Source: Clostridia bacterium (GTDB taxonomy: Bacteria; Bacillota; Clostridia; RGIG7378). From it: a stretch of 43,270 nt of DNA. The notes under the pieces were generated by a model. That model ran no database searches. It saw only the letters and a list, made by a program, of their open reading frames with translations, and was not told the origin of the DNA. This document shows, in pieces, positions 1-43,270 of the stretch; position 1 is the first letter of the stretch; each line of letters opens with the position of its first letter. Where the stretch lies: NCBI GenBank assembly GCA_017559445.1, contig JAFYSJ010000037.1, forward strand, positions 1 to 43,270. The letters run 5' to 3'. A program made the position numbers and the translations under genes.

Positions 1-2
1 AA

Positions 3-131
3 GGACTTAACAACAAAATAAAGGTAGCCAAGCGCGTAGGCTATGGCTACCGTGATGATGACTACTTTTTTACTCTGGTTCGTTACTTGTCGCTACCAGC
101 ATCTTTTATTTCACTCCCACAAAAAATGTGA
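3..131 (+). CDS. C-terminal end of an ISL3-like transposase (partial, cut by window edge)
   Basis: An open frame enters from the left edge and stops at 129-131. The 42 visible residues begin GLNNKIKVAKRVGYGYR and continue DDDYFF. The NNKIK..KR..YGYR pattern is what I know from the extreme C-terminus of ISL3/IS204-type DDE transposases, so this is inferred to be the end of an insertion sequence oriented rightward. Bases 23-29 and 45-51 (GGTAGCC/GGCTACC) form a perfect 7-bp inverted repeat inside the coding sequence. The right end of the element should lie within roughly the next 100 bases but I cannot define its terminal repeat without the left end. Completeness of the upstream part is unknown. 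Confidence 0.6.
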   Translation, partial: GLNNKIKVAKRVGYGYRDDDYFFTLVRYLSLPASFISLPQKM

Positions 132-220
132 AGAACCTAATAATTTCAGCTGTTGTTATTTTTACAAAGCCAGAATGTTCAGATTCACATTTACAAGGAG
201 GATCAAATTCTGGAGAAGTC

Positions 221-766
221 ATGGATAAACCTGTAATCTACTTGTATCCAGAAACTTCACAGGAAGTAACCGTGACAATTGATATTGATGGTGTACTTAC
301 ATGTACATATCCAATGTATGAAAATGGTTGGAGTGTTATTGCTGCACCAGATGGTACTTTGACAGATAGCCAGGGCCAAATATATAGCTACTTGTATTGG
401 GAAGGCAAGACAAATGCGAAATGGGATATGAGTAGGGGCTTTTGTGTAAGAGGAGAAGATACTGCTGAGTTCCTTGAACAGGCTTTGGAGCAATTGGGAT
501 TAACTCGCAGAGAGGCTAATGAATTTATTGTCTACTGGCTTCCGTTGATGGAGCAAAATACATACAACGTTATTGCGTTCCAAACAAATGTGTATAACGA
601 AGTGGCTAAACTGAATATTAACCCTGTTCCTGATACATTGATTCGTGTATTCATGACATGGTATAGCTCGGATGTTATGGTTGAAATGCCTGAGCAAGAG
701 CTGAGTGCACCTCAAAGACAAGGATTTACAGTTGTTGAATGGGGAGGAACAAGGATAGAGCCTTGA
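221..766 (+). CDS. YLYP-motif conserved hypothetical protein, probably 5'-truncated
   Basis: The protein starts MDKPVIYLYPE and carries the pattern of a conserved family seen in Firmicutes surface or lipoproteins: KPVIYLYP, then LTCTYP, a GWSV segment, and LYWEG. Function unknown. The frame is open back to a GTG at 128, but that codon overlaps the transposase stop and has no ribosome site. The ATG at 221 has GGAGAA at 212-217. Residues encoded upstream (PECSDSHLQGGSNSGEV) resemble the Ser/Gly-rich linker after a lipoprotein cysteine, yet no hydrophobic signal with a proper lipobox precedes them. I infer that the insertion sequence removed the original signal peptide. What remains is about 182 residues, probably the complete globular domain, whose export and expression are doubtful. 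Confidence 0.6.
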   Translation: MDKPVIYLYPETSQEVTVTIDIDGVLTCTYPMYENGWSVIAAPDGTLTDSQGQIYSYLYWEGKTNAKWDMSRGFCVRGEDTAEFLEQALEQLGLTRREANEFIVYWLPLMEQNTYNVIAFQTNVYNEVAKLNINPVPDTLIRVFMTWYSSDVMVEMPEQELSAPQRQGFTVVEWGGTRIEP

Positions 767-770
767 TTAA

Positions 771-893
771 ATGTGGAGGATAGTTCATTGGTCCTGTGCG
801 GTAGTATCTATAACGGTCGTTGCGGTTGCGATAGTTATTGGTTTGAAAAACACACTTAAGCTGATTTGGATGTTTCTATACTATGGCGACTAA
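771..893 (+). CDS. Putative 40-residue single-pass membrane protein
   Basis: An ATG five bases after the preceding stop opens a 40-codon frame ending TAA at 891-893. The peptide starts MWRIVHWSCAVVS and has a continuous hydrophobic stretch of about 20 residues (residues 9-25, rich in V, I and A), followed by a short positively charged segment with two lysines and an aromatic tail ending in two tyrosines. This is the profile of a small single-span membrane protein. The best ribosome-site candidates, GGAGG at 742 and AAGGA at 751, are rather far upstream, so translation may depend on coupling to the preceding gene. No homologue recognised. It may be a chance ORF. Confidence 0.3.
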   Translation: MWRIVHWSCAVVSITVVAVAIVIGLKNTLKLIWMFLYYGD

Positions 894-963
894 ATTATAC
901 TATGTATCCCCATATGCGTTTCTTAACATGTACAATCGTTATTAAGTGAGTAGGTGTTAACCA

Positions 964-989
964 AGAGTCACATTTTGTGGCTCTTTTTA
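964..989 (+). terminator. Rho-independent terminator before alaS
   Basis: AGAGTCACA (964-972), loop TTT, TGTGGCTCT (976-984) and a run of five T. The 9-bp stem has one G-T pair. It closes the short transcription unit to the left and isolates the alaS promoter. Confidence 0.75.
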
Positions 990-1013
990 TATGCACTTTG
1001 CCTCTGGAGATAG

Positions 1014-1042
1014 TTGGCAATCCCTATATAATAATATATAAT
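1014..1042 (+). promoter_or_regulatory. Promoter of alaS operon
   Basis: TTGGCA at 1014-1019, a 17-base spacer and TATAAT at 1037-1042. A second TATAAT at 1027-1032 has poor spacing. The leader is only about 30 nt, and no T-box sequence is present although many Firmicute synthetase genes carry one. Confidence 0.7.
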
Positions 1043-1081
1043 ATATAGCCGGACATTTCATTTCGAAAGGAATTAACATAA

Positions 1082-3730
1082 ATGCAGAAACTCGGTGTTA
1101 ATGAGATTAGAGAGCGTTATCTTAAGTTTTTTGAATCCAAGGGACATCTTCGTTTGCCAAGCTTTTCTTTGGTACCACAGAATGACCCTAATTTGCTTTT
1201 GATCAATGCAGGTATGGCTCCAATGAAGCCTTACTTCACAGGACAGAGCGTTCCTCCACGTAAGAGAGTTACAACATGCCAGAAGTGTATTAGAACTCTT
1301 GATATTGAGAACGTAGGTAAGACAGCCCGTCACGGTACATTCTTTGAGATGTTGGGTAACTTCTCCTTCGGTGACTATTTCAAGACCGAGGCTATTCAGT
1401 GGTCCTGGGAGTTCTTGACTAAGGATCTCCAGATTCCAGAGAACTTGCTCCATGTTTCCATCTATGAGGATGACGACGAGGCATATGATATTTGGCACAA
1501 CATTGTTGGCCTTCCAGATGAGAGAATTAATCGTATGGGTAAGGAGGACAACTTCTGGGAACTTTCCAGCGGTCCCTGCGGTCCTTGCTCTGAGATCTAT
1601 GTAGACAGAGGTGTTGAGAGAGGCTGCGGTCGTCCAGACTGTCACGTAGGTTGTGATTGCGACAGATTCATCGAGGTTTGGAACAACGTATTTACTCAGT
1701 TCAACAGATCTGAGGAGGGCGAGTACACAAGACTTGAGCATCCAAACATTGATACAGGTATGGGTCTTGAGAGACTTGCTTGCGTAATGCAGGATGTTGA
1801 GAACATGTTCGACATCGACACAATCCGCAGAATCATCGACAAGGTTTGCGCTCTTTCAGGCAAGACATATAACGTAGATCCTAAGACAGACATGTCTATC
1901 CGCGTTATCGTTGACCATGCAAGAGGAATGACAATGATGGCTGCAGACGGTATCCTTCCTTCCAACGAGGGTCGTGGATACATTATGCGTAGACTTATTC
2001 GTAGAGCTGCTCGTCACGGTAGACTCTTGGGTATTAAGGAGGCATTCCTTACTAAGGTTGTTGAGCAGGCTATACAGGAGTCCGCAACAGCTTACCCAGA
2101 GCTCGTGGACAAGCATGACTACATCATCTCCGTTATTGCTAACGAGGAGGCTAGATTCTACAAGACATTGGATGCAGGCCTTGAGATTTTGAAGGAGTAC
2201 ATCGACGAGGCAAAGGCAGCTGGCAACACAGTTTTGGCAGGTCCTCAGGTATTTAAGCTTCACGACACATACGGATTCCCACTTGACCTTACACTTGAGA
2301 TTGCAAGTGAGAGTGGTCTTACAACAGATGTTGATGGATTCCATGCAGAGATGAAGAAGCAGAAGGAGAGAGCTCGTGCAGCATTCAAGGCTAACGAGGA
2401 TTCCGGTTGGGCAACAGGTTCTCTTTCTGTATGTGTAGGTGATCCTAATACAGTATTCACAGGTTATGACGAGATTTCTTCTGAGGCTAAGGTTGTTCGT
2501 ATCTTCGACAACAACGAACTCGTAGAGGCAGCTAACCAGGATGCAGATATTACATTCATGCTTGACCAGACACCATTCTATGCAGAGATGGGTGGTCAGG
2601 TAGGCGACAAGGGTACAGTAGTTGCTCTTGACGGAAGCTTTGAGGTACAGGTAACAGATTGCCGCAAGGTAGGCGATGGTAAGTTCCTTCACTACGGTCA
2701 CGTAGTTGCAGGTCAGTTCGCTACAGGCGCTGCTGTTAAGGCTACAGTAGAGGCAGCAGACAGACTTTCTATCTGCCGCAACCACACAGCAACTCACCTT
2801 ATGCACTCCGCACTTCGCGCAGTATTGGGCGATCACGTTAAGCAGTCTGGTTCCTACGTTAACGCAGAGAACTTGAGATTCGACTTCTCTCACTTTAAGG
2901 GTTGTTCCGCAGAGGAGCTTGCTCAGGTAGAGGATTTGGTAAACGCTAAGATCTTGGAGAACATGCCTGTTGTAACAGATGTTAAGTCTAAGGATGAGGC
3001 TGTTGCAGAGGGCGCTATGGCTCTCTTCGGCGAGAAGTATGGCGATGTTGTTAGACAGGTAAAGTGTGGTGACTTCAGCATGGAGCTTTGCGGTGGTACA
3101 CACGTATCCAACACATCTGTAATCGGATTGTTCAAGATTATTTCTGAGGGTGCTGTTGCAGCTGGTGTACGTCGTATTGAGGCTGTTACAGGTCTTAAGG
3201 CTGTTGAGTATGTTAAGAACCAGGAGACAATGCTTAAGGCAGCTTGTGCAGTAGCAAAGGCAACTCCTGCAGACTTGGCAAACAAGATTCAGACAATGGC
3301 TGACAATGCTAAGGACCTTAGCAAGGCTAACTCCGAGCTTAAGGCACAGCTTAACGCAGCTAAGGCTGGCGAGTTCATTACAGCAAACCTTAAGGATGTA
3401 GATGGTATCAAGGTTGTTGCAGGTCGTGTAGATGGAATGTCTGCAGACGATATGCGCGGCTACTGTGAGACATTGAGAGACAAGGTTGGCTCCGGTGTAG
3501 TACTTCTCGGTGCTGCAAATGATGACAAGGTAGTTGTACTTTGTGCATGTACTAAGGACATGATTCCTGCAGGTATTAACTGCGGTCAGATCGTTAAGGC
3601 CTTTGCTCAGGTTTGCGGAGGTAACGGCGGCGGTAAGCCAGATATGGCTCAGGCAGGCGGTAAGGATGCTTCCCAGATGGACAAGGCATTTGAGACAGCA
3701 CTTGCTACTATCCAGTCCATGAAAAAGTAG
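1082..3730 (+). CDS. alaS: Alanyl-tRNA synthetase
   Basis: Class II aminoacyl-tRNA synthetase that charges tRNA-Ala in the cytoplasm. At 882 residues it is full length. The N-terminal catalytic domain starts with the family-typical NEIRERYLKFFESKGH and contains GTFFEMLGNFSFGDYFK (class II motif 2 region). The editing domain carries the zinc-binding set N567-H568...H572 (NHTATH) and C670-GGT-H674 (CGGTH), which clears mischarged Ser and Gly. The C-terminus is the DHHA1/C-Ala domain ending in the glycine-rich GNGGGKPDMAQAGGK signature. ATG 1082 follows GAAAGGA at 1065-1071. It starts an operon that continues with the HIT gene nine bases downstream, then tsaE, tsaB and rimI. Codon choice (AAG, GAG, CTT, ACA) is that of a well-expressed gene. 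Confidence 0.98.
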   Translation: MQKLGVNEIRERYLKFFESKGHLRLPSFSLVPQNDPNLLLINAGMAPMKPYFTGQSVPPRKRVTTCQKCIRTLDIENVGKTARHGTFFEMLGNFSFGDYFKTEAIQWSWEFLTKDLQIPENLLHVSIYEDDDEAYDIWHNIVGLPDERINRMGKEDNFWELSSGPCGPCSEIYVDRGVERGCGRPDCHVGCDCDRFIEVWNNVFTQFNRSEEGEYTRLEHPNIDTGMGLERLACVMQDVENMFDIDTIRRIIDKVCALSGKTYNVDPKTDMSIRVIVDHARGMTMMAADGILPSNEGRGYIMRRLIRRAARHGRLLGIKEAFLTKVVEQAIQESATAYPELVDKHDYIISVIANEEARFYKTLDAGLEILKEYIDEAKAAGNTVLAGPQVFKLHDTYGFPLDLTLEIASESGLTTDVDGFHAEMKKQKERARAAFKANEDSGWATGSLSVCVGDPNTVFTGYDEISSEAKVVRIFDNNELVEAANQDADITFMLDQTPFYAEMGGQVGDKGTVVALDGSFEVQVTDCRKVGDGKFLHYGHVVAGQFATGAAVKATVEAADRLSICRNHTATHLMHSALRAVLGDHVKQSGSYVNAENLRFDFSHFKGCSAEELAQVEDLVNAKILENMPVVTDVKSKDEAVAEGAMALFGEKYGDVVRQVKCGDFSMELCGGTHVSNTSVIGLFKIISEGAVAAGVRRIEAVTGLKAVEYVKNQETMLKAACAVAKATPADLANKIQTMADNAKDLSKANSELKAQLNAAKAGEFITANLKDVDGIKVVAGRVDGMSADDMRGYCETLRDKVGSGVVLLGAANDDKVVVLCACTKDMIPAGINCGQIVKAFAQVCGGNGGGKPDMAQAGGKDASQMDKAFETALATIQSMKK

Positions 3731-3739
3731 GAGAAAAAT

Positions 3740-4087
3740 ATGAGTAATTGCATTTTTTGTAAGATAATCGCTGGCGAGATTCCTTCTTCCAAGGTTTACG
3801 AGGATGACAAGGTTTTGGCCATTAGAGACATTAACCCACAGGCACCTATTCACATTCTCTTCATGCCCAAGAGACATATGTCCAGCATTATGGCATTGGA
3901 TGAAACAACATCCGAGGATGTGGCAGCAGTTATGAACGCCATTGTTAAGGTGGCTAAGGACATGGGCCTTTCTGAGGAAAATGGTCTTAGAATTATCAAC
4001 AACTGTGGCCCAGATGGAGCACAGTCCGTAATGCACTTACACTTCCACTTGTTGGCTGGCACTAAGTTAGGCGAGAACATCGTATAA
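3740..4087 (+). CDS. HIT-family nucleotide hydrolase/transferase
   Basis: Histidine-triad protein of 115 residues, the usual size for the HinT branch. The N-terminus CIFCKIIAGEIPSSKVYEDD is typical and brings a C-x-x-C pair that in HinT-type proteins can bind zinc. The catalytic triad HLHFHLLAG (H-x-H-x-H) lies near the C-terminus. These proteins hydrolyse AMP-lysine or other nucleoside phosphoramidates and aminoacyl-adenylates, so its place directly behind alaS suggests a role in clearing aminoacyl-AMP (inference). It has an AGGAG ribosome site and sits nine bases after alaS. Confidence 0.93.
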   Translation: MSNCIFCKIIAGEIPSSKVYEDDKVLAIRDINPQAPIHILFMPKRHMSSIMALDETTSEDVAAVMNAIVKVAKDMGLSEENGLRIINNCGPDGAQSVMHLHFHLLAGTKLGENIV

Positions 4088-4093
4088 GATTTC

Positions 4094-4552
4094 ATGGGTA
4101 GTTATAGCTATACATACGAATTTAATACTATTGATAGACAACAAACTGTACTCCTAGGCAAGCGTCTGGGAGTGCTGTTGCGTCCTGGGGATGTGGTTTG
4201 TCTTGAGGGCGACTTGGGCACAGGCAAGACTGTTATTGCCGAGGGCGTAGGTGAGGCTCTTGAGATTGGAGACTACATGACAAGCCCCACATATACCATC
4301 GTTAACGAATATCCTAGGGCACAAGGTGATTTGTATCACTTTGACCTGTACAGACTTTCTGGCGAGGATGAGGTGTATGATATGGACTTTGACTCCTATT
4401 TCAATAGGGGCGCAATTATTTTGGTGGAATGGCCAGACAGAGCAGGATCTCTAATCCCCAAGGATGCCATTAAGGTTTACCTTGCTAAGGTGGCAGATTC
4501 CACAGAACACCGCAAAATAACCATTTATTCCAACAGACCTTTGGAGATTTAA
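4094..4552 (+). CDS. tsaE: tRNA t6A biosynthesis ATPase TsaE
   Basis: P-loop ATPase of the threonylcarbamoyl-adenosine pathway that modifies A37 of ANN-decoding tRNAs. Walker A is visible as EGDLGTGKT at about residues 36-44, followed by the family's TSPTYTIVNEY and the YHFDLYRL segment. It works with TsaB and TsaD; tsaB is immediately downstream, separated by a single base, while tsaD is not in the window. At 152 residues it is of normal length. No clear ribosome site precedes the ATG, so translation is probably coupled to the HIT gene, which stops six bases earlier. Confidence 0.95.
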   Translation: MGSYSYTYEFNTIDRQQTVLLGKRLGVLLRPGDVVCLEGDLGTGKTVIAEGVGEALEIGDYMTSPTYTIVNEYPRAQGDLYHFDLYRLSGEDEVYDMDFDSYFNRGAIILVEWPDRAGSLIPKDAIKVYLAKVADSTEHRKITIYSNRPLEI

Positions 4553-4553
4553 C

Positions 4554-5246
4554 ATGAAGTATTTAGGAATAGACACATCTACAGGCTCAGCATCTGTTGC
4601 TTTGGCAATGGAGAACGTTGTGATTGAAACAGTTTTGGGACAGGATTGTCGCCAGTCTGCCATGATTATCACAGCAATAGATGAGCTCCTTAAGGTAAAC
4701 GATGTAAACATGTCAGATTTGCAGGGAGTAGCTTGTGTGGCAGGACCTGGTTCTTTTACAGGTCTCCGCGTTGGAATGTGCACAGCAAAGGCTCTTTGCT
4801 ATGCCACAAAGATTAAGATGTACAGCGTATCTGCTTTGGAGGCAATGGCATGGCAGGTTTTGGATGCAGGCCATGAGGGAAATGTGTGCGTCATGCTGGA
4901 CGCTCGTAACGACCAGATTTACATGGGTTGCTACAGCCTTAAGGCAGGACAGGAGCCACAGCCTCTTATGGAGGACAAGGCAGGTTCCATTAATGACCTT
5001 TTGCCAGAGGCTTTAGGGCTCATGGGAGAAACCATTATCTTAGCAGGTACAGGCATATACGCTCACATGGATATGGTGCCAGCAACAGCTAAGGTTGTGG
5101 AAGATATCGACAGACCTTCTGCAAAGGCAGCCGCTAGCATTGCGGGATACATGGACCAGAAGGGTGTTTACGCAGATCCTGTTACAGCAGCTCCTAATTA
5201 TTTGAGAAAATCTCAGGCAGAGAGAGCTCGAGAGGTGGCAAACTAA
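4554..5246 (+). CDS. tsaB: tRNA t6A biosynthesis protein TsaB
   Basis: Inactive ASKHA-fold partner of TsaD, required for t6A formation. The N-terminus LGIDTSTGSASVALAM is the phosphate-1 motif of this family, and GPGSFTGLRVGMCTAKAL is the highly conserved TsaB segment. Its 230 residues match the family. It lies one base after tsaE and its stop overlaps the rimI start (TAATG), so the three genes are translationally coupled, as in many bacteria. Confidence 0.95.
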   Translation: MKYLGIDTSTGSASVALAMENVVIETVLGQDCRQSAMIITAIDELLKVNDVNMSDLQGVACVAGPGSFTGLRVGMCTAKALCYATKIKMYSVSALEAMAWQVLDAGHEGNVCVMLDARNDQIYMGCYSLKAGQEPQPLMEDKAGSINDLLPEALGLMGETIILAGTGIYAHMDMVPATAKVVEDIDRPSAKAAASIAGYMDQKGVYADPVTAAPNYLRKSQAERAREVAN

Positions 5247-5710
5247 TGGACTATGTTATTAAAAACATGCAGGAGGAGCACCTTTCTCAGGTAGCAGCTA
5301 TAGAGAGGGCATCTTTTGGTAGAGGAGACAAGGCCAAGTCCTACGAAATATGGTCAGAGCAGTCATATAGGGATGAGATTGCTAAGGATAACAGCGTTAA
5401 CTTGGTAGCATGTCAGGGAGATGAAGTTATTGGCTATTGCAGTATGTACACTTGCTTAGACGAAGGCCATATTACTAAGGTTGCAGTTTTGGAGAGCCAT
5501 AGGGGCAAGGGTATTGCCAGAAACCTTATGGACACAATGTTTGCTAGGGGAGCAGAGTTGGGACTTAAGTTCTACGAGTTAGAAGTAAGACGTAGCAACG
5601 AGGCAGCCATTGCACTTTACACAGGTAGAGGATTCCAGTTGGCCGGTATTCGTAAAAGATACTACACTGACAACGGCGAGGATGCTGCCATTTACACAAT
5701 GGAACTGTGA
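5246..5710 (+). CDS. rimI: Ribosomal protein S18 alanine N-acetyltransferase (GNAT)
   Basis: GNAT-fold acetyltransferase, 154 residues. The acetyl-CoA binding motif A is present as VLESHRGKGIARNLM, followed by YELEVRRSNEAAIALYTGRGF, shown here in two parts: YELEVRRSNEAAIALY and TGRGF, the typical RimI substrate and catalytic region. The start codon overlaps the tsaB stop. RimI acetylates the N-terminal alanine of ribosomal protein S18. The tsaE-tsaB-rimI order is widespread and supports the assignment over generic GNAT. No strong terminator is visible behind it. Confidence 0.92.
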   Translation: MDYVIKNMQEEHLSQVAAIERASFGRGDKAKSYEIWSEQSYRDEIAKDNSVNLVACQGDEVIGYCSMYTCLDEGHITKVAVLESHRGKGIARNLMDTMFARGAELGLKFYELEVRRSNEAAIALYTGRGFQLAGIRKRYYTDNGEDAAIYTMEL

Positions 5711-5760
5711 AATAGCGAAAAGCGTTAAAAACGGTGGGAACTTTCGACATTTTGCCGTGA

Positions 5761-5790
5761 TTTACAGTCAAACAGGGTATATGTTATAAT
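5761..5790 (+). promoter_or_regulatory. Promoter of the HPr-like gene / uvrC unit
   Basis: TTTACA at 5761-5766, 18-base spacer and TATAAT at 5785-5790 preceded by TGT, an extended -10. The 5711-5844 gap holds this and no other evident element. Confidence 0.65.
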
Positions 5791-5844
5791 TCAATTGTAT
5801 TTAGTTTGACTAGATTAAATATACATTAACAGGTGGGAAACATT

Positions 5845-6099
5845 ATGACATCTAAGACAATCAGCATGAAGAGAGGCTTTGGCATGGGTTCCAAGGAGGC
5901 CGCCCAGCTTATTAACAGAGCTTCTGTATTCCAGAGCAACATTACTCTTAAGAAGGGTGATCACCAGGCTAATGCTAAGAGCTTGCTTGGAGTAGTATCT
6001 CTTTGCGCATTCGAGGGCAACGAAATGACAGTTGTAGCAGCAGGCGCAGACGAAGAGGCAGCAGTTAACGATATTATCCAGTTCCTTCAGGGTAACTAA
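5845..6099 (+). CDS. HPr-like protein lacking the active-site histidine
   Basis: From ATG 5845 (AGGTGG at 5831-5836 is the ribosome site; the GTG at 5833 lies inside it) the protein has 84 residues, the size of HPr of the PTS sugar transport system. The fold pattern is recognisable: KRGFGMGSKEAAQLINRAS replaces the usual GLHARPA segment, and AKSLLGVVSL matches the regulatory serine loop. Position 15, His in HPr, is Gly here (G13-M14-G15-S16-K17), so it cannot carry phospho-histidine. Ser46 is kept exactly in place. The situation resembles Bacillus Crh, which lost His15 (to Gln) and works only as a Ser46-phosphorylated co-repressor of CcpA. A regulatory rather than a transport role is inferred; uvrC follows 14 bases later. 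Confidence 0.85.
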   Translation: MTSKTISMKRGFGMGSKEAAQLINRASVFQSNITLKKGDHQANAKSLLGVVSLCAFEGNEMTVVAAGADEEAAVNDIIQFLQGN

Positions 6100-6113
6100 T
6101 CTATTCTAGACAA

Positions 6114-7952
6114 TTGAACGAGCATTTTGATCTTAAGTGGCAATTAGATAATTTGCCTGATAGGCCTGGCGTGTACCTTATGCATGACAAGGATGATACC
6201 ATCATCTACGTTGGTAAGGCTGTTTCTCTTAAGAACAGAGTTAGGCAGTATTTTAGGAAAAATCACAATCATTCGGAGCGTATACTCCGAATGATTTCTA
6301 AAATTGACCATTTTGAGTACATCGTTACAAACACAGAGACTGAGGCTCTTGTATTAGAGAGCACTTTAATCAAAAAACATTCCCCTAAATATAATATCTT
6401 AATGAAGGATGGTAAGACCTATACTTTGCTATGTCTCACTTTGGCAGATAGGTTTCCCAGACTCATTCGTACACACAACCCCAACATTCCAGGAGGGGTT
6501 TATTTTGGTCCTTTTCCCAGTGGCATGGCAGCCATGCAGGTAGTAGACATACTGGGAGAAATTTATCCGACAAGACAATGCACACGTAATTCCAAGGACT
6601 TTGGTCCAGGTGGTAAGGGATGCCTTAACTATGACATAGGCAAATGCCCTGGCCCTTGCATGGGTAAAATATCAGAGGAAGAGTATAAACAGAGGATAGA
6701 TTCTATTATCGCATTCCTTAAGGGCCATTCAGAAGATACCGAAAAATTATTAAAACAGCAGATGGTGGAAGCGGCAGAACAGCTTAATTTTGAGCGTGCA
6801 GCTAAGTTAAGAGATAGACTTTCCGGCATCAAACACATAACAGAGAGGCAGCGCGTTTCCTTTACAGATGGTAGAGAATGGGACGTGTTCGCATATACCA
6901 AGGATGGCAACAGAGTATGTTTCCAGGTGTTCTTTGTACGTAACGGAATGGTCACCGGTAGGGACTATTATGTGGTAGATAACACTGAATCTTGGGATAT
7001 TCAGGAACTTTTGTCGTCTTATATTAGGTCCTTCTATCACGACGACACTTTTGTGCCAGAAGAGATACTTTTGGCAGAGGAAGTGGAAGATAGGGAGATT
7101 TTGGAGTCATGGCTTAGCCAGAGAAAAGGCTCCAAGGTTCATATTTCAGTGCCCAAAATCGGTGAGCGCCGCAGGGTGATTGAGATAGTAGAGGATAACG
7201 CTAAAATATCTATGCAGCAGTACAAGGAAAGCATCAAAAAGGATGGTTCCGTTATTTACGACGCTATGGCTTCCATCACTCGTATGTTGCAGTTGGAGAG
7301 CTTACCAGACAGAATCGAGTCCTATGATATTTCTAACCTTGGCAACGAGGACATGGTAGGCGTAATGGTTGTATTCGTAGAAGGTAAGCCAGACCCTAAG
7401 TCCTATAGAAGGTTCAAGATTAAGAACCAGGCAGGACAGGATGACTATGCAGCCATGTGCCAGGTTATCTCTCGTAGATTCTCACATTCCCAGGAGGAAT
7501 TCGGCCCTTGGCCAGACCTTATTTTGTTAGATGGTGGTAGAGGGCACGTTAACACTGTTCGCAGTAGTGGAGCAGTGCCAGAGGAAGTGCCTGTGTATGG
7601 ACTTGTAAAGGACAACAAGCATAGGACTAGGACAATTACATCTGACCACACAGAGTTCGATATTTCAAATAACCTGCAACTTATGAAATTTATCTCATCT
7701 ATTCAGGATGAGGTTCATAGGTATGCCATTACTTACCAGCGTTCCACAAGACAGGCTAAAGTCAACAAGTCACAGCTTGACCAGATCAAGGGCGTAGGTC
7801 CCAAGAGAAAACAGATTTTGTACAAGGCATTTGGCTCCATGAAGGCAATTAAGGAGGCCACATTGGAACAGCTCCTGGCAGTGGATGGAATTGACAAGGT
7901 AACAGCCCAAGCTGTATATAACTACTATAATCAGGAAAGGCAGGAAAAGTAA
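6114..7952 (+). CDS. uvrC: UvrABC nucleotide-excision repair endonuclease subunit C
   Basis: UvrC makes both incisions around a DNA lesion. At 612 residues it is full length. In order: GIY-YIG nuclease domain (residues ~15-95, PGVYLMH and IIYVGKAVSLKNRVRQYF), a cysteine cluster near residues 155-183, a UVR motif that binds UvrB (~205-240, MVEAAEQLNFERAAKLRDRL), the RNase H-like 5' nuclease (~380-545, with ESYDISNLGNEDMVG and DLILLDGGRGH), and a C-terminal helix-hairpin-helix pair (LDQIKGVGPKRKQ). The start is TTG at 6114; no ATG lies before the conserved region and no good ribosome site precedes it, so low or coupled translation is likely. The stop overlaps the next gene. A perfect 12-bp inverted repeat lies inside (6267-6296). 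Confidence 0.97.
   Translation: MNEHFDLKWQLDNLPDRPGVYLMHDKDDTIIYVGKAVSLKNRVRQYFRKNHNHSERILRMISKIDHFEYIVTNTETEALVLESTLIKKHSPKYNILMKDGKTYTLLCLTLADRFPRLIRTHNPNIPGGVYFGPFPSGMAAMQVVDILGEIYPTRQCTRNSKDFGPGGKGCLNYDIGKCPGPCMGKISEEEYKQRIDSIIAFLKGHSEDTEKLLKQQMVEAAEQLNFERAAKLRDRLSGIKHITERQRVSFTDGREWDVFAYTKDGNRVCFQVFFVRNGMVTGRDYYVVDNTESWDIQELLSSYIRSFYHDDTFVPEEILLAEEVEDREILESWLSQRKGSKVHISVPKIGERRRVIEIVEDNAKISMQQYKESIKKDGSVIYDAMASITRMLQLESLPDRIESYDISNLGNEDMVGVMVVFVEGKPDPKSYRRFKIKNQAGQDDYAAMCQVISRRFSHSQEEFGPWPDLILLDGGRGHVNTVRSSGAVPEEVPVYGLVKDNKHRTRTITSDHTEFDISNNLQLMKFISSIQDEVHRYAITYQRSTRQAKVNKSQLDQIKGVGPKRKQILYKAFGSMKAIKEATLEQLLAVDGIDKVTAQAVYNYYNQERQEK
6267..6296. repeat. Perfect 12-bp inverted repeat inside uvrC
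   Basis: AATCATTCGGAG (6267-6278) and CTCCGAATGATT (6285-6296) are perfect reverse complements around CGTATA. The stretch uses codons rare in this gene (TCG, ATA, CGA) while the protein it encodes (HSERILRM) is normal for UvrC. Strong mRNA hairpin expected about 150 nt into the reading frame. Confidence 0.7.
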
Positions 7953-8692
7953 TGTCAGTTTACGTAATAGCAGACCTTCACCTGTCTTTTGGTGAAGAAG
8001 ATAAGCCCATGGATGTCTTTGGCGGCGCATGGGTTGGATATATGGATCGTATCCAGGAAAACTGGCTCAATACAGTTAAGCCTGAGGATACAGTAGTTAT
8101 TCCTGGAGATATTTCATGGGCCATGGGACTTAAGGAAAGTCTCGCGGATTTGACTGTGCTTAACAGCCTCCCAGGAAACAAAATTATCCTCAAGGGAAAC
8201 CACGATTACTGGTGGGATACCCTTAAGAAAATGCAGAACTTCTTAGAAGAAAATGAGCTAAATACAATAAAGGTATTATTCAATAATGCATTTTATGCAG
8301 ATGGAGTCATTATCTGTGGTTCTAGACTTTGGGATAGCGTAGGATCTAGCTCAGACTCGGCAGACCGCAAAACCTACTTAAGAGAAGTAGGTAGACTCCG
8401 TATATCCTTGGAGGCAGGCCTTAAGCTGAGGGAGCAGGTAGGAGAGGACACACCAATTGCTGTGTTTGCCCACTATCCACCAGTTGCTACATTTGATGGA
8501 AAGCAGGAGTTCATGAAGGTGATGCAGGACTATGGCGTGGCTAAGTGCTACTACGGACACCTACACGGAGCGGGCATCCAGGTTGCCACACAAGGCGATG
8601 TGGGTGGCGTTGAGTTGAAGCTGATTTCTGCAGATGCACTGGGATTTGTGCCATGGTTAGTGAACCGCTTAGTTAGTGAGCCGCTGCGCTAG
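7952..8692 (+). CDS. Metallophosphoesterase family protein
   Basis: Calcineurin-like phosphoesterase of 246 residues with the metal-ligand series in order: DLHLS (residues 8-12), GDISWA (~52), GNHDYWW (~81), a CGSRLWD segment, AHYPP (~171) and GHLHG (~200). The histidine and aspartate ligands for a two-metal centre are all present. Substrate unknown. It begins in the uvrC stop (TAATG). The last dozen residues (WLVNRLVSEPLR) are encoded by the start of the hairpin-repeat array at 8655, so the natural C-terminus has probably been replaced by repeat-derived residues. Confidence 0.9.
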   Translation: MSVYVIADLHLSFGEEDKPMDVFGGAWVGYMDRIQENWLNTVKPEDTVVIPGDISWAMGLKESLADLTVLNSLPGNKIILKGNHDYWWDTLKKMQNFLEENELNTIKVLFNNAFYADGVIICGSRLWDSVGSSSDSADRKTYLREVGRLRISLEAGLKLREQVGEDTPIAVFAHYPPVATFDGKQEFMKVMQDYGVAKCYYGHLHGAGIQVATQGDVGGVELKLISADALGFVPWLVNRLVSEPLR

Positions 8693-8840
8693 TAGGCCGC
8701 ACCGTTGGTGCTAGAGAGCCGCTGCGCTAGTAGGCCGCAACTGCGTTGCTAGTGAGCCGCAAGCAGAGCTTGCTAGTATACGCTCGTTTTACTCGCTAGT
8801 GAACCGCTGCGCTAGTAGCCGCACCGTTGGTGCTAGTGAA
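8655..8840 (-). repeat. Hairpin-module repeat array 1
   Basis: About eight modules with CTAG borders, in the orientation opposite to arrays at 14421 and 41325. Read on the minus strand, the stem cores run GCACC-AAC-GGTGC, CGCAGCGG, CGAGTAAAACGAG, GCAAGC-TCT-GCTTGC, GCAAC-GCA-GTTGC, CGCAGCGG, GCACC-AAC-GGTGC, CGCAGCGG, plus a degenerate module at the gene end. Modules are joined by GGCTCA, GGCCTA or GGCTA. The left end overlaps the metallophosphoesterase reading frame. Confidence 0.85.
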
Positions 8841-8853
8841 AAAGAGAAGAGTA

Positions 8854-8892
8854 AAAGGTGAAAAGTGAAATTCGCTTTTTGCCTTTATTTTT
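8854..8892 (+). terminator. Terminator after array 1
   Basis: A 14-bp stem with two G-T pairs and one mismatch: AAAGGTGAAAAGTG (8854-8867) against CGCTTTTTGCCTTT (8873-8886), followed by ATTTTT. It ends the HPr-like/uvrC/phosphoesterase unit beyond the repeat array. Confidence 0.6.
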
Positions 8893-8989
8893 TGCCCAAA
8901 TATAGAACAAAGTTCAGGATTAAACATTTTCGCCCAGTTCTATGGGGATGATTAGTTATTAACTATCTAGGTTTTTAGAACAAAATTAA

Positions 8990-9017
8990 TGTTCAATAAA
9001 AAATAAAGTGATATAAT
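8990..9017 (+). promoter_or_regulatory. Probable promoter of the zinc-ribbon protein gene
   Basis: TATAAT at 9012-9017 with a weak -35 (TGTTCA, 8990-8995, spacing 16). The -35 lies in an inverted repeat GAAC (8978-8981)...GTTC (8991-8994), which could be an operator. Confidence 0.45.
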
Positions 9018-9049
9018 TATACAAAAGAAACCTTATAAAGGAGGAAACT

Positions 9050-10759
9050 ATGAATTGCATTTATTGTGGTAAAGAAATTGAGAATGAAATGAAGCCTTGT
9101 AACCATTGTGGAGCAGAGCAAGGCCCAACAGAAAATGTGAATGTTGATTTCGAAGAAGAAAACGTTGTGTTAGAAGAATCAACAGATGTAGAGGATGATG
9201 CAACCATGGTGGATTCTAAATTGGTTGAGAATCCAGTTGCACCCACTAAAAAGAAGAAAGGAATAATTATTGGTATTGCAGTTTTGACTGTTATTACCTT
9301 GGGTATTCTTTTGATTTCTGGCGTTTTCTCTGGACCAAAGGCAAAGGTGAAAAGGGCGATTACTAAGTCCACCAAGGCCTATGTGGATGTATATGAGAAA
9401 TTAAGTGATTTTGATTATGCAAAATTGATTGAAGAACAGACTTTCTCACAGACCTTGAACTTTAAGATTAACGAAGGATATCAGAATTTTGCTGGTTCTG
9501 GATTTGCGGATGGAGTTAAGGTGGATTTGGATGGCTACGAAGTTAAGTTGGGTTGCAACGTTGATATTCCAAACAAGAAGATGGATTTATCATATGTTGA
9601 AACCCGAAATGATGAAGTTTCTCTTTCTGCTACTTTAGGAGTATATGACAATATTATCTTTGTTGGCTCCAAAGAACTTACAGAAGGAAAAATGTATGGA
9701 ATTAACACTTCTACATTAGGAGCAGATATTGCTGAGTTTTCAGGTGATGATTATCTCAAAGATTTAAGTTTTAATATTTACGATTTAATGGATTCCATTA
9801 AGGATATTGAGGATGAGGAAGCTCAAAAGAAGGTAGCTGAGGCTACAGAGAAACTTCTGGATAGCATTGAGGTGAAGAAGGAAGGCAAGGTCAAGGTAAC
9901 CATTAACGAGAATGAGGTAAAAGCAAATAGATACCAAGTTGTATTAAAGACAAGTGCTATTGATGATTATCTCGATGATTTAGAGAAGGCTTATGATGAT
10001 GGAAAATCTGAAGATAAGTGGAATGAAATCATTGATTCACTTGGTTTGCCTGACGATATTAGAGAGGCAATTGTTATTGGAAATAACCAGGAAGATACAG
10101 AATCTTATTTTGATGTCTTGCATTATATCGTAGATGAAATGGATGACATAGAATTTGATATCTATATTGGTAAAGGATATGTTCTTTGCTTTGAGTTTGA
10201 CATTGAATTTGAAGGTGAAAAAGCTACAGTTAGAGCTGAATTCGGTGGCAATAAACAGTATGTTGATGATCTGACTATTAGCTTCAGGGTTAAGGGTGAG
10301 TACCAAGTAACTTTGACTTCTAAAGGTAATCACGCAGTAAAGGGTGGCACATTCACAGATAAGACAACAGTCGTATATAAGGAAGTTGGAGGCAGCAAAG
10401 AAACTTTATATAGCGGAGAACTTGAATATAACAAGAAGAGTTCTGAGCTCACTGCCAAAATTAAGCTTAATGACAGTACAGTTGTTTCCTTAGAGGGAAC
10501 AATGGAGATGGATAAAACGTCTTTCAATCTGCAGATAGACAAACTTAAAGTAAAATGTGATGACGAATACTCTTTAGATTGTTCTGTAGGATACCATTTG
10601 GGAGAGTATAAGAGCTCAGATATCGATGAATCTAAGATTATTATGATTTTGGATATGACAGAAGATGAAATAATGAAAATCATTGAAAAACTTAGTGATA
10701 GCTATATGGATATGATGGGAAGCTTGGGCAATTCCTTGGATAGTGGCGTTTTGTATTAA
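9050..10759 (+). CDS. Zinc-ribbon membrane-anchored protein of unknown function
   Basis: 569 residues behind a strong ribosome site (AAAGGAGG). The N-terminus is a zinc ribbon with two Cys pairs, CIYCGKEI and CNHCGAEQ (residues 3-6 and 17-20), then an acidic linker, a KKKK stretch and one membrane span (about residues 71-91, GIAVLTVITLGILLISG). The rest, about 475 residues, should lie outside the membrane: acidic, Lys/Asp/Glu-rich, beta-prone, with no catalytic motif that I recognise. This zinc ribbon plus single span plus large extracytoplasmic part is a common layout in Clostridia, with function unknown. It is monocistronic, flanked by its own promoter and terminator, and uses more AT-rich codons than the neighbouring housekeeping genes. 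Confidence 0.85.
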   Translation: MNCIYCGKEIENEMKPCNHCGAEQGPTENVNVDFEEENVVLEESTDVEDDATMVDSKLVENPVAPTKKKKGIIIGIAVLTVITLGILLISGVFSGPKAKVKRAITKSTKAYVDVYEKLSDFDYAKLIEEQTFSQTLNFKINEGYQNFAGSGFADGVKVDLDGYEVKLGCNVDIPNKKMDLSYVETRNDEVSLSATLGVYDNIIFVGSKELTEGKMYGINTSTLGADIAEFSGDDYLKDLSFNIYDLMDSIKDIEDEEAQKKVAEATEKLLDSIEVKKEGKVKVTINENEVKANRYQVVLKTSAIDDYLDDLEKAYDDGKSEDKWNEIIDSLGLPDDIREAIVIGNNQEDTESYFDVLHYIVDEMDDIEFDIYIGKGYVLCFEFDIEFEGEKATVRAEFGGNKQYVDDLTISFRVKGEYQVTLTSKGNHAVKGGTFTDKTTVVYKEVGGSKETLYSGELEYNKKSSELTAKIKLNDSTVVSLEGTMEMDKTSFNLQIDKLKVKCDDEYSLDCSVGYHLGEYKSSDIDESKIIMILDMTEDEIMKIIEKLSDSYMDMMGSLGNSLDSGVLY

Positions 10760-10803
10760 TTAATGATGATTAGTTAGTAGTTTATACTAAAAGTTATATT
10801 GAG

Positions 10804-10834
10804 ACTCGCGATAATTTTATGTCGCGAGTTTTTT
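10804..10834 (+). terminator. Rho-independent terminator
   Basis: ACTCGCGA (10804-10811) and TCGCGAGT (10822-10829), perfect 8-bp stem followed by six T. Ends the zinc-ribbon gene transcript. Confidence 0.9.
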
Positions 10835-10869
10835 GCTAAAAATGGTGAAAAACTAGTGAATAAACAAGG

Positions 10870-10897
10870 TTGAAATCAAGGACAAAGCTGTTATAAT
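10870..10897 (+). promoter_or_regulatory. Promoter of tig-clpP-clpX
   Basis: TTGAAA at 10870-10875, 16-base spacer, TATAAT at 10892-10897. The start point is expected near 10904, giving a leader of about 90 nt. A second TATAAT at 10931-10936 lacks a -35. Confidence 0.7.
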
Positions 10898-10904
10898 AGT
10901 ATTT

Positions 10905-10951
10905 TGTCTAACCACGCACTTTTGTGGTTTTATAATTGTGCTGTTTAGACA
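10905..10951 (+). promoter_or_regulatory. 5'-terminal leader hairpin of tig mRNA
   Basis: TGTCTAA (10905-10911) pairs with TTAGACA (10945-10951) at the very start of the predicted transcript. Inside, CCAC/GTGG (10912-10915/10924-10927) and GCAC/GTGC (10916-10919/10938-10941) are mutually exclusive pairings. May be an mRNA stabiliser; function inferred only. Confidence 0.4.
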
Positions 10952-10992
10952 CATATTTGTTTCGTATTTACATATAGGAAGGATATATAACT

Positions 10993-12291
10993 ATGGATGT
11001 TAAGTTCAACAAATTAGAGACAGTTAAGACTAATGTAGTTAAGCTCGAGTTCTCTGTATCTGCAGCAGATTTCGATGCAGCTCTTGCTAAGGCTTATCAG
11101 AAGCAGGCTAACAGATTCCAGGTTCCTGGTTTCCGTAAGGGCAAGGCTCCTCAGGCAATGGTAGAGCGTTACTACGGTGAGGCAGCATTCTATGAGTCCG
11201 CAATCGACATCGTATTCCCAGAGGCATACACACAGGTAATTATGGAGCAGGGCATTAACCCTGTATCTCAGCCCTCCATTGACATCGGCGAGAACATCGG
11301 CCGTGGCAAGGGTTGTGACTTCATTGTAGAGGTTACAGTACGTCCTGAGGTTAAGCTTGGTCAGTACAAGGAGCTTGAGACAAAGAAGGCTTCTATCCGC
11401 ATCACAGAGAAGGAAATCATGGCAGAGATCAACAAGGTTGCAGAGAAGAATGCAAGACTTGTTAACGTTGAGGACAGAGCTGCTCAGAACGGCGATATCA
11501 CAACAATCGATTACAGAGGACTTCTTGATGGCGTAGCTTTCGAGGGCGGCACAGCTGAGAACCAGGAGCTTACTCTTGGTAGCGGCAAGTTCATCCCTGG
11601 CTTCGAGGAGCAGATCGTTGGCCACAACATCGGCGAGGAGTTCAACATCAACGTAACATTCCCTGCAGAGTATGGCGCAGAGAACCTTGCTGGTAAGGCA
11701 GTAGTATTCGAGATTAAGCTTCACGCTATTAAGGTTCGTGAGCTTCCAGCAATCGACGATGAGTTCGCATCTGACGTTTCTGAGTTCGATACACTTGATG
11801 CTTACAAGGCAGACGTTAAGAAGCAGCTTCGCAAGGATGCTGAGGAGAAGGCTCGCAAGGAGCTTGAGACAACTCTTATCGAGATGGCAGTTGCAAACGC
11901 AGAGATGGAGATCCCTGAGGTTATGTACCACAACCAGGTAAATGCAATGCTTGAGGATATGGACATGCGTCTCAGATATCAGGGCATGAGCCTTGAGCAG
12001 TACATGCAGTACATGGGCATCACAGCAGACAAGCTTCACGAGATTTACATGCCTCAGGCAGAGAAGTCTGTTAAGGCTAGACTCGTTATCGAGCAGATTA
12101 TCAAGGAAGAGAACATCGTAGTAACAGACGATGAGGTTATGGCTGATATTGAGAAAAAGGCTGAAGAGTATGGAAACAAAGACGAGTTCATGAAATATGT
12201 TAATGATGAGCTCAAGGCTGAGTTTGCAGATCAGCTCAAGTCTCAGAAGGCAATTGCTTTGTTGGTTGACAACGTTAAGTATACAAAGTAA
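10993..12291 (+). CDS. tig: Trigger factor, ribosome-associated chaperone
   Basis: 432 residues, normal length. The N-terminal ribosome-binding domain carries the signature GFRKGKAPQAMVERYYG (about residues 46-62). The FKBP-type peptidyl-prolyl isomerase domain spans about 155-245 (DITTIDYRGLLDGVAFEGG, then GKFIPGFEEQIVG). The C-terminal part is the long helical chaperone arm. It binds nascent chains at the tunnel exit. It leads the operon tig-clpP-clpX, the standard folding and degradation group. Codon usage is strongly biased (AAG, GAG, GCA), as expected for an abundant protein. Confidence 0.97.
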   Translation: MDVKFNKLETVKTNVVKLEFSVSAADFDAALAKAYQKQANRFQVPGFRKGKAPQAMVERYYGEAAFYESAIDIVFPEAYTQVIMEQGINPVSQPSIDIGENIGRGKGCDFIVEVTVRPEVKLGQYKELETKKASIRITEKEIMAEINKVAEKNARLVNVEDRAAQNGDITTIDYRGLLDGVAFEGGTAENQELTLGSGKFIPGFEEQIVGHNIGEEFNINVTFPAEYGAENLAGKAVVFEIKLHAIKVRELPAIDDEFASDVSEFDTLDAYKADVKKQLRKDAEEKARKELETTLIEMAVANAEMEIPEVMYHNQVNAMLEDMDMRLRYQGMSLEQYMQYMGITADKLHEIYMPQAEKSVKARLVIEQIIKEENIVVTDDEVMADIEKKAEEYGNKDEFMKYVNDELKAEFADQLKSQKAIALLVDNVKYTK

Positions 12292-12333
12292 TTTTGCCGT
12301 CTAAAATACCAAGTACCATAGGAGGTAATAGAC

Positions 12334-12918
12334 ATGGCAATGATACCATATGTAGTAGAACAGACTAATCACGGAGAGAGGTCCTATGACATTTACTCCA
12401 GATTGCTCAACGACCGTATTATCGTTTTGGGCGAGGAGGTAAATGACGTAACAGCTAGCTTAGTTGTTGCTCAGTTGCTCTACCTTGAAGCAGCAGATCC
12501 AGATAAGGATATCCAGCTGTACATTAACAGCCCAGGTGGTTCCGTTTCTGCAGGTTTGGCTATTTACGACACAATGCAGTATATCAAGTGCGACGTCTCC
12601 ACTATCTGTATCGGTATGGCAGCTAGCATGGGAGCATTCCTGTTGGCAGGAGGAGCCAAGGGTAAGAGATATGCCCTTCCCAATGCAGAGATTATGATTC
12701 ACCAGCCCTCCGGCGGTTCTCAGGGTCAGGCAACTGAAATTGAAATCGCTGCAAAGCACATTCTCATGATCAGAGAGAGACTTAACCGTATTCTTGCTGA
12801 GAATACAGGCAAGTCCTATGAGGAAGTTGCTCAGGCTACAGAGAGGGACAATTGGATGACCGCAGAAGATGCTTGCCAGTACGGCATCATCGACAAGGTT
12901 ATTGCCAAGAGACCATAA
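12334..12918 (+). CDS. clpP: ATP-dependent Clp protease proteolytic subunit
   Basis: Serine peptidase forming the 14-mer chamber of ClpXP/ClpCP. 194 residues, as usual. The catalytic triad is complete: S98 in [10 protein letters not shown]123 in MIHQPSGG and D172 in [11 protein letters not shown]. The N-terminus [20 protein letters not shown] is the normal mature-type start. GGAGGT lies just ahead of the ATG at 12334. clpX begins 15 bases after its stop. Confidence 0.98.
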
Positions 12919-12933
12919 TTGAAAGGATAACTA

Positions 12934-14226
12934 ATGGCTATAAATAACGACATCGAAAGGTGTTCATTTTGTAACAGATCTGCCTCCCAGGTAGAGAGAT
13001 TGTTTCAGGCTCCAGCTAGTGGAGTTAACATCTGCAATGAGTGCGTAGCTTATTGCGTTGAGTTGATGCAGTCTGCCGAGGAGGAAAGACAGGCAGAGAT
13101 TGAGGCAAGCATGCCTACTTTGCTTAAGCCATACGAGATTAAGGCTAAGCTGGACGAATATATCATCGGACAGGATCAGGCTAAGAGATCTTTGGCTGTT
13201 GCAGTATATAACCACTATAAGCGTATTATGGAGCACAACTCCTCAGACGATAGTGTAGAACTGCAGAAGAGCAACGTACTCATGTTGGGACCAACAGGTT
13301 GTGGTAAGACTTTCTTGGCACAGACTTTGGCTCGTATTCTCAAGGTTCCCTTTGCTATTGCAGATGCCACAACTCTTACAGAGGCTGGCTATGTAGGCGA
13401 GGACGTAGAGAATATTCTCCTTAAGCTCATTCAGGCAGCAGATGGCGACATCTCCAAGGCTGAGAGAGGCATCGTTTATATCGACGAAATTGACAAGATT
13501 GCACGTAAGACTGAGAACGTATCTATTACTAGAGACGTAAGCGGCGAAGGCGTACAGCAGGCATTGCTCAAGATTATTGAGGGCACAGTTGCTTCTGTTC
13601 CACCACAGGGCGGACGTAAGCATCCTCATCAGGAGCTTTTGCAGATTGATACATCTGGAATCTTGTTCATTTGCGGTGGTGCTTTTGCAGGTTTGGAAAA
13701 GATTATCAAGAGCCGCGAGGGTAAGAATACAGTTGGATTCGGAGCAGAGGTTAAGTCCAATAAGGAGACTTCCTACAAGGAGCTTACAGCTGGCATTCAG
13801 CCCCATGACCTTATCAAGTTCGGTTTGATTCCCGAGTTTGTAGGTAGATGGCCCGTTATCGTAACATTGGATAACTTGGACGAGGATGCACTTTGCACCA
13901 TTTTGACAGAGCCTAAGAATGCTCTTGTTAAGCAGTACAAAAAGCTTTTGTCCATGGACGATGTTGAGCTTGAGATTACAGACGATGCATTGGCTGCAGT
14001 GGCACATAAGGCTATTACTCGTAACACAGGAGCTAGAGGCCTTAGAGCTATTATGGAGGAGACAATGTTGGACGTTATGTACGACATTCCATCCACAGAG
14101 GGCGTTATCAAGTGTATCGTTACTAAGGAAAGTGTAGAGAATGGCGCAAAGCCAACACTTATCTTTGCAGATAAGGAAGTTGAGAAGAAACCAACACGCA
14201 CACGCAAGAAGAGCGAAGCTTGTTAA
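12934..14226 (+). CDS. clpX: ClpX AAA+ unfoldase
   Basis: 430 residues. The N-terminal zinc-binding domain has four cysteines (CSFCNRSA and CNECV). Then the AAA+ core: Walker A GPTGCGKT (about residues 114-121), pore loop GYVGEDVE, Walker [12 protein letters not shown], a second pore loop RKHPHQE, and the loop VGFGAEV, which corresponds to the IGF tripeptide that docks on ClpP. Sensor and C-terminal small domain ([11 protein letters not shown]) follow. It unfolds ssrA-tagged and other substrates for ClpP. A terminator follows at 14256. Confidence 0.98.
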
Positions 14227-14255
14227 TCCTTAGTTAGCAACAAAATAAAACAATC

Positions 14256-14292
14256 AGAGTGTATGAGGAGAAATCCAAGTACACTCTTTTTT
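14256..14292 (+). terminator. Terminator of tig-clpP-clpX
   Basis: AGAGTGTA (14256-14263) and TACACTCT (14280-14287), perfect 8-bp stem with a T run. The hairpin-repeat array begins about 20 bases later. Confidence 0.85.
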
Positions 14293-14309
14293 ATGCGCAG
14301 TGAAGAGTG

Positions 14310-14398
14310 ATCCGCTACGCTAGTAGGCCGCAAGCAAAGCTTGCTAGTAACCGCAACTGCGTTGCTAGTGAAACGAACGCGTTGCGTTCTAGTGAAAT
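14310..14398 (-). repeat. Hairpin-module repeat array 2a (minus orientation)
   Basis: Four modules read on the minus strand: GAACGC-AAC-GCGTTC (this stem seen only here), GCAAC-GCA-GTTGC, GCAAGC-TTT-GCTTGC and CGTAGCGG, with CTAG borders. It is inverted relative to block 2b, which starts about 25 bases on; the intervening 14399-14420 carries no module. Confidence 0.8.
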
Positions 14399-14420
14399 GG
14401 CTATAGGAACAAAGAGACAT

Positions 14421-14836
14421 TCACTAAACACTAGCCGAAGGCGGCCTACTAGCGCAGCGGCTACTAGCACCAATGGTGCGGCTCACTAGCGAAGGCGGCT
14501 CACTAACGAGCTTTGCTCGTGGCCTACTAGCGCAGAGGCTACTAGCACCAACGGTGCGGCTCACTAGCGAAGGCGGCTCACTAACGAGCTTTGCTCGTGG
14601 CCTACTAGCGCAGCGGCTACTAGCACCAATGGTGCGGCTCACTAGCGAAGGCGGCTCACTAGCGAGTAAAACGAGCGTATACTAGCAAGCTCTGCTTGCG
14701 GCTCTCTAGGCGTAGCCGGCTCACTAACGAGCTTTGCTCGTGGCCTACTAGCGCAGCGGCCACTAGCACCAACGGTGCGGCTCACTAACGAGCTATGCTC
14801 GTGGTTAACTAACAAAGCTTTGCTTTGCGGAACACT
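14421..14836 (+). repeat. Hairpin-module repeat array 2b with 78-bp higher-order repeat
   Basis: About twenty CTAG/CTAA-bordered modules. Four types recur as a block: CGAAGGCGG (17 nt), ACGAGC-TTT-GCTCGT (24 nt), CGCAGCGG (15 nt) and GCACC-AAC-GGTGC (22 nt). They sum to 78 bp, and the block starts at 14486, 14564 and 14642. Other modules: CGAGTAAAACGAG, GCAAGC-TCT-GCTTGC, GGCGTAGCC and CAAAGC-TTT-GCTTTG. Between copies, changes sit in the loop (AAC/AAT, TTT/TCT, TTT/TAT) while stem arms stay identical. Confidence 0.9.
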
Positions 14837-14852
14837 ATTTCTTGTGTTAAAA
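14824..14852 (+). promoter_or_regulatory. Possible promoter of the aldo/keto reductase gene
   Basis: TTTGCG at 14824-14829, 17-base spacer and TTAAAA at 14847-14852 with an upstream TGTG. The -35 would be part of the last hairpin module. Weak match. Confidence 0.3.
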
Positions 14853-14887
14853 TGTGAACAAATACAAACATTTAGGAGAGAGGACAA

Positions 14888-16015
14888 ATGCATTATTCTG
14901 ATAATTTTGCTAATCTCAAGACAGCTCCATCCAGACTTGGTTACGGCTGTATGAGATTCCCTACTAAGGACGGAAAGATTGATTTTGAGAAGACAGAGGC
15001 CCTTTTGGACAAGGCATACGCTTCTGGCGTTACTTACTACGACACAGCTTGGGTATACCATGGTGGAGAGAGCGAGACAGTAGTAGGTCAGATTATGTCC
15101 AAGTATCCCAGAGATACATATAACTTGGCTACTAAGCTTCCCTTGTTCTCACTTAAGACAAGAGAAGAGGCTGCAGAGATCTTTGCTAAGCAGCTTGAGA
15201 AGCTTCAGACAGACCATATCGATTTCTACTTGCTTCACTGCTTGACTAAGGAGAATTGGAAGAAGGTTCTTGACCTTGACATCATTTCCCTTTTGGATGA
15301 GTACAAGGCTGAGGGTAAGATTATTAACCTTGGTTTCTCTTTCCATGACGAGTATGCAGTATTCGAGGAGATCGCAACTTACAGAAAGTGGGATTTCTGC
15401 CAGATTCAGTACAACTACATGGACACAAATGAGCAGGCTGGCGATAAGGGTTATGACCTCGTTAAGGGACTTGGCATTCCAGTTATCATCATGGAGCCTC
15501 TTCGTGGTGGTACATTGGCTAACCTTCCTGAGGACACAACAACTGAGCTTAAGGCAGCACGTCCAGAGGATTCCATCGCATCTTGGGGTATGCGTTGGCT
15601 TATTTCCAGAGATAACTGCAAGGTTATCCTTAGCGGTATGACAGAGATGCCTCAGCTTGAGGACAACCTTAAGACATTCAATGCAGGAGAGGTTCTCTCC
15701 GATGCAGAGGAGCAGCTTATTTTGAACTTGGCTAAGACTCTTAGAGCTAGAGTATTCAACGGCTGTACAGGTTGTGCATATTGTATGCCTTGCCCAGCGG
15801 GCGTAGATATTCCACGCAACTTCCGTATCTGGAACGAGTACGGTATGTACGGTAACAGATGGGGTACACATTGGAACTACTTCAGCAACATGGCAGAGAC
15901 AGCTCATGCAGATCACTGCGTAAAGTGCGGTAAGTGCGAGACAGTATGTCCTCAGCATATCAACATCCGTGAGAACCTTGTTAGAGTTGCAGAGACAATG
16001 GAGTCTATTAAGTAA
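14888..16015 (+). CDS. Aldo/keto reductase with C-terminal 4Fe-4S ferredoxin domain
   Basis: 375 residues. The N-terminal TIM-barrel of the aldo/keto reductase family shows RLGYGCMRFP, the catalytic Asp and Tyr in YYDTAWVYHGG, Lys in LATKLP and His in FYLLHC. The last 90 residues have two cysteine clusters, CTGCAYCMPCP and CVKCGKCETVCPQ, the latter a 4Fe-4S ferredoxin motif. This fused layout is common in anaerobes, where the reductase is thought to exchange electrons through the cluster; substrate unknown. It has an AGGAG ribosome site, is monocistronic, and is followed by a strong terminator. The repeat array lies immediately upstream. Confidence 0.95.
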   Translation: MHYSDNFANLKTAPSRLGYGCMRFPTKDGKIDFEKTEALLDKAYASGVTYYDTAWVYHGGESETVVGQIMSKYPRDTYNLATKLPLFSLKTREEAAEIFAKQLEKLQTDHIDFYLLHCLTKENWKKVLDLDIISLLDEYKAEGKIINLGFSFHDEYAVFEEIATYRKWDFCQIQYNYMDTNEQAGDKGYDLVKGLGIPVIIMEPLRGGTLANLPEDTTTELKAARPEDSIASWGMRWLISRDNCKVILSGMTEMPQLEDNLKTFNAGEVLSDAEEQLILNLAKTLRARVFNGCTGCAYCMPCPAGVDIPRNFRIWNEYGMYGNRWGTHWNYFSNMAETAHADHCVKCGKCETVCPQHINIRENLVRVAETMESIK

Positions 16016-16038
16016 TTTAGGGTAAAAAATCCATAGAT

Positions 16039-16072
16039 AAGTGGGCTGTCAGGGCAGTCCACTTATTTTTTT
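16039..16072 (+). terminator. Terminator of the aldo/keto reductase gene
   Basis: AAGTGGGCTG (16039-16048) and CAGTCCACTT (16055-16064), 10-bp stem with one G-T pair, then A and seven T. Confidence 0.9.
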
Positions 16073-16092
16073 GAAAAATGTAAAAAAAGTAG

Positions 16093-16121
16093 TTGATTTT
16101 CCTAAAACCTTGAGTTATAAT
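16093..16121 (+). promoter_or_regulatory. Promoter of tRNA-Gln
   Basis: TTGATT at 16093-16098, 17-base spacer, TATAAT at 16116-16121, just 14 bases before the mature tRNA. Confidence 0.8.
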
Positions 16122-16134
16122 TCGTCAAGTCCGT

Positions 16135-16208
16135 TGCGAAATGGTGTAACGGTAGCACTACTGACTCTGACTCAGTCTGTTGGGGTTCGAATCCCTATTT
16201 CGCAGCCA
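16135..16208 (+). tRNA. tRNA-Gln (anticodon CTG)
   Basis: 74 nt with genome-encoded CCA. Acceptor TGCGAAA/TTTCGCA, D arm GTGT/GCAC, anticodon stem ACTGA/TCAGT enclosing CTCTGAC, so the anticodon is CTG, reading CAG codons. T arm TGGGG/CCCTA with loop TTCGAAT. All arms pair. It is alone, with its own promoter and terminator. Confidence 0.95.
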
Positions 16209-16210
16209 TA

Positions 16211-16240
16211 AGCACTTGCTAGTTTAGCAGGTGCTTTTTT
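16211..16240 (+). terminator. Terminator of tRNA-Gln
   Basis: AGCACTTGCTA (16211-16221) and TAGCAGGTGCT (16225-16235), 11-bp stem with one G-T pair, loop GTT, then six T. Confidence 0.9.
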
Positions 16241-16303
16241 ATTTTTCTAAATACATGTTTTTTGACGTTTTAAGCCATATTTTGCATATTCCGTCATAGG
16301 CAG

Positions 16304-16331
16304 TTGATTACTGCCACAATCATGATATAAT
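16304..16331 (+). promoter_or_regulatory. Promoter of the Mn riboswitch-mntP transcript
   Basis: TTGATT at 16304-16309, 16-base spacer, TATAAT at 16326-16331. The predicted start falls at the first bases of the riboswitch. Confidence 0.75.
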
Positions 16332-16337
16332 TTGTAA

Positions 16338-16481
16338 GGTCATGAGGGAGTAATTAGCGCGCAAGCGTTACAAGTCAACATCCTGCCGTAGAGGCTGGCT
16401 TGTATTAAATAATGAGACTCACGTACAGTTTTTGCTGTGCCTGGGTCGTTTAGTAACCAGGTATAGCACCTGGATTTTTTT
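16338..16481 (+). ncRNA. yybP-ykoY manganese riboswitch
   Basis: The leader has the two conserved internal-loop strands of this class: GGGAGTA at 16345-16351 and AATGAGACTC at 16411-16420, separated by the expected GCGCAAGCG hairpin and a GTCAACATCC-type segment. The 3' side ends in an expression platform with a terminator at 16457-16481. A CCTGGG at 16440-16445 could pair in competition with the terminator arm. Mn2+ binding is known to favour the read-through form. It sits directly ahead of mntP, the classic gene for this riboswitch. Confidence 0.88.
16457..16481 (+). terminator. Riboswitch-controlled terminator
   Basis: CCAGGT (16457-16462) and ACCTGG (16468-16473), loop ATAGC, then seven T. 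Stops transcription before mntP when the aptamer is empty (inferred from the class). Confidence 0.8.
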
Positions 16482-16498
16482 GTTTTAAGGAGAAAAAT

Positions 16499-17080
16499 AT
16501 GAGCATTTACGACATCTTGCTACTTGCTTTGGGATTGTCTGCAGACGCTTTTGCAGTAGCTTTGTGCAAGGGAACAGCGCTCAAAAAGGTTAAGCTTAAG
16601 CATTGCCTTATTGTTGGCCTATGGTTCGGTGGTTTCCAGGGACTTATGCCTGTAATTGGTTATTTTGCAGGATCCACATTTAGCCAGTATGTTAGCAAGT
16701 TTGCCCCATACATTGCATTTGTTTTGCTTGGTCTTATTGGTGGCAACATGATCAAGGAAGCATTGTCTAAGGACGACGATGATGAGTGCGCAGATTGCAC
16801 ATTGGGATTCAAGACCATGCTTATGATGGCAATTGCTACTAGCATAGATGCATTGTCAGTTGGCGTAACATTCTCTGTAACATTGGATTCTATTGCACAT
16901 ATGTTTATGGCTTCCGGTGTAATCGCAGTTGTTACATTCATAATTTCTGCTATTGGTGTCAAGATTGGCAGTGTTAGCGGTACATGGGCTAAGGATAAGG
17001 CTGAACTCATTGGAGGAACAGTGCTTATTTTGTTAGGACTCAAGATTTTGCTTGAGGGATTAGGCGTTATAAATTTCTAG
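16499..17080 (+). CDS. mntP: Manganese efflux pump MntP
   Basis: 193 residues, six predicted membrane spans in two three-helix halves. Each half carries the family motif: LSADAFAVAL near the N-terminus and TSIDALSVG in the middle; the aspartates in these are required for Mn2+ export in studied members. The loop between halves is acidic (DDDDE). Ribosome site AAGGAG at 16487-16492. It is controlled by the upstream riboswitch and probably cotranscribed with the P-type ATPase gene that starts 10 bases downstream. Confidence 0.95.
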   Translation: MSIYDILLLALGLSADAFAVALCKGTALKKVKLKHCLIVGLWFGGFQGLMPVIGYFAGSTFSQYVSKFAPYIAFVLLGLIGGNMIKEALSKDDDDECADCTLGFKTMLMMAIATSIDALSVGVTFSVTLDSIAHMFMASGVIAVVTFIISAIGVKIGSVSGTWAKDKAELIGGTVLILLGLKILLEGLGVINF

Positions 17081-17090
17081 GAGAAGGCAA

Positions 17091-19748
17091 ATGAAATCTT
17101 ACTACGGCGAAAAGATTGATTTGGTTTTGGAGCAGTTAGAAACTGGTCTCCACGGTTTAACAGAAAACGAAGCAGCTAATAGGCTGGAGAAAAATGGCCC
17201 CAATGCTTTGGCAGAGGCAGACAAAAAGACTTTGCTTGCCAAATTCATTGAGCAGTTCAAGGACGTAATGATTATCGTCCTTTTGGTGGCCGCTGTTATC
17301 TCTGGCATTTTGGCTGTTGTAGAACATAACTACGCAGACTTAGTGGACAGTGGCATTATTTTGGCCATTGTCCTTTTAAATGCAATCATTGGATTGGTTC
17401 AGGAAAACAAGGCAGAGGCTGCCATGGATGCTATGAAGAACATGAACAAGCCATTTGCAAAGGTTATACGTCAGGGAGTACAGAGACAGATCAAGAGCGA
17501 AGAATTGGTTGTGGGCGACTTGGTTGTATTAGAGGCAGGAGATAGCGTTCCGGCCGATGTTCGACTTGTTGAGTCTGCATCCCTTAAGATTGAGGAATCT
17601 GCCTTAACAGGCGAATCTGTGCCTGTAGAAAAGGATGCCCATGCTGTTGTGGCAGAGGATGCTCCTTTGGGTGACAGACTTAATATGGCATACAGTAGTG
17701 GCGCAGTAACATACGGTCGAGGCAAGGGTATCGTAGTTGCCACAGGTATGGATACAGAGGTTGGTAAGATTGCAGAAATGCTTTCCGAAAACGACGAAGA
17801 GGAAACACCTCTCCAGCAGCAGTTGGACAAGACAGCCAAGATGTTGTCTGTGATTGTAATCGTAATTGCGATTATCATATTCGCAGCCAATGTAATTAGA
17901 GAAGTTTCAACTCTTGGCGCTGTTGGTACAGACACAATTATCGCAGCCTTTATGACAGCTGTTGCCATTGCAGTAGCAGCTATTCCAGAAGGTTTGCCTG
18001 CAGTTGTAACAATCGTTTTGGCAATGGGAGTACAGCGTATGGCTAAGAAGAGGGCTATAGTCAAAAATTTGCCCTCTGTAGAGACTTTGGGTTGTTGCGA
18101 GATAATCTGCTCAGATAAGACAGGCACCCTTACTCTTAACAAAATGACAGTCCGTAGAATGTGGACATTAGACAAGTCTGCATCTAGCGAAGATTCCTTG
18201 GAGGATCAAGCTTTTGAGCTTCCAACAAGAGTTTTTGCCCTTTGCAACGACACACAGGAAGGCGCAGGTGAGGAGGGTGTTAAGCTCCTTGGAGACCCCA
18301 CAGAAACTGCCCTTGTACAGTACCTTTTGGACAGAGGTCAGAACTTTGGCAAACTTAAGGAACAGTGGCAGCGAATTGATGAAATGCCCTTTGACTCCGA
18401 GAGAAAGCTCATGACCACTGTTAACAAAAAAGGCGATCAGTTAGTGGCTCACGTAAAGGGTGCTCCTGATATGCTTATTCCTCGTTGTAATAAGATTTGG
18501 ACATTGGATGGCATCAGGGACATTACAGTAGAGGATATTGCTAAGATTACAGAGGCCAATAGTGAAATGGCTTCCCAGGCTCTTAGAGTTTTGGCCAGCG
18601 CCATTAAGCTTGATAACTTAGATGACAGAAACAACTTAGAGCAGGACCTTGTGTTCGTGGGACTTGTGGGTATGATTGACCCACCTAGACCTGAGGTTAA
18701 GGAGGCAGTTCGTATTTGTAAGCAGGCAGGTATGAGACCTCTTATGATTACAGGCGACCACAAGGACACAGCCGCTGCCATTGCCGCAGATATTGGTATA
18801 TTGGAGCCAGGTCATAAGGTTATGACTGGCGCAGAGATTGACGCTTTATCAGACGAAGAGTTTGCCAACATTATCGAGGAGTACTCCGTATTTGCTAGAG
18901 TTAGCCCAGAGAACAAGGTTCGCATTGTCAAGGCATATAAGGCCAAGGATAGGATTGTTGCTATGACAGGTGATGGCGTAAATGACGCTCCATCTATTAA
19001 GGCTGCAGATATTGGAATTGGCATGGGTATCACAGGTACAGACGTATCTAAGGGCGCCGCAGATATGGTTTTGGCAGATGACAACTTTGCTACAATTATC
19101 GGAGCGGTAGAAGAGGGACGTAAGATTTACGCAAATATCAAAAAGGCAGTGCAGTTCTTGCTTTCTGCCAACGTGGCCGAAGTTCTTTGCTTGTTCATTG
19201 TAAGCGTTTTCCTTGGCAAGGATTTCTTGACACCTGTTATGATCCTTTGGGTTAACCTTGTTACTGATTCTTTGCCAGCTTTGGCACTTGGCGTTGAGCC
19301 TGCAGAAAGCGACGTAATGTCACATAAGCCTCGAAAGTCTGGTGGCAGCTTGTTCGCAGGCAAGACTGGTATCAACATTGGTATTCAGGGAGCTCTTCAG
19401 ACAGTGCTTGTTTTGGCCAGCTATATGATTGGCCTTAAGGTATATGGTAACGAGCATGTTGGTATCACAATGGCATTTGTTTCTTTGGCCATGATCCAGC
19501 TGTTCCATGCATATAACATGAGATCTGAAACTCACTCTATTTTTACTAAGAAGTTCTTCCAGAACAGACTTATGAACTTGTCCTTTGTGGTGGGTGCAGC
19601 CCTTATGGTAGCAGTAATGTTCATCCCTGGAATTAGAAACTTGTTCGACGCTGTGAGCTTGACTGGCATGCAGTGGGTATGGTCTTTGATCTGTGCCTTT
19701 GCCATTATTCCAGTGGTTGAGATTCAAAAAATAATAGAGCGAAAATAG
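17091..19748 (+). CDS. SERCA-like P-type cation ATPase (Ca2+/Mn2+ export)
   Basis: 885 residues, membrane ion pump. It has an N-terminal cation-ATPase domain, the actuator motif LTGESVP, IPEGLPA in membrane span 4, the phosphorylation site CSDKTGTLT, KGAPD in the nucleotide domain, and the hinge MTGDGVNDAPS. The calcium-site residues of SERCA are all visible: the Glu of PEGL, Asn and Glu in SANVAEVL (span 5), and Asn, Thr and Asp in VNLVTDSLPALALG (span 6). Family members move Ca2+, and several also Mn2+. Being behind a Mn riboswitch and mntP, Mn2+ export is the likely physiological role (inference; known precedents are Mn-exporting P-type ATPases under the same riboswitch class). No terminator is evident after it. 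Confidence 0.93.
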   Translation: MKSYYGEKIDLVLEQLETGLHGLTENEAANRLEKNGPNALAEADKKTLLAKFIEQFKDVMIIVLLVAAVISGILAVVEHNYADLVDSGIILAIVLLNAIIGLVQENKAEAAMDAMKNMNKPFAKVIRQGVQRQIKSEELVVGDLVVLEAGDSVPADVRLVESASLKIEESALTGESVPVEKDAHAVVAEDAPLGDRLNMAYSSGAVTYGRGKGIVVATGMDTEVGKIAEMLSENDEEETPLQQQLDKTAKMLSVIVIVIAIIIFAANVIREVSTLGAVGTDTIIAAFMTAVAIAVAAIPEGLPAVVTIVLAMGVQRMAKKRAIVKNLPSVETLGCCEIICSDKTGTLTLNKMTVRRMWTLDKSASSEDSLEDQAFELPTRVFALCNDTQEGAGEEGVKLLGDPTETALVQYLLDRGQNFGKLKEQWQRIDEMPFDSERKLMTTVNKKGDQLVAHVKGAPDMLIPRCNKIWTLDGIRDITVEDIAKITEANSEMASQALRVLASAIKLDNLDDRNNLEQDLVFVGLVGMIDPPRPEVKEAVRICKQAGMRPLMITGDHKDTAAAIAADIGILEPGHKVMTGAEIDALSDEEFANIIEEYSVFARVSPENKVRIVKAYKAKDRIVAMTGDGVNDAPSIKAADIGIGMGITGTDVSKGAADMVLADDNFATIIGAVEEGRKIYANIKKAVQFLLSANVAEVLCLFIVSVFLGKDFLTPVMILWVNLVTDSLPALALGVEPAESDVMSHKPRKSGGSLFAGKTGINIGIQGALQTVLVLASYMIGLKVYGNEHVGITMAFVSLAMIQLFHAYNMRSETHSIFTKKFFQNRLMNLSFVVGAALMVAVMFIPGIRNLFDAVSLTGMQWVWSLICAFAIIPVVEIQKIIERK

Positions 19749-19815
19749 AGGTTCCAAGGGGTGGAGAAAGAGGTCCGAGAATAATTAGTACTGTAGCATA
19801 TAGACTATAGGCAAT

Positions 19816-19845
19816 TTGACAGAAGACTTTCACAAGTTATATAAT
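19816..19845 (+). promoter_or_regulatory. Promoter of the RHS toxin gene
   Basis: Consensus TTGACA at 19816-19821, 18-base spacer, TATAAT at 19840-19845. The leader of about 65 nt includes ATGCA-TTTC-TGCAT and an AAGGAG ribosome site. Confidence 0.75.
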
Positions 19846-19918
19846 GCTAACATATTAGAACCAATATAGTTATTATGCATTTCTGCATGGGGTCCGCCCT
19901 AGTGGCAAGGAGATAGTT

Positions 19919-22900
19919 ATGGGTAAGCGTTTATTCTCTAAGGTCCTTTCCGTTATTTTGGTTGTTTCTTTATTAATGACATCTGTGTCATTTCAAACCT
20001 TTGCTCAAAGCAATAATGAATTAGATATTCCTCTATCAGAACTTCAGAATATTAATCCGGTGGGGCCAATTGCTAGTGGCAGCATATATTATCCAACGTT
20101 TGTTAATCAATACTCATGGGATGAATCTTTAGAGGATGCTTATGTTTTAGGAGAACTCTTAGATCTTAGAACAGAGTCAAGTAAAACATATCAGCTATCT
20201 AATGGCGTTAACATGGTTTTAAGCTATGGAGATGCTATTCATAAAATGGAGAATGGGCAGTGGAAAGATATAACCACTAGCTTCACTCTGCGAAATGGCA
20301 TGTATACTACTAATTCAGAGGTTGAAATCTCCATTCCACAAGATATTGCAACAGGTACTACAACACTTGCACATAATGGATATTCTCTTAGTCTGGCCTT
20401 TTTAGGTCAGATTTCTGTTTCTTCTGGAAAGGAAACTAGAGGTCTAGTAGCAAAGGAGAAGGAAATTACTATCTCTTCCACTGAAAAGATGACCCTGGAG
20501 ACACTTAGCAACTCTAAGGTAAAAATAGACACAAATAATTTAACTTCTGTTGAAGGTCTTAAAGTAACAGAGATTCAGGATCATTTCTTGGATAACATGT
20601 ATGAAGCAGCAACATATAAGGATGTATTTAATGGCGTAGATTTAGAATATGTTGTTACTCATAAGGGAATTAAGGAATCTATTGTTATTGAAAGCCTTTC
20701 TGTAGCTACAAGCAAATATGCATATAGTATAGAAGTGGATGGAGTTGCATTAAGACTTCAGGAGGATAACACAATTTTTGCATATAGCAATGAGGATGGT
20801 ACAGAGGTATTTCGTTTATCTGCTCCATACTTAGAAGATAATAATGGAGATGTGTCTACAGATATCGTTGTAACACTTACGGAGACAGCAGATAACACAT
20901 ATATTCTGCAATATAATTTACCTCTTGATTGGTTAAAGACAGCAGCATTCCCAGTTGTATTGGATCCAACAGTTTCTGCTGTATCTACAAATACTACAAT
21001 TGAAGATATTGCAGTGGCAGAGACCAATAGCGACCTTGATACATTTGGATACAACGTTATGTATCTAAGAGCTGGTAATAGTTCCTACTATGGTAGAATT
21101 AGATCCTTCGTTAAGTTTAACGAGTTGCCATATCTAACCTCTGCAGATGTAGTTGTAGACGCAACATTAAAGCTATATAACCCATTGTCTGAGTCTGCTT
21201 CCATGGTAATAGATGTGCATAAGGTAACAGAAAATTGGGTGTCAAATACTAATGGTGTAAGCATGAACTGGTCAACTCAGCCAGATTTCTCTAACGTTAT
21301 ACAGGATTACCAGGTGGTAACAGGAGTTGACTATTATGAGTGGGATATCACAGATATTGCCAGGGACTGGTTTGCTACAGGAAATAATACAGGTGTTGCA
21401 ATTACTGCACATGATGAATCAACAGTAACAACACAGAAGAAATTCTATTCATCAGATATAGACAATCATATGCAATATCCTCTATTAACGCTGTTTTATA
21501 TAAATAATACAGGTTTAGAGAGTTATTGGGACTATACAGAGGTATCAGCTAAGAGAGCTGGCACAGGATATATTAATCACTTCTCAGGTAACCTTGTATG
21601 GGTACACCAGGACTTGGGATACGATGGTAACAGAGCTCCAGTATTTGTTAGTCACGTATATAATGCAAATGATTCTTTGGACAATAGGTTTGGATTAGGT
21701 TATGGCTGGAGAACAAACTATAACCAGTTGGTTTATCAATTAGAGGATTACGATATCTATGTATGGGAAGATGAGGATGGTACACGACATTATTTTGAGT
21801 ATCCAGACGAATCAAATGTATATACAGATACAGACGGCTTAGGACTAAGCCTTACTAGGATTGCATCTGGAACATCATATACATACACCATAACAGATTC
21901 TAGTGGTAATGTAAGTAAATTTGATAATTTAGGTAGATTAGTCCAGATTTCAGATAATCAGACACACAAGTCTTATATATACATTAACTATAAATCATCT
22001 GTAGCAACTTCTGCAGATAGATATAAGATTAGCAGCATAGAAGATGGCGTAGCTAGAGAGTACATGTTCTCTTATAGTTCATCTACAGGTTTGCTTTCCT
22101 ATATTAAATTCTATGGAATTACAGGTGGAGAGCTAAATAGAGTTAGCTATAGTTATAACAGTAAAAGTGAGTTAACCGACGTAACATACAGTAATGGTGC
22201 TGGAGAAACATTCTTTGGATATGGAGCAAACCATTTACTTAGTATGGTTATGGAGAATTGTGAGTATAGATTAAACTTTACTTACAACACAACTGTTGCT
22301 GGCTTACCAAATAGAATTGTAAAGGTTCGAGAGGCAGATAATACAGATCTCGATTCTGAAGCAACAGAGGATGGAGGCTATATTACATTTAAGTATGGCC
22401 ATAATGAGACTAAGTTTACAGATAGGGCTGGTAGAACATTAATCAGTCAGTTTAACTATTGGGGCAATACAATCTGTATTCAGGACGATCAAGGCAATGC
22501 CACATATTATAGCTATTCTAATAATAAAGCAAATAGTGCTGAAACAATGAACCAGCTGAGATTGTCATCTAACCTACAAAATACTGTAGGTAATCACATG
22601 ATACAGCCAAGCATTCAATATTATGATGACTACTGGTATTCAGTCACAGGAAATACAGATGGTACAAGAACAGATGGAACAATCTCTCATACCGGAAAGA
22701 GATCCATTGCTCTAACTAAAACAACTGCATCTGCGACAGCAAATGCTATGTATTCTGATGTGATGAGTGTATCTCCAGGTCAGACTGTAACTTTTTCAGC
22801 ATACGTTAATACAACGGGCCTTTCTGAAGATGGATTTTATTTAGGTGTTGGAACAAGTATAAGCACTGCAATTAGGAGTGAAAAGATAACTAATACAGAG

Positions 22901-25900
22901 GGTCAGTGGGAAAGGTTTGAAGTAACATATAAGAATGAGACTACTTCTACACAATCTCTTCGTCCATACATTATCCAGTATGGTACAGGTACTATCTGTA
23001 TAGATTCAGTACAGCTTGAAAGAGCAGAGTCAGCAAGCAGATTTAATTATATTGGAGATGGTGATTTTAGTAATGGTGGAACATCTACCTATTTTTCTAA
23101 TTGGATCCCTAGAAAAAATGATAGCAACGGCCGTACTTCAATTACAAGAGTGAATATATCTAGTGCAATATCCGGAGCAAGTAGTCCGGCTAAGGTCTTG
23201 GATAATTATTGCATGAAGATTGTAGGAGATCCAACAGCCAGACTATATGCATACCAAACAATATATGTTAGTGGAAATCAAGGCGATAGCTATGTTCTAG
23301 GTGGTTGGGCAAAGGGAGACTCTGCACCACTTATAGAGGGAACTAATAGAACCTTTGGACTTCAAATTGAGTTTTTAAATAACAATAAAGTAGTAAATAC
23401 AACATCCGTATCCTTTAATCCAGATATGGATTCTACAGACTTGTGGCAATTTGTATCTACTGCAGCTGTTGCAGAGGGCACATATACATCTATTAGAGTT
23501 ACAGTACAGTATGACTATAATGTGAATACTGCTTATTTTGATGGAATCCAGCTCTTTAAAGAAGGATTTGGAACCGTATATGGTTACGGTGAAGAAGAAT
23601 TGTCAGATGACGAGTTAGACATGACAAGTATGACTGACGCTAATGGCAATAGAATGGAGATTGAGTATGAGAATAATTTGCCTGTTAGCTCAAAAGACAA
23701 CCAGGGTAATCAGACAACCTATGTGTACGATTCAAAGGGCAATTTGACAAAAGAAATTGATTCCGATGGTGTTATATACAAATATGAATATAACAGTTTT
23801 GGTCAGGTAACTCAGACTACAATTACAAACCCTGCAGATGGTACAGTATTAACAAGCATTACAGAATATACTCCAAATGGAAACTACGTATTATCCGAGA
23901 CAGATACAGAAGGAAATACTACATATTATGAATATGATGAAAACACAGGACTTCTAAAATCAATCCAATATCCAGAGGACACTAGGGATACAAAGACAGA
24001 GTATATTTACAATAGTCAGTATAACCTTATTTCCACACGTAAGGGTAATGGAGATGGCACATATGTTACAGTAGATGCTACATATACAAGTGGCACTCAA
24101 ACAGGAATAACACATTCCAATACTGCAACAAAGTCAACTACATATACTCTGCAGTATTATAACTTTGATATTGTTAAGGCAATAAATGTCGGAAACAGAA
24201 CTCTGGCAAGCTATACATATACAAATCTTTACGATAGGGATTTAGCAAGCCTTACATATGGTAATGGTGCAACAGAGGAATATGTTTACGATAGCCAAGG
24301 TAGAGTTATTGAGGTGGAAAGCACAAGCGGAACATCCACAAAGACTCTTACATATACCTATGACTCATTCGGCAACATAATTAAGGAGGTAGATACAGAG
24401 GCAGGAGTAGAGAGAAGATATAAGTATTCTGAATCTGGTAGCATTATCCGTTATACAGAGAAAACTATCCAAGGCAATAACACAAAGTACGATGTTTACT
24501 ATGTGTATAACAACCTTGGTCAGTTAACTAAAGAAATCCACACAGTAGGAGGAAATACCTATACCTACACATATACTTATGACTCAAATGGTCAAAAGAT
24601 AGGTAGCAGTGTAGTAAAATTAAATTCCACACAACCTACAGTAACAGAGGAAATAGTGTATGACGAGCTTGGTAGACTTGAGGATATTCATGTTGTAGAA
24701 AATGGTGATTCTCCTGATACCGTTTACTATTCTGTTGGATATTATGAGGATAGCAATAGGGTGCAGAATTGGAGAATAGATGGTGGATTTATTAATCACA
24801 GCTATATTTATTCTTATGACGATAATGGAAATATCACAGAGATTGCATTCACCTCTCTTTATGGAAATGGTGATATATCCTACAGTTATGATGCATTAGG
24901 CCAGCTTATTAGAGTAAATGACCAGACACTTGGAACATCCGGTGAGACGTGGACCTACGCTTATGATCTTGGTGGTAATATCGTCTCTAAGAGTAGATAT
25001 GCCTATACAACAGGAACTCTAGGCACAGCCTTAGAGACAATCTCTTATACTTATGGTGATGATACTTGGGGCGATTTGCTTACTAGTTACAATGGACAAG
25101 CAATTACTTATGACCAAATTGGTAACCCATTAAGTGATGACACATGGAACTATACATGGGAATATGGTAGACAGTTAGCTGCACAGAGTAGTGGCAATAC
25201 TACTTGGACATATGATTATGATGCAAGTGGTCAGAGAATTTCAAGAACAGATAACAATACTACTTATGAGTATGGTTATTATGGTAGCACTTTGGTTTAT
25301 GAGAAGATAACTCAAGGTAATACAACTGTTGCCGAAATGTACATTACATATGGAGAGGCAGGTCCTCTGTATATTGAATATAACGGCACAATATACTACT
25401 ATATGCTCAATGCACAGGGAGATGTAGTTGGATTAACTGAGTGGGATGTAACACCTGCAGTTCTCTATACCTACAATGCATGGGGAGAGCTTGAGAGTAT
25501 TACTGGCAATCTTGCAGGTACTCTTGGTGTCCACAATCCATTGAGATACCGCGGATATGTCTACGACACAGAGACAGAGCAGTACTACCTAAACAGCAGA
25601 TACTATAACCCTGAGTGGGGCAGGTTTATTAACGCAGATGATATTGCCTTTTGTGGTGCTCCTGGTTCTATTACAAATTATAATTTATACACATATTGTC
25701 AAAATAATCCCATAAATTATTATGATAGCACAGGATATTTAGCTGCATCTGTTATGAGATTAACACAAGCATTTAGCATATCTGCTTTGTTTTCGGCTTA
25801 TGCAAGTGGACTATATACAGCTTTTTCTGCAACCTTAGCAAAGATTTCATTATATGTCACCGGTGTTTTATTGCCTAAGATTACAGCGATGTTTTGGTGG

Positions 25901-26200
25901 CAACCTTGGGCTATTGCAGGAATTGTTAGTGCCGCGGTTGTAATTGTAATTACTGCCGTAACAGTTTATACAAACACACAGGTTGCAAAAATTAATGAAA
26001 GCAACATGAATAAAACCGTGGAGGAAATTTTAAAAACAAAAAAGGGAAGCATAAAAAATGCTCCATTACCTCCAGGAGGTCCAAGTTGGAAAGACATATT
26101 AAAGAAGACATTGAGGGAAATAAAGGAACTTGCACAAAAGGGAAAGAAGGGTTATAAGGAAATCTATAAATTATTAACGGATGCGAGGTTTAATAGATGA
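19919..26200 (+). CDS. Secreted RHS/YD-repeat polymorphic toxin with carbohydrate-binding-like domains
   Basis: 2093 residues. Signal peptide at residues 1-30 (hydrophobic VLSVILVVSLLMTSV). Then a domain with the DNRLRE look (about 350-530: MYLRAG, LKLYNP, WDITDIARDWF), the RHS N-terminal strand region (~545-880), two jelly-roll carbohydrate-binding-like modules (~890-1220, each with a FSAYV- or GGWAKG-type core), and many YD repeats (~1240-1860, units like YTYDSFGNIIKE). The RHS core (~1873-1935) has RYYNPEWGRFINADD and NPINYYDSTGY. After it comes a variable 155-residue tip with a membrane-like segment (~1990-2017) and a short basic end (PPGGPSWKDILKK). By family knowledge the shell encloses the tip toxin. 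The toxin activity is not recognised. AT-rich codons set it apart from housekeeping neighbours. Confidence 0.9.
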   Translation: MGKRLFSKVLSVILVVSLLMTSVSFQTFAQSNNELDIPLSELQNINPVGPIASGSIYYPTFVNQYSWDESLEDAYVLGELLDLRTESSKTYQLSNGVNMVLSYGDAIHKMENGQWKDITTSFTLRNGMYTTNSEVEISIPQDIATGTTTLAHNGYSLSLAFLGQISVSSGKETRGLVAKEKEITISSTEKMTLETLSNSKVKIDTNNLTSVEGLKVTEIQDHFLDNMYEAATYKDVFNGVDLEYVVTHKGIKESIVIESLSVATSKYAYSIEVDGVALRLQEDNTIFAYSNEDGTEVFRLSAPYLEDNNGDVSTDIVVTLTETADNTYILQYNLPLDWLKTAAFPVVLDPTVSAVSTNTTIEDIAVAETNSDLDTFGYNVMYLRAGNSSYYGRIRSFVKFNELPYLTSADVVVDATLKLYNPLSESASMVIDVHKVTENWVSNTNGVSMNWSTQPDFSNVIQDYQVVTGVDYYEWDITDIARDWFATGNNTGVAITAHDESTVTTQKKFYSSDIDNHMQYPLLTLFYINNTGLESYWDYTEVSAKRAGTGYINHFSGNLVWVHQDLGYDGNRAPVFVSHVYNANDSLDNRFGLGYGWRTNYNQLVYQLEDYDIYVWEDEDGTRHYFEYPDESNVYTDTDGLGLSLTRIASGTSYTYTITDSSGNVSKFDNLGRLVQISDNQTHKSYIYINYKSSVATSADRYKISSIEDGVAREYMFSYSSSTGLLSYIKFYGITGGELNRVSYSYNSKSELTDVTYSNGAGETFFGYGANHLLSMVMENCEYRLNFTYNTTVAGLPNRIVKVREADNTDLDSEATEDGGYITFKYGHNETKFTDRAGRTLISQFNYWGNTICIQDDQGNATYYSYSNNKANSAETMNQLRLSSNLQNTVGNHMIQPSIQYYDDYWYSVTGNTDGTRTDGTISHTGKRSIALTKTTASATANAMYSDVMSVSPGQTVTFSAYVNTTGLSEDGFYLGVGTSISTAIRSEKITNTEGQWERFEVTYKNETTSTQSLRPYIIQYGTGTICIDSVQLERAESASRFNYIGDGDFSNGGTSTYFSNWIPRKNDSNGRTSITRVNISSAISGASSPAKVLDNYCMKIVGDPTARLYAYQTIYVSGNQGDSYVLGGWAKGDSAPLIEGTNRTFGLQIEFLNNNKVVNTTSVSFNPDMDSTDLWQFVSTAAVAEGTYTSIRVTVQYDYNVNTAYFDGIQLFKEGFGTVYGYGEEELSDDELDMTSMTDANGNRMEIEYENNLPVSSKDNQGNQTTYVYDSKGNLTKEIDSDGVIYKYEYNSFGQVTQTTITNPADGTVLTSITEYTPNGNYVLSETDTEGNTTYYEYDENTGLLKSIQYPEDTRDTKTEYIYNSQYNLISTRKGNGDGTYVTVDATYTSGTQTGITHSNTATKSTTYTLQYYNFDIVKAINVGNRTLASYTYTNLYDRDLASLTYGNGATEEYVYDSQGRVIEVESTSGTSTKTLTYTYDSFGNIIKEVDTEAGVERRYKYSESGSIIRYTEKTIQGNNTKYDVYYVYNNLGQLTKEIHTVGGNTYTYTYTYDSNGQKIGSSVVKLNSTQPTVTEEIVYDELGRLEDIHVVENGDSPDTVYYSVGYYEDSNRVQNWRIDGGFINHSYIYSYDDNGNITEIAFTSLYGNGDISYSYDALGQLIRVNDQTLGTSGETWTYAYDLGGNIVSKSRYAYTTGTLGTALETISYTYGDDTWGDLLTSYNGQAITYDQIGNPLSDDTWNYTWEYGRQLAAQSSGNTTWTYDYDASGQRISRTDNNTTYEYGYYGSTLVYEKITQGNTTVAEMYITYGEAGPLYIEYNGTIYYYMLNAQGDVVGLTEWDVTPAVLYTYNAWGELESITGNLAGTLGVHNPLRYRGYVYDTETEQYYLNSRYYNPEWGRFINADDIAFCGAPGSITNYNLYTYCQNNPINYYDSTGYLAASVMRLTQAFSISALFSAYASGLYTAFSATLAKISLYVTGVLLPKITAMFWWQPWAIAGIVSAAVVIVITAVTVYTNTQVAKINESNMNKTVEEILKTKKGSIKNAPLPPGGPSWKDILKKTLREIKELAQKGKKGYKEIYKLLTDARFNR

Positions 26201-26424
26201 TGGAAAAAATCATACAATTATTAACAGAACTTGAGAAGCGAAAAATATATTATCGTTTAAATAAAATAAGAGAAAGTATTTTAGTAGAGGTTGCGGTACC
26301 AGGTCAGAGATGGGAAATTGAGTTTTTTGGTGATGATCATATTGAAATAGAGAAATTTATAAGTGATGGAATAATATACGATCAAAACGAGATAGACCTT
26401 CTTTTTAGTCAATTCTCGGATTGA
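26197..26424 (+). CDS. Putative immunity protein for the RHS C-terminal toxin
   Basis: 75 residues, starting in a 4-base overlap (ATGA) with the RHS stop, so translation is coupled. The protein is acidic, with a core WEIEFFGDDHIEIEKF and an end IDLLFSQFSD. Small acidic proteins of this kind directly behind RHS tips act as cognate inhibitors in known systems. The assignment rests on position, size, charge and a family resemblance that I cannot verify. A second ATG at 26200 is equally possible. Confidence 0.7.
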   Translation: MMEKIIQLLTELEKRKIYYRLNKIRESILVEVAVPGQRWEIEFFGDDHIEIEKFISDGIIYDQNEIDLLFSQFSD

Positions 26425-26646
26425 ATTTGTGTTGAATTAAAAAATTATAATTGGGCTAATTACTCAAACTATAACGGAATTATTAAGAGCTTTGTAAAAC
26501 AAGCAACAAATTACATGCAGTTTATTGGTAGTACAATTAAAGGTCAATATATTAGTGGTGTAACTTTTTGCTTTAGTTCAAAGCCTCCGGATGAGATTAT
26601 TAATGCTCTTCAAAGTATAGGTGTTATAGTAAATTGGTTACATTGA
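26425..26646 (+). pseudogene. Displaced toxin-tip fragment with nuclease-like E-x-K motif
   Basis: The frame stays open for 73 codons from directly after the immunity stop to TGA 26644-26646, in the same frame, with no start codon in its first part. It reads ICVELKNYNWANY..., then FVKQATNYMQF, GVTFCFSSKPPDEI, and ends GVIVNWLH. The V-E-L-K-N-Y core matches the E-x-K half of PD-(D/E)xK restriction-endonuclease-like toxins (inference from motif). This is what remains of an older RHS tip, shifted downstream when the present tip and immunity gene were inserted. An immunity-like gene follows 8 bases later, as expected for an orphan toxin-immunity cassette. Confidence 0.65.
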
Positions 26647-26653
26647 GGATGTT

Positions 26654-27376
26654 ATGAGAAATATTAATAGAGCTCCAATAGTATCAGCAATAATTTGTTA
26701 TTATGATACGAGTTATGAGTACGAAACAGCTGTTAGAGTTTTAGCTATACTAAAAAAATATAATTTTTTCCCTCCGGAAAAAATTCATGCAGATCATCTA
26801 ACAAAGAATAAATATATCTATACTGATACTAGCACAGAGCAGATATTTGTTAATGCATATAGTGAGAAAAATGTTCTCGGACTAGATATGGCAAGCAATA
26901 ATGGAAACAACAATGTAGATTATTGGAGATTCTCTTGGAATTATACATTTTTAAAAAATAAAAAAAGTATTAATAGTATATTCGTTCCATGGAATGTCAT
27001 TACTTTAAGTTCAACATATAAAAGACTAACTAATACTAAAATGTATAACGACTATATTGCATGTGTAAAGGAACTTATAGTAGAACTTAACCCCTTCTTT
27101 GCCTCTGTTGAAGATGCAGAAAACACCGTAAGGTTAATGGGGAGAAGCAAGGATAAGCGAGTTAATCCTGAAAGAATACCCCATGTATCGTGGGGAAATT
27201 ATATTAATACTTCTATCTATAACTGTAAAGAAAAGGAGCCTTTTCTTAAAGCTAATTCTTATTTTAGTGAGATTATTGGTGACGGAATATGGTTTACATT
27301 AGGCCCTTCAATGATTGATATAAATTCGATAGAAGTAAATAAAAGAAGGAAAATTATTGAAAAGTATTTGATATAA
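26654..27376 (+). CDS. Orphan immunity-like protein
   Basis: 240 residues, no signal or membrane span, ribosome site GAGG at 26645-26648. The sequence has a Trp/Tyr-rich middle, HVSWGNYINTSIY, and an end with DGIWFTLGPSMID. It resembles the immunity family paired with restriction-endonuclease-fold toxins (Imm52-like), but I hold that only tentatively. Its place right after the orphan toxin tip fits an inhibitor kept after toxin replacement, which would protect against siblings carrying the older toxin. AT-rich codon use matches the RHS locus, not the purine operon. Confidence 0.55.
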   Translation: MRNINRAPIVSAIICYYDTSYEYETAVRVLAILKKYNFFPPEKIHADHLTKNKYIYTDTSTEQIFVNAYSEKNVLGLDMASNNGNNNVDYWRFSWNYTFLKNKKSINSIFVPWNVITLSSTYKRLTNTKMYNDYIACVKELIVELNPFFASVEDAENTVRLMGRSKDKRVNPERIPHVSWGNYINTSIYNCKEKEPFLKANSYFSEIIGDGIWFTLGPSMIDINSIEVNKRRKIIEKYLI

Positions 27377-27456
27377 GATAATTAATATAAAACACACTAT
27401 GGTGGATCGCGTCAAAAATGCAACACCCCTTGTGATACCATCAAAATATAGATAAT

Positions 27457-27487
27457 TAGGGTAGGATTTTGAATCTTACCCTATTTT
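27457..27487 (+). terminator. Terminator of the RHS/immunity locus
   Basis: TAGGGTAGGATT (27457-27468) and AATCTTACCCTA (27472-27483), 12-bp stem with one G-T pair, loop TTG, followed by four T. Confidence 0.7.
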
Positions 27488-27718
27488 GAAAGACAACATT
27501 GTTTGCTTTTGTAATGGGTTTGACATGTTTGTATGTATGTTCGTTTATGGCGGTGCTTTTTCAATCTCCCAATGAAAATACAAAAAGGAGCACATAAACC
27601 ATGGTATTTTTTGCTTAGAATTAACCTCAAGATACTACGACTTTGTTATGTTAGCTAAAAACTGTCGAAATGCACAAAAAGTAGAAGAAAAACCACACAA
27701 AACTATCGCTCTTTGGGT
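27488..27718. other. Unassigned AT-rich gap between the RHS locus and the purine operon
   Basis: No supported gene. Two short overlapping frames exist: ATG 27572 to a stop about 30 codons on, behind no ribosome site, and an open frame to 27722 without a start (ELTSRYYDFVMLAKNCRNAQ in its middle). They may be remains of a mobile element or of another toxin cassette. I recognise neither. Confidence 0.3.
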
Positions 27719-27748
27719 TTGACAAGCACATGTTATAAACGATAAAAT
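27719..27748 (+). promoter_or_regulatory. Promoter of the purine operon
   Basis: Consensus TTGACA at 27719-27724, 18-base spacer, TAAAAT at 27743-27748. The start near 27755 places the riboswitch at the mRNA 5' end. Confidence 0.7.
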
Positions 27749-27756
27749 TGTACCTG

Positions 27757-27877
27757 TTGGGCAATGTATTTTGCCCCCATATTGTAGGCAACTGACGTTT
27801 AGCGGATTAACCGCAGGGAGCCACTTATTGGAATTGTCGCGCGTCTGGGCAGCCTTACTTTTTGTAAGGCTGCCTTT
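27757..27877 (+). ncRNA. ZTP (pfl) riboswitch
   Basis: The leader shows the conserved parts of the ZMP/ZTP-sensing aptamer in order: GGCAACTGACG (27787-27797), a hairpin AGCGG...CCGCA, GGGAGCCAC (27816-27824), and the 3' end CGCGCGTCTGGGCAG (27838-27852). A 5' hairpin GGGCAA/TTGCCC (27759-27776) precedes it. The final GGGCA is shared with the first arm of the terminator at 27848, giving a ligand-dependent choice. ZTP riboswitches typically switch on purine and folate genes when ZMP/ZTP builds up from lack of 10-formyl-tetrahydrofolate, and purE is directly downstream. Assignment from memory of the consensus, not a covariance search. Confidence 0.8.
27848..27877 (+). terminator. Terminator of the ZTP riboswitch
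   Basis: GGCAGCCTTAC (27848-27858), loop TTTTT, GTAAGGCTGCC (27864-27874), a perfect 11-bp stem followed by TTTAATTATATT. Its left arm overlaps the aptamer 3' end. Confidence 0.85.
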
Positions 27878-27905
27878 AATTATATTATAACGGCGAGAGG
27901 TATTT

Positions 27906-28400
27906 ATGAGGATGGTTGGTATTGTTATGGGTAGTGCCAGTGACTTGCCCGTAGTGGATAAGGCAACGGCAACACTTGATAGTCTTGGAGTACCTTACGA
28001 GGTGCATGTTTACTCTGCCCATCGTACACCTGAGCAGGCTAGACAATTTGCATTGGCTGCTAGAGACAGAGGCTTTGGCGCAATTATCGCAGTAGCTGGT
28101 ATGGCTGCTCATTTGGCAGGCGCAATTGCTGCTAATACAACTTTGCCAGTAATCGGCATTCCATGTAAGTCTACTAACTTGGACGGCATGGACGCCCTCC
28201 TTTCTACAGTAATGATGCCATCAGGAATTCCAGTAGCTACTGTGGCTATTGACGGCGGTAAGAATGCCGCACTCCTTGCTGCGCAAATTTTGGCGGTAGA
28301 GGATTCAGAGTTGGCTAAGAAACTTGATGACTTGAGATGTTCCGAGGCTGCGAAGGCATTGGAGTCAGATCGTCAGGTTTTCGAAAAGTACAAGAAATAA
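27906..28400 (+). CDS. purE: 5-(carboxyamino)imidazole ribonucleotide mutase
   Basis: 164 residues, class I PurE, which converts N5-CAIR to CAIR in purine synthesis. The N-terminal [20 protein letters not shown] and YSAHRTPEQ, plus [15 protein letters not shown] and GIPCKS, are family signatures. First gene of the operon behind the ZTP riboswitch; ribosome site GAGAGG. PurK, which normally makes its substrate, is not encoded in this window. Confidence 0.97.
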
Positions 28401-28405
28401 TATTA

Positions 28406-28428
28406 GGCTGCTTTGTGCAGCCTTTTTT
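28406..28428 (+). terminator. Intra-operon terminator between purE and purF
   Basis: GGCTGC (28406-28411), loop TTTGT, GCAGCC (28417-28422), six T. Probably a partial terminator that sets a purE:purF ratio. Confidence 0.7.
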
Positions 28429-28513
28429 GATTTAATTCAGGAGATTTTTGAATAAAAAACCTCTGAAAGATAGAAAATCAATCAAACAAAAATTGTTTTT
28501 GGAGATAAGAGCT

Positions 28514-29959
28514 ATGTCAGGATTACACGAAGAATGTGGTGTATTTGGTATTTATTCCACAGCCAAAACTGATATTACTGGACCTATGTTCTATGGCTTG
28601 CACGCATTGCAACATAGAGGCCAGGAAGGTTGTGGTATGGTAGTTGCAGACGACGGAATCTTCCGCGACTACAAGGATTTGGGACTTATTAACGAGGTTT
28701 TCACTCCTAGAGTTATGGTTAAGCTTGGCCAGGGTAACATGGGTGTTGGCCACGTAAGATATGGTACATCTGCTACTAACAGCAGAGCTAACTGTCAGCC
28801 AATCGTTGTTAAGCACAGCAAGGGTAGCTTGGCAGTTGCATATAACGGCAACGTTGTTAACGCAGCTCAGTTGAGAGACGAGCTTGAGGCAGAGGGAGCT
28901 ATCTTCCACACAACTAGCGATACAGAGATTATGTCTTGCATCATCGCTAAGGAGAGACTTACATCTGCATCCATTGAGGAGGCAGTAGCTAAGGCAGTTT
29001 ACAGACTTGAGGGTGCCTTCGCAACAGTTGTTATGTCCCCCAGAAAGCTTATTGCTTTGAGAGACCCCAATGGACTTCGTCCTTTGTGCTATGGTCAGAA
29101 GGATTCTGGCGAGTATGTTGTAGCCTCTGAGACATGTGCTTTGGATGCAGTAGGCGCTAAGTTCATCCGTGACTTGGAGCCAGGTGAGATCGTAGTATTC
29201 TCCAAGGATGGCGTTAAGAGCAACAAGGAGCACTGCGGTAAGCCTTCTTCACTTTGTATTTTCGAGTACATTTATTTCTCTAGACCAGACTCTGTTGTAG
29301 ATGGTTGCTCAGTACATGAGGCAAGAGTTAGAGCTGGTGCTTTCTTGGCACTTCGCAATCCTGTTCAGGCAGACGTAGTTATCGGTGTTCCAGATTCTGG
29401 TATCGACGCAGCTATCGGTTTTGCTAGACAGAGCGGCATCCCATATGCAATCGGCCTTATTAAGAACAAGTACATCGGCAGAACATTCATTGCTCCAGAG
29501 CAGAAGACACGTGAGGACAAGGTTAGACTTAAGCTCAACGCAGTTAAGCATGTTGTAAACGGCAAGAGAGTTGTTTTGGTAGATGACTCCATCGTAAGAG
29601 GTACAACATCTGCAGTTTTGGTTAAGCTCTTGAGAGATGCTGGTGCAAAGGAAGTTCACATGATTATTTCCGCACCACCATTCATCGGTTGCTGCTACTA
29701 CGGTACAGACGTTGACAACGAGGAGAGCCTCATTGCTAACAGATGCAGCATCGAGGAGATGAAGGACATCATCGGTGTTGACAGCTTGGGATTCTTGGAG
29801 CTTAGCGATTTGGCTCAGATCCCCAACACAACTAAGAAGTGCAATTACTGTATGGGTTGCTTCACAAAGCAGTATCCAACAGCAATTCCTGAAGATAAGA
29901 ACAATATCAAGTATACAAACAAGTACGAACAGAAAATTTCCGAAAAGGAGAACAACTAA
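28514..29959 (+). CDS. purF: Amidophosphoribosyltransferase
   Basis: First committed step of purine synthesis: PRPP plus glutamine to phosphoribosylamine. I start at ATG 28514 (GGAG at 28501), giving 481 residues and the sequence [15 protein letters not shown]; the catalytic Cys8 then follows a short propeptide, as in Bacillus PurF. The upstream TTG 28448 with AGGAG at 28439 would add 22 basic residues not typical of the family. The glutaminase domain (RGQEG missing one residue as RGQEGCG, VRYGTSA) is followed by the phosphoribosyltransferase domain with [13 protein letters not shown]. The C-terminal CNYCMGC and CCYYG supply the structural iron-sulfur cysteines of the oxygen-sensitive class. 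Confidence 0.96.
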
Positions 29960-30990
29960 TGGAAAACAGTTACAGCGAAAGTTATAAGGCAGCCGGCGTT
30001 GATATTACAGCTGGTTACAAGGCAGTTGAGTTGATGAAGAAGCACATTGCTCGCACAATTTCTGGCGATGTTATCGGTGGATTTGGCGGAGCATTGGAGC
30101 TTGATATGACAGGACTTACAAGACCTGTTCTCGTAAGTGGTACAGATGGCGTAGGTACTAAGCTTAAGCTTGCTTTCCTCTTGGACAAGCACGATACAGT
30201 TGGTATTGACTGCGTAGCTATGTGCGTTAACGACGTTCTTTGCGTAGGTGCTAAGCCATTGTTGTTCCTTGACTACATTGCATGTGGCAAGAACTACCCT
30301 GAGAAGATTGCTGACATCGTTAAGGGTGTAGCAGAGGGCTGTGTTCAGTCTGGTTGCGCACTTATTGGTGGTGAGACAGCAGAGATGCCTGGCTTCTACC
30401 CAATCGACGAGTACGATTTGGCTGGTTTTACAGTTGGCGTAGTTGACAAGGATAAGATGATCAAGAACGACACTATGGTTCCTGGAGACGTTATTATTGC
30501 ACTTCCTTCTTCTGGTGTGCATTCCAACGGTTTCTCCTTGGTACGTAAGGTGTTCGATGTAGAGAATATTGACCTTCGCGCTCCAGTTGAGGAACTTGGC
30601 GGTAAGGGTCTTGGCGAGGCACTTTTGGAGCCCACTAAGATTTATGTAAAGCCAATGCTTAAGCTCTTTGAGCAGGTTCAGGTTAAGGGCGTTTCCCACA
30701 TTACAGGTGGTGGCTTCTACGAGAATATTCCAAGAAGCATTCCTAAGGGCCTTGGCGCAAAGATTAACAAGAGCGATGTTAAGGTTCTTCCTCTCTTTGA
30801 TCTTATTGCTAAGACAGGCAACATTCCTGAGAGAGAAATGTACAACACATTCAACATGGGCGTTGGCATGGTAGTTGTAGTTGCTAAGGAAGATGCAGAC
30901 AAGGCAGTTGAGGTTCTCAAGGCAGCTGGTGAGGACGCATACATCCTCGGCACAATCATTGAGTCTCAGGACGGAGTAACATTATGCTAA
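29959..30990 (+). CDS. purM: Phosphoribosylformylglycinamidine cyclo-ligase (AIR synthetase)
   Basis: 343 residues. Converts FGAM to AIR with ATP. Signatures: [16 protein letters not shown], the glycine-rich [43 protein letters not shown] and [16 protein letters not shown]. The start codon overlaps the purF stop (TAATG) and the end overlaps purN by 7 bases, so the three genes are tightly coupled. Confidence 0.98.
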
Positions 30991-31592
30991 GACAGGCAAG
31001 GATTGCAGTACTAGTATCTGGCGGAGGTACAAACCTTCAGGCAATTATTGATGCACAGCAGTCCGGCATTATCCAAAACGGAAAAGTTGAGCTGGTTATT
31101 GCAGACAAGGCAGAGGCATACGCACTTACAAGAGCAGCCAATGCAGGCATTGACACAGCAGTATTAGTTAAGAAGCAGATGAGTCAGGCAGACTTTGAGG
31201 CAGGTATCGTAAAACTCCTTGATGAGTACAAGATTGATCTCATCGTCCTTGCAGGATTCATGTGCATCCTTAGCGGAGACTTCACAGATAAGTATCCCGA
31301 GAGAATCATTAACGTACACCCTGCTTTGATTCCATCCTTCTGTGGCAAGGGCTATTATGGCCTTAGAGTCCACGAAGCAGCATTGGAATACGGCGTAAAG
31401 GTAACTGGAGCTACAGTGCACTTTGTAAACAGCATTCCAGATGGAGGCAGAATTATCTCCCAAAAGGCTGTGTACATTGAGGACGGAGATACACCAGAAA
31501 TCCTGCAGCGCAGGGTTATGGAACAGGCTGAATGGATTATCCTTCCAGAAGCCATCGAAAAAGTTTCTAAGAACATTATCGCAGGAGAGTAA
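30984..31592 (+). CDS. purN: Phosphoribosylglycinamide formyltransferase
   Basis: 202 residues. Transfers the formyl group from 10-formyl-tetrahydrofolate to GAR. The N-terminal [27 protein letters not shown] with the catalytic Asn and His, and the Asp in [10 protein letters not shown] are all present. It overlaps the purM end and is followed two bases later by the IMP cyclohydrolase. Confidence 0.97.
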
Positions 31593-31594
31593 TT

Positions 31595-32311
31595 ATGAGC
31601 ATTTACAATGTAGATAATCTGGGCACTAAGCTGGCAAACAGCGCATATCCCGGAAGAGGTATTGTGGTAGGTAAGAGCCCTAATGGCAAGAGTGCAGTTT
31701 TTGCATATTTCATCATGGGCCGCAGTGCAAATAGCAGAAATCGTATTTTCACTGAGACAGAGGATGGCATCAGAACAGAGCCTTATGACGCATCTAAGGT
31801 AGAGGATCCAAGCCTCATTATCTATGCTCCAGTTAGACATATTGGTAAGTCCATCGTTGTTACAAACGGTGATCAGACAGATACAGTTGTTGAGCATATG
31901 GCAAAGGGTGAGTCCTTTGTTAACGCACTTAGAACTCGTTGCTTTGAGCCAGATGGTCCAAACTGGACACCTAGAATCAGCGCAATTCTTAACTTTGCAA
32001 ATGGTTTTGACTACGAAATGAGCATTCTTAAGAGTGCAGATGCAGAGGGTACAGCATGCAACAGATATTTGTACAGCTATGAGCCTCTTGCAGGCGTAGG
32101 CCATTTCATCCACACATACGGCGAGGATGGCAACCCATTGCCAACATTCACAGGAGAGCCTGAGAGAGTAGCTACATGTGATGATATCGATTGCTTTACA
32201 GACATGATCTGGAACAACCTTAACGCAGATAACAAGATTTCCCTTTACGTTACATACGTTGACTTGGAGACAGGCGCTGAGACTCACAGATTGATTAACA
32301 AATATAACTAA
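31595..32311 (+). CDS. purO: IMP cyclohydrolase, PurO-like
   Basis: 238 residues, last step of IMP synthesis: ring closure of FAICAR. It has the family's N-terminal YPGRGIVVGKSPNGK and IMGRSANSRNRIF, and does not resemble the MGS-like cyclohydrolase domain of PurH. It thus stands as a separate enzyme of the PurO type, first known from archaea and found in some Clostridia. Its neighbour is the stand-alone AICAR transformylase, so the two genes together do the work of a fused PurH. Two bases separate it from purN. Confidence 0.88.
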   Translation: MSIYNVDNLGTKLANSAYPGRGIVVGKSPNGKSAVFAYFIMGRSANSRNRIFTETEDGIRTEPYDASKVEDPSLIIYAPVRHIGKSIVVTNGDQTDTVVEHMAKGESFVNALRTRCFEPDGPNWTPRISAILNFANGFDYEMSILKSADAEGTACNRYLYSYEPLAGVGHFIHTYGEDGNPLPTFTGEPERVATCDDIDCFTDMIWNNLNADNKISLYVTYVDLETGAETHRLINKYN

Positions 32312-32321
32312 GAGGTATACC

Positions 32322-33506
32322 ATGAAGGAATTTGAACTTAAATATGGATGTAACCCCAACCAGAAGCCTGCTAAGATTTACATGAGAGATGGTTCTGATT
32401 TGCCAATCGAGATCCTTGGTGGCAGACCTGGATACATTAACTTCTTGGATGCATTTAACAGCTGGCAGCTTGTTAAGGAAGTAGCAGAAGCTACAGGTAT
32501 GGTAGCAGCAGCTTCTTTTAAGCACGTTAGTCCCACAGCAGCTGCTGTAGGTAAGGTTCTTAGCCCAGAGCTTAAGAAGTCTTGCTTCGTAGATGATATT
32601 GAGGGCTTGGATGATTCTCCAATTGCTTGTGCATATGCAAGAGCTAGAGGTACAGACAGAATGAGCTCCTTTGGTGACTGGATTGCTCTTTCTCACACAT
32701 GTGACCTTACATGTGCAAAGATTATTGCTAGAGAGGTTTCCGACGGCGTTATCGCTCCTGATTACACAGAGGAGGCACTTGAGCTCCTTAAGAACAAGCG
32801 TAAGGGTACTTATAACGTAGTAAAGATTGATCCTAATTACGTTCCCGAAGAGCAGGAGACTAAGCAGGTATTTGGTATTACCTTTGAGCAGGGTCGCAAT
32901 AACATTAAGATTACTAAGGACATGCTTTCTCAGGTTGTTACAGCTAACAAGGACATTCCAGAGGACAAGGCAATCGACCTTATTATCTCTTTGATCACAC
33001 TTAAGTACACACAGTCTAACTCCGTATGCTTTGCATATGACGGACAGGCAATCGGTGTAGGTGCTGGTCAGCAGAGCCGTATTCACTGCACAAGATTGGC
33101 AGGCCAGAAGGCAGACCTTTGGTTCCTTAGACAGGCTCCTCAGGTATTGGGACTTCAGTTTGCTCCTACAGTTGGTCGTCCTGACAAGAACAACATCATC
33201 GATATTTACCTCTCTGACGATGCAGAGGATGTTATTGGAGATGATGTATGGCAGCAGTTCTTTGCAGTACGTCCAGAGCCATTCACAAGAGAGCAGAAGA
33301 AGGCATACCTTGCTACTATCTCTGGCGTTTCCGTTGGTTCCGACGCATTCTTCCCATTTGGTGATAACATTCAGAGAGCAGCAAAGAGCGGCGTAACATA
33401 TGTTGCACAGCCTGGCGGTTCCGTAAGAGATGACCTGGTTATTGCAGAGGCAGACAAGTACGGTATGGCAATGTGCTTCACAGGAACAAGATTGTTCCAC
33501 CACTAA
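32322..33506 (+). CDS. purH: AICAR transformylase, stand-alone domain of PurH
   Basis: 394 residues matching only the transformylase part of PurH. The start LKYGCNPNQKPAKIYM matches the PurH region just after the cyclohydrolase domain. The catalytic lysine-histidine pair is seen in AAASFKHVSPTAAAVG, and GQQSRIHCTRLAGQKA and DAFFPFGDNI are conserved. It formylates AICAR (ZMP) using 10-formyl-tetrahydrofolate. ZMP is what the operon's riboswitch senses. No cyclohydrolase domain is fused or lost by frameshift: the upstream region encodes PurO. Sits 10 bases after purO with GAGGT as ribosome site. Confidence 0.95.
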   Translation: MKEFELKYGCNPNQKPAKIYMRDGSDLPIEILGGRPGYINFLDAFNSWQLVKEVAEATGMVAAASFKHVSPTAAAVGKVLSPELKKSCFVDDIEGLDDSPIACAYARARGTDRMSSFGDWIALSHTCDLTCAKIIAREVSDGVIAPDYTEEALELLKNKRKGTYNVVKIDPNYVPEEQETKQVFGITFEQGRNNIKITKDMLSQVVTANKDIPEDKAIDLIISLITLKYTQSNSVCFAYDGQAIGVGAGQQSRIHCTRLAGQKADLWFLRQAPQVLGLQFAPTVGRPDKNNIIDIYLSDDAEDVIGDDVWQQFFAVRPEPFTREQKKAYLATISGVSVGSDAFFPFGDNIQRAAKSGVTYVAQPGGSVRDDLVIAEADKYGMAMCFTGTRLFHH

Positions 33507-33527
33507 TTTTAAAAGGAGATTACAACT

Positions 33528-34763
33528 ATGTTTTTTGATAAATTGTCACAGATTGATGCAGAAGTATATGCTTCTATGGAGAGAGAGCTTCGTAGACAGC
33601 AGCACAACATCGAGCTTATCGCTTCTGAGAATATTGTTTCTGAGGGCGTTTTGCTCGCAGCAGGTTCCGTTCTTACTAACAAGTATGCTGAGGGTTTCCC
33701 AGCACGTCGTTACTATGGCGGATGTATGTATGTTGACGAGGTAGAGGAAATCGCAATCAACAGAGCTAAGGAGCTCTTTGGTGCAGAGTACGCAAACGTA
33801 CAGCCTCACTCTGGTGCTAACGCTAACTTGGCAGCTTTCTGCGCACTTATGCAGCCTGGTGACACAGTTTTGGGCATGAGCCTTGCATGTGGCGGTCACC
33901 TTTCCCATGGTACAAAGATTAATATTTCTGGTAAGCACTTCAACGCTGTTCAGTATGGTGTAAACGAAGAGGGCCTTATTGATTACGATAACGTAAGAGC
34001 AATGGCTCACGAGCACAAGCCAAAGGTTATCCTTGCAGGTGCTAGTGCATACCCAAGATTCATCGATTTCGCTAAGTTCCGTGAGATCGCTGATGAGGTT
34101 GGCGCTTACCTTATGGTAGACATGGCTCACATTGCAGGTTTGGTAGCAGCAGGTGTTCACCCATCTCCAGTACCATACGCAGACGTTGTTACAACAACTA
34201 CTCACAAGACACTTAGAGGACCTAGAGGCGGTTTGATCCTTTGCAAGGAGGAACTTGGCAAGGCAGTTGACAAGGCTATCTTCCCAGGCACACAGGGTGG
34301 ACCTCTCATGCACATCATCGCAGCTAAGGCAGTTGCATTGGGCGAGGCTCTTACACCTGAGTACAAGGAGTATCAGGCACAGGTTGTTAAGAATGCAGCA
34401 GCTCTTGCAGATGAGATGAAGAAGCAGGGCTTCAACCTTGTTTCCGGTGGTACAGATAATCACCTTATGTTGGTTGATCTTAGAGAAATGGGTATCTATG
34501 GCAAGGAGCTTGAGACAAGACTTGACGAGGTACACATTACAGCTAACAAGAACGCTGTTCCTGGTGATCCAGCAAAGCCAACACTTACAAGCGGTATCAG
34601 AATTGGTACACCTGCAGTTACAACAAGAGGCTTCAAGGAAGCTGAGATGGCTAAGATTGCAAAGTGGATCCGCGATACAGCACTTGACTTCGAGGCTACT
34701 AAGGATAAGACAACAGCAGAAGTTATTGCCCTTTGCGAGGAGCACCCAATTTATAACTACTAA
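33528..34763 (+). CDS. glyA: Serine hydroxymethyltransferase
   Basis: 411 residues, PLP enzyme making glycine and 5,10-methylene-tetrahydrofolate from serine. N-terminal [13 protein letters not shown], the PLP lysine in [15 protein letters not shown] (about residue 227), and [11 protein letters not shown] are diagnostic. Its place inside the purine operon makes sense: glycine is the substrate of PurD and the one-carbon unit feeds both PurN and AICAR transformylase. AAGGAG ribosome site. Confidence 0.98.
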
Positions 34764-34785
34764 GATATAAAATCTGGAGGATTCA

Positions 34786-36057
34786 ATGAACATTTTGGTT
34801 GTTGGCGGAGGAGGAAGAGAGCACGCCATAATTAAAAAGCTCAAAGAGAACAAGACAATCGACACCATCTATGCACTTCCCGGTAACGGTGGAATCGCTC
34901 AAGATGCAACATGCGTAAACATTGGCGCTAAGGATTTGGATGCCATTGTGGAGTTTGCTAAGACAAATGACATTGCTTACGCAGTAGTTGCACCAGATGA
35001 TCCATTGGTATTGGGCTGTGTAGATAGACTTAACGAGATTGGCATTCCTTGCTTTGGCCCAGATGCTAAGGCAGCTATTATCGAGGGATCCAAGGCTTTT
35101 TCTAAGGATTTGATGCGCAAGTACAATATCCCTACAGCAGAGTATCAGGTATTCACAGACTGTGCAGAGGCACTTAAGTATGTGGAGACATGCAATATTC
35201 CAGTTGTAGTTAAGGCTGACGGTTTGGCACTTGGTAAGGGCGTTATTATTGCCATGACTCGTCAGGAGGCAGCAGAGGCTGTTAAGTCCATGATGGAGGG
35301 CCATGTATTTGGCCACAGCGGTGACTCCGTTGTTATCGAGGAGTTCTTGGAGGGACCTGAAATTTCCGTTTTGTCTTTCACAGACGGAGAGACAGTAGTT
35401 CCTATGATCTCTTCCATGGACCACAAGAGAGCATTGGATAACGACCAGGGTAAAAATACAGGCGGTATGGGAACAATTGCTCCCAACCCTTACTACACAG
35501 ATGCAGTTGCAGAGCGCTGCATGAACGAAATCTTCGTTCCAACTATCCGTGCCATGAAGGCAGAGGGTAGACCATTTAAGGGATGCCTTTATTTTGGACT
35601 TATGTTGACTAAGCAGGGACCAAAGGTTATTGAGTACAACTGCAGATTTGGCGATCCAGAGACACAGGTTGTATTGCCACTTATGGAGTCTGACCTTTTG
35701 ACAGTTATGCAGGCCACAACAAATGGCACACTTAAGGATACTGAGGTTAAGTTCTCCAATGGTGCAGCATGTTGCGTAATCATGGCCTCTAATGGATATC
35801 CTGAGAGCTATGATAAGGGCTTTGAAATCAAGGCAGACGCAGACTTTGATGCATGTATGTACGTTGCAGGTGCTAAGCTTGAAGATGGCAAGCTTCTGAC
35901 AAACGGCGGTAGAGTACTTGGTATCACAGCAACTGGCGATAACTTAAATCAGGCAATTGATAAGGCATATGTTGCCGTTAACAAGGTTCATTTTGACAAC
36001 GCATTCTACAGAAAGGACATAGGACAGAGAGCCCTTAAGGCATTGTCCGAGAACTAA
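34786..36057 (+). CDS. purD: Phosphoribosylamine-glycine ligase (GAR synthetase)
   Basis: 423 residues, ATP-grasp ligase joining phosphoribosylamine and glycine. N-terminal MNILVVGGGGREHAI, VVKADGLALGKGVIIA for ATP binding, and GGMGTIAPNPYY plus YNCRFGDPETQVVLP are signatures. GGAGG ribosome site. Only one base separates its stop from the purL start. Confidence 0.98.
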   Translation: MNILVVGGGGREHAIIKKLKENKTIDTIYALPGNGGIAQDATCVNIGAKDLDAIVEFAKTNDIAYAVVAPDDPLVLGCVDRLNEIGIPCFGPDAKAAIIEGSKAFSKDLMRKYNIPTAEYQVFTDCAEALKYVETCNIPVVVKADGLALGKGVIIAMTRQEAAEAVKSMMEGHVFGHSGDSVVIEEFLEGPEISVLSFTDGETVVPMISSMDHKRALDNDQGKNTGGMGTIAPNPYYTDAVAERCMNEIFVPTIRAMKAEGRPFKGCLYFGLMLTKQGPKVIEYNCRFGDPETQVVLPLMESDLLTVMQATTNGTLKDTEVKFSNGAACCVIMASNGYPESYDKGFEIKADADFDACMYVAGAKLEDGKLLTNGGRVLGITATGDNLNQAIDKAYVAVNKVHFDNAFYRKDIGQRALKALSEN

Positions 36058-36058
36058 T

Positions 36059-39000
36059 ATGGTATTTAGAGTTTATGTAGAAAAGAGAACTGAGCTTGCA
36101 GAGGAAGCAGTTTCCCTCGCTAAGGAGCTGACACAATTTGTTGGCATTCAGGGCTTAGAGAATGTAAGAATTATTAATAGATATGATGTAGAAGGTATTA
36201 GCCAGGACCTCTTTGAGACTGCAGTTAAGAATGTTTTCTCTGAGCCACAGCTTGACCTTACATCTGATACTTTGACAGCAGGAGAGGATGACCTCGTATT
36301 CGCAGTTGAGTTCTTGCCAGGTCAGTTTGACCAGAGAGCAGACAGTGCTGCACAGTGTATCCAGCTTATTTCCTGTGGAGAAAAGCCTTTGGTTAGAACA
36401 GCAAAGGTTTATATCTTGAGCGGCAACCTCACAGATAAGGATAGGGAAGCTGTTAAGAAGTATGTTATCAACCCAGTTGAGAGCAGACTTGCAGACATGG
36501 CATTGCCAGAGACCTTGGTTCAGCAGTATGAGATTCCTGAGAGCGTAGCAGTTCTGGAGGGATTCATCGACCTTGAGGAAGATGGACTTAAGGAGTTTAT
36601 CTCTCAGTACGGTTTGGCCATGGACTTGGGCGACATCACAATGTGCCGTGACTACTTCAAGGGCGAAAAGCGTAACCCTACAATTACAGAAATCAAGATG
36701 ATTGATACATATTGGTCCGATCACTGTCGTCATACAACTTTCTTGACCACAATCGACAAGATTTCCACAGAGGATAAGACTCTGCAGAAGGCATTCGACA
36801 GATATCTTGAGACACGCAAGGAACTTGGCAGAACTAAGCCTGTTAACCTTATGGATATGGCAACTGTTGCAGCTAAGTATCTTGTAAAGACAGGCAAGTT
36901 GACAGACCTTGACGTTTCTGACGAGATCAACGCATGTACAGTTAAGATTAAAGTTAACGTAGATGGCGAGGACCAGGATTACCTCTTGCTCTTTAAGAAT
37001 GAGACACATAACCACCCAACAGAGATTGAGCCATTTGGTGGTGCTGCTACATGTATCGGCGGTGCGATTCGTGACCCTCTGTCAGGTAGAGCTTATGTAT
37101 ATGGCGCCATGAGAGTTACAGGCGCAGGCGATCCACTTAAGCCAGTATCTGAGACTATTCCAGGTAAGCTTCCTCAGCGTAAGATTGTTCAGACAGCTGC
37201 TGCAGGCTACAGCTCCTATGGTAACCAGATTGGTTTGGCTACAGGCATCGTAGACGAAATTTACCACCCAGGCTATGTGGCTAAGAGAATGGAGATTGGT
37301 GCTGTTGTAGGCGCAACTCCTGCAGGCCACGTTAGAAGAGAGGTTCCAGCAGATGGAGACGTAGTTATCCTCTTGGGCGGTAGAACAGGTAGAGACGGAT
37401 GTGGTGGTGCTACAGGTTCCTCCAAGTCCCATACAGTACAGTCCATTGAGAAGTGCGGCGCTGAGGTTCAGAAGGGTAATGCCCCTGAGGAGCGCAAACT
37501 TCAGAGATTGTTCAGAAATCCAGATGCATCTTCTCTTATTAAGAGATGTAACGACTTCGGTGCAGGCGGTGTTTCCGTTGCAGTTGGTGAGTTGGCAGAT
37601 GGTCTTCACATTAACCTTAACAAGGTTCCTAAGAAGTACGAGGGTTTGGATGGCACAGAGCTTGCTATTTCCGAGTCCCAGGAGCGTATGGCTGTAGTAG
37701 TAGAGGCTAAGGATGCAGATAAGTTCTGCCAGTTAGCTAAGGAAGAGAACCTTGAGTCTACTATTGTTGCTACAGTTACAGAGGAGCCAAGATTGGTTAT
37801 GGAGTGGAACGGTGTTAACATCGTTGACATTTCTAGAGAGTTCCTTAACTCCAACGGTGCAGAAAAGCACATTTCTATTGAGATTGAGGAGCCTAAGGCA
37901 TTTGATAAGGAAATTCCTGCTGACTTCGCAAAGGGAGTTATGGATGTTGTTTCCGACCTTAACTGCTGCTCTCATAGAGGTCTTTCCGAGAGATTTGACT
38001 CCACAATCGGAGCAGGTAGCGTAATGATGCCATTTGGTGGTAAGAGACAGCGCACACCTGTTCAGGCAATGGTTAACAAGGTTTCACTCGTAAAGGGCGA
38101 GACAGAGGACTGCTCTTTGATGGCATGGGGCTATAACCCATTCATTTCTGAAGCAAGTCCATATCACGGAGCATATTTGGCAGTAGTAGACAGCGTAGCT
38201 AAGCTTGTTGCTACTGGTGCTTCCTTCGACAAGGTATATTTGACATTCCAGGAGTACTTTAAGAAGCCTGGTACAGATGGCAAGAGATGGGGTCAGCCCA
38301 CAGCTGCTATCTTGGGTTCCTTGGATGCTCAGCTTGATTTGGGCATCGGTTCCATCGGCGGTAAGGACAGTATGAGCGGTACATTTGAGAACATCGATGT
38401 TCCACCAACACTTGTTTCCTTTGCTGTAACAATGGATAAGATTCCAAACATGGTTTCCAATGACTTTAAGGCAGCAGGACACAAGGTAGTTATCCTTAAG
38501 CCTGAGGTAAATGCAGAGACAAACTTGCCAGTAGCAGAGTCCCTTGTTGCTAACATGAATGCTGTAACAGAGCTCATGAGAAGTGGCGTAGTAGTTGCAT
38601 GTTACACACCTGGTTTGGGCGGCGTTATTGAGGCTGTTTACAAGTGTGCAGCAGGTAATAACCTTGGATTCGCATTTGACGATAACCTTTCTATGGAGGA
38701 TATCTTTGGCTACAACTATGGTGCATTCATCATGGAGTTGGCAGAGGGTCAGGCAGTTCCTACAGGTGCTGTAGTACTTGGTACAATTACTGATAATGGT
38801 GCTCTTACATACAAGGGTCAGTCTGTTGCAACTGCTGATGCAGAGGATGCATATGAGGCAAAGCTTGAGTCTGTTTACCCCACAAAGGCTGGCGTAATCA
38901 AGACATATGACAAGATTAGCTACACAGCAAAGTCTCCTGCAAGTCCTGCAATTAAGGTAGCAAAACCCAAGGTTTTGATCCCCGTATTCCCAGGAACAAA

Positions 39001-39760
39001 CTGTGAGTATGACAGTGCAAGAGCAGTTACAAGAGCTGGCGCAGAGGCAGAGATATTTGTTATTAACAACTTGAGCCCTGAGGCAGTTGCTCAGTCCGCA
39101 AGTGAGTTTGCAAACAAGATTTCTAAGTCTCAGGCAATCTTCATCCCCGGTGGATTCTCCGGTGGTGACGAGCCAGATGGTTCTGGTAAGTTCATTACTG
39201 CTTTCTTCAGAAACCCTGCTATCAAGGATTCTGTACACGAAATGCTTAATAACAGAGACGGTCTTATGTTGGGTATTTGTAACGGTTTCCAGGCTCTCAT
39301 TAAGCTCGGCCTTGTACCTTACGGTGAGATCAGAGACACAGACGAAAATTGTCCAACACTTACATTTAATACAATTGGTCGTCACCAGTCTAAGTTGGTA
39401 CGCACAAGAGTTGCATCTAGCAATTCTCCATGGCTCACAAAGGTTAATGTAGGTGATGTGATTACAGTTCCGATTTCCCACGGCGAAGGTCGTTTCTATG
39501 CTCCAGAGTCCGTAGTTAAGGAACTTATAGCAAATGGCCAGGTTGCTACTCAGTATGTTGACTTGAATGGCAACCCAACAGCAGACATTGAGTTTAACCC
39601 CAACAACTCCGCAATGGCTATTGAGGGTATTCTTTCACCAGATGGTAGAGTTCTTGGTAAGATGGGACACTCTGAGAGAATCAGCGATGGTATCTACAGA
39701 AACGTTCCTGGTAACTTTGACATGGGTCTCTTTGATTCTCTTGTTGAGTACTACAAGTAA
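36059..39760 (+). CDS. purL: Phosphoribosylformylglycinamidine synthase, single-chain
   Basis: 1233 residues. Converts FGAR to FGAM with glutamine and ATP. This is the fused form: an N-terminal PurS-like region, two AIR-synthetase-like halves (TYWSDHCRHTTF near residue 220 and NETHNHPTEIEPFGGAATC near 318), then a class I glutaminase (about 975-1233) with FIPGGFSGGDEPDG, the nucleophile cysteine in LGICNGFQALIKLG (about 1073) and the His in ISHGEGRFY (about 1139). It replaces the three-gene purS-purQ-purL set of Bacillus. Last gene of the operon; no clear terminator follows. Confidence 0.97.
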   Translation: MVFRVYVEKRTELAEEAVSLAKELTQFVGIQGLENVRIINRYDVEGISQDLFETAVKNVFSEPQLDLTSDTLTAGEDDLVFAVEFLPGQFDQRADSAAQCIQLISCGEKPLVRTAKVYILSGNLTDKDREAVKKYVINPVESRLADMALPETLVQQYEIPESVAVLEGFIDLEEDGLKEFISQYGLAMDLGDITMCRDYFKGEKRNPTITEIKMIDTYWSDHCRHTTFLTTIDKISTEDKTLQKAFDRYLETRKELGRTKPVNLMDMATVAAKYLVKTGKLTDLDVSDEINACTVKIKVNVDGEDQDYLLLFKNETHNHPTEIEPFGGAATCIGGAIRDPLSGRAYVYGAMRVTGAGDPLKPVSETIPGKLPQRKIVQTAAAGYSSYGNQIGLATGIVDEIYHPGYVAKRMEIGAVVGATPAGHVRREVPADGDVVILLGGRTGRDGCGGATGSSKSHTVQSIEKCGAEVQKGNAPEERKLQRLFRNPDASSLIKRCNDFGAGGVSVAVGELADGLHINLNKVPKKYEGLDGTELAISESQERMAVVVEAKDADKFCQLAKEENLESTIVATVTEEPRLVMEWNGVNIVDISREFLNSNGAEKHISIEIEEPKAFDKEIPADFAKGVMDVVSDLNCCSHRGLSERFDSTIGAGSVMMPFGGKRQRTPVQAMVNKVSLVKGETEDCSLMAWGYNPFISEASPYHGAYLAVVDSVAKLVATGASFDKVYLTFQEYFKKPGTDGKRWGQPTAAILGSLDAQLDLGIGSIGGKDSMSGTFENIDVPPTLVSFAVTMDKIPNMVSNDFKAAGHKVVILKPEVNAETNLPVAESLVANMNAVTELMRSGVVVACYTPGLGGVIEAVYKCAAGNNLGFAFDDNLSMEDIFGYNYGAFIMELAEGQAVPTGAVVLGTITDNGALTYKGQSVATADAEDAYEAKLESVYPTKAGVIKTYDKISYTAKSPASPAIKVAKPKVLIPVFPGTNCEYDSARAVTRAGAEAEIFVINNLSPEAVAQSASEFANKISKSQAIFIPGGFSGGDEPDGSGKFITAFFRNPAIKDSVHEMLNNRDGLMLGICNGFQALIKLGLVPYGEIRDTDENCPTLTFNTIGRHQSKLVRTRVASSNSPWLTKVNVGDVITVPISHGEGRFYAPESVVKELIANGQVATQYVDLNGNPTADIEFNPNNSAMAIEGILSPDGRVLGKMGHSERISDGIYRNVPGNFDMGLFDSLVEYYK

Positions 39761-39775
39761 ACCATCTTGAATAAA

Positions 39776-39806
39776 AATGTTCGAATAGTGACTACTTTGG
39801 AACATT
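39776..39806. repeat. Inverted repeat upstream of gdhA
   Basis: AATGTTC (39776-39782) and GAACATT (39800-39806), 17 bases apart, with no T run behind. It may be a regulator site or a weak purL terminator. Confidence 0.4.
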
Positions 39807-39830
39807 GAGTAAATTAGACAAATCAATTTA

Positions 39831-39863
39831 TTGACAGGGGAGAATGATAAATTTATCATTCTC
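39831..39863 (+). promoter_or_regulatory. gdhA promoter overlapped by a perfect 24-bp palindrome
   Basis: TTGACA at 39831-39836, 17-base spacer and TATCAT at 39854-39859. The perfect palindrome GAGAATGATAAA/TTTATCATTCTC covers 39840-39863, that is, most of the spacer and the whole -10 box. A protein bound there would block RNA polymerase, so it is best read as an operator. As RNA it would also form a 12-bp stem but lacks a T run. Confidence 0.6.
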
Positions 39864-39874
39864 TCATGTTATAT

Positions 39875-41257
<1,383 letters not shown>

Positions 41258-41290
41258 TTTAACTAAGTTCTAAAACTAAATAGTAAATAC

Positions 41291-41324
41291 AGTGTCTAGT
41301 TGATTCGTCAGCTAGGCACTTTTT
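41291..41324 (+). terminator. Terminator of gdhA
   Basis: AGTGTCTAGTTG (41291-41302) and CAGCTAGGCACT (41309-41320), 12-bp stem with two G-T pairs, followed by T4. The hairpin-repeat array begins at once behind it. Confidence 0.8.
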
Positions 41325-41710
41325 AGTTAGCGCAGCCGATTCACTAGCCGAAGGCGGCCACTAGCGAGCTTTGCTCGTGGCTCACTAGCCGCAGCCGATT
41401 CACTAGCCGAAGGCGGCCTACTAGCAACGCAGTTGCGGCCTACTAGGCGTAGCCGGCTCACTAGCCGAAGGCGGCTACTAGCAACGCAGTTGCGGCCTAC
41501 TAGCGCAGCGGTTCACTAACGAGCTTTGCTCGTGGCTCACTAGGCGCAGCCGATTCACTAGCCGAAGGCGGCCTACTAGCGCAGCGGCTCACTAGCCGAA
41601 GGCGGCCTACTAGGCGCAGCCGGTTCACTAGCACCAACGGTGCGATTACTAGCAAGCTTTGCTTGCGGCTCACTAGCCGAAGGCGGCCACTAGTGCGATA
41701 GCACATATCA
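41325..41710 (+). repeat. Hairpin-module repeat array 3
   Basis: About twenty modules in the + orientation. The most frequent core is CCGAAGGCGG (six to seven copies), then GGCGCAGCC- or GGCGTAGCC-type, CGCAGCGG, CGAGC-TTT-GCTCG, GCAAC-GCA-GTTGC (twice), GCACC-AAC-GGTGC, GCAAGC-TTT-GCTTGC and a final GTGC-GATA-GCAC seen nowhere else. Linkers are GGCCTA, GGCTCA and GATTCA. No long higher-order repeat is seen here, unlike array 2b. Confidence 0.9.
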
Positions 41711-42143
41711 GATTCGTAGTGCATTTCCATGTTCTATAAAACAAAAGATTAATCATCAAATGAAAAAGATAATAAGTAATTCTGTACTTATGGTCATATG
41801 ACAGCAGGTGATTTTTGTGCTTTTATAGGGACTTTTGTGAAATTTTAACAGAACGAGTTTGTTTTGCTTTAATGAGAAAATAGTAGATTTTTGTCATTTT
41901 TTGTATTCAAAATAAGAGAATTTGAATACAAAATTAATACATTTTATTTTAAGTATAAAGAAACAAATATAGGCTAATTTGAATTGTATTCATCAATATT
42001 CACAAATTTGTTCATAGTGGAATCTAAATCATTGCCAATTTTTCCCAATTATAGTAAATTTTATTGTAATTTGGGTGAGTAGTTTTCATATAGATAGAGA
42101 GAAAGTGAACAACTTTTACCTAATAAAAAAATTGGAGGACAAA
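41711..42143. other. AT-rich upstream region of the secreted protein gene
   Basis: No gene is visible. It holds the inverted repeat at 41899-41933, a possible promoter (TTGCCA 42032-42037, 17 bases, TAAATT 42055-42060; weak) and the ribosome site GGAGGA at 42134. Confidence 0.4.
41899..41933. repeat. Perfect 13-bp inverted repeat
   Basis: TTTTGTATTCAAA (41899-41911) and TTTGAATACAAAA (41921-41933) with a 9-base loop. A related GAATTGTATTC lies at 41981-41991. Operator or weak terminator; undecided. Confidence 0.5.
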
Positions 42144-43270
42144 ATGAAAAAAAGGATTGCAGCAAAATTGTTAGCATCAATGCTAGCGCTGGTTATGACA
42201 TTTGCTTGTGTGAACGTTTTCCCAACCACAGCCGCAGTGTCATCCACAGGTACTCTCTGTCTTGCACAGGATTACGACACATTGCCTACTATTTCTACAA
42301 CTGCCAAGGCTTCCGGTCATGGAGTTTGGAGTTCTGCAGTAAGTAGTTCTACAGGCACCCATGTAACTTTTTCTAAGAATGTAAATGCTTCTGACGGCAG
42401 AACATCTCTTAGATGTGCAGTTGCAACTGGCAGATATACTGTAAATACATATTTGGGATTCACAGGTGCTAAGTCTAACTCTAAGTTGACATTCAGCGTA
42501 TGGATTCCAGCCGGTTCTACTATTACTAAGATTAGCTATATTAAGATTGGTTCTACAACTATTCTTAATGAGACAACATTGACATCTGGCGCATGGAACC
42601 ATATTGAAACAAGCACTTTCGGTAGCAACACTTCTGGAGTTATTGAGTTCCAGTTCTATAACAATGGTGGTACAGCTAACCAGAAGTACTACATCGATGA
42701 TTTGGCAATTTCCACAGGAGACGTTTCCTTTGAGACTGAGGCTAAGGTAAACAGCTACAAGATGGAGGCAAAGTCCTCTTCTGATACAAGCAGATATCGC
42801 GTAAAGCTTACAAATTCCGTAGCAGCAGGCGATGTTATTTCTTTCTATGTTAAACCAGTTGCAGCATCTGGTGCCACAGTAGATGGCGCAGATATGTATG
42901 CAAGAGGTAATGGCACTAAGGCTATGTACTTGGATGCTAACGGTAAAGAGACAACAGTTGCAGTTTATTCTGGTTCACATATTGCAAATTATGCAACAAA
43001 GTGCTCAGATGGCTGGTACTATATTGAGTGTGTTGCTAAGGCAGCATGTTCTTCTGGTTTCGAGCTTTCTGTTGATGCAGGCAATATTACTGGTGGTAAG
43101 CTCGGTCAGTGTCTTATCGCAGATGTTGAGATTAATGGTAAGGATGCTACTCCTGTAGGTTTTAATAGTGGATCTGCCCTTACAGTATCTTCTATTACCG
43201 AGCCTAAGACAGAGGCTACAGCTACAGTAGCTCCAACAGCAACACCAACACCAAAGCCAACAGCAACACC
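42144..43270 (+). CDS. Secreted carbohydrate-binding-like protein (partial, runs off the window)
   Basis: ATG 42144 behind GGAGG opens a frame of at least 375 codons that leaves the window. Signal peptide: MKKRIAAKLLASMLALVM then TFACVNVFPTTA, with probable cleavage around residue 30. The next 330 residues look like two beta-sandwich carbohydrate-binding-type modules: the first ends YYIDDLAIS, the second with DGWYYIECVAK. Then a Thr/Pro linker begins (PTATPTPKPTATP), which in such proteins normally leads to a catalytic or further binding domain. A cell-surface or secreted polysaccharide-acting enzyme is likely but the catalytic part is not in view. Codon use matches well-expressed neighbours. 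Confidence 0.85.
   Translation, partial: MKKRIAAKLLASMLALVMTFACVNVFPTTAAVSSTGTLCLAQDYDTLPTISTTAKASGHGVWSSAVSSSTGTHVTFSKNVNASDGRTSLRCAVATGRYTVNTYLGFTGAKSNSKLTFSVWIPAGSTITKISYIKIGSTTILNETTLTSGAWNHIETSTFGSNTSGVIEFQFYNNGGTANQKYYIDDLAISTGDVSFETEAKVNSYKMEAKSSSDTSRYRVKLTNSVAAGDVISFYVKPVAASGATVDGADMYARGNGTKAMYLDANGKETTVAVYSGSHIANYATKCSDGWYYIECVAKAACSSGFELSVDAGNITGGKLGQCLIADVEINGKDATPVGFNSGSALTVSSITEPKTEATATVAPTATPTPKPTAT

Follow-up and report, generated by a model that had tools for sequence, protein, structure and literature searches.

The 43,270-nucleotide stretch of Clostridia bacterium DNA analysed here (the window) carries three arrays of small hairpin modules, of which the main one lies close to a short composite of the opposite orientation. 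The features referred to below are:

8661-8839 (approximate), minus strand: second array, eight parsed modules, after a metallophosphoesterase gene
14314-14392, minus strand: four-module composite (GAACGC, GCAAC, GCAAGC, GC), opposite in orientation to the main array
14423-14840, plus strand: main array, some 19 hairpin modules that all point the same way, head to tail
14443-14666, plus strand: internal 78-bp block repeat, four modules per block, 2.9 copies
14526-14540, plus strand: module GC(GCA)GA, an example of stem substitution, reading GCGCAGA and thus a broken GC/GC stem
14658-14677, plus strand: tandem-GA module GC.GA.GT(AAA)AC.GA.GC, whose inner pairs covary elsewhere (AT/AT, AC/GT)
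41325-41690 (approximate), plus strand: third array, 18 parsed modules, downstream of glutamate dehydrogenase

A hairpin array had been predicted at 14421-14836, and modules were indeed parsed from 14423 to 14840. Each unit runs from ACTA through a hairpin, a GG and a tail of 2-3 nt to the next ACTA, and the stem types present include GCC, GC, GCACC, a GCGAAGGC variant that has lost one stem base, ACGAGC, GA-GT, GCAAGC and GGC. The CTAG/CTAA borders of the original prediction do mark modules, but their fourth letter is the first stem base (CTA[G...C]GG or CTA[A...T]GG), with CTAA denoting the stem type that closes with an A-T pair. Likewise, the 78-bp block placed at 14486, 14564 and 14642 is a true repeat, but it spans 14443-14666 and comprises two full blocks, the third copy departing about 26 bp after approximately 14641. 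The locus also proved larger than described, with four modules of opposite orientation at 14314-14392, and two further arrays lie elsewhere in the window; near-copies of the four-module composite with common flanks occur in genome stretches L036, L049 and L041, and the cluster at 14314-14802 is the only one of mixed orientation.

The main array contains ten perfect inverted repeats with 5-nt arms and 3-4 nt loops, whereas 1000 dinucleotide shuffles average 1.6 and never exceed 7. Folding of the whole array was not clearly better than that of dinucleotide shuffles (z of -1.1 and -1.7 as DNA, -1.2 and -2.3 as RNA); one large fold of the whole array was accordingly rejected, and the folding signal is that of local hairpins only. 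The main array has no Rfam match, the sole matches in the window being a ZMP/ZTP riboswitch and a tRNA (27778-27857 and 16135-16205). The second array supplies the stop codon (TAG at 8690-8692) of the preceding metallophosphoesterase gene, whose last codons and stop (8657-8692) are read from the repeats, giving a repeat-encoded protein tail. The third starts just past a stem and T-run resembling a terminator and has its left flank in common with an array in genome stretch L045. Elsewhere in the window, an open reading frame of 2093 amino acids occupies 19919-26200, and a short 12-bp tandem repeat, CCAACAGCAACA, lies at the contig end (43233-43270).

A genome scan, proposed with the original prediction as a check on confinement to one contig, showed the modules to be dispersed: the junction motif GGCYNACTARC has 323 matches (171 + 152) in the 1.68-Mb genome, which is 96% complete, compared to 2 (1 + 1) for the reversed control. 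Fetched stretches totalling 464 kb (about 28% of the genome, drawn from around motif matches and the starts of contigs C15-C30, leaving out the masked stretch L062) yielded 442 parsed modules in 44 oriented arrays, and extrapolation by motif count gives an estimated 87 or so arrays (roughly 90) and about 870 modules genome-wide. The starts of contigs C15-C30, picked independently of motif matches, contained 15 arrays over 250 kb. In several cases a contig stops within an array, as would be expected of short-read assembly breaking at true repeats. At the array borders, A occupies position -1 of the 5' end in 36/41 cases and ACT the 3' end in 31/41, while YTCACTA is present at both ends of most arrays.

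In the single congener compared (ClpX 91% identical) the junction motif is absent, and the approximately 93 kb read contain no arrays. ACT flanks most arrays on both sides, but the corresponding intergenic DNA of the congener contains other genes and could not be aligned for reading an empty site, as a MITE target-site test would require. In 389 further genomes of the class, motif counts are at chance level, and the best scattered matches, once fetched, were isolated and had no neighbouring modules. An exact-pattern contig scan for other bacterial carriers returned five isolated chance matches in unrelated taxa, a blastn search against plasmids and phages gave no match, and three viral contigs had one exact motif each and no arrays. 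The arrays are best read as species-restricted and lineage-specific, and from their distribution we infer movement between loci. Array flanks share other dispersed repeats, namely heptamer runs (TAGTGTT)n, which have TAGTG in common with the hairpin linkers, TGTTCCAATGGTCATTT... and CGCCCGCTACTTCCGAAGCGCGGGAGGCACGGTTC (L036, L043, L046, L049, L064, L072 and others). The congener, which has no hairpin arrays, carries heptamer runs of other sequence, TTACCTC and TTAAAAG (L057:15099-15155 and L095:3221-3288).

About twelve stem types recur (GC, GCC, GGC, GCGC, GCACC, GCAAC, GGACC, GCAAGC, ACGAGC, GAACGC and two tandem-GA types), a list compiled by eye from parse outputs and then applied in the counts. 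Relative to type consensus, 26/3572 stem positions (about 0.7%) and 168/1362 loop positions (about 12%) are substituted in a parse that limited stem mismatches and allowed none in the 2-bp type. Splitting arrays at ACTA and leaving stem mismatches uncapped, a second parse gave 0.64% for longer and 1.03% for shorter stems and 12.0% and 10.6% for the loops. Stems are therefore not as variable as loops, and the loop-only changes noted in three types (AAC/AAT, TTT/TCT and TTT/TAT) were read correctly. The accompanying claim of unchanged stems holds genome-wide as a low rate (0.6-1.0% vs 10.6-12% in loops) but not as complete invariance, as the module at 14526-14540 and GCGAAGGC demonstrate.

Within a type the stems are fixed with almost no covariation, and sequence recognition could explain this as well as folding. 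Between types, compensating differences are found: the inner pairs of the two tandem-GA types differ in this manner (GT/AC, AT/AT, AC/GT), and ACGAGC(TTT)GCTCGT is two compensating pairs apart from GCAAGC(TTT)GCTTGC. The latter two types stand in for each other at a single position among copies of a composite element (14330-14347 of the window vs L049), and a G-T intermediate between them, GCGAGC/GCTCGT, exists.

The loops show a conservation of their own. In seven stem types with GNA loops, G1 and A3 are kept in 269/286 modules (94%), while the middle base is C in 119, A in 114, T in 36 and G in none, so that GGA loops are missing from the ACTA strand in these types. The loop closes with C-G in five of the seven (GC, GGC, GCC, GCAAC, GGACC) and with T-A in the two tandem-GA types; in the GCGC type it is mostly GNNA with a pyrimidine as third base. 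With the stems and loop G1 and A3 conserved, structure is what is kept, in support of that part of the earlier suggestion of selection or copying based on structure.

DNA hairpins with d(GNA) or d(GNNA) loops on at least two G-C pairs form extraordinarily stable, nuclease-resistant mini-hairpins, GCGAAGC having a Tm of 78 C (PMC4686876; such mini-hairpins are also described in PMC10527192). The GNA and GCGC types have loops of this kind, although only five of the seven GNA types close them with C-G, and the modules GC(GAA/GCA/GTA)GC and GCGC(GNNA)GCGC are the published d(GCGNAGC)/GNNA sequences or longer-stem versions of them; the papers deal with them as fragments in vitro, but in this genome they make up arrays that occur genome-wide. 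The TNN- and AAC-loop types show no GNA signature on the ACTA strand and lie outside this group. Because the loops match published stable DNA mini-hairpins, folding of a DNA strand is a better fit than folding of RNA, and for the GNA/GNNA types, though not for the TNN and AAC types, the loop pattern suggests that the folded molecule is the ACTA strand as single-stranded DNA.

The order of modules within arrays is patterned too. Modules of the same type are adjacent in 8/391 pairs, compared to 58.8 expected (sd 6.2, minimum 39 in 5000 within-array order shuffles), and all eight have short stems (six with the 2-bp GC stem, two with GCC; none with a stem of at least 4 bp). The depletion persists when block repeats are collapsed (7/350 vs 40.6 expected) and is limited to immediate neighbours, pairs at distance two being as frequent as expected (59 vs 53). 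Pair order is uneven, GA-GT being followed by GCAAGC eight times and the reverse order never occurring, and different arrays have exact segments of 55-106 bp in common; arrays therefore probably exchange or copy blocks. Most REP families likewise prefer heterodimers, for which De Nocera and colleagues saw no obvious explanation and suggested clearance by SbcCD (PMC3733652). With no SbcD found in this genome (96% complete), purging of homodimers by SbcCD as published does not fit here, and if the homodimer-clearance idea is right a different deletion route is needed.

With respect to genes, 16 arrays have their 3' end at most 25 bp from the stop codon of an opposing gene and a single array has its 5' end within the same distance of a co-oriented stop (binomial p 0.0003), the distances being approximate as genes were called with a simple ORF and codon model. 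A bias of array orientation relative to replication was also considered and rejected (28 vs 16 against the majority gene strand, not significant). A transcription-boundary role, one of those originally proposed, has positional support only, from the stop-codon bias. In several loci, however, the stop codon and the array are set apart by a distinct stem with a T-run that looks like an intrinsic terminator, so a role in that gene's mRNA is not general.

This positional bias is the main argument for hairpins selected as RNA within the 3' UTR of the upstream gene, where they might protect the mRNA 3' end, stop translation or set a transcription boundary, and the linkers, which in the gene sense read TAGTGA or TAGTAG and hence contain stop codons, agree with it. 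We nevertheless consider such a device unlikely. In the gene sense the loops of the GNA types become TNC, which belongs to no class of stable RNA loops that is known, and because the GNNA loops have a pyrimidine as third base, the opposite strand does not give GNRA loops either. The window also has arrays in the sense orientation, and the missing Rfam match and the intervening terminators likewise speak against the device. A quite improbable explanation dispenses with selection on structure altogether, the repeats being driven by slippage, their stems perfected by hairpin-templated correction (quasipalindrome template switching) and their loops left to drift. Template switching converts imperfect to perfect inverted repeats, as discussed in PMC6649704 for Nematomorpha mitochondrial genomes, which resemble this genome in keeping many palindromes but whose palindromes are long, lie within coding genes and share no lexicon. 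Such correction would protect stems and not loops, and the block duplications look like slippage-driven growth. On the other hand, it should copy stem changes to both arms and produce a continuum of stems instead of about twelve fixed ones, and it leaves unexplained both the conserved loop G1 and A3 and the loss of like nearest but not next-nearest neighbours.

Known repeat classes were compared on the same evidence. The arrays are neither a microsatellite nor a CRISPR, as had been recognised, having no unique spacers but short, repeated linkers; GG and a linker instead of T runs follow the modules, setting them apart from intrinsic terminators, and integron attC arrays are not indicated, with no Phage_integrase match in the genome. 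The resemblance to REP/BIME elements (PMC3733652) that was originally proposed is borne out at the level of dispersed REP-like palindromic repeats: both are short, high-copy intergenic palindromes of several stem families, found in dimers or clusters with a preference for heterodimers in most families. In contrast to REP, the modules lack a GTAG or CGTC tag and have instead ACTA before and GG after the hairpin in most of the 442 cases; their stems of 2-6 bp are joined by short linkers into arrays of up to about 20 hairpins, with some twelve stems mixed per array, and each array keeps one orientation where BIMEs alternate head-to-head and tail-to-tail. TnpA-REP REPtrons and IS200/IS605 ends (PMC8266576) similarly feature a small, strand-specific DNA hairpin whose stem is preceded on its 5' side by a tetranucleotide, with CT near the foot, but here the stem varies between modules while the foot is constant.

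Mobilisation as non-autonomous single-strand elements by a Y1/HUH transposase, as in REP/RAYT systems, would be in keeping with short hairpins, a tetranucleotide foot, high copy number, intergenic location and strand polarity (PMC3733652, PMC8266576). The Y1_Tnp profile has no match in this genome (96% complete, so that a missed gene is possible) or in the congener, whereas 5/14 control genomes match, and Phage_integrase, Resolvase, RVT_1 and the TnpB zinc-ribbon family are likewise without a match in this genome but matched in controls; the congener lacks the same enzyme families apart from weak sub-threshold matches. The unseen single-strand transposase or tyrosine recombinase of the original prediction is thereby weakened, no Y1/RAYT, tyrosine or serine recombinase or reverse transcriptase having been found. 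Together with the missing GTAG tag and the uniform head-to-tail orientation of all modules in an array, this makes a REP/RAYT system very improbable, and the arrays are best read as REP-like by behaviour and not by membership. Tyrosine recombinases, XerC/XerD included, and serine recombinases were not found in this genome or the congener. The only rve match in the genome is an IS3-type transposase orfB of 292 amino acids on the short contig C38 (L098:306-1184); as a double-strand DDE transposase with no visible link to the arrays, it was rejected as their mover.

For the arrays as a whole, we give about even chances to lineage-specific dispersed modular palindromic repeats that work like REP/BIME DNA and are propagated via a single-strand DNA fold. 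The mini-hairpin of each module lies between two copies of YTCACTA. During replication or repair the ACTA strand would fold as single-stranded DNA, and this fold may keep the module propagating, while arrays would grow as blocks of modules are copied, the YTCACTA junctions being the sites of slippage or template switching. Identical neighbours would form a longer palindrome and be deleted, and arrays may persist at the sites least damaging to genes, immediately after stop codons and terminators. That the arrays constitute mobile or self-propagating DNA of a new kind, built of stable single-stranded mini-hairpins that come from a fixed lexicon and obey nearest-neighbour exclusion, with a spread that reads structure without HUH, tyrosine or serine recombinases, is a tentative and rather doubtful extension of this reading.

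The neighbour rule is very strong, acts on immediate neighbours only and is seen in a genome that yielded no SbcD, which makes it testable with about twelve interchangeable stems. The arrays would be a natural case of stable loops specific to DNA in use across a whole genome, and could reveal selection acting on single-strand DNA folding as such in a bacterial chromosome.
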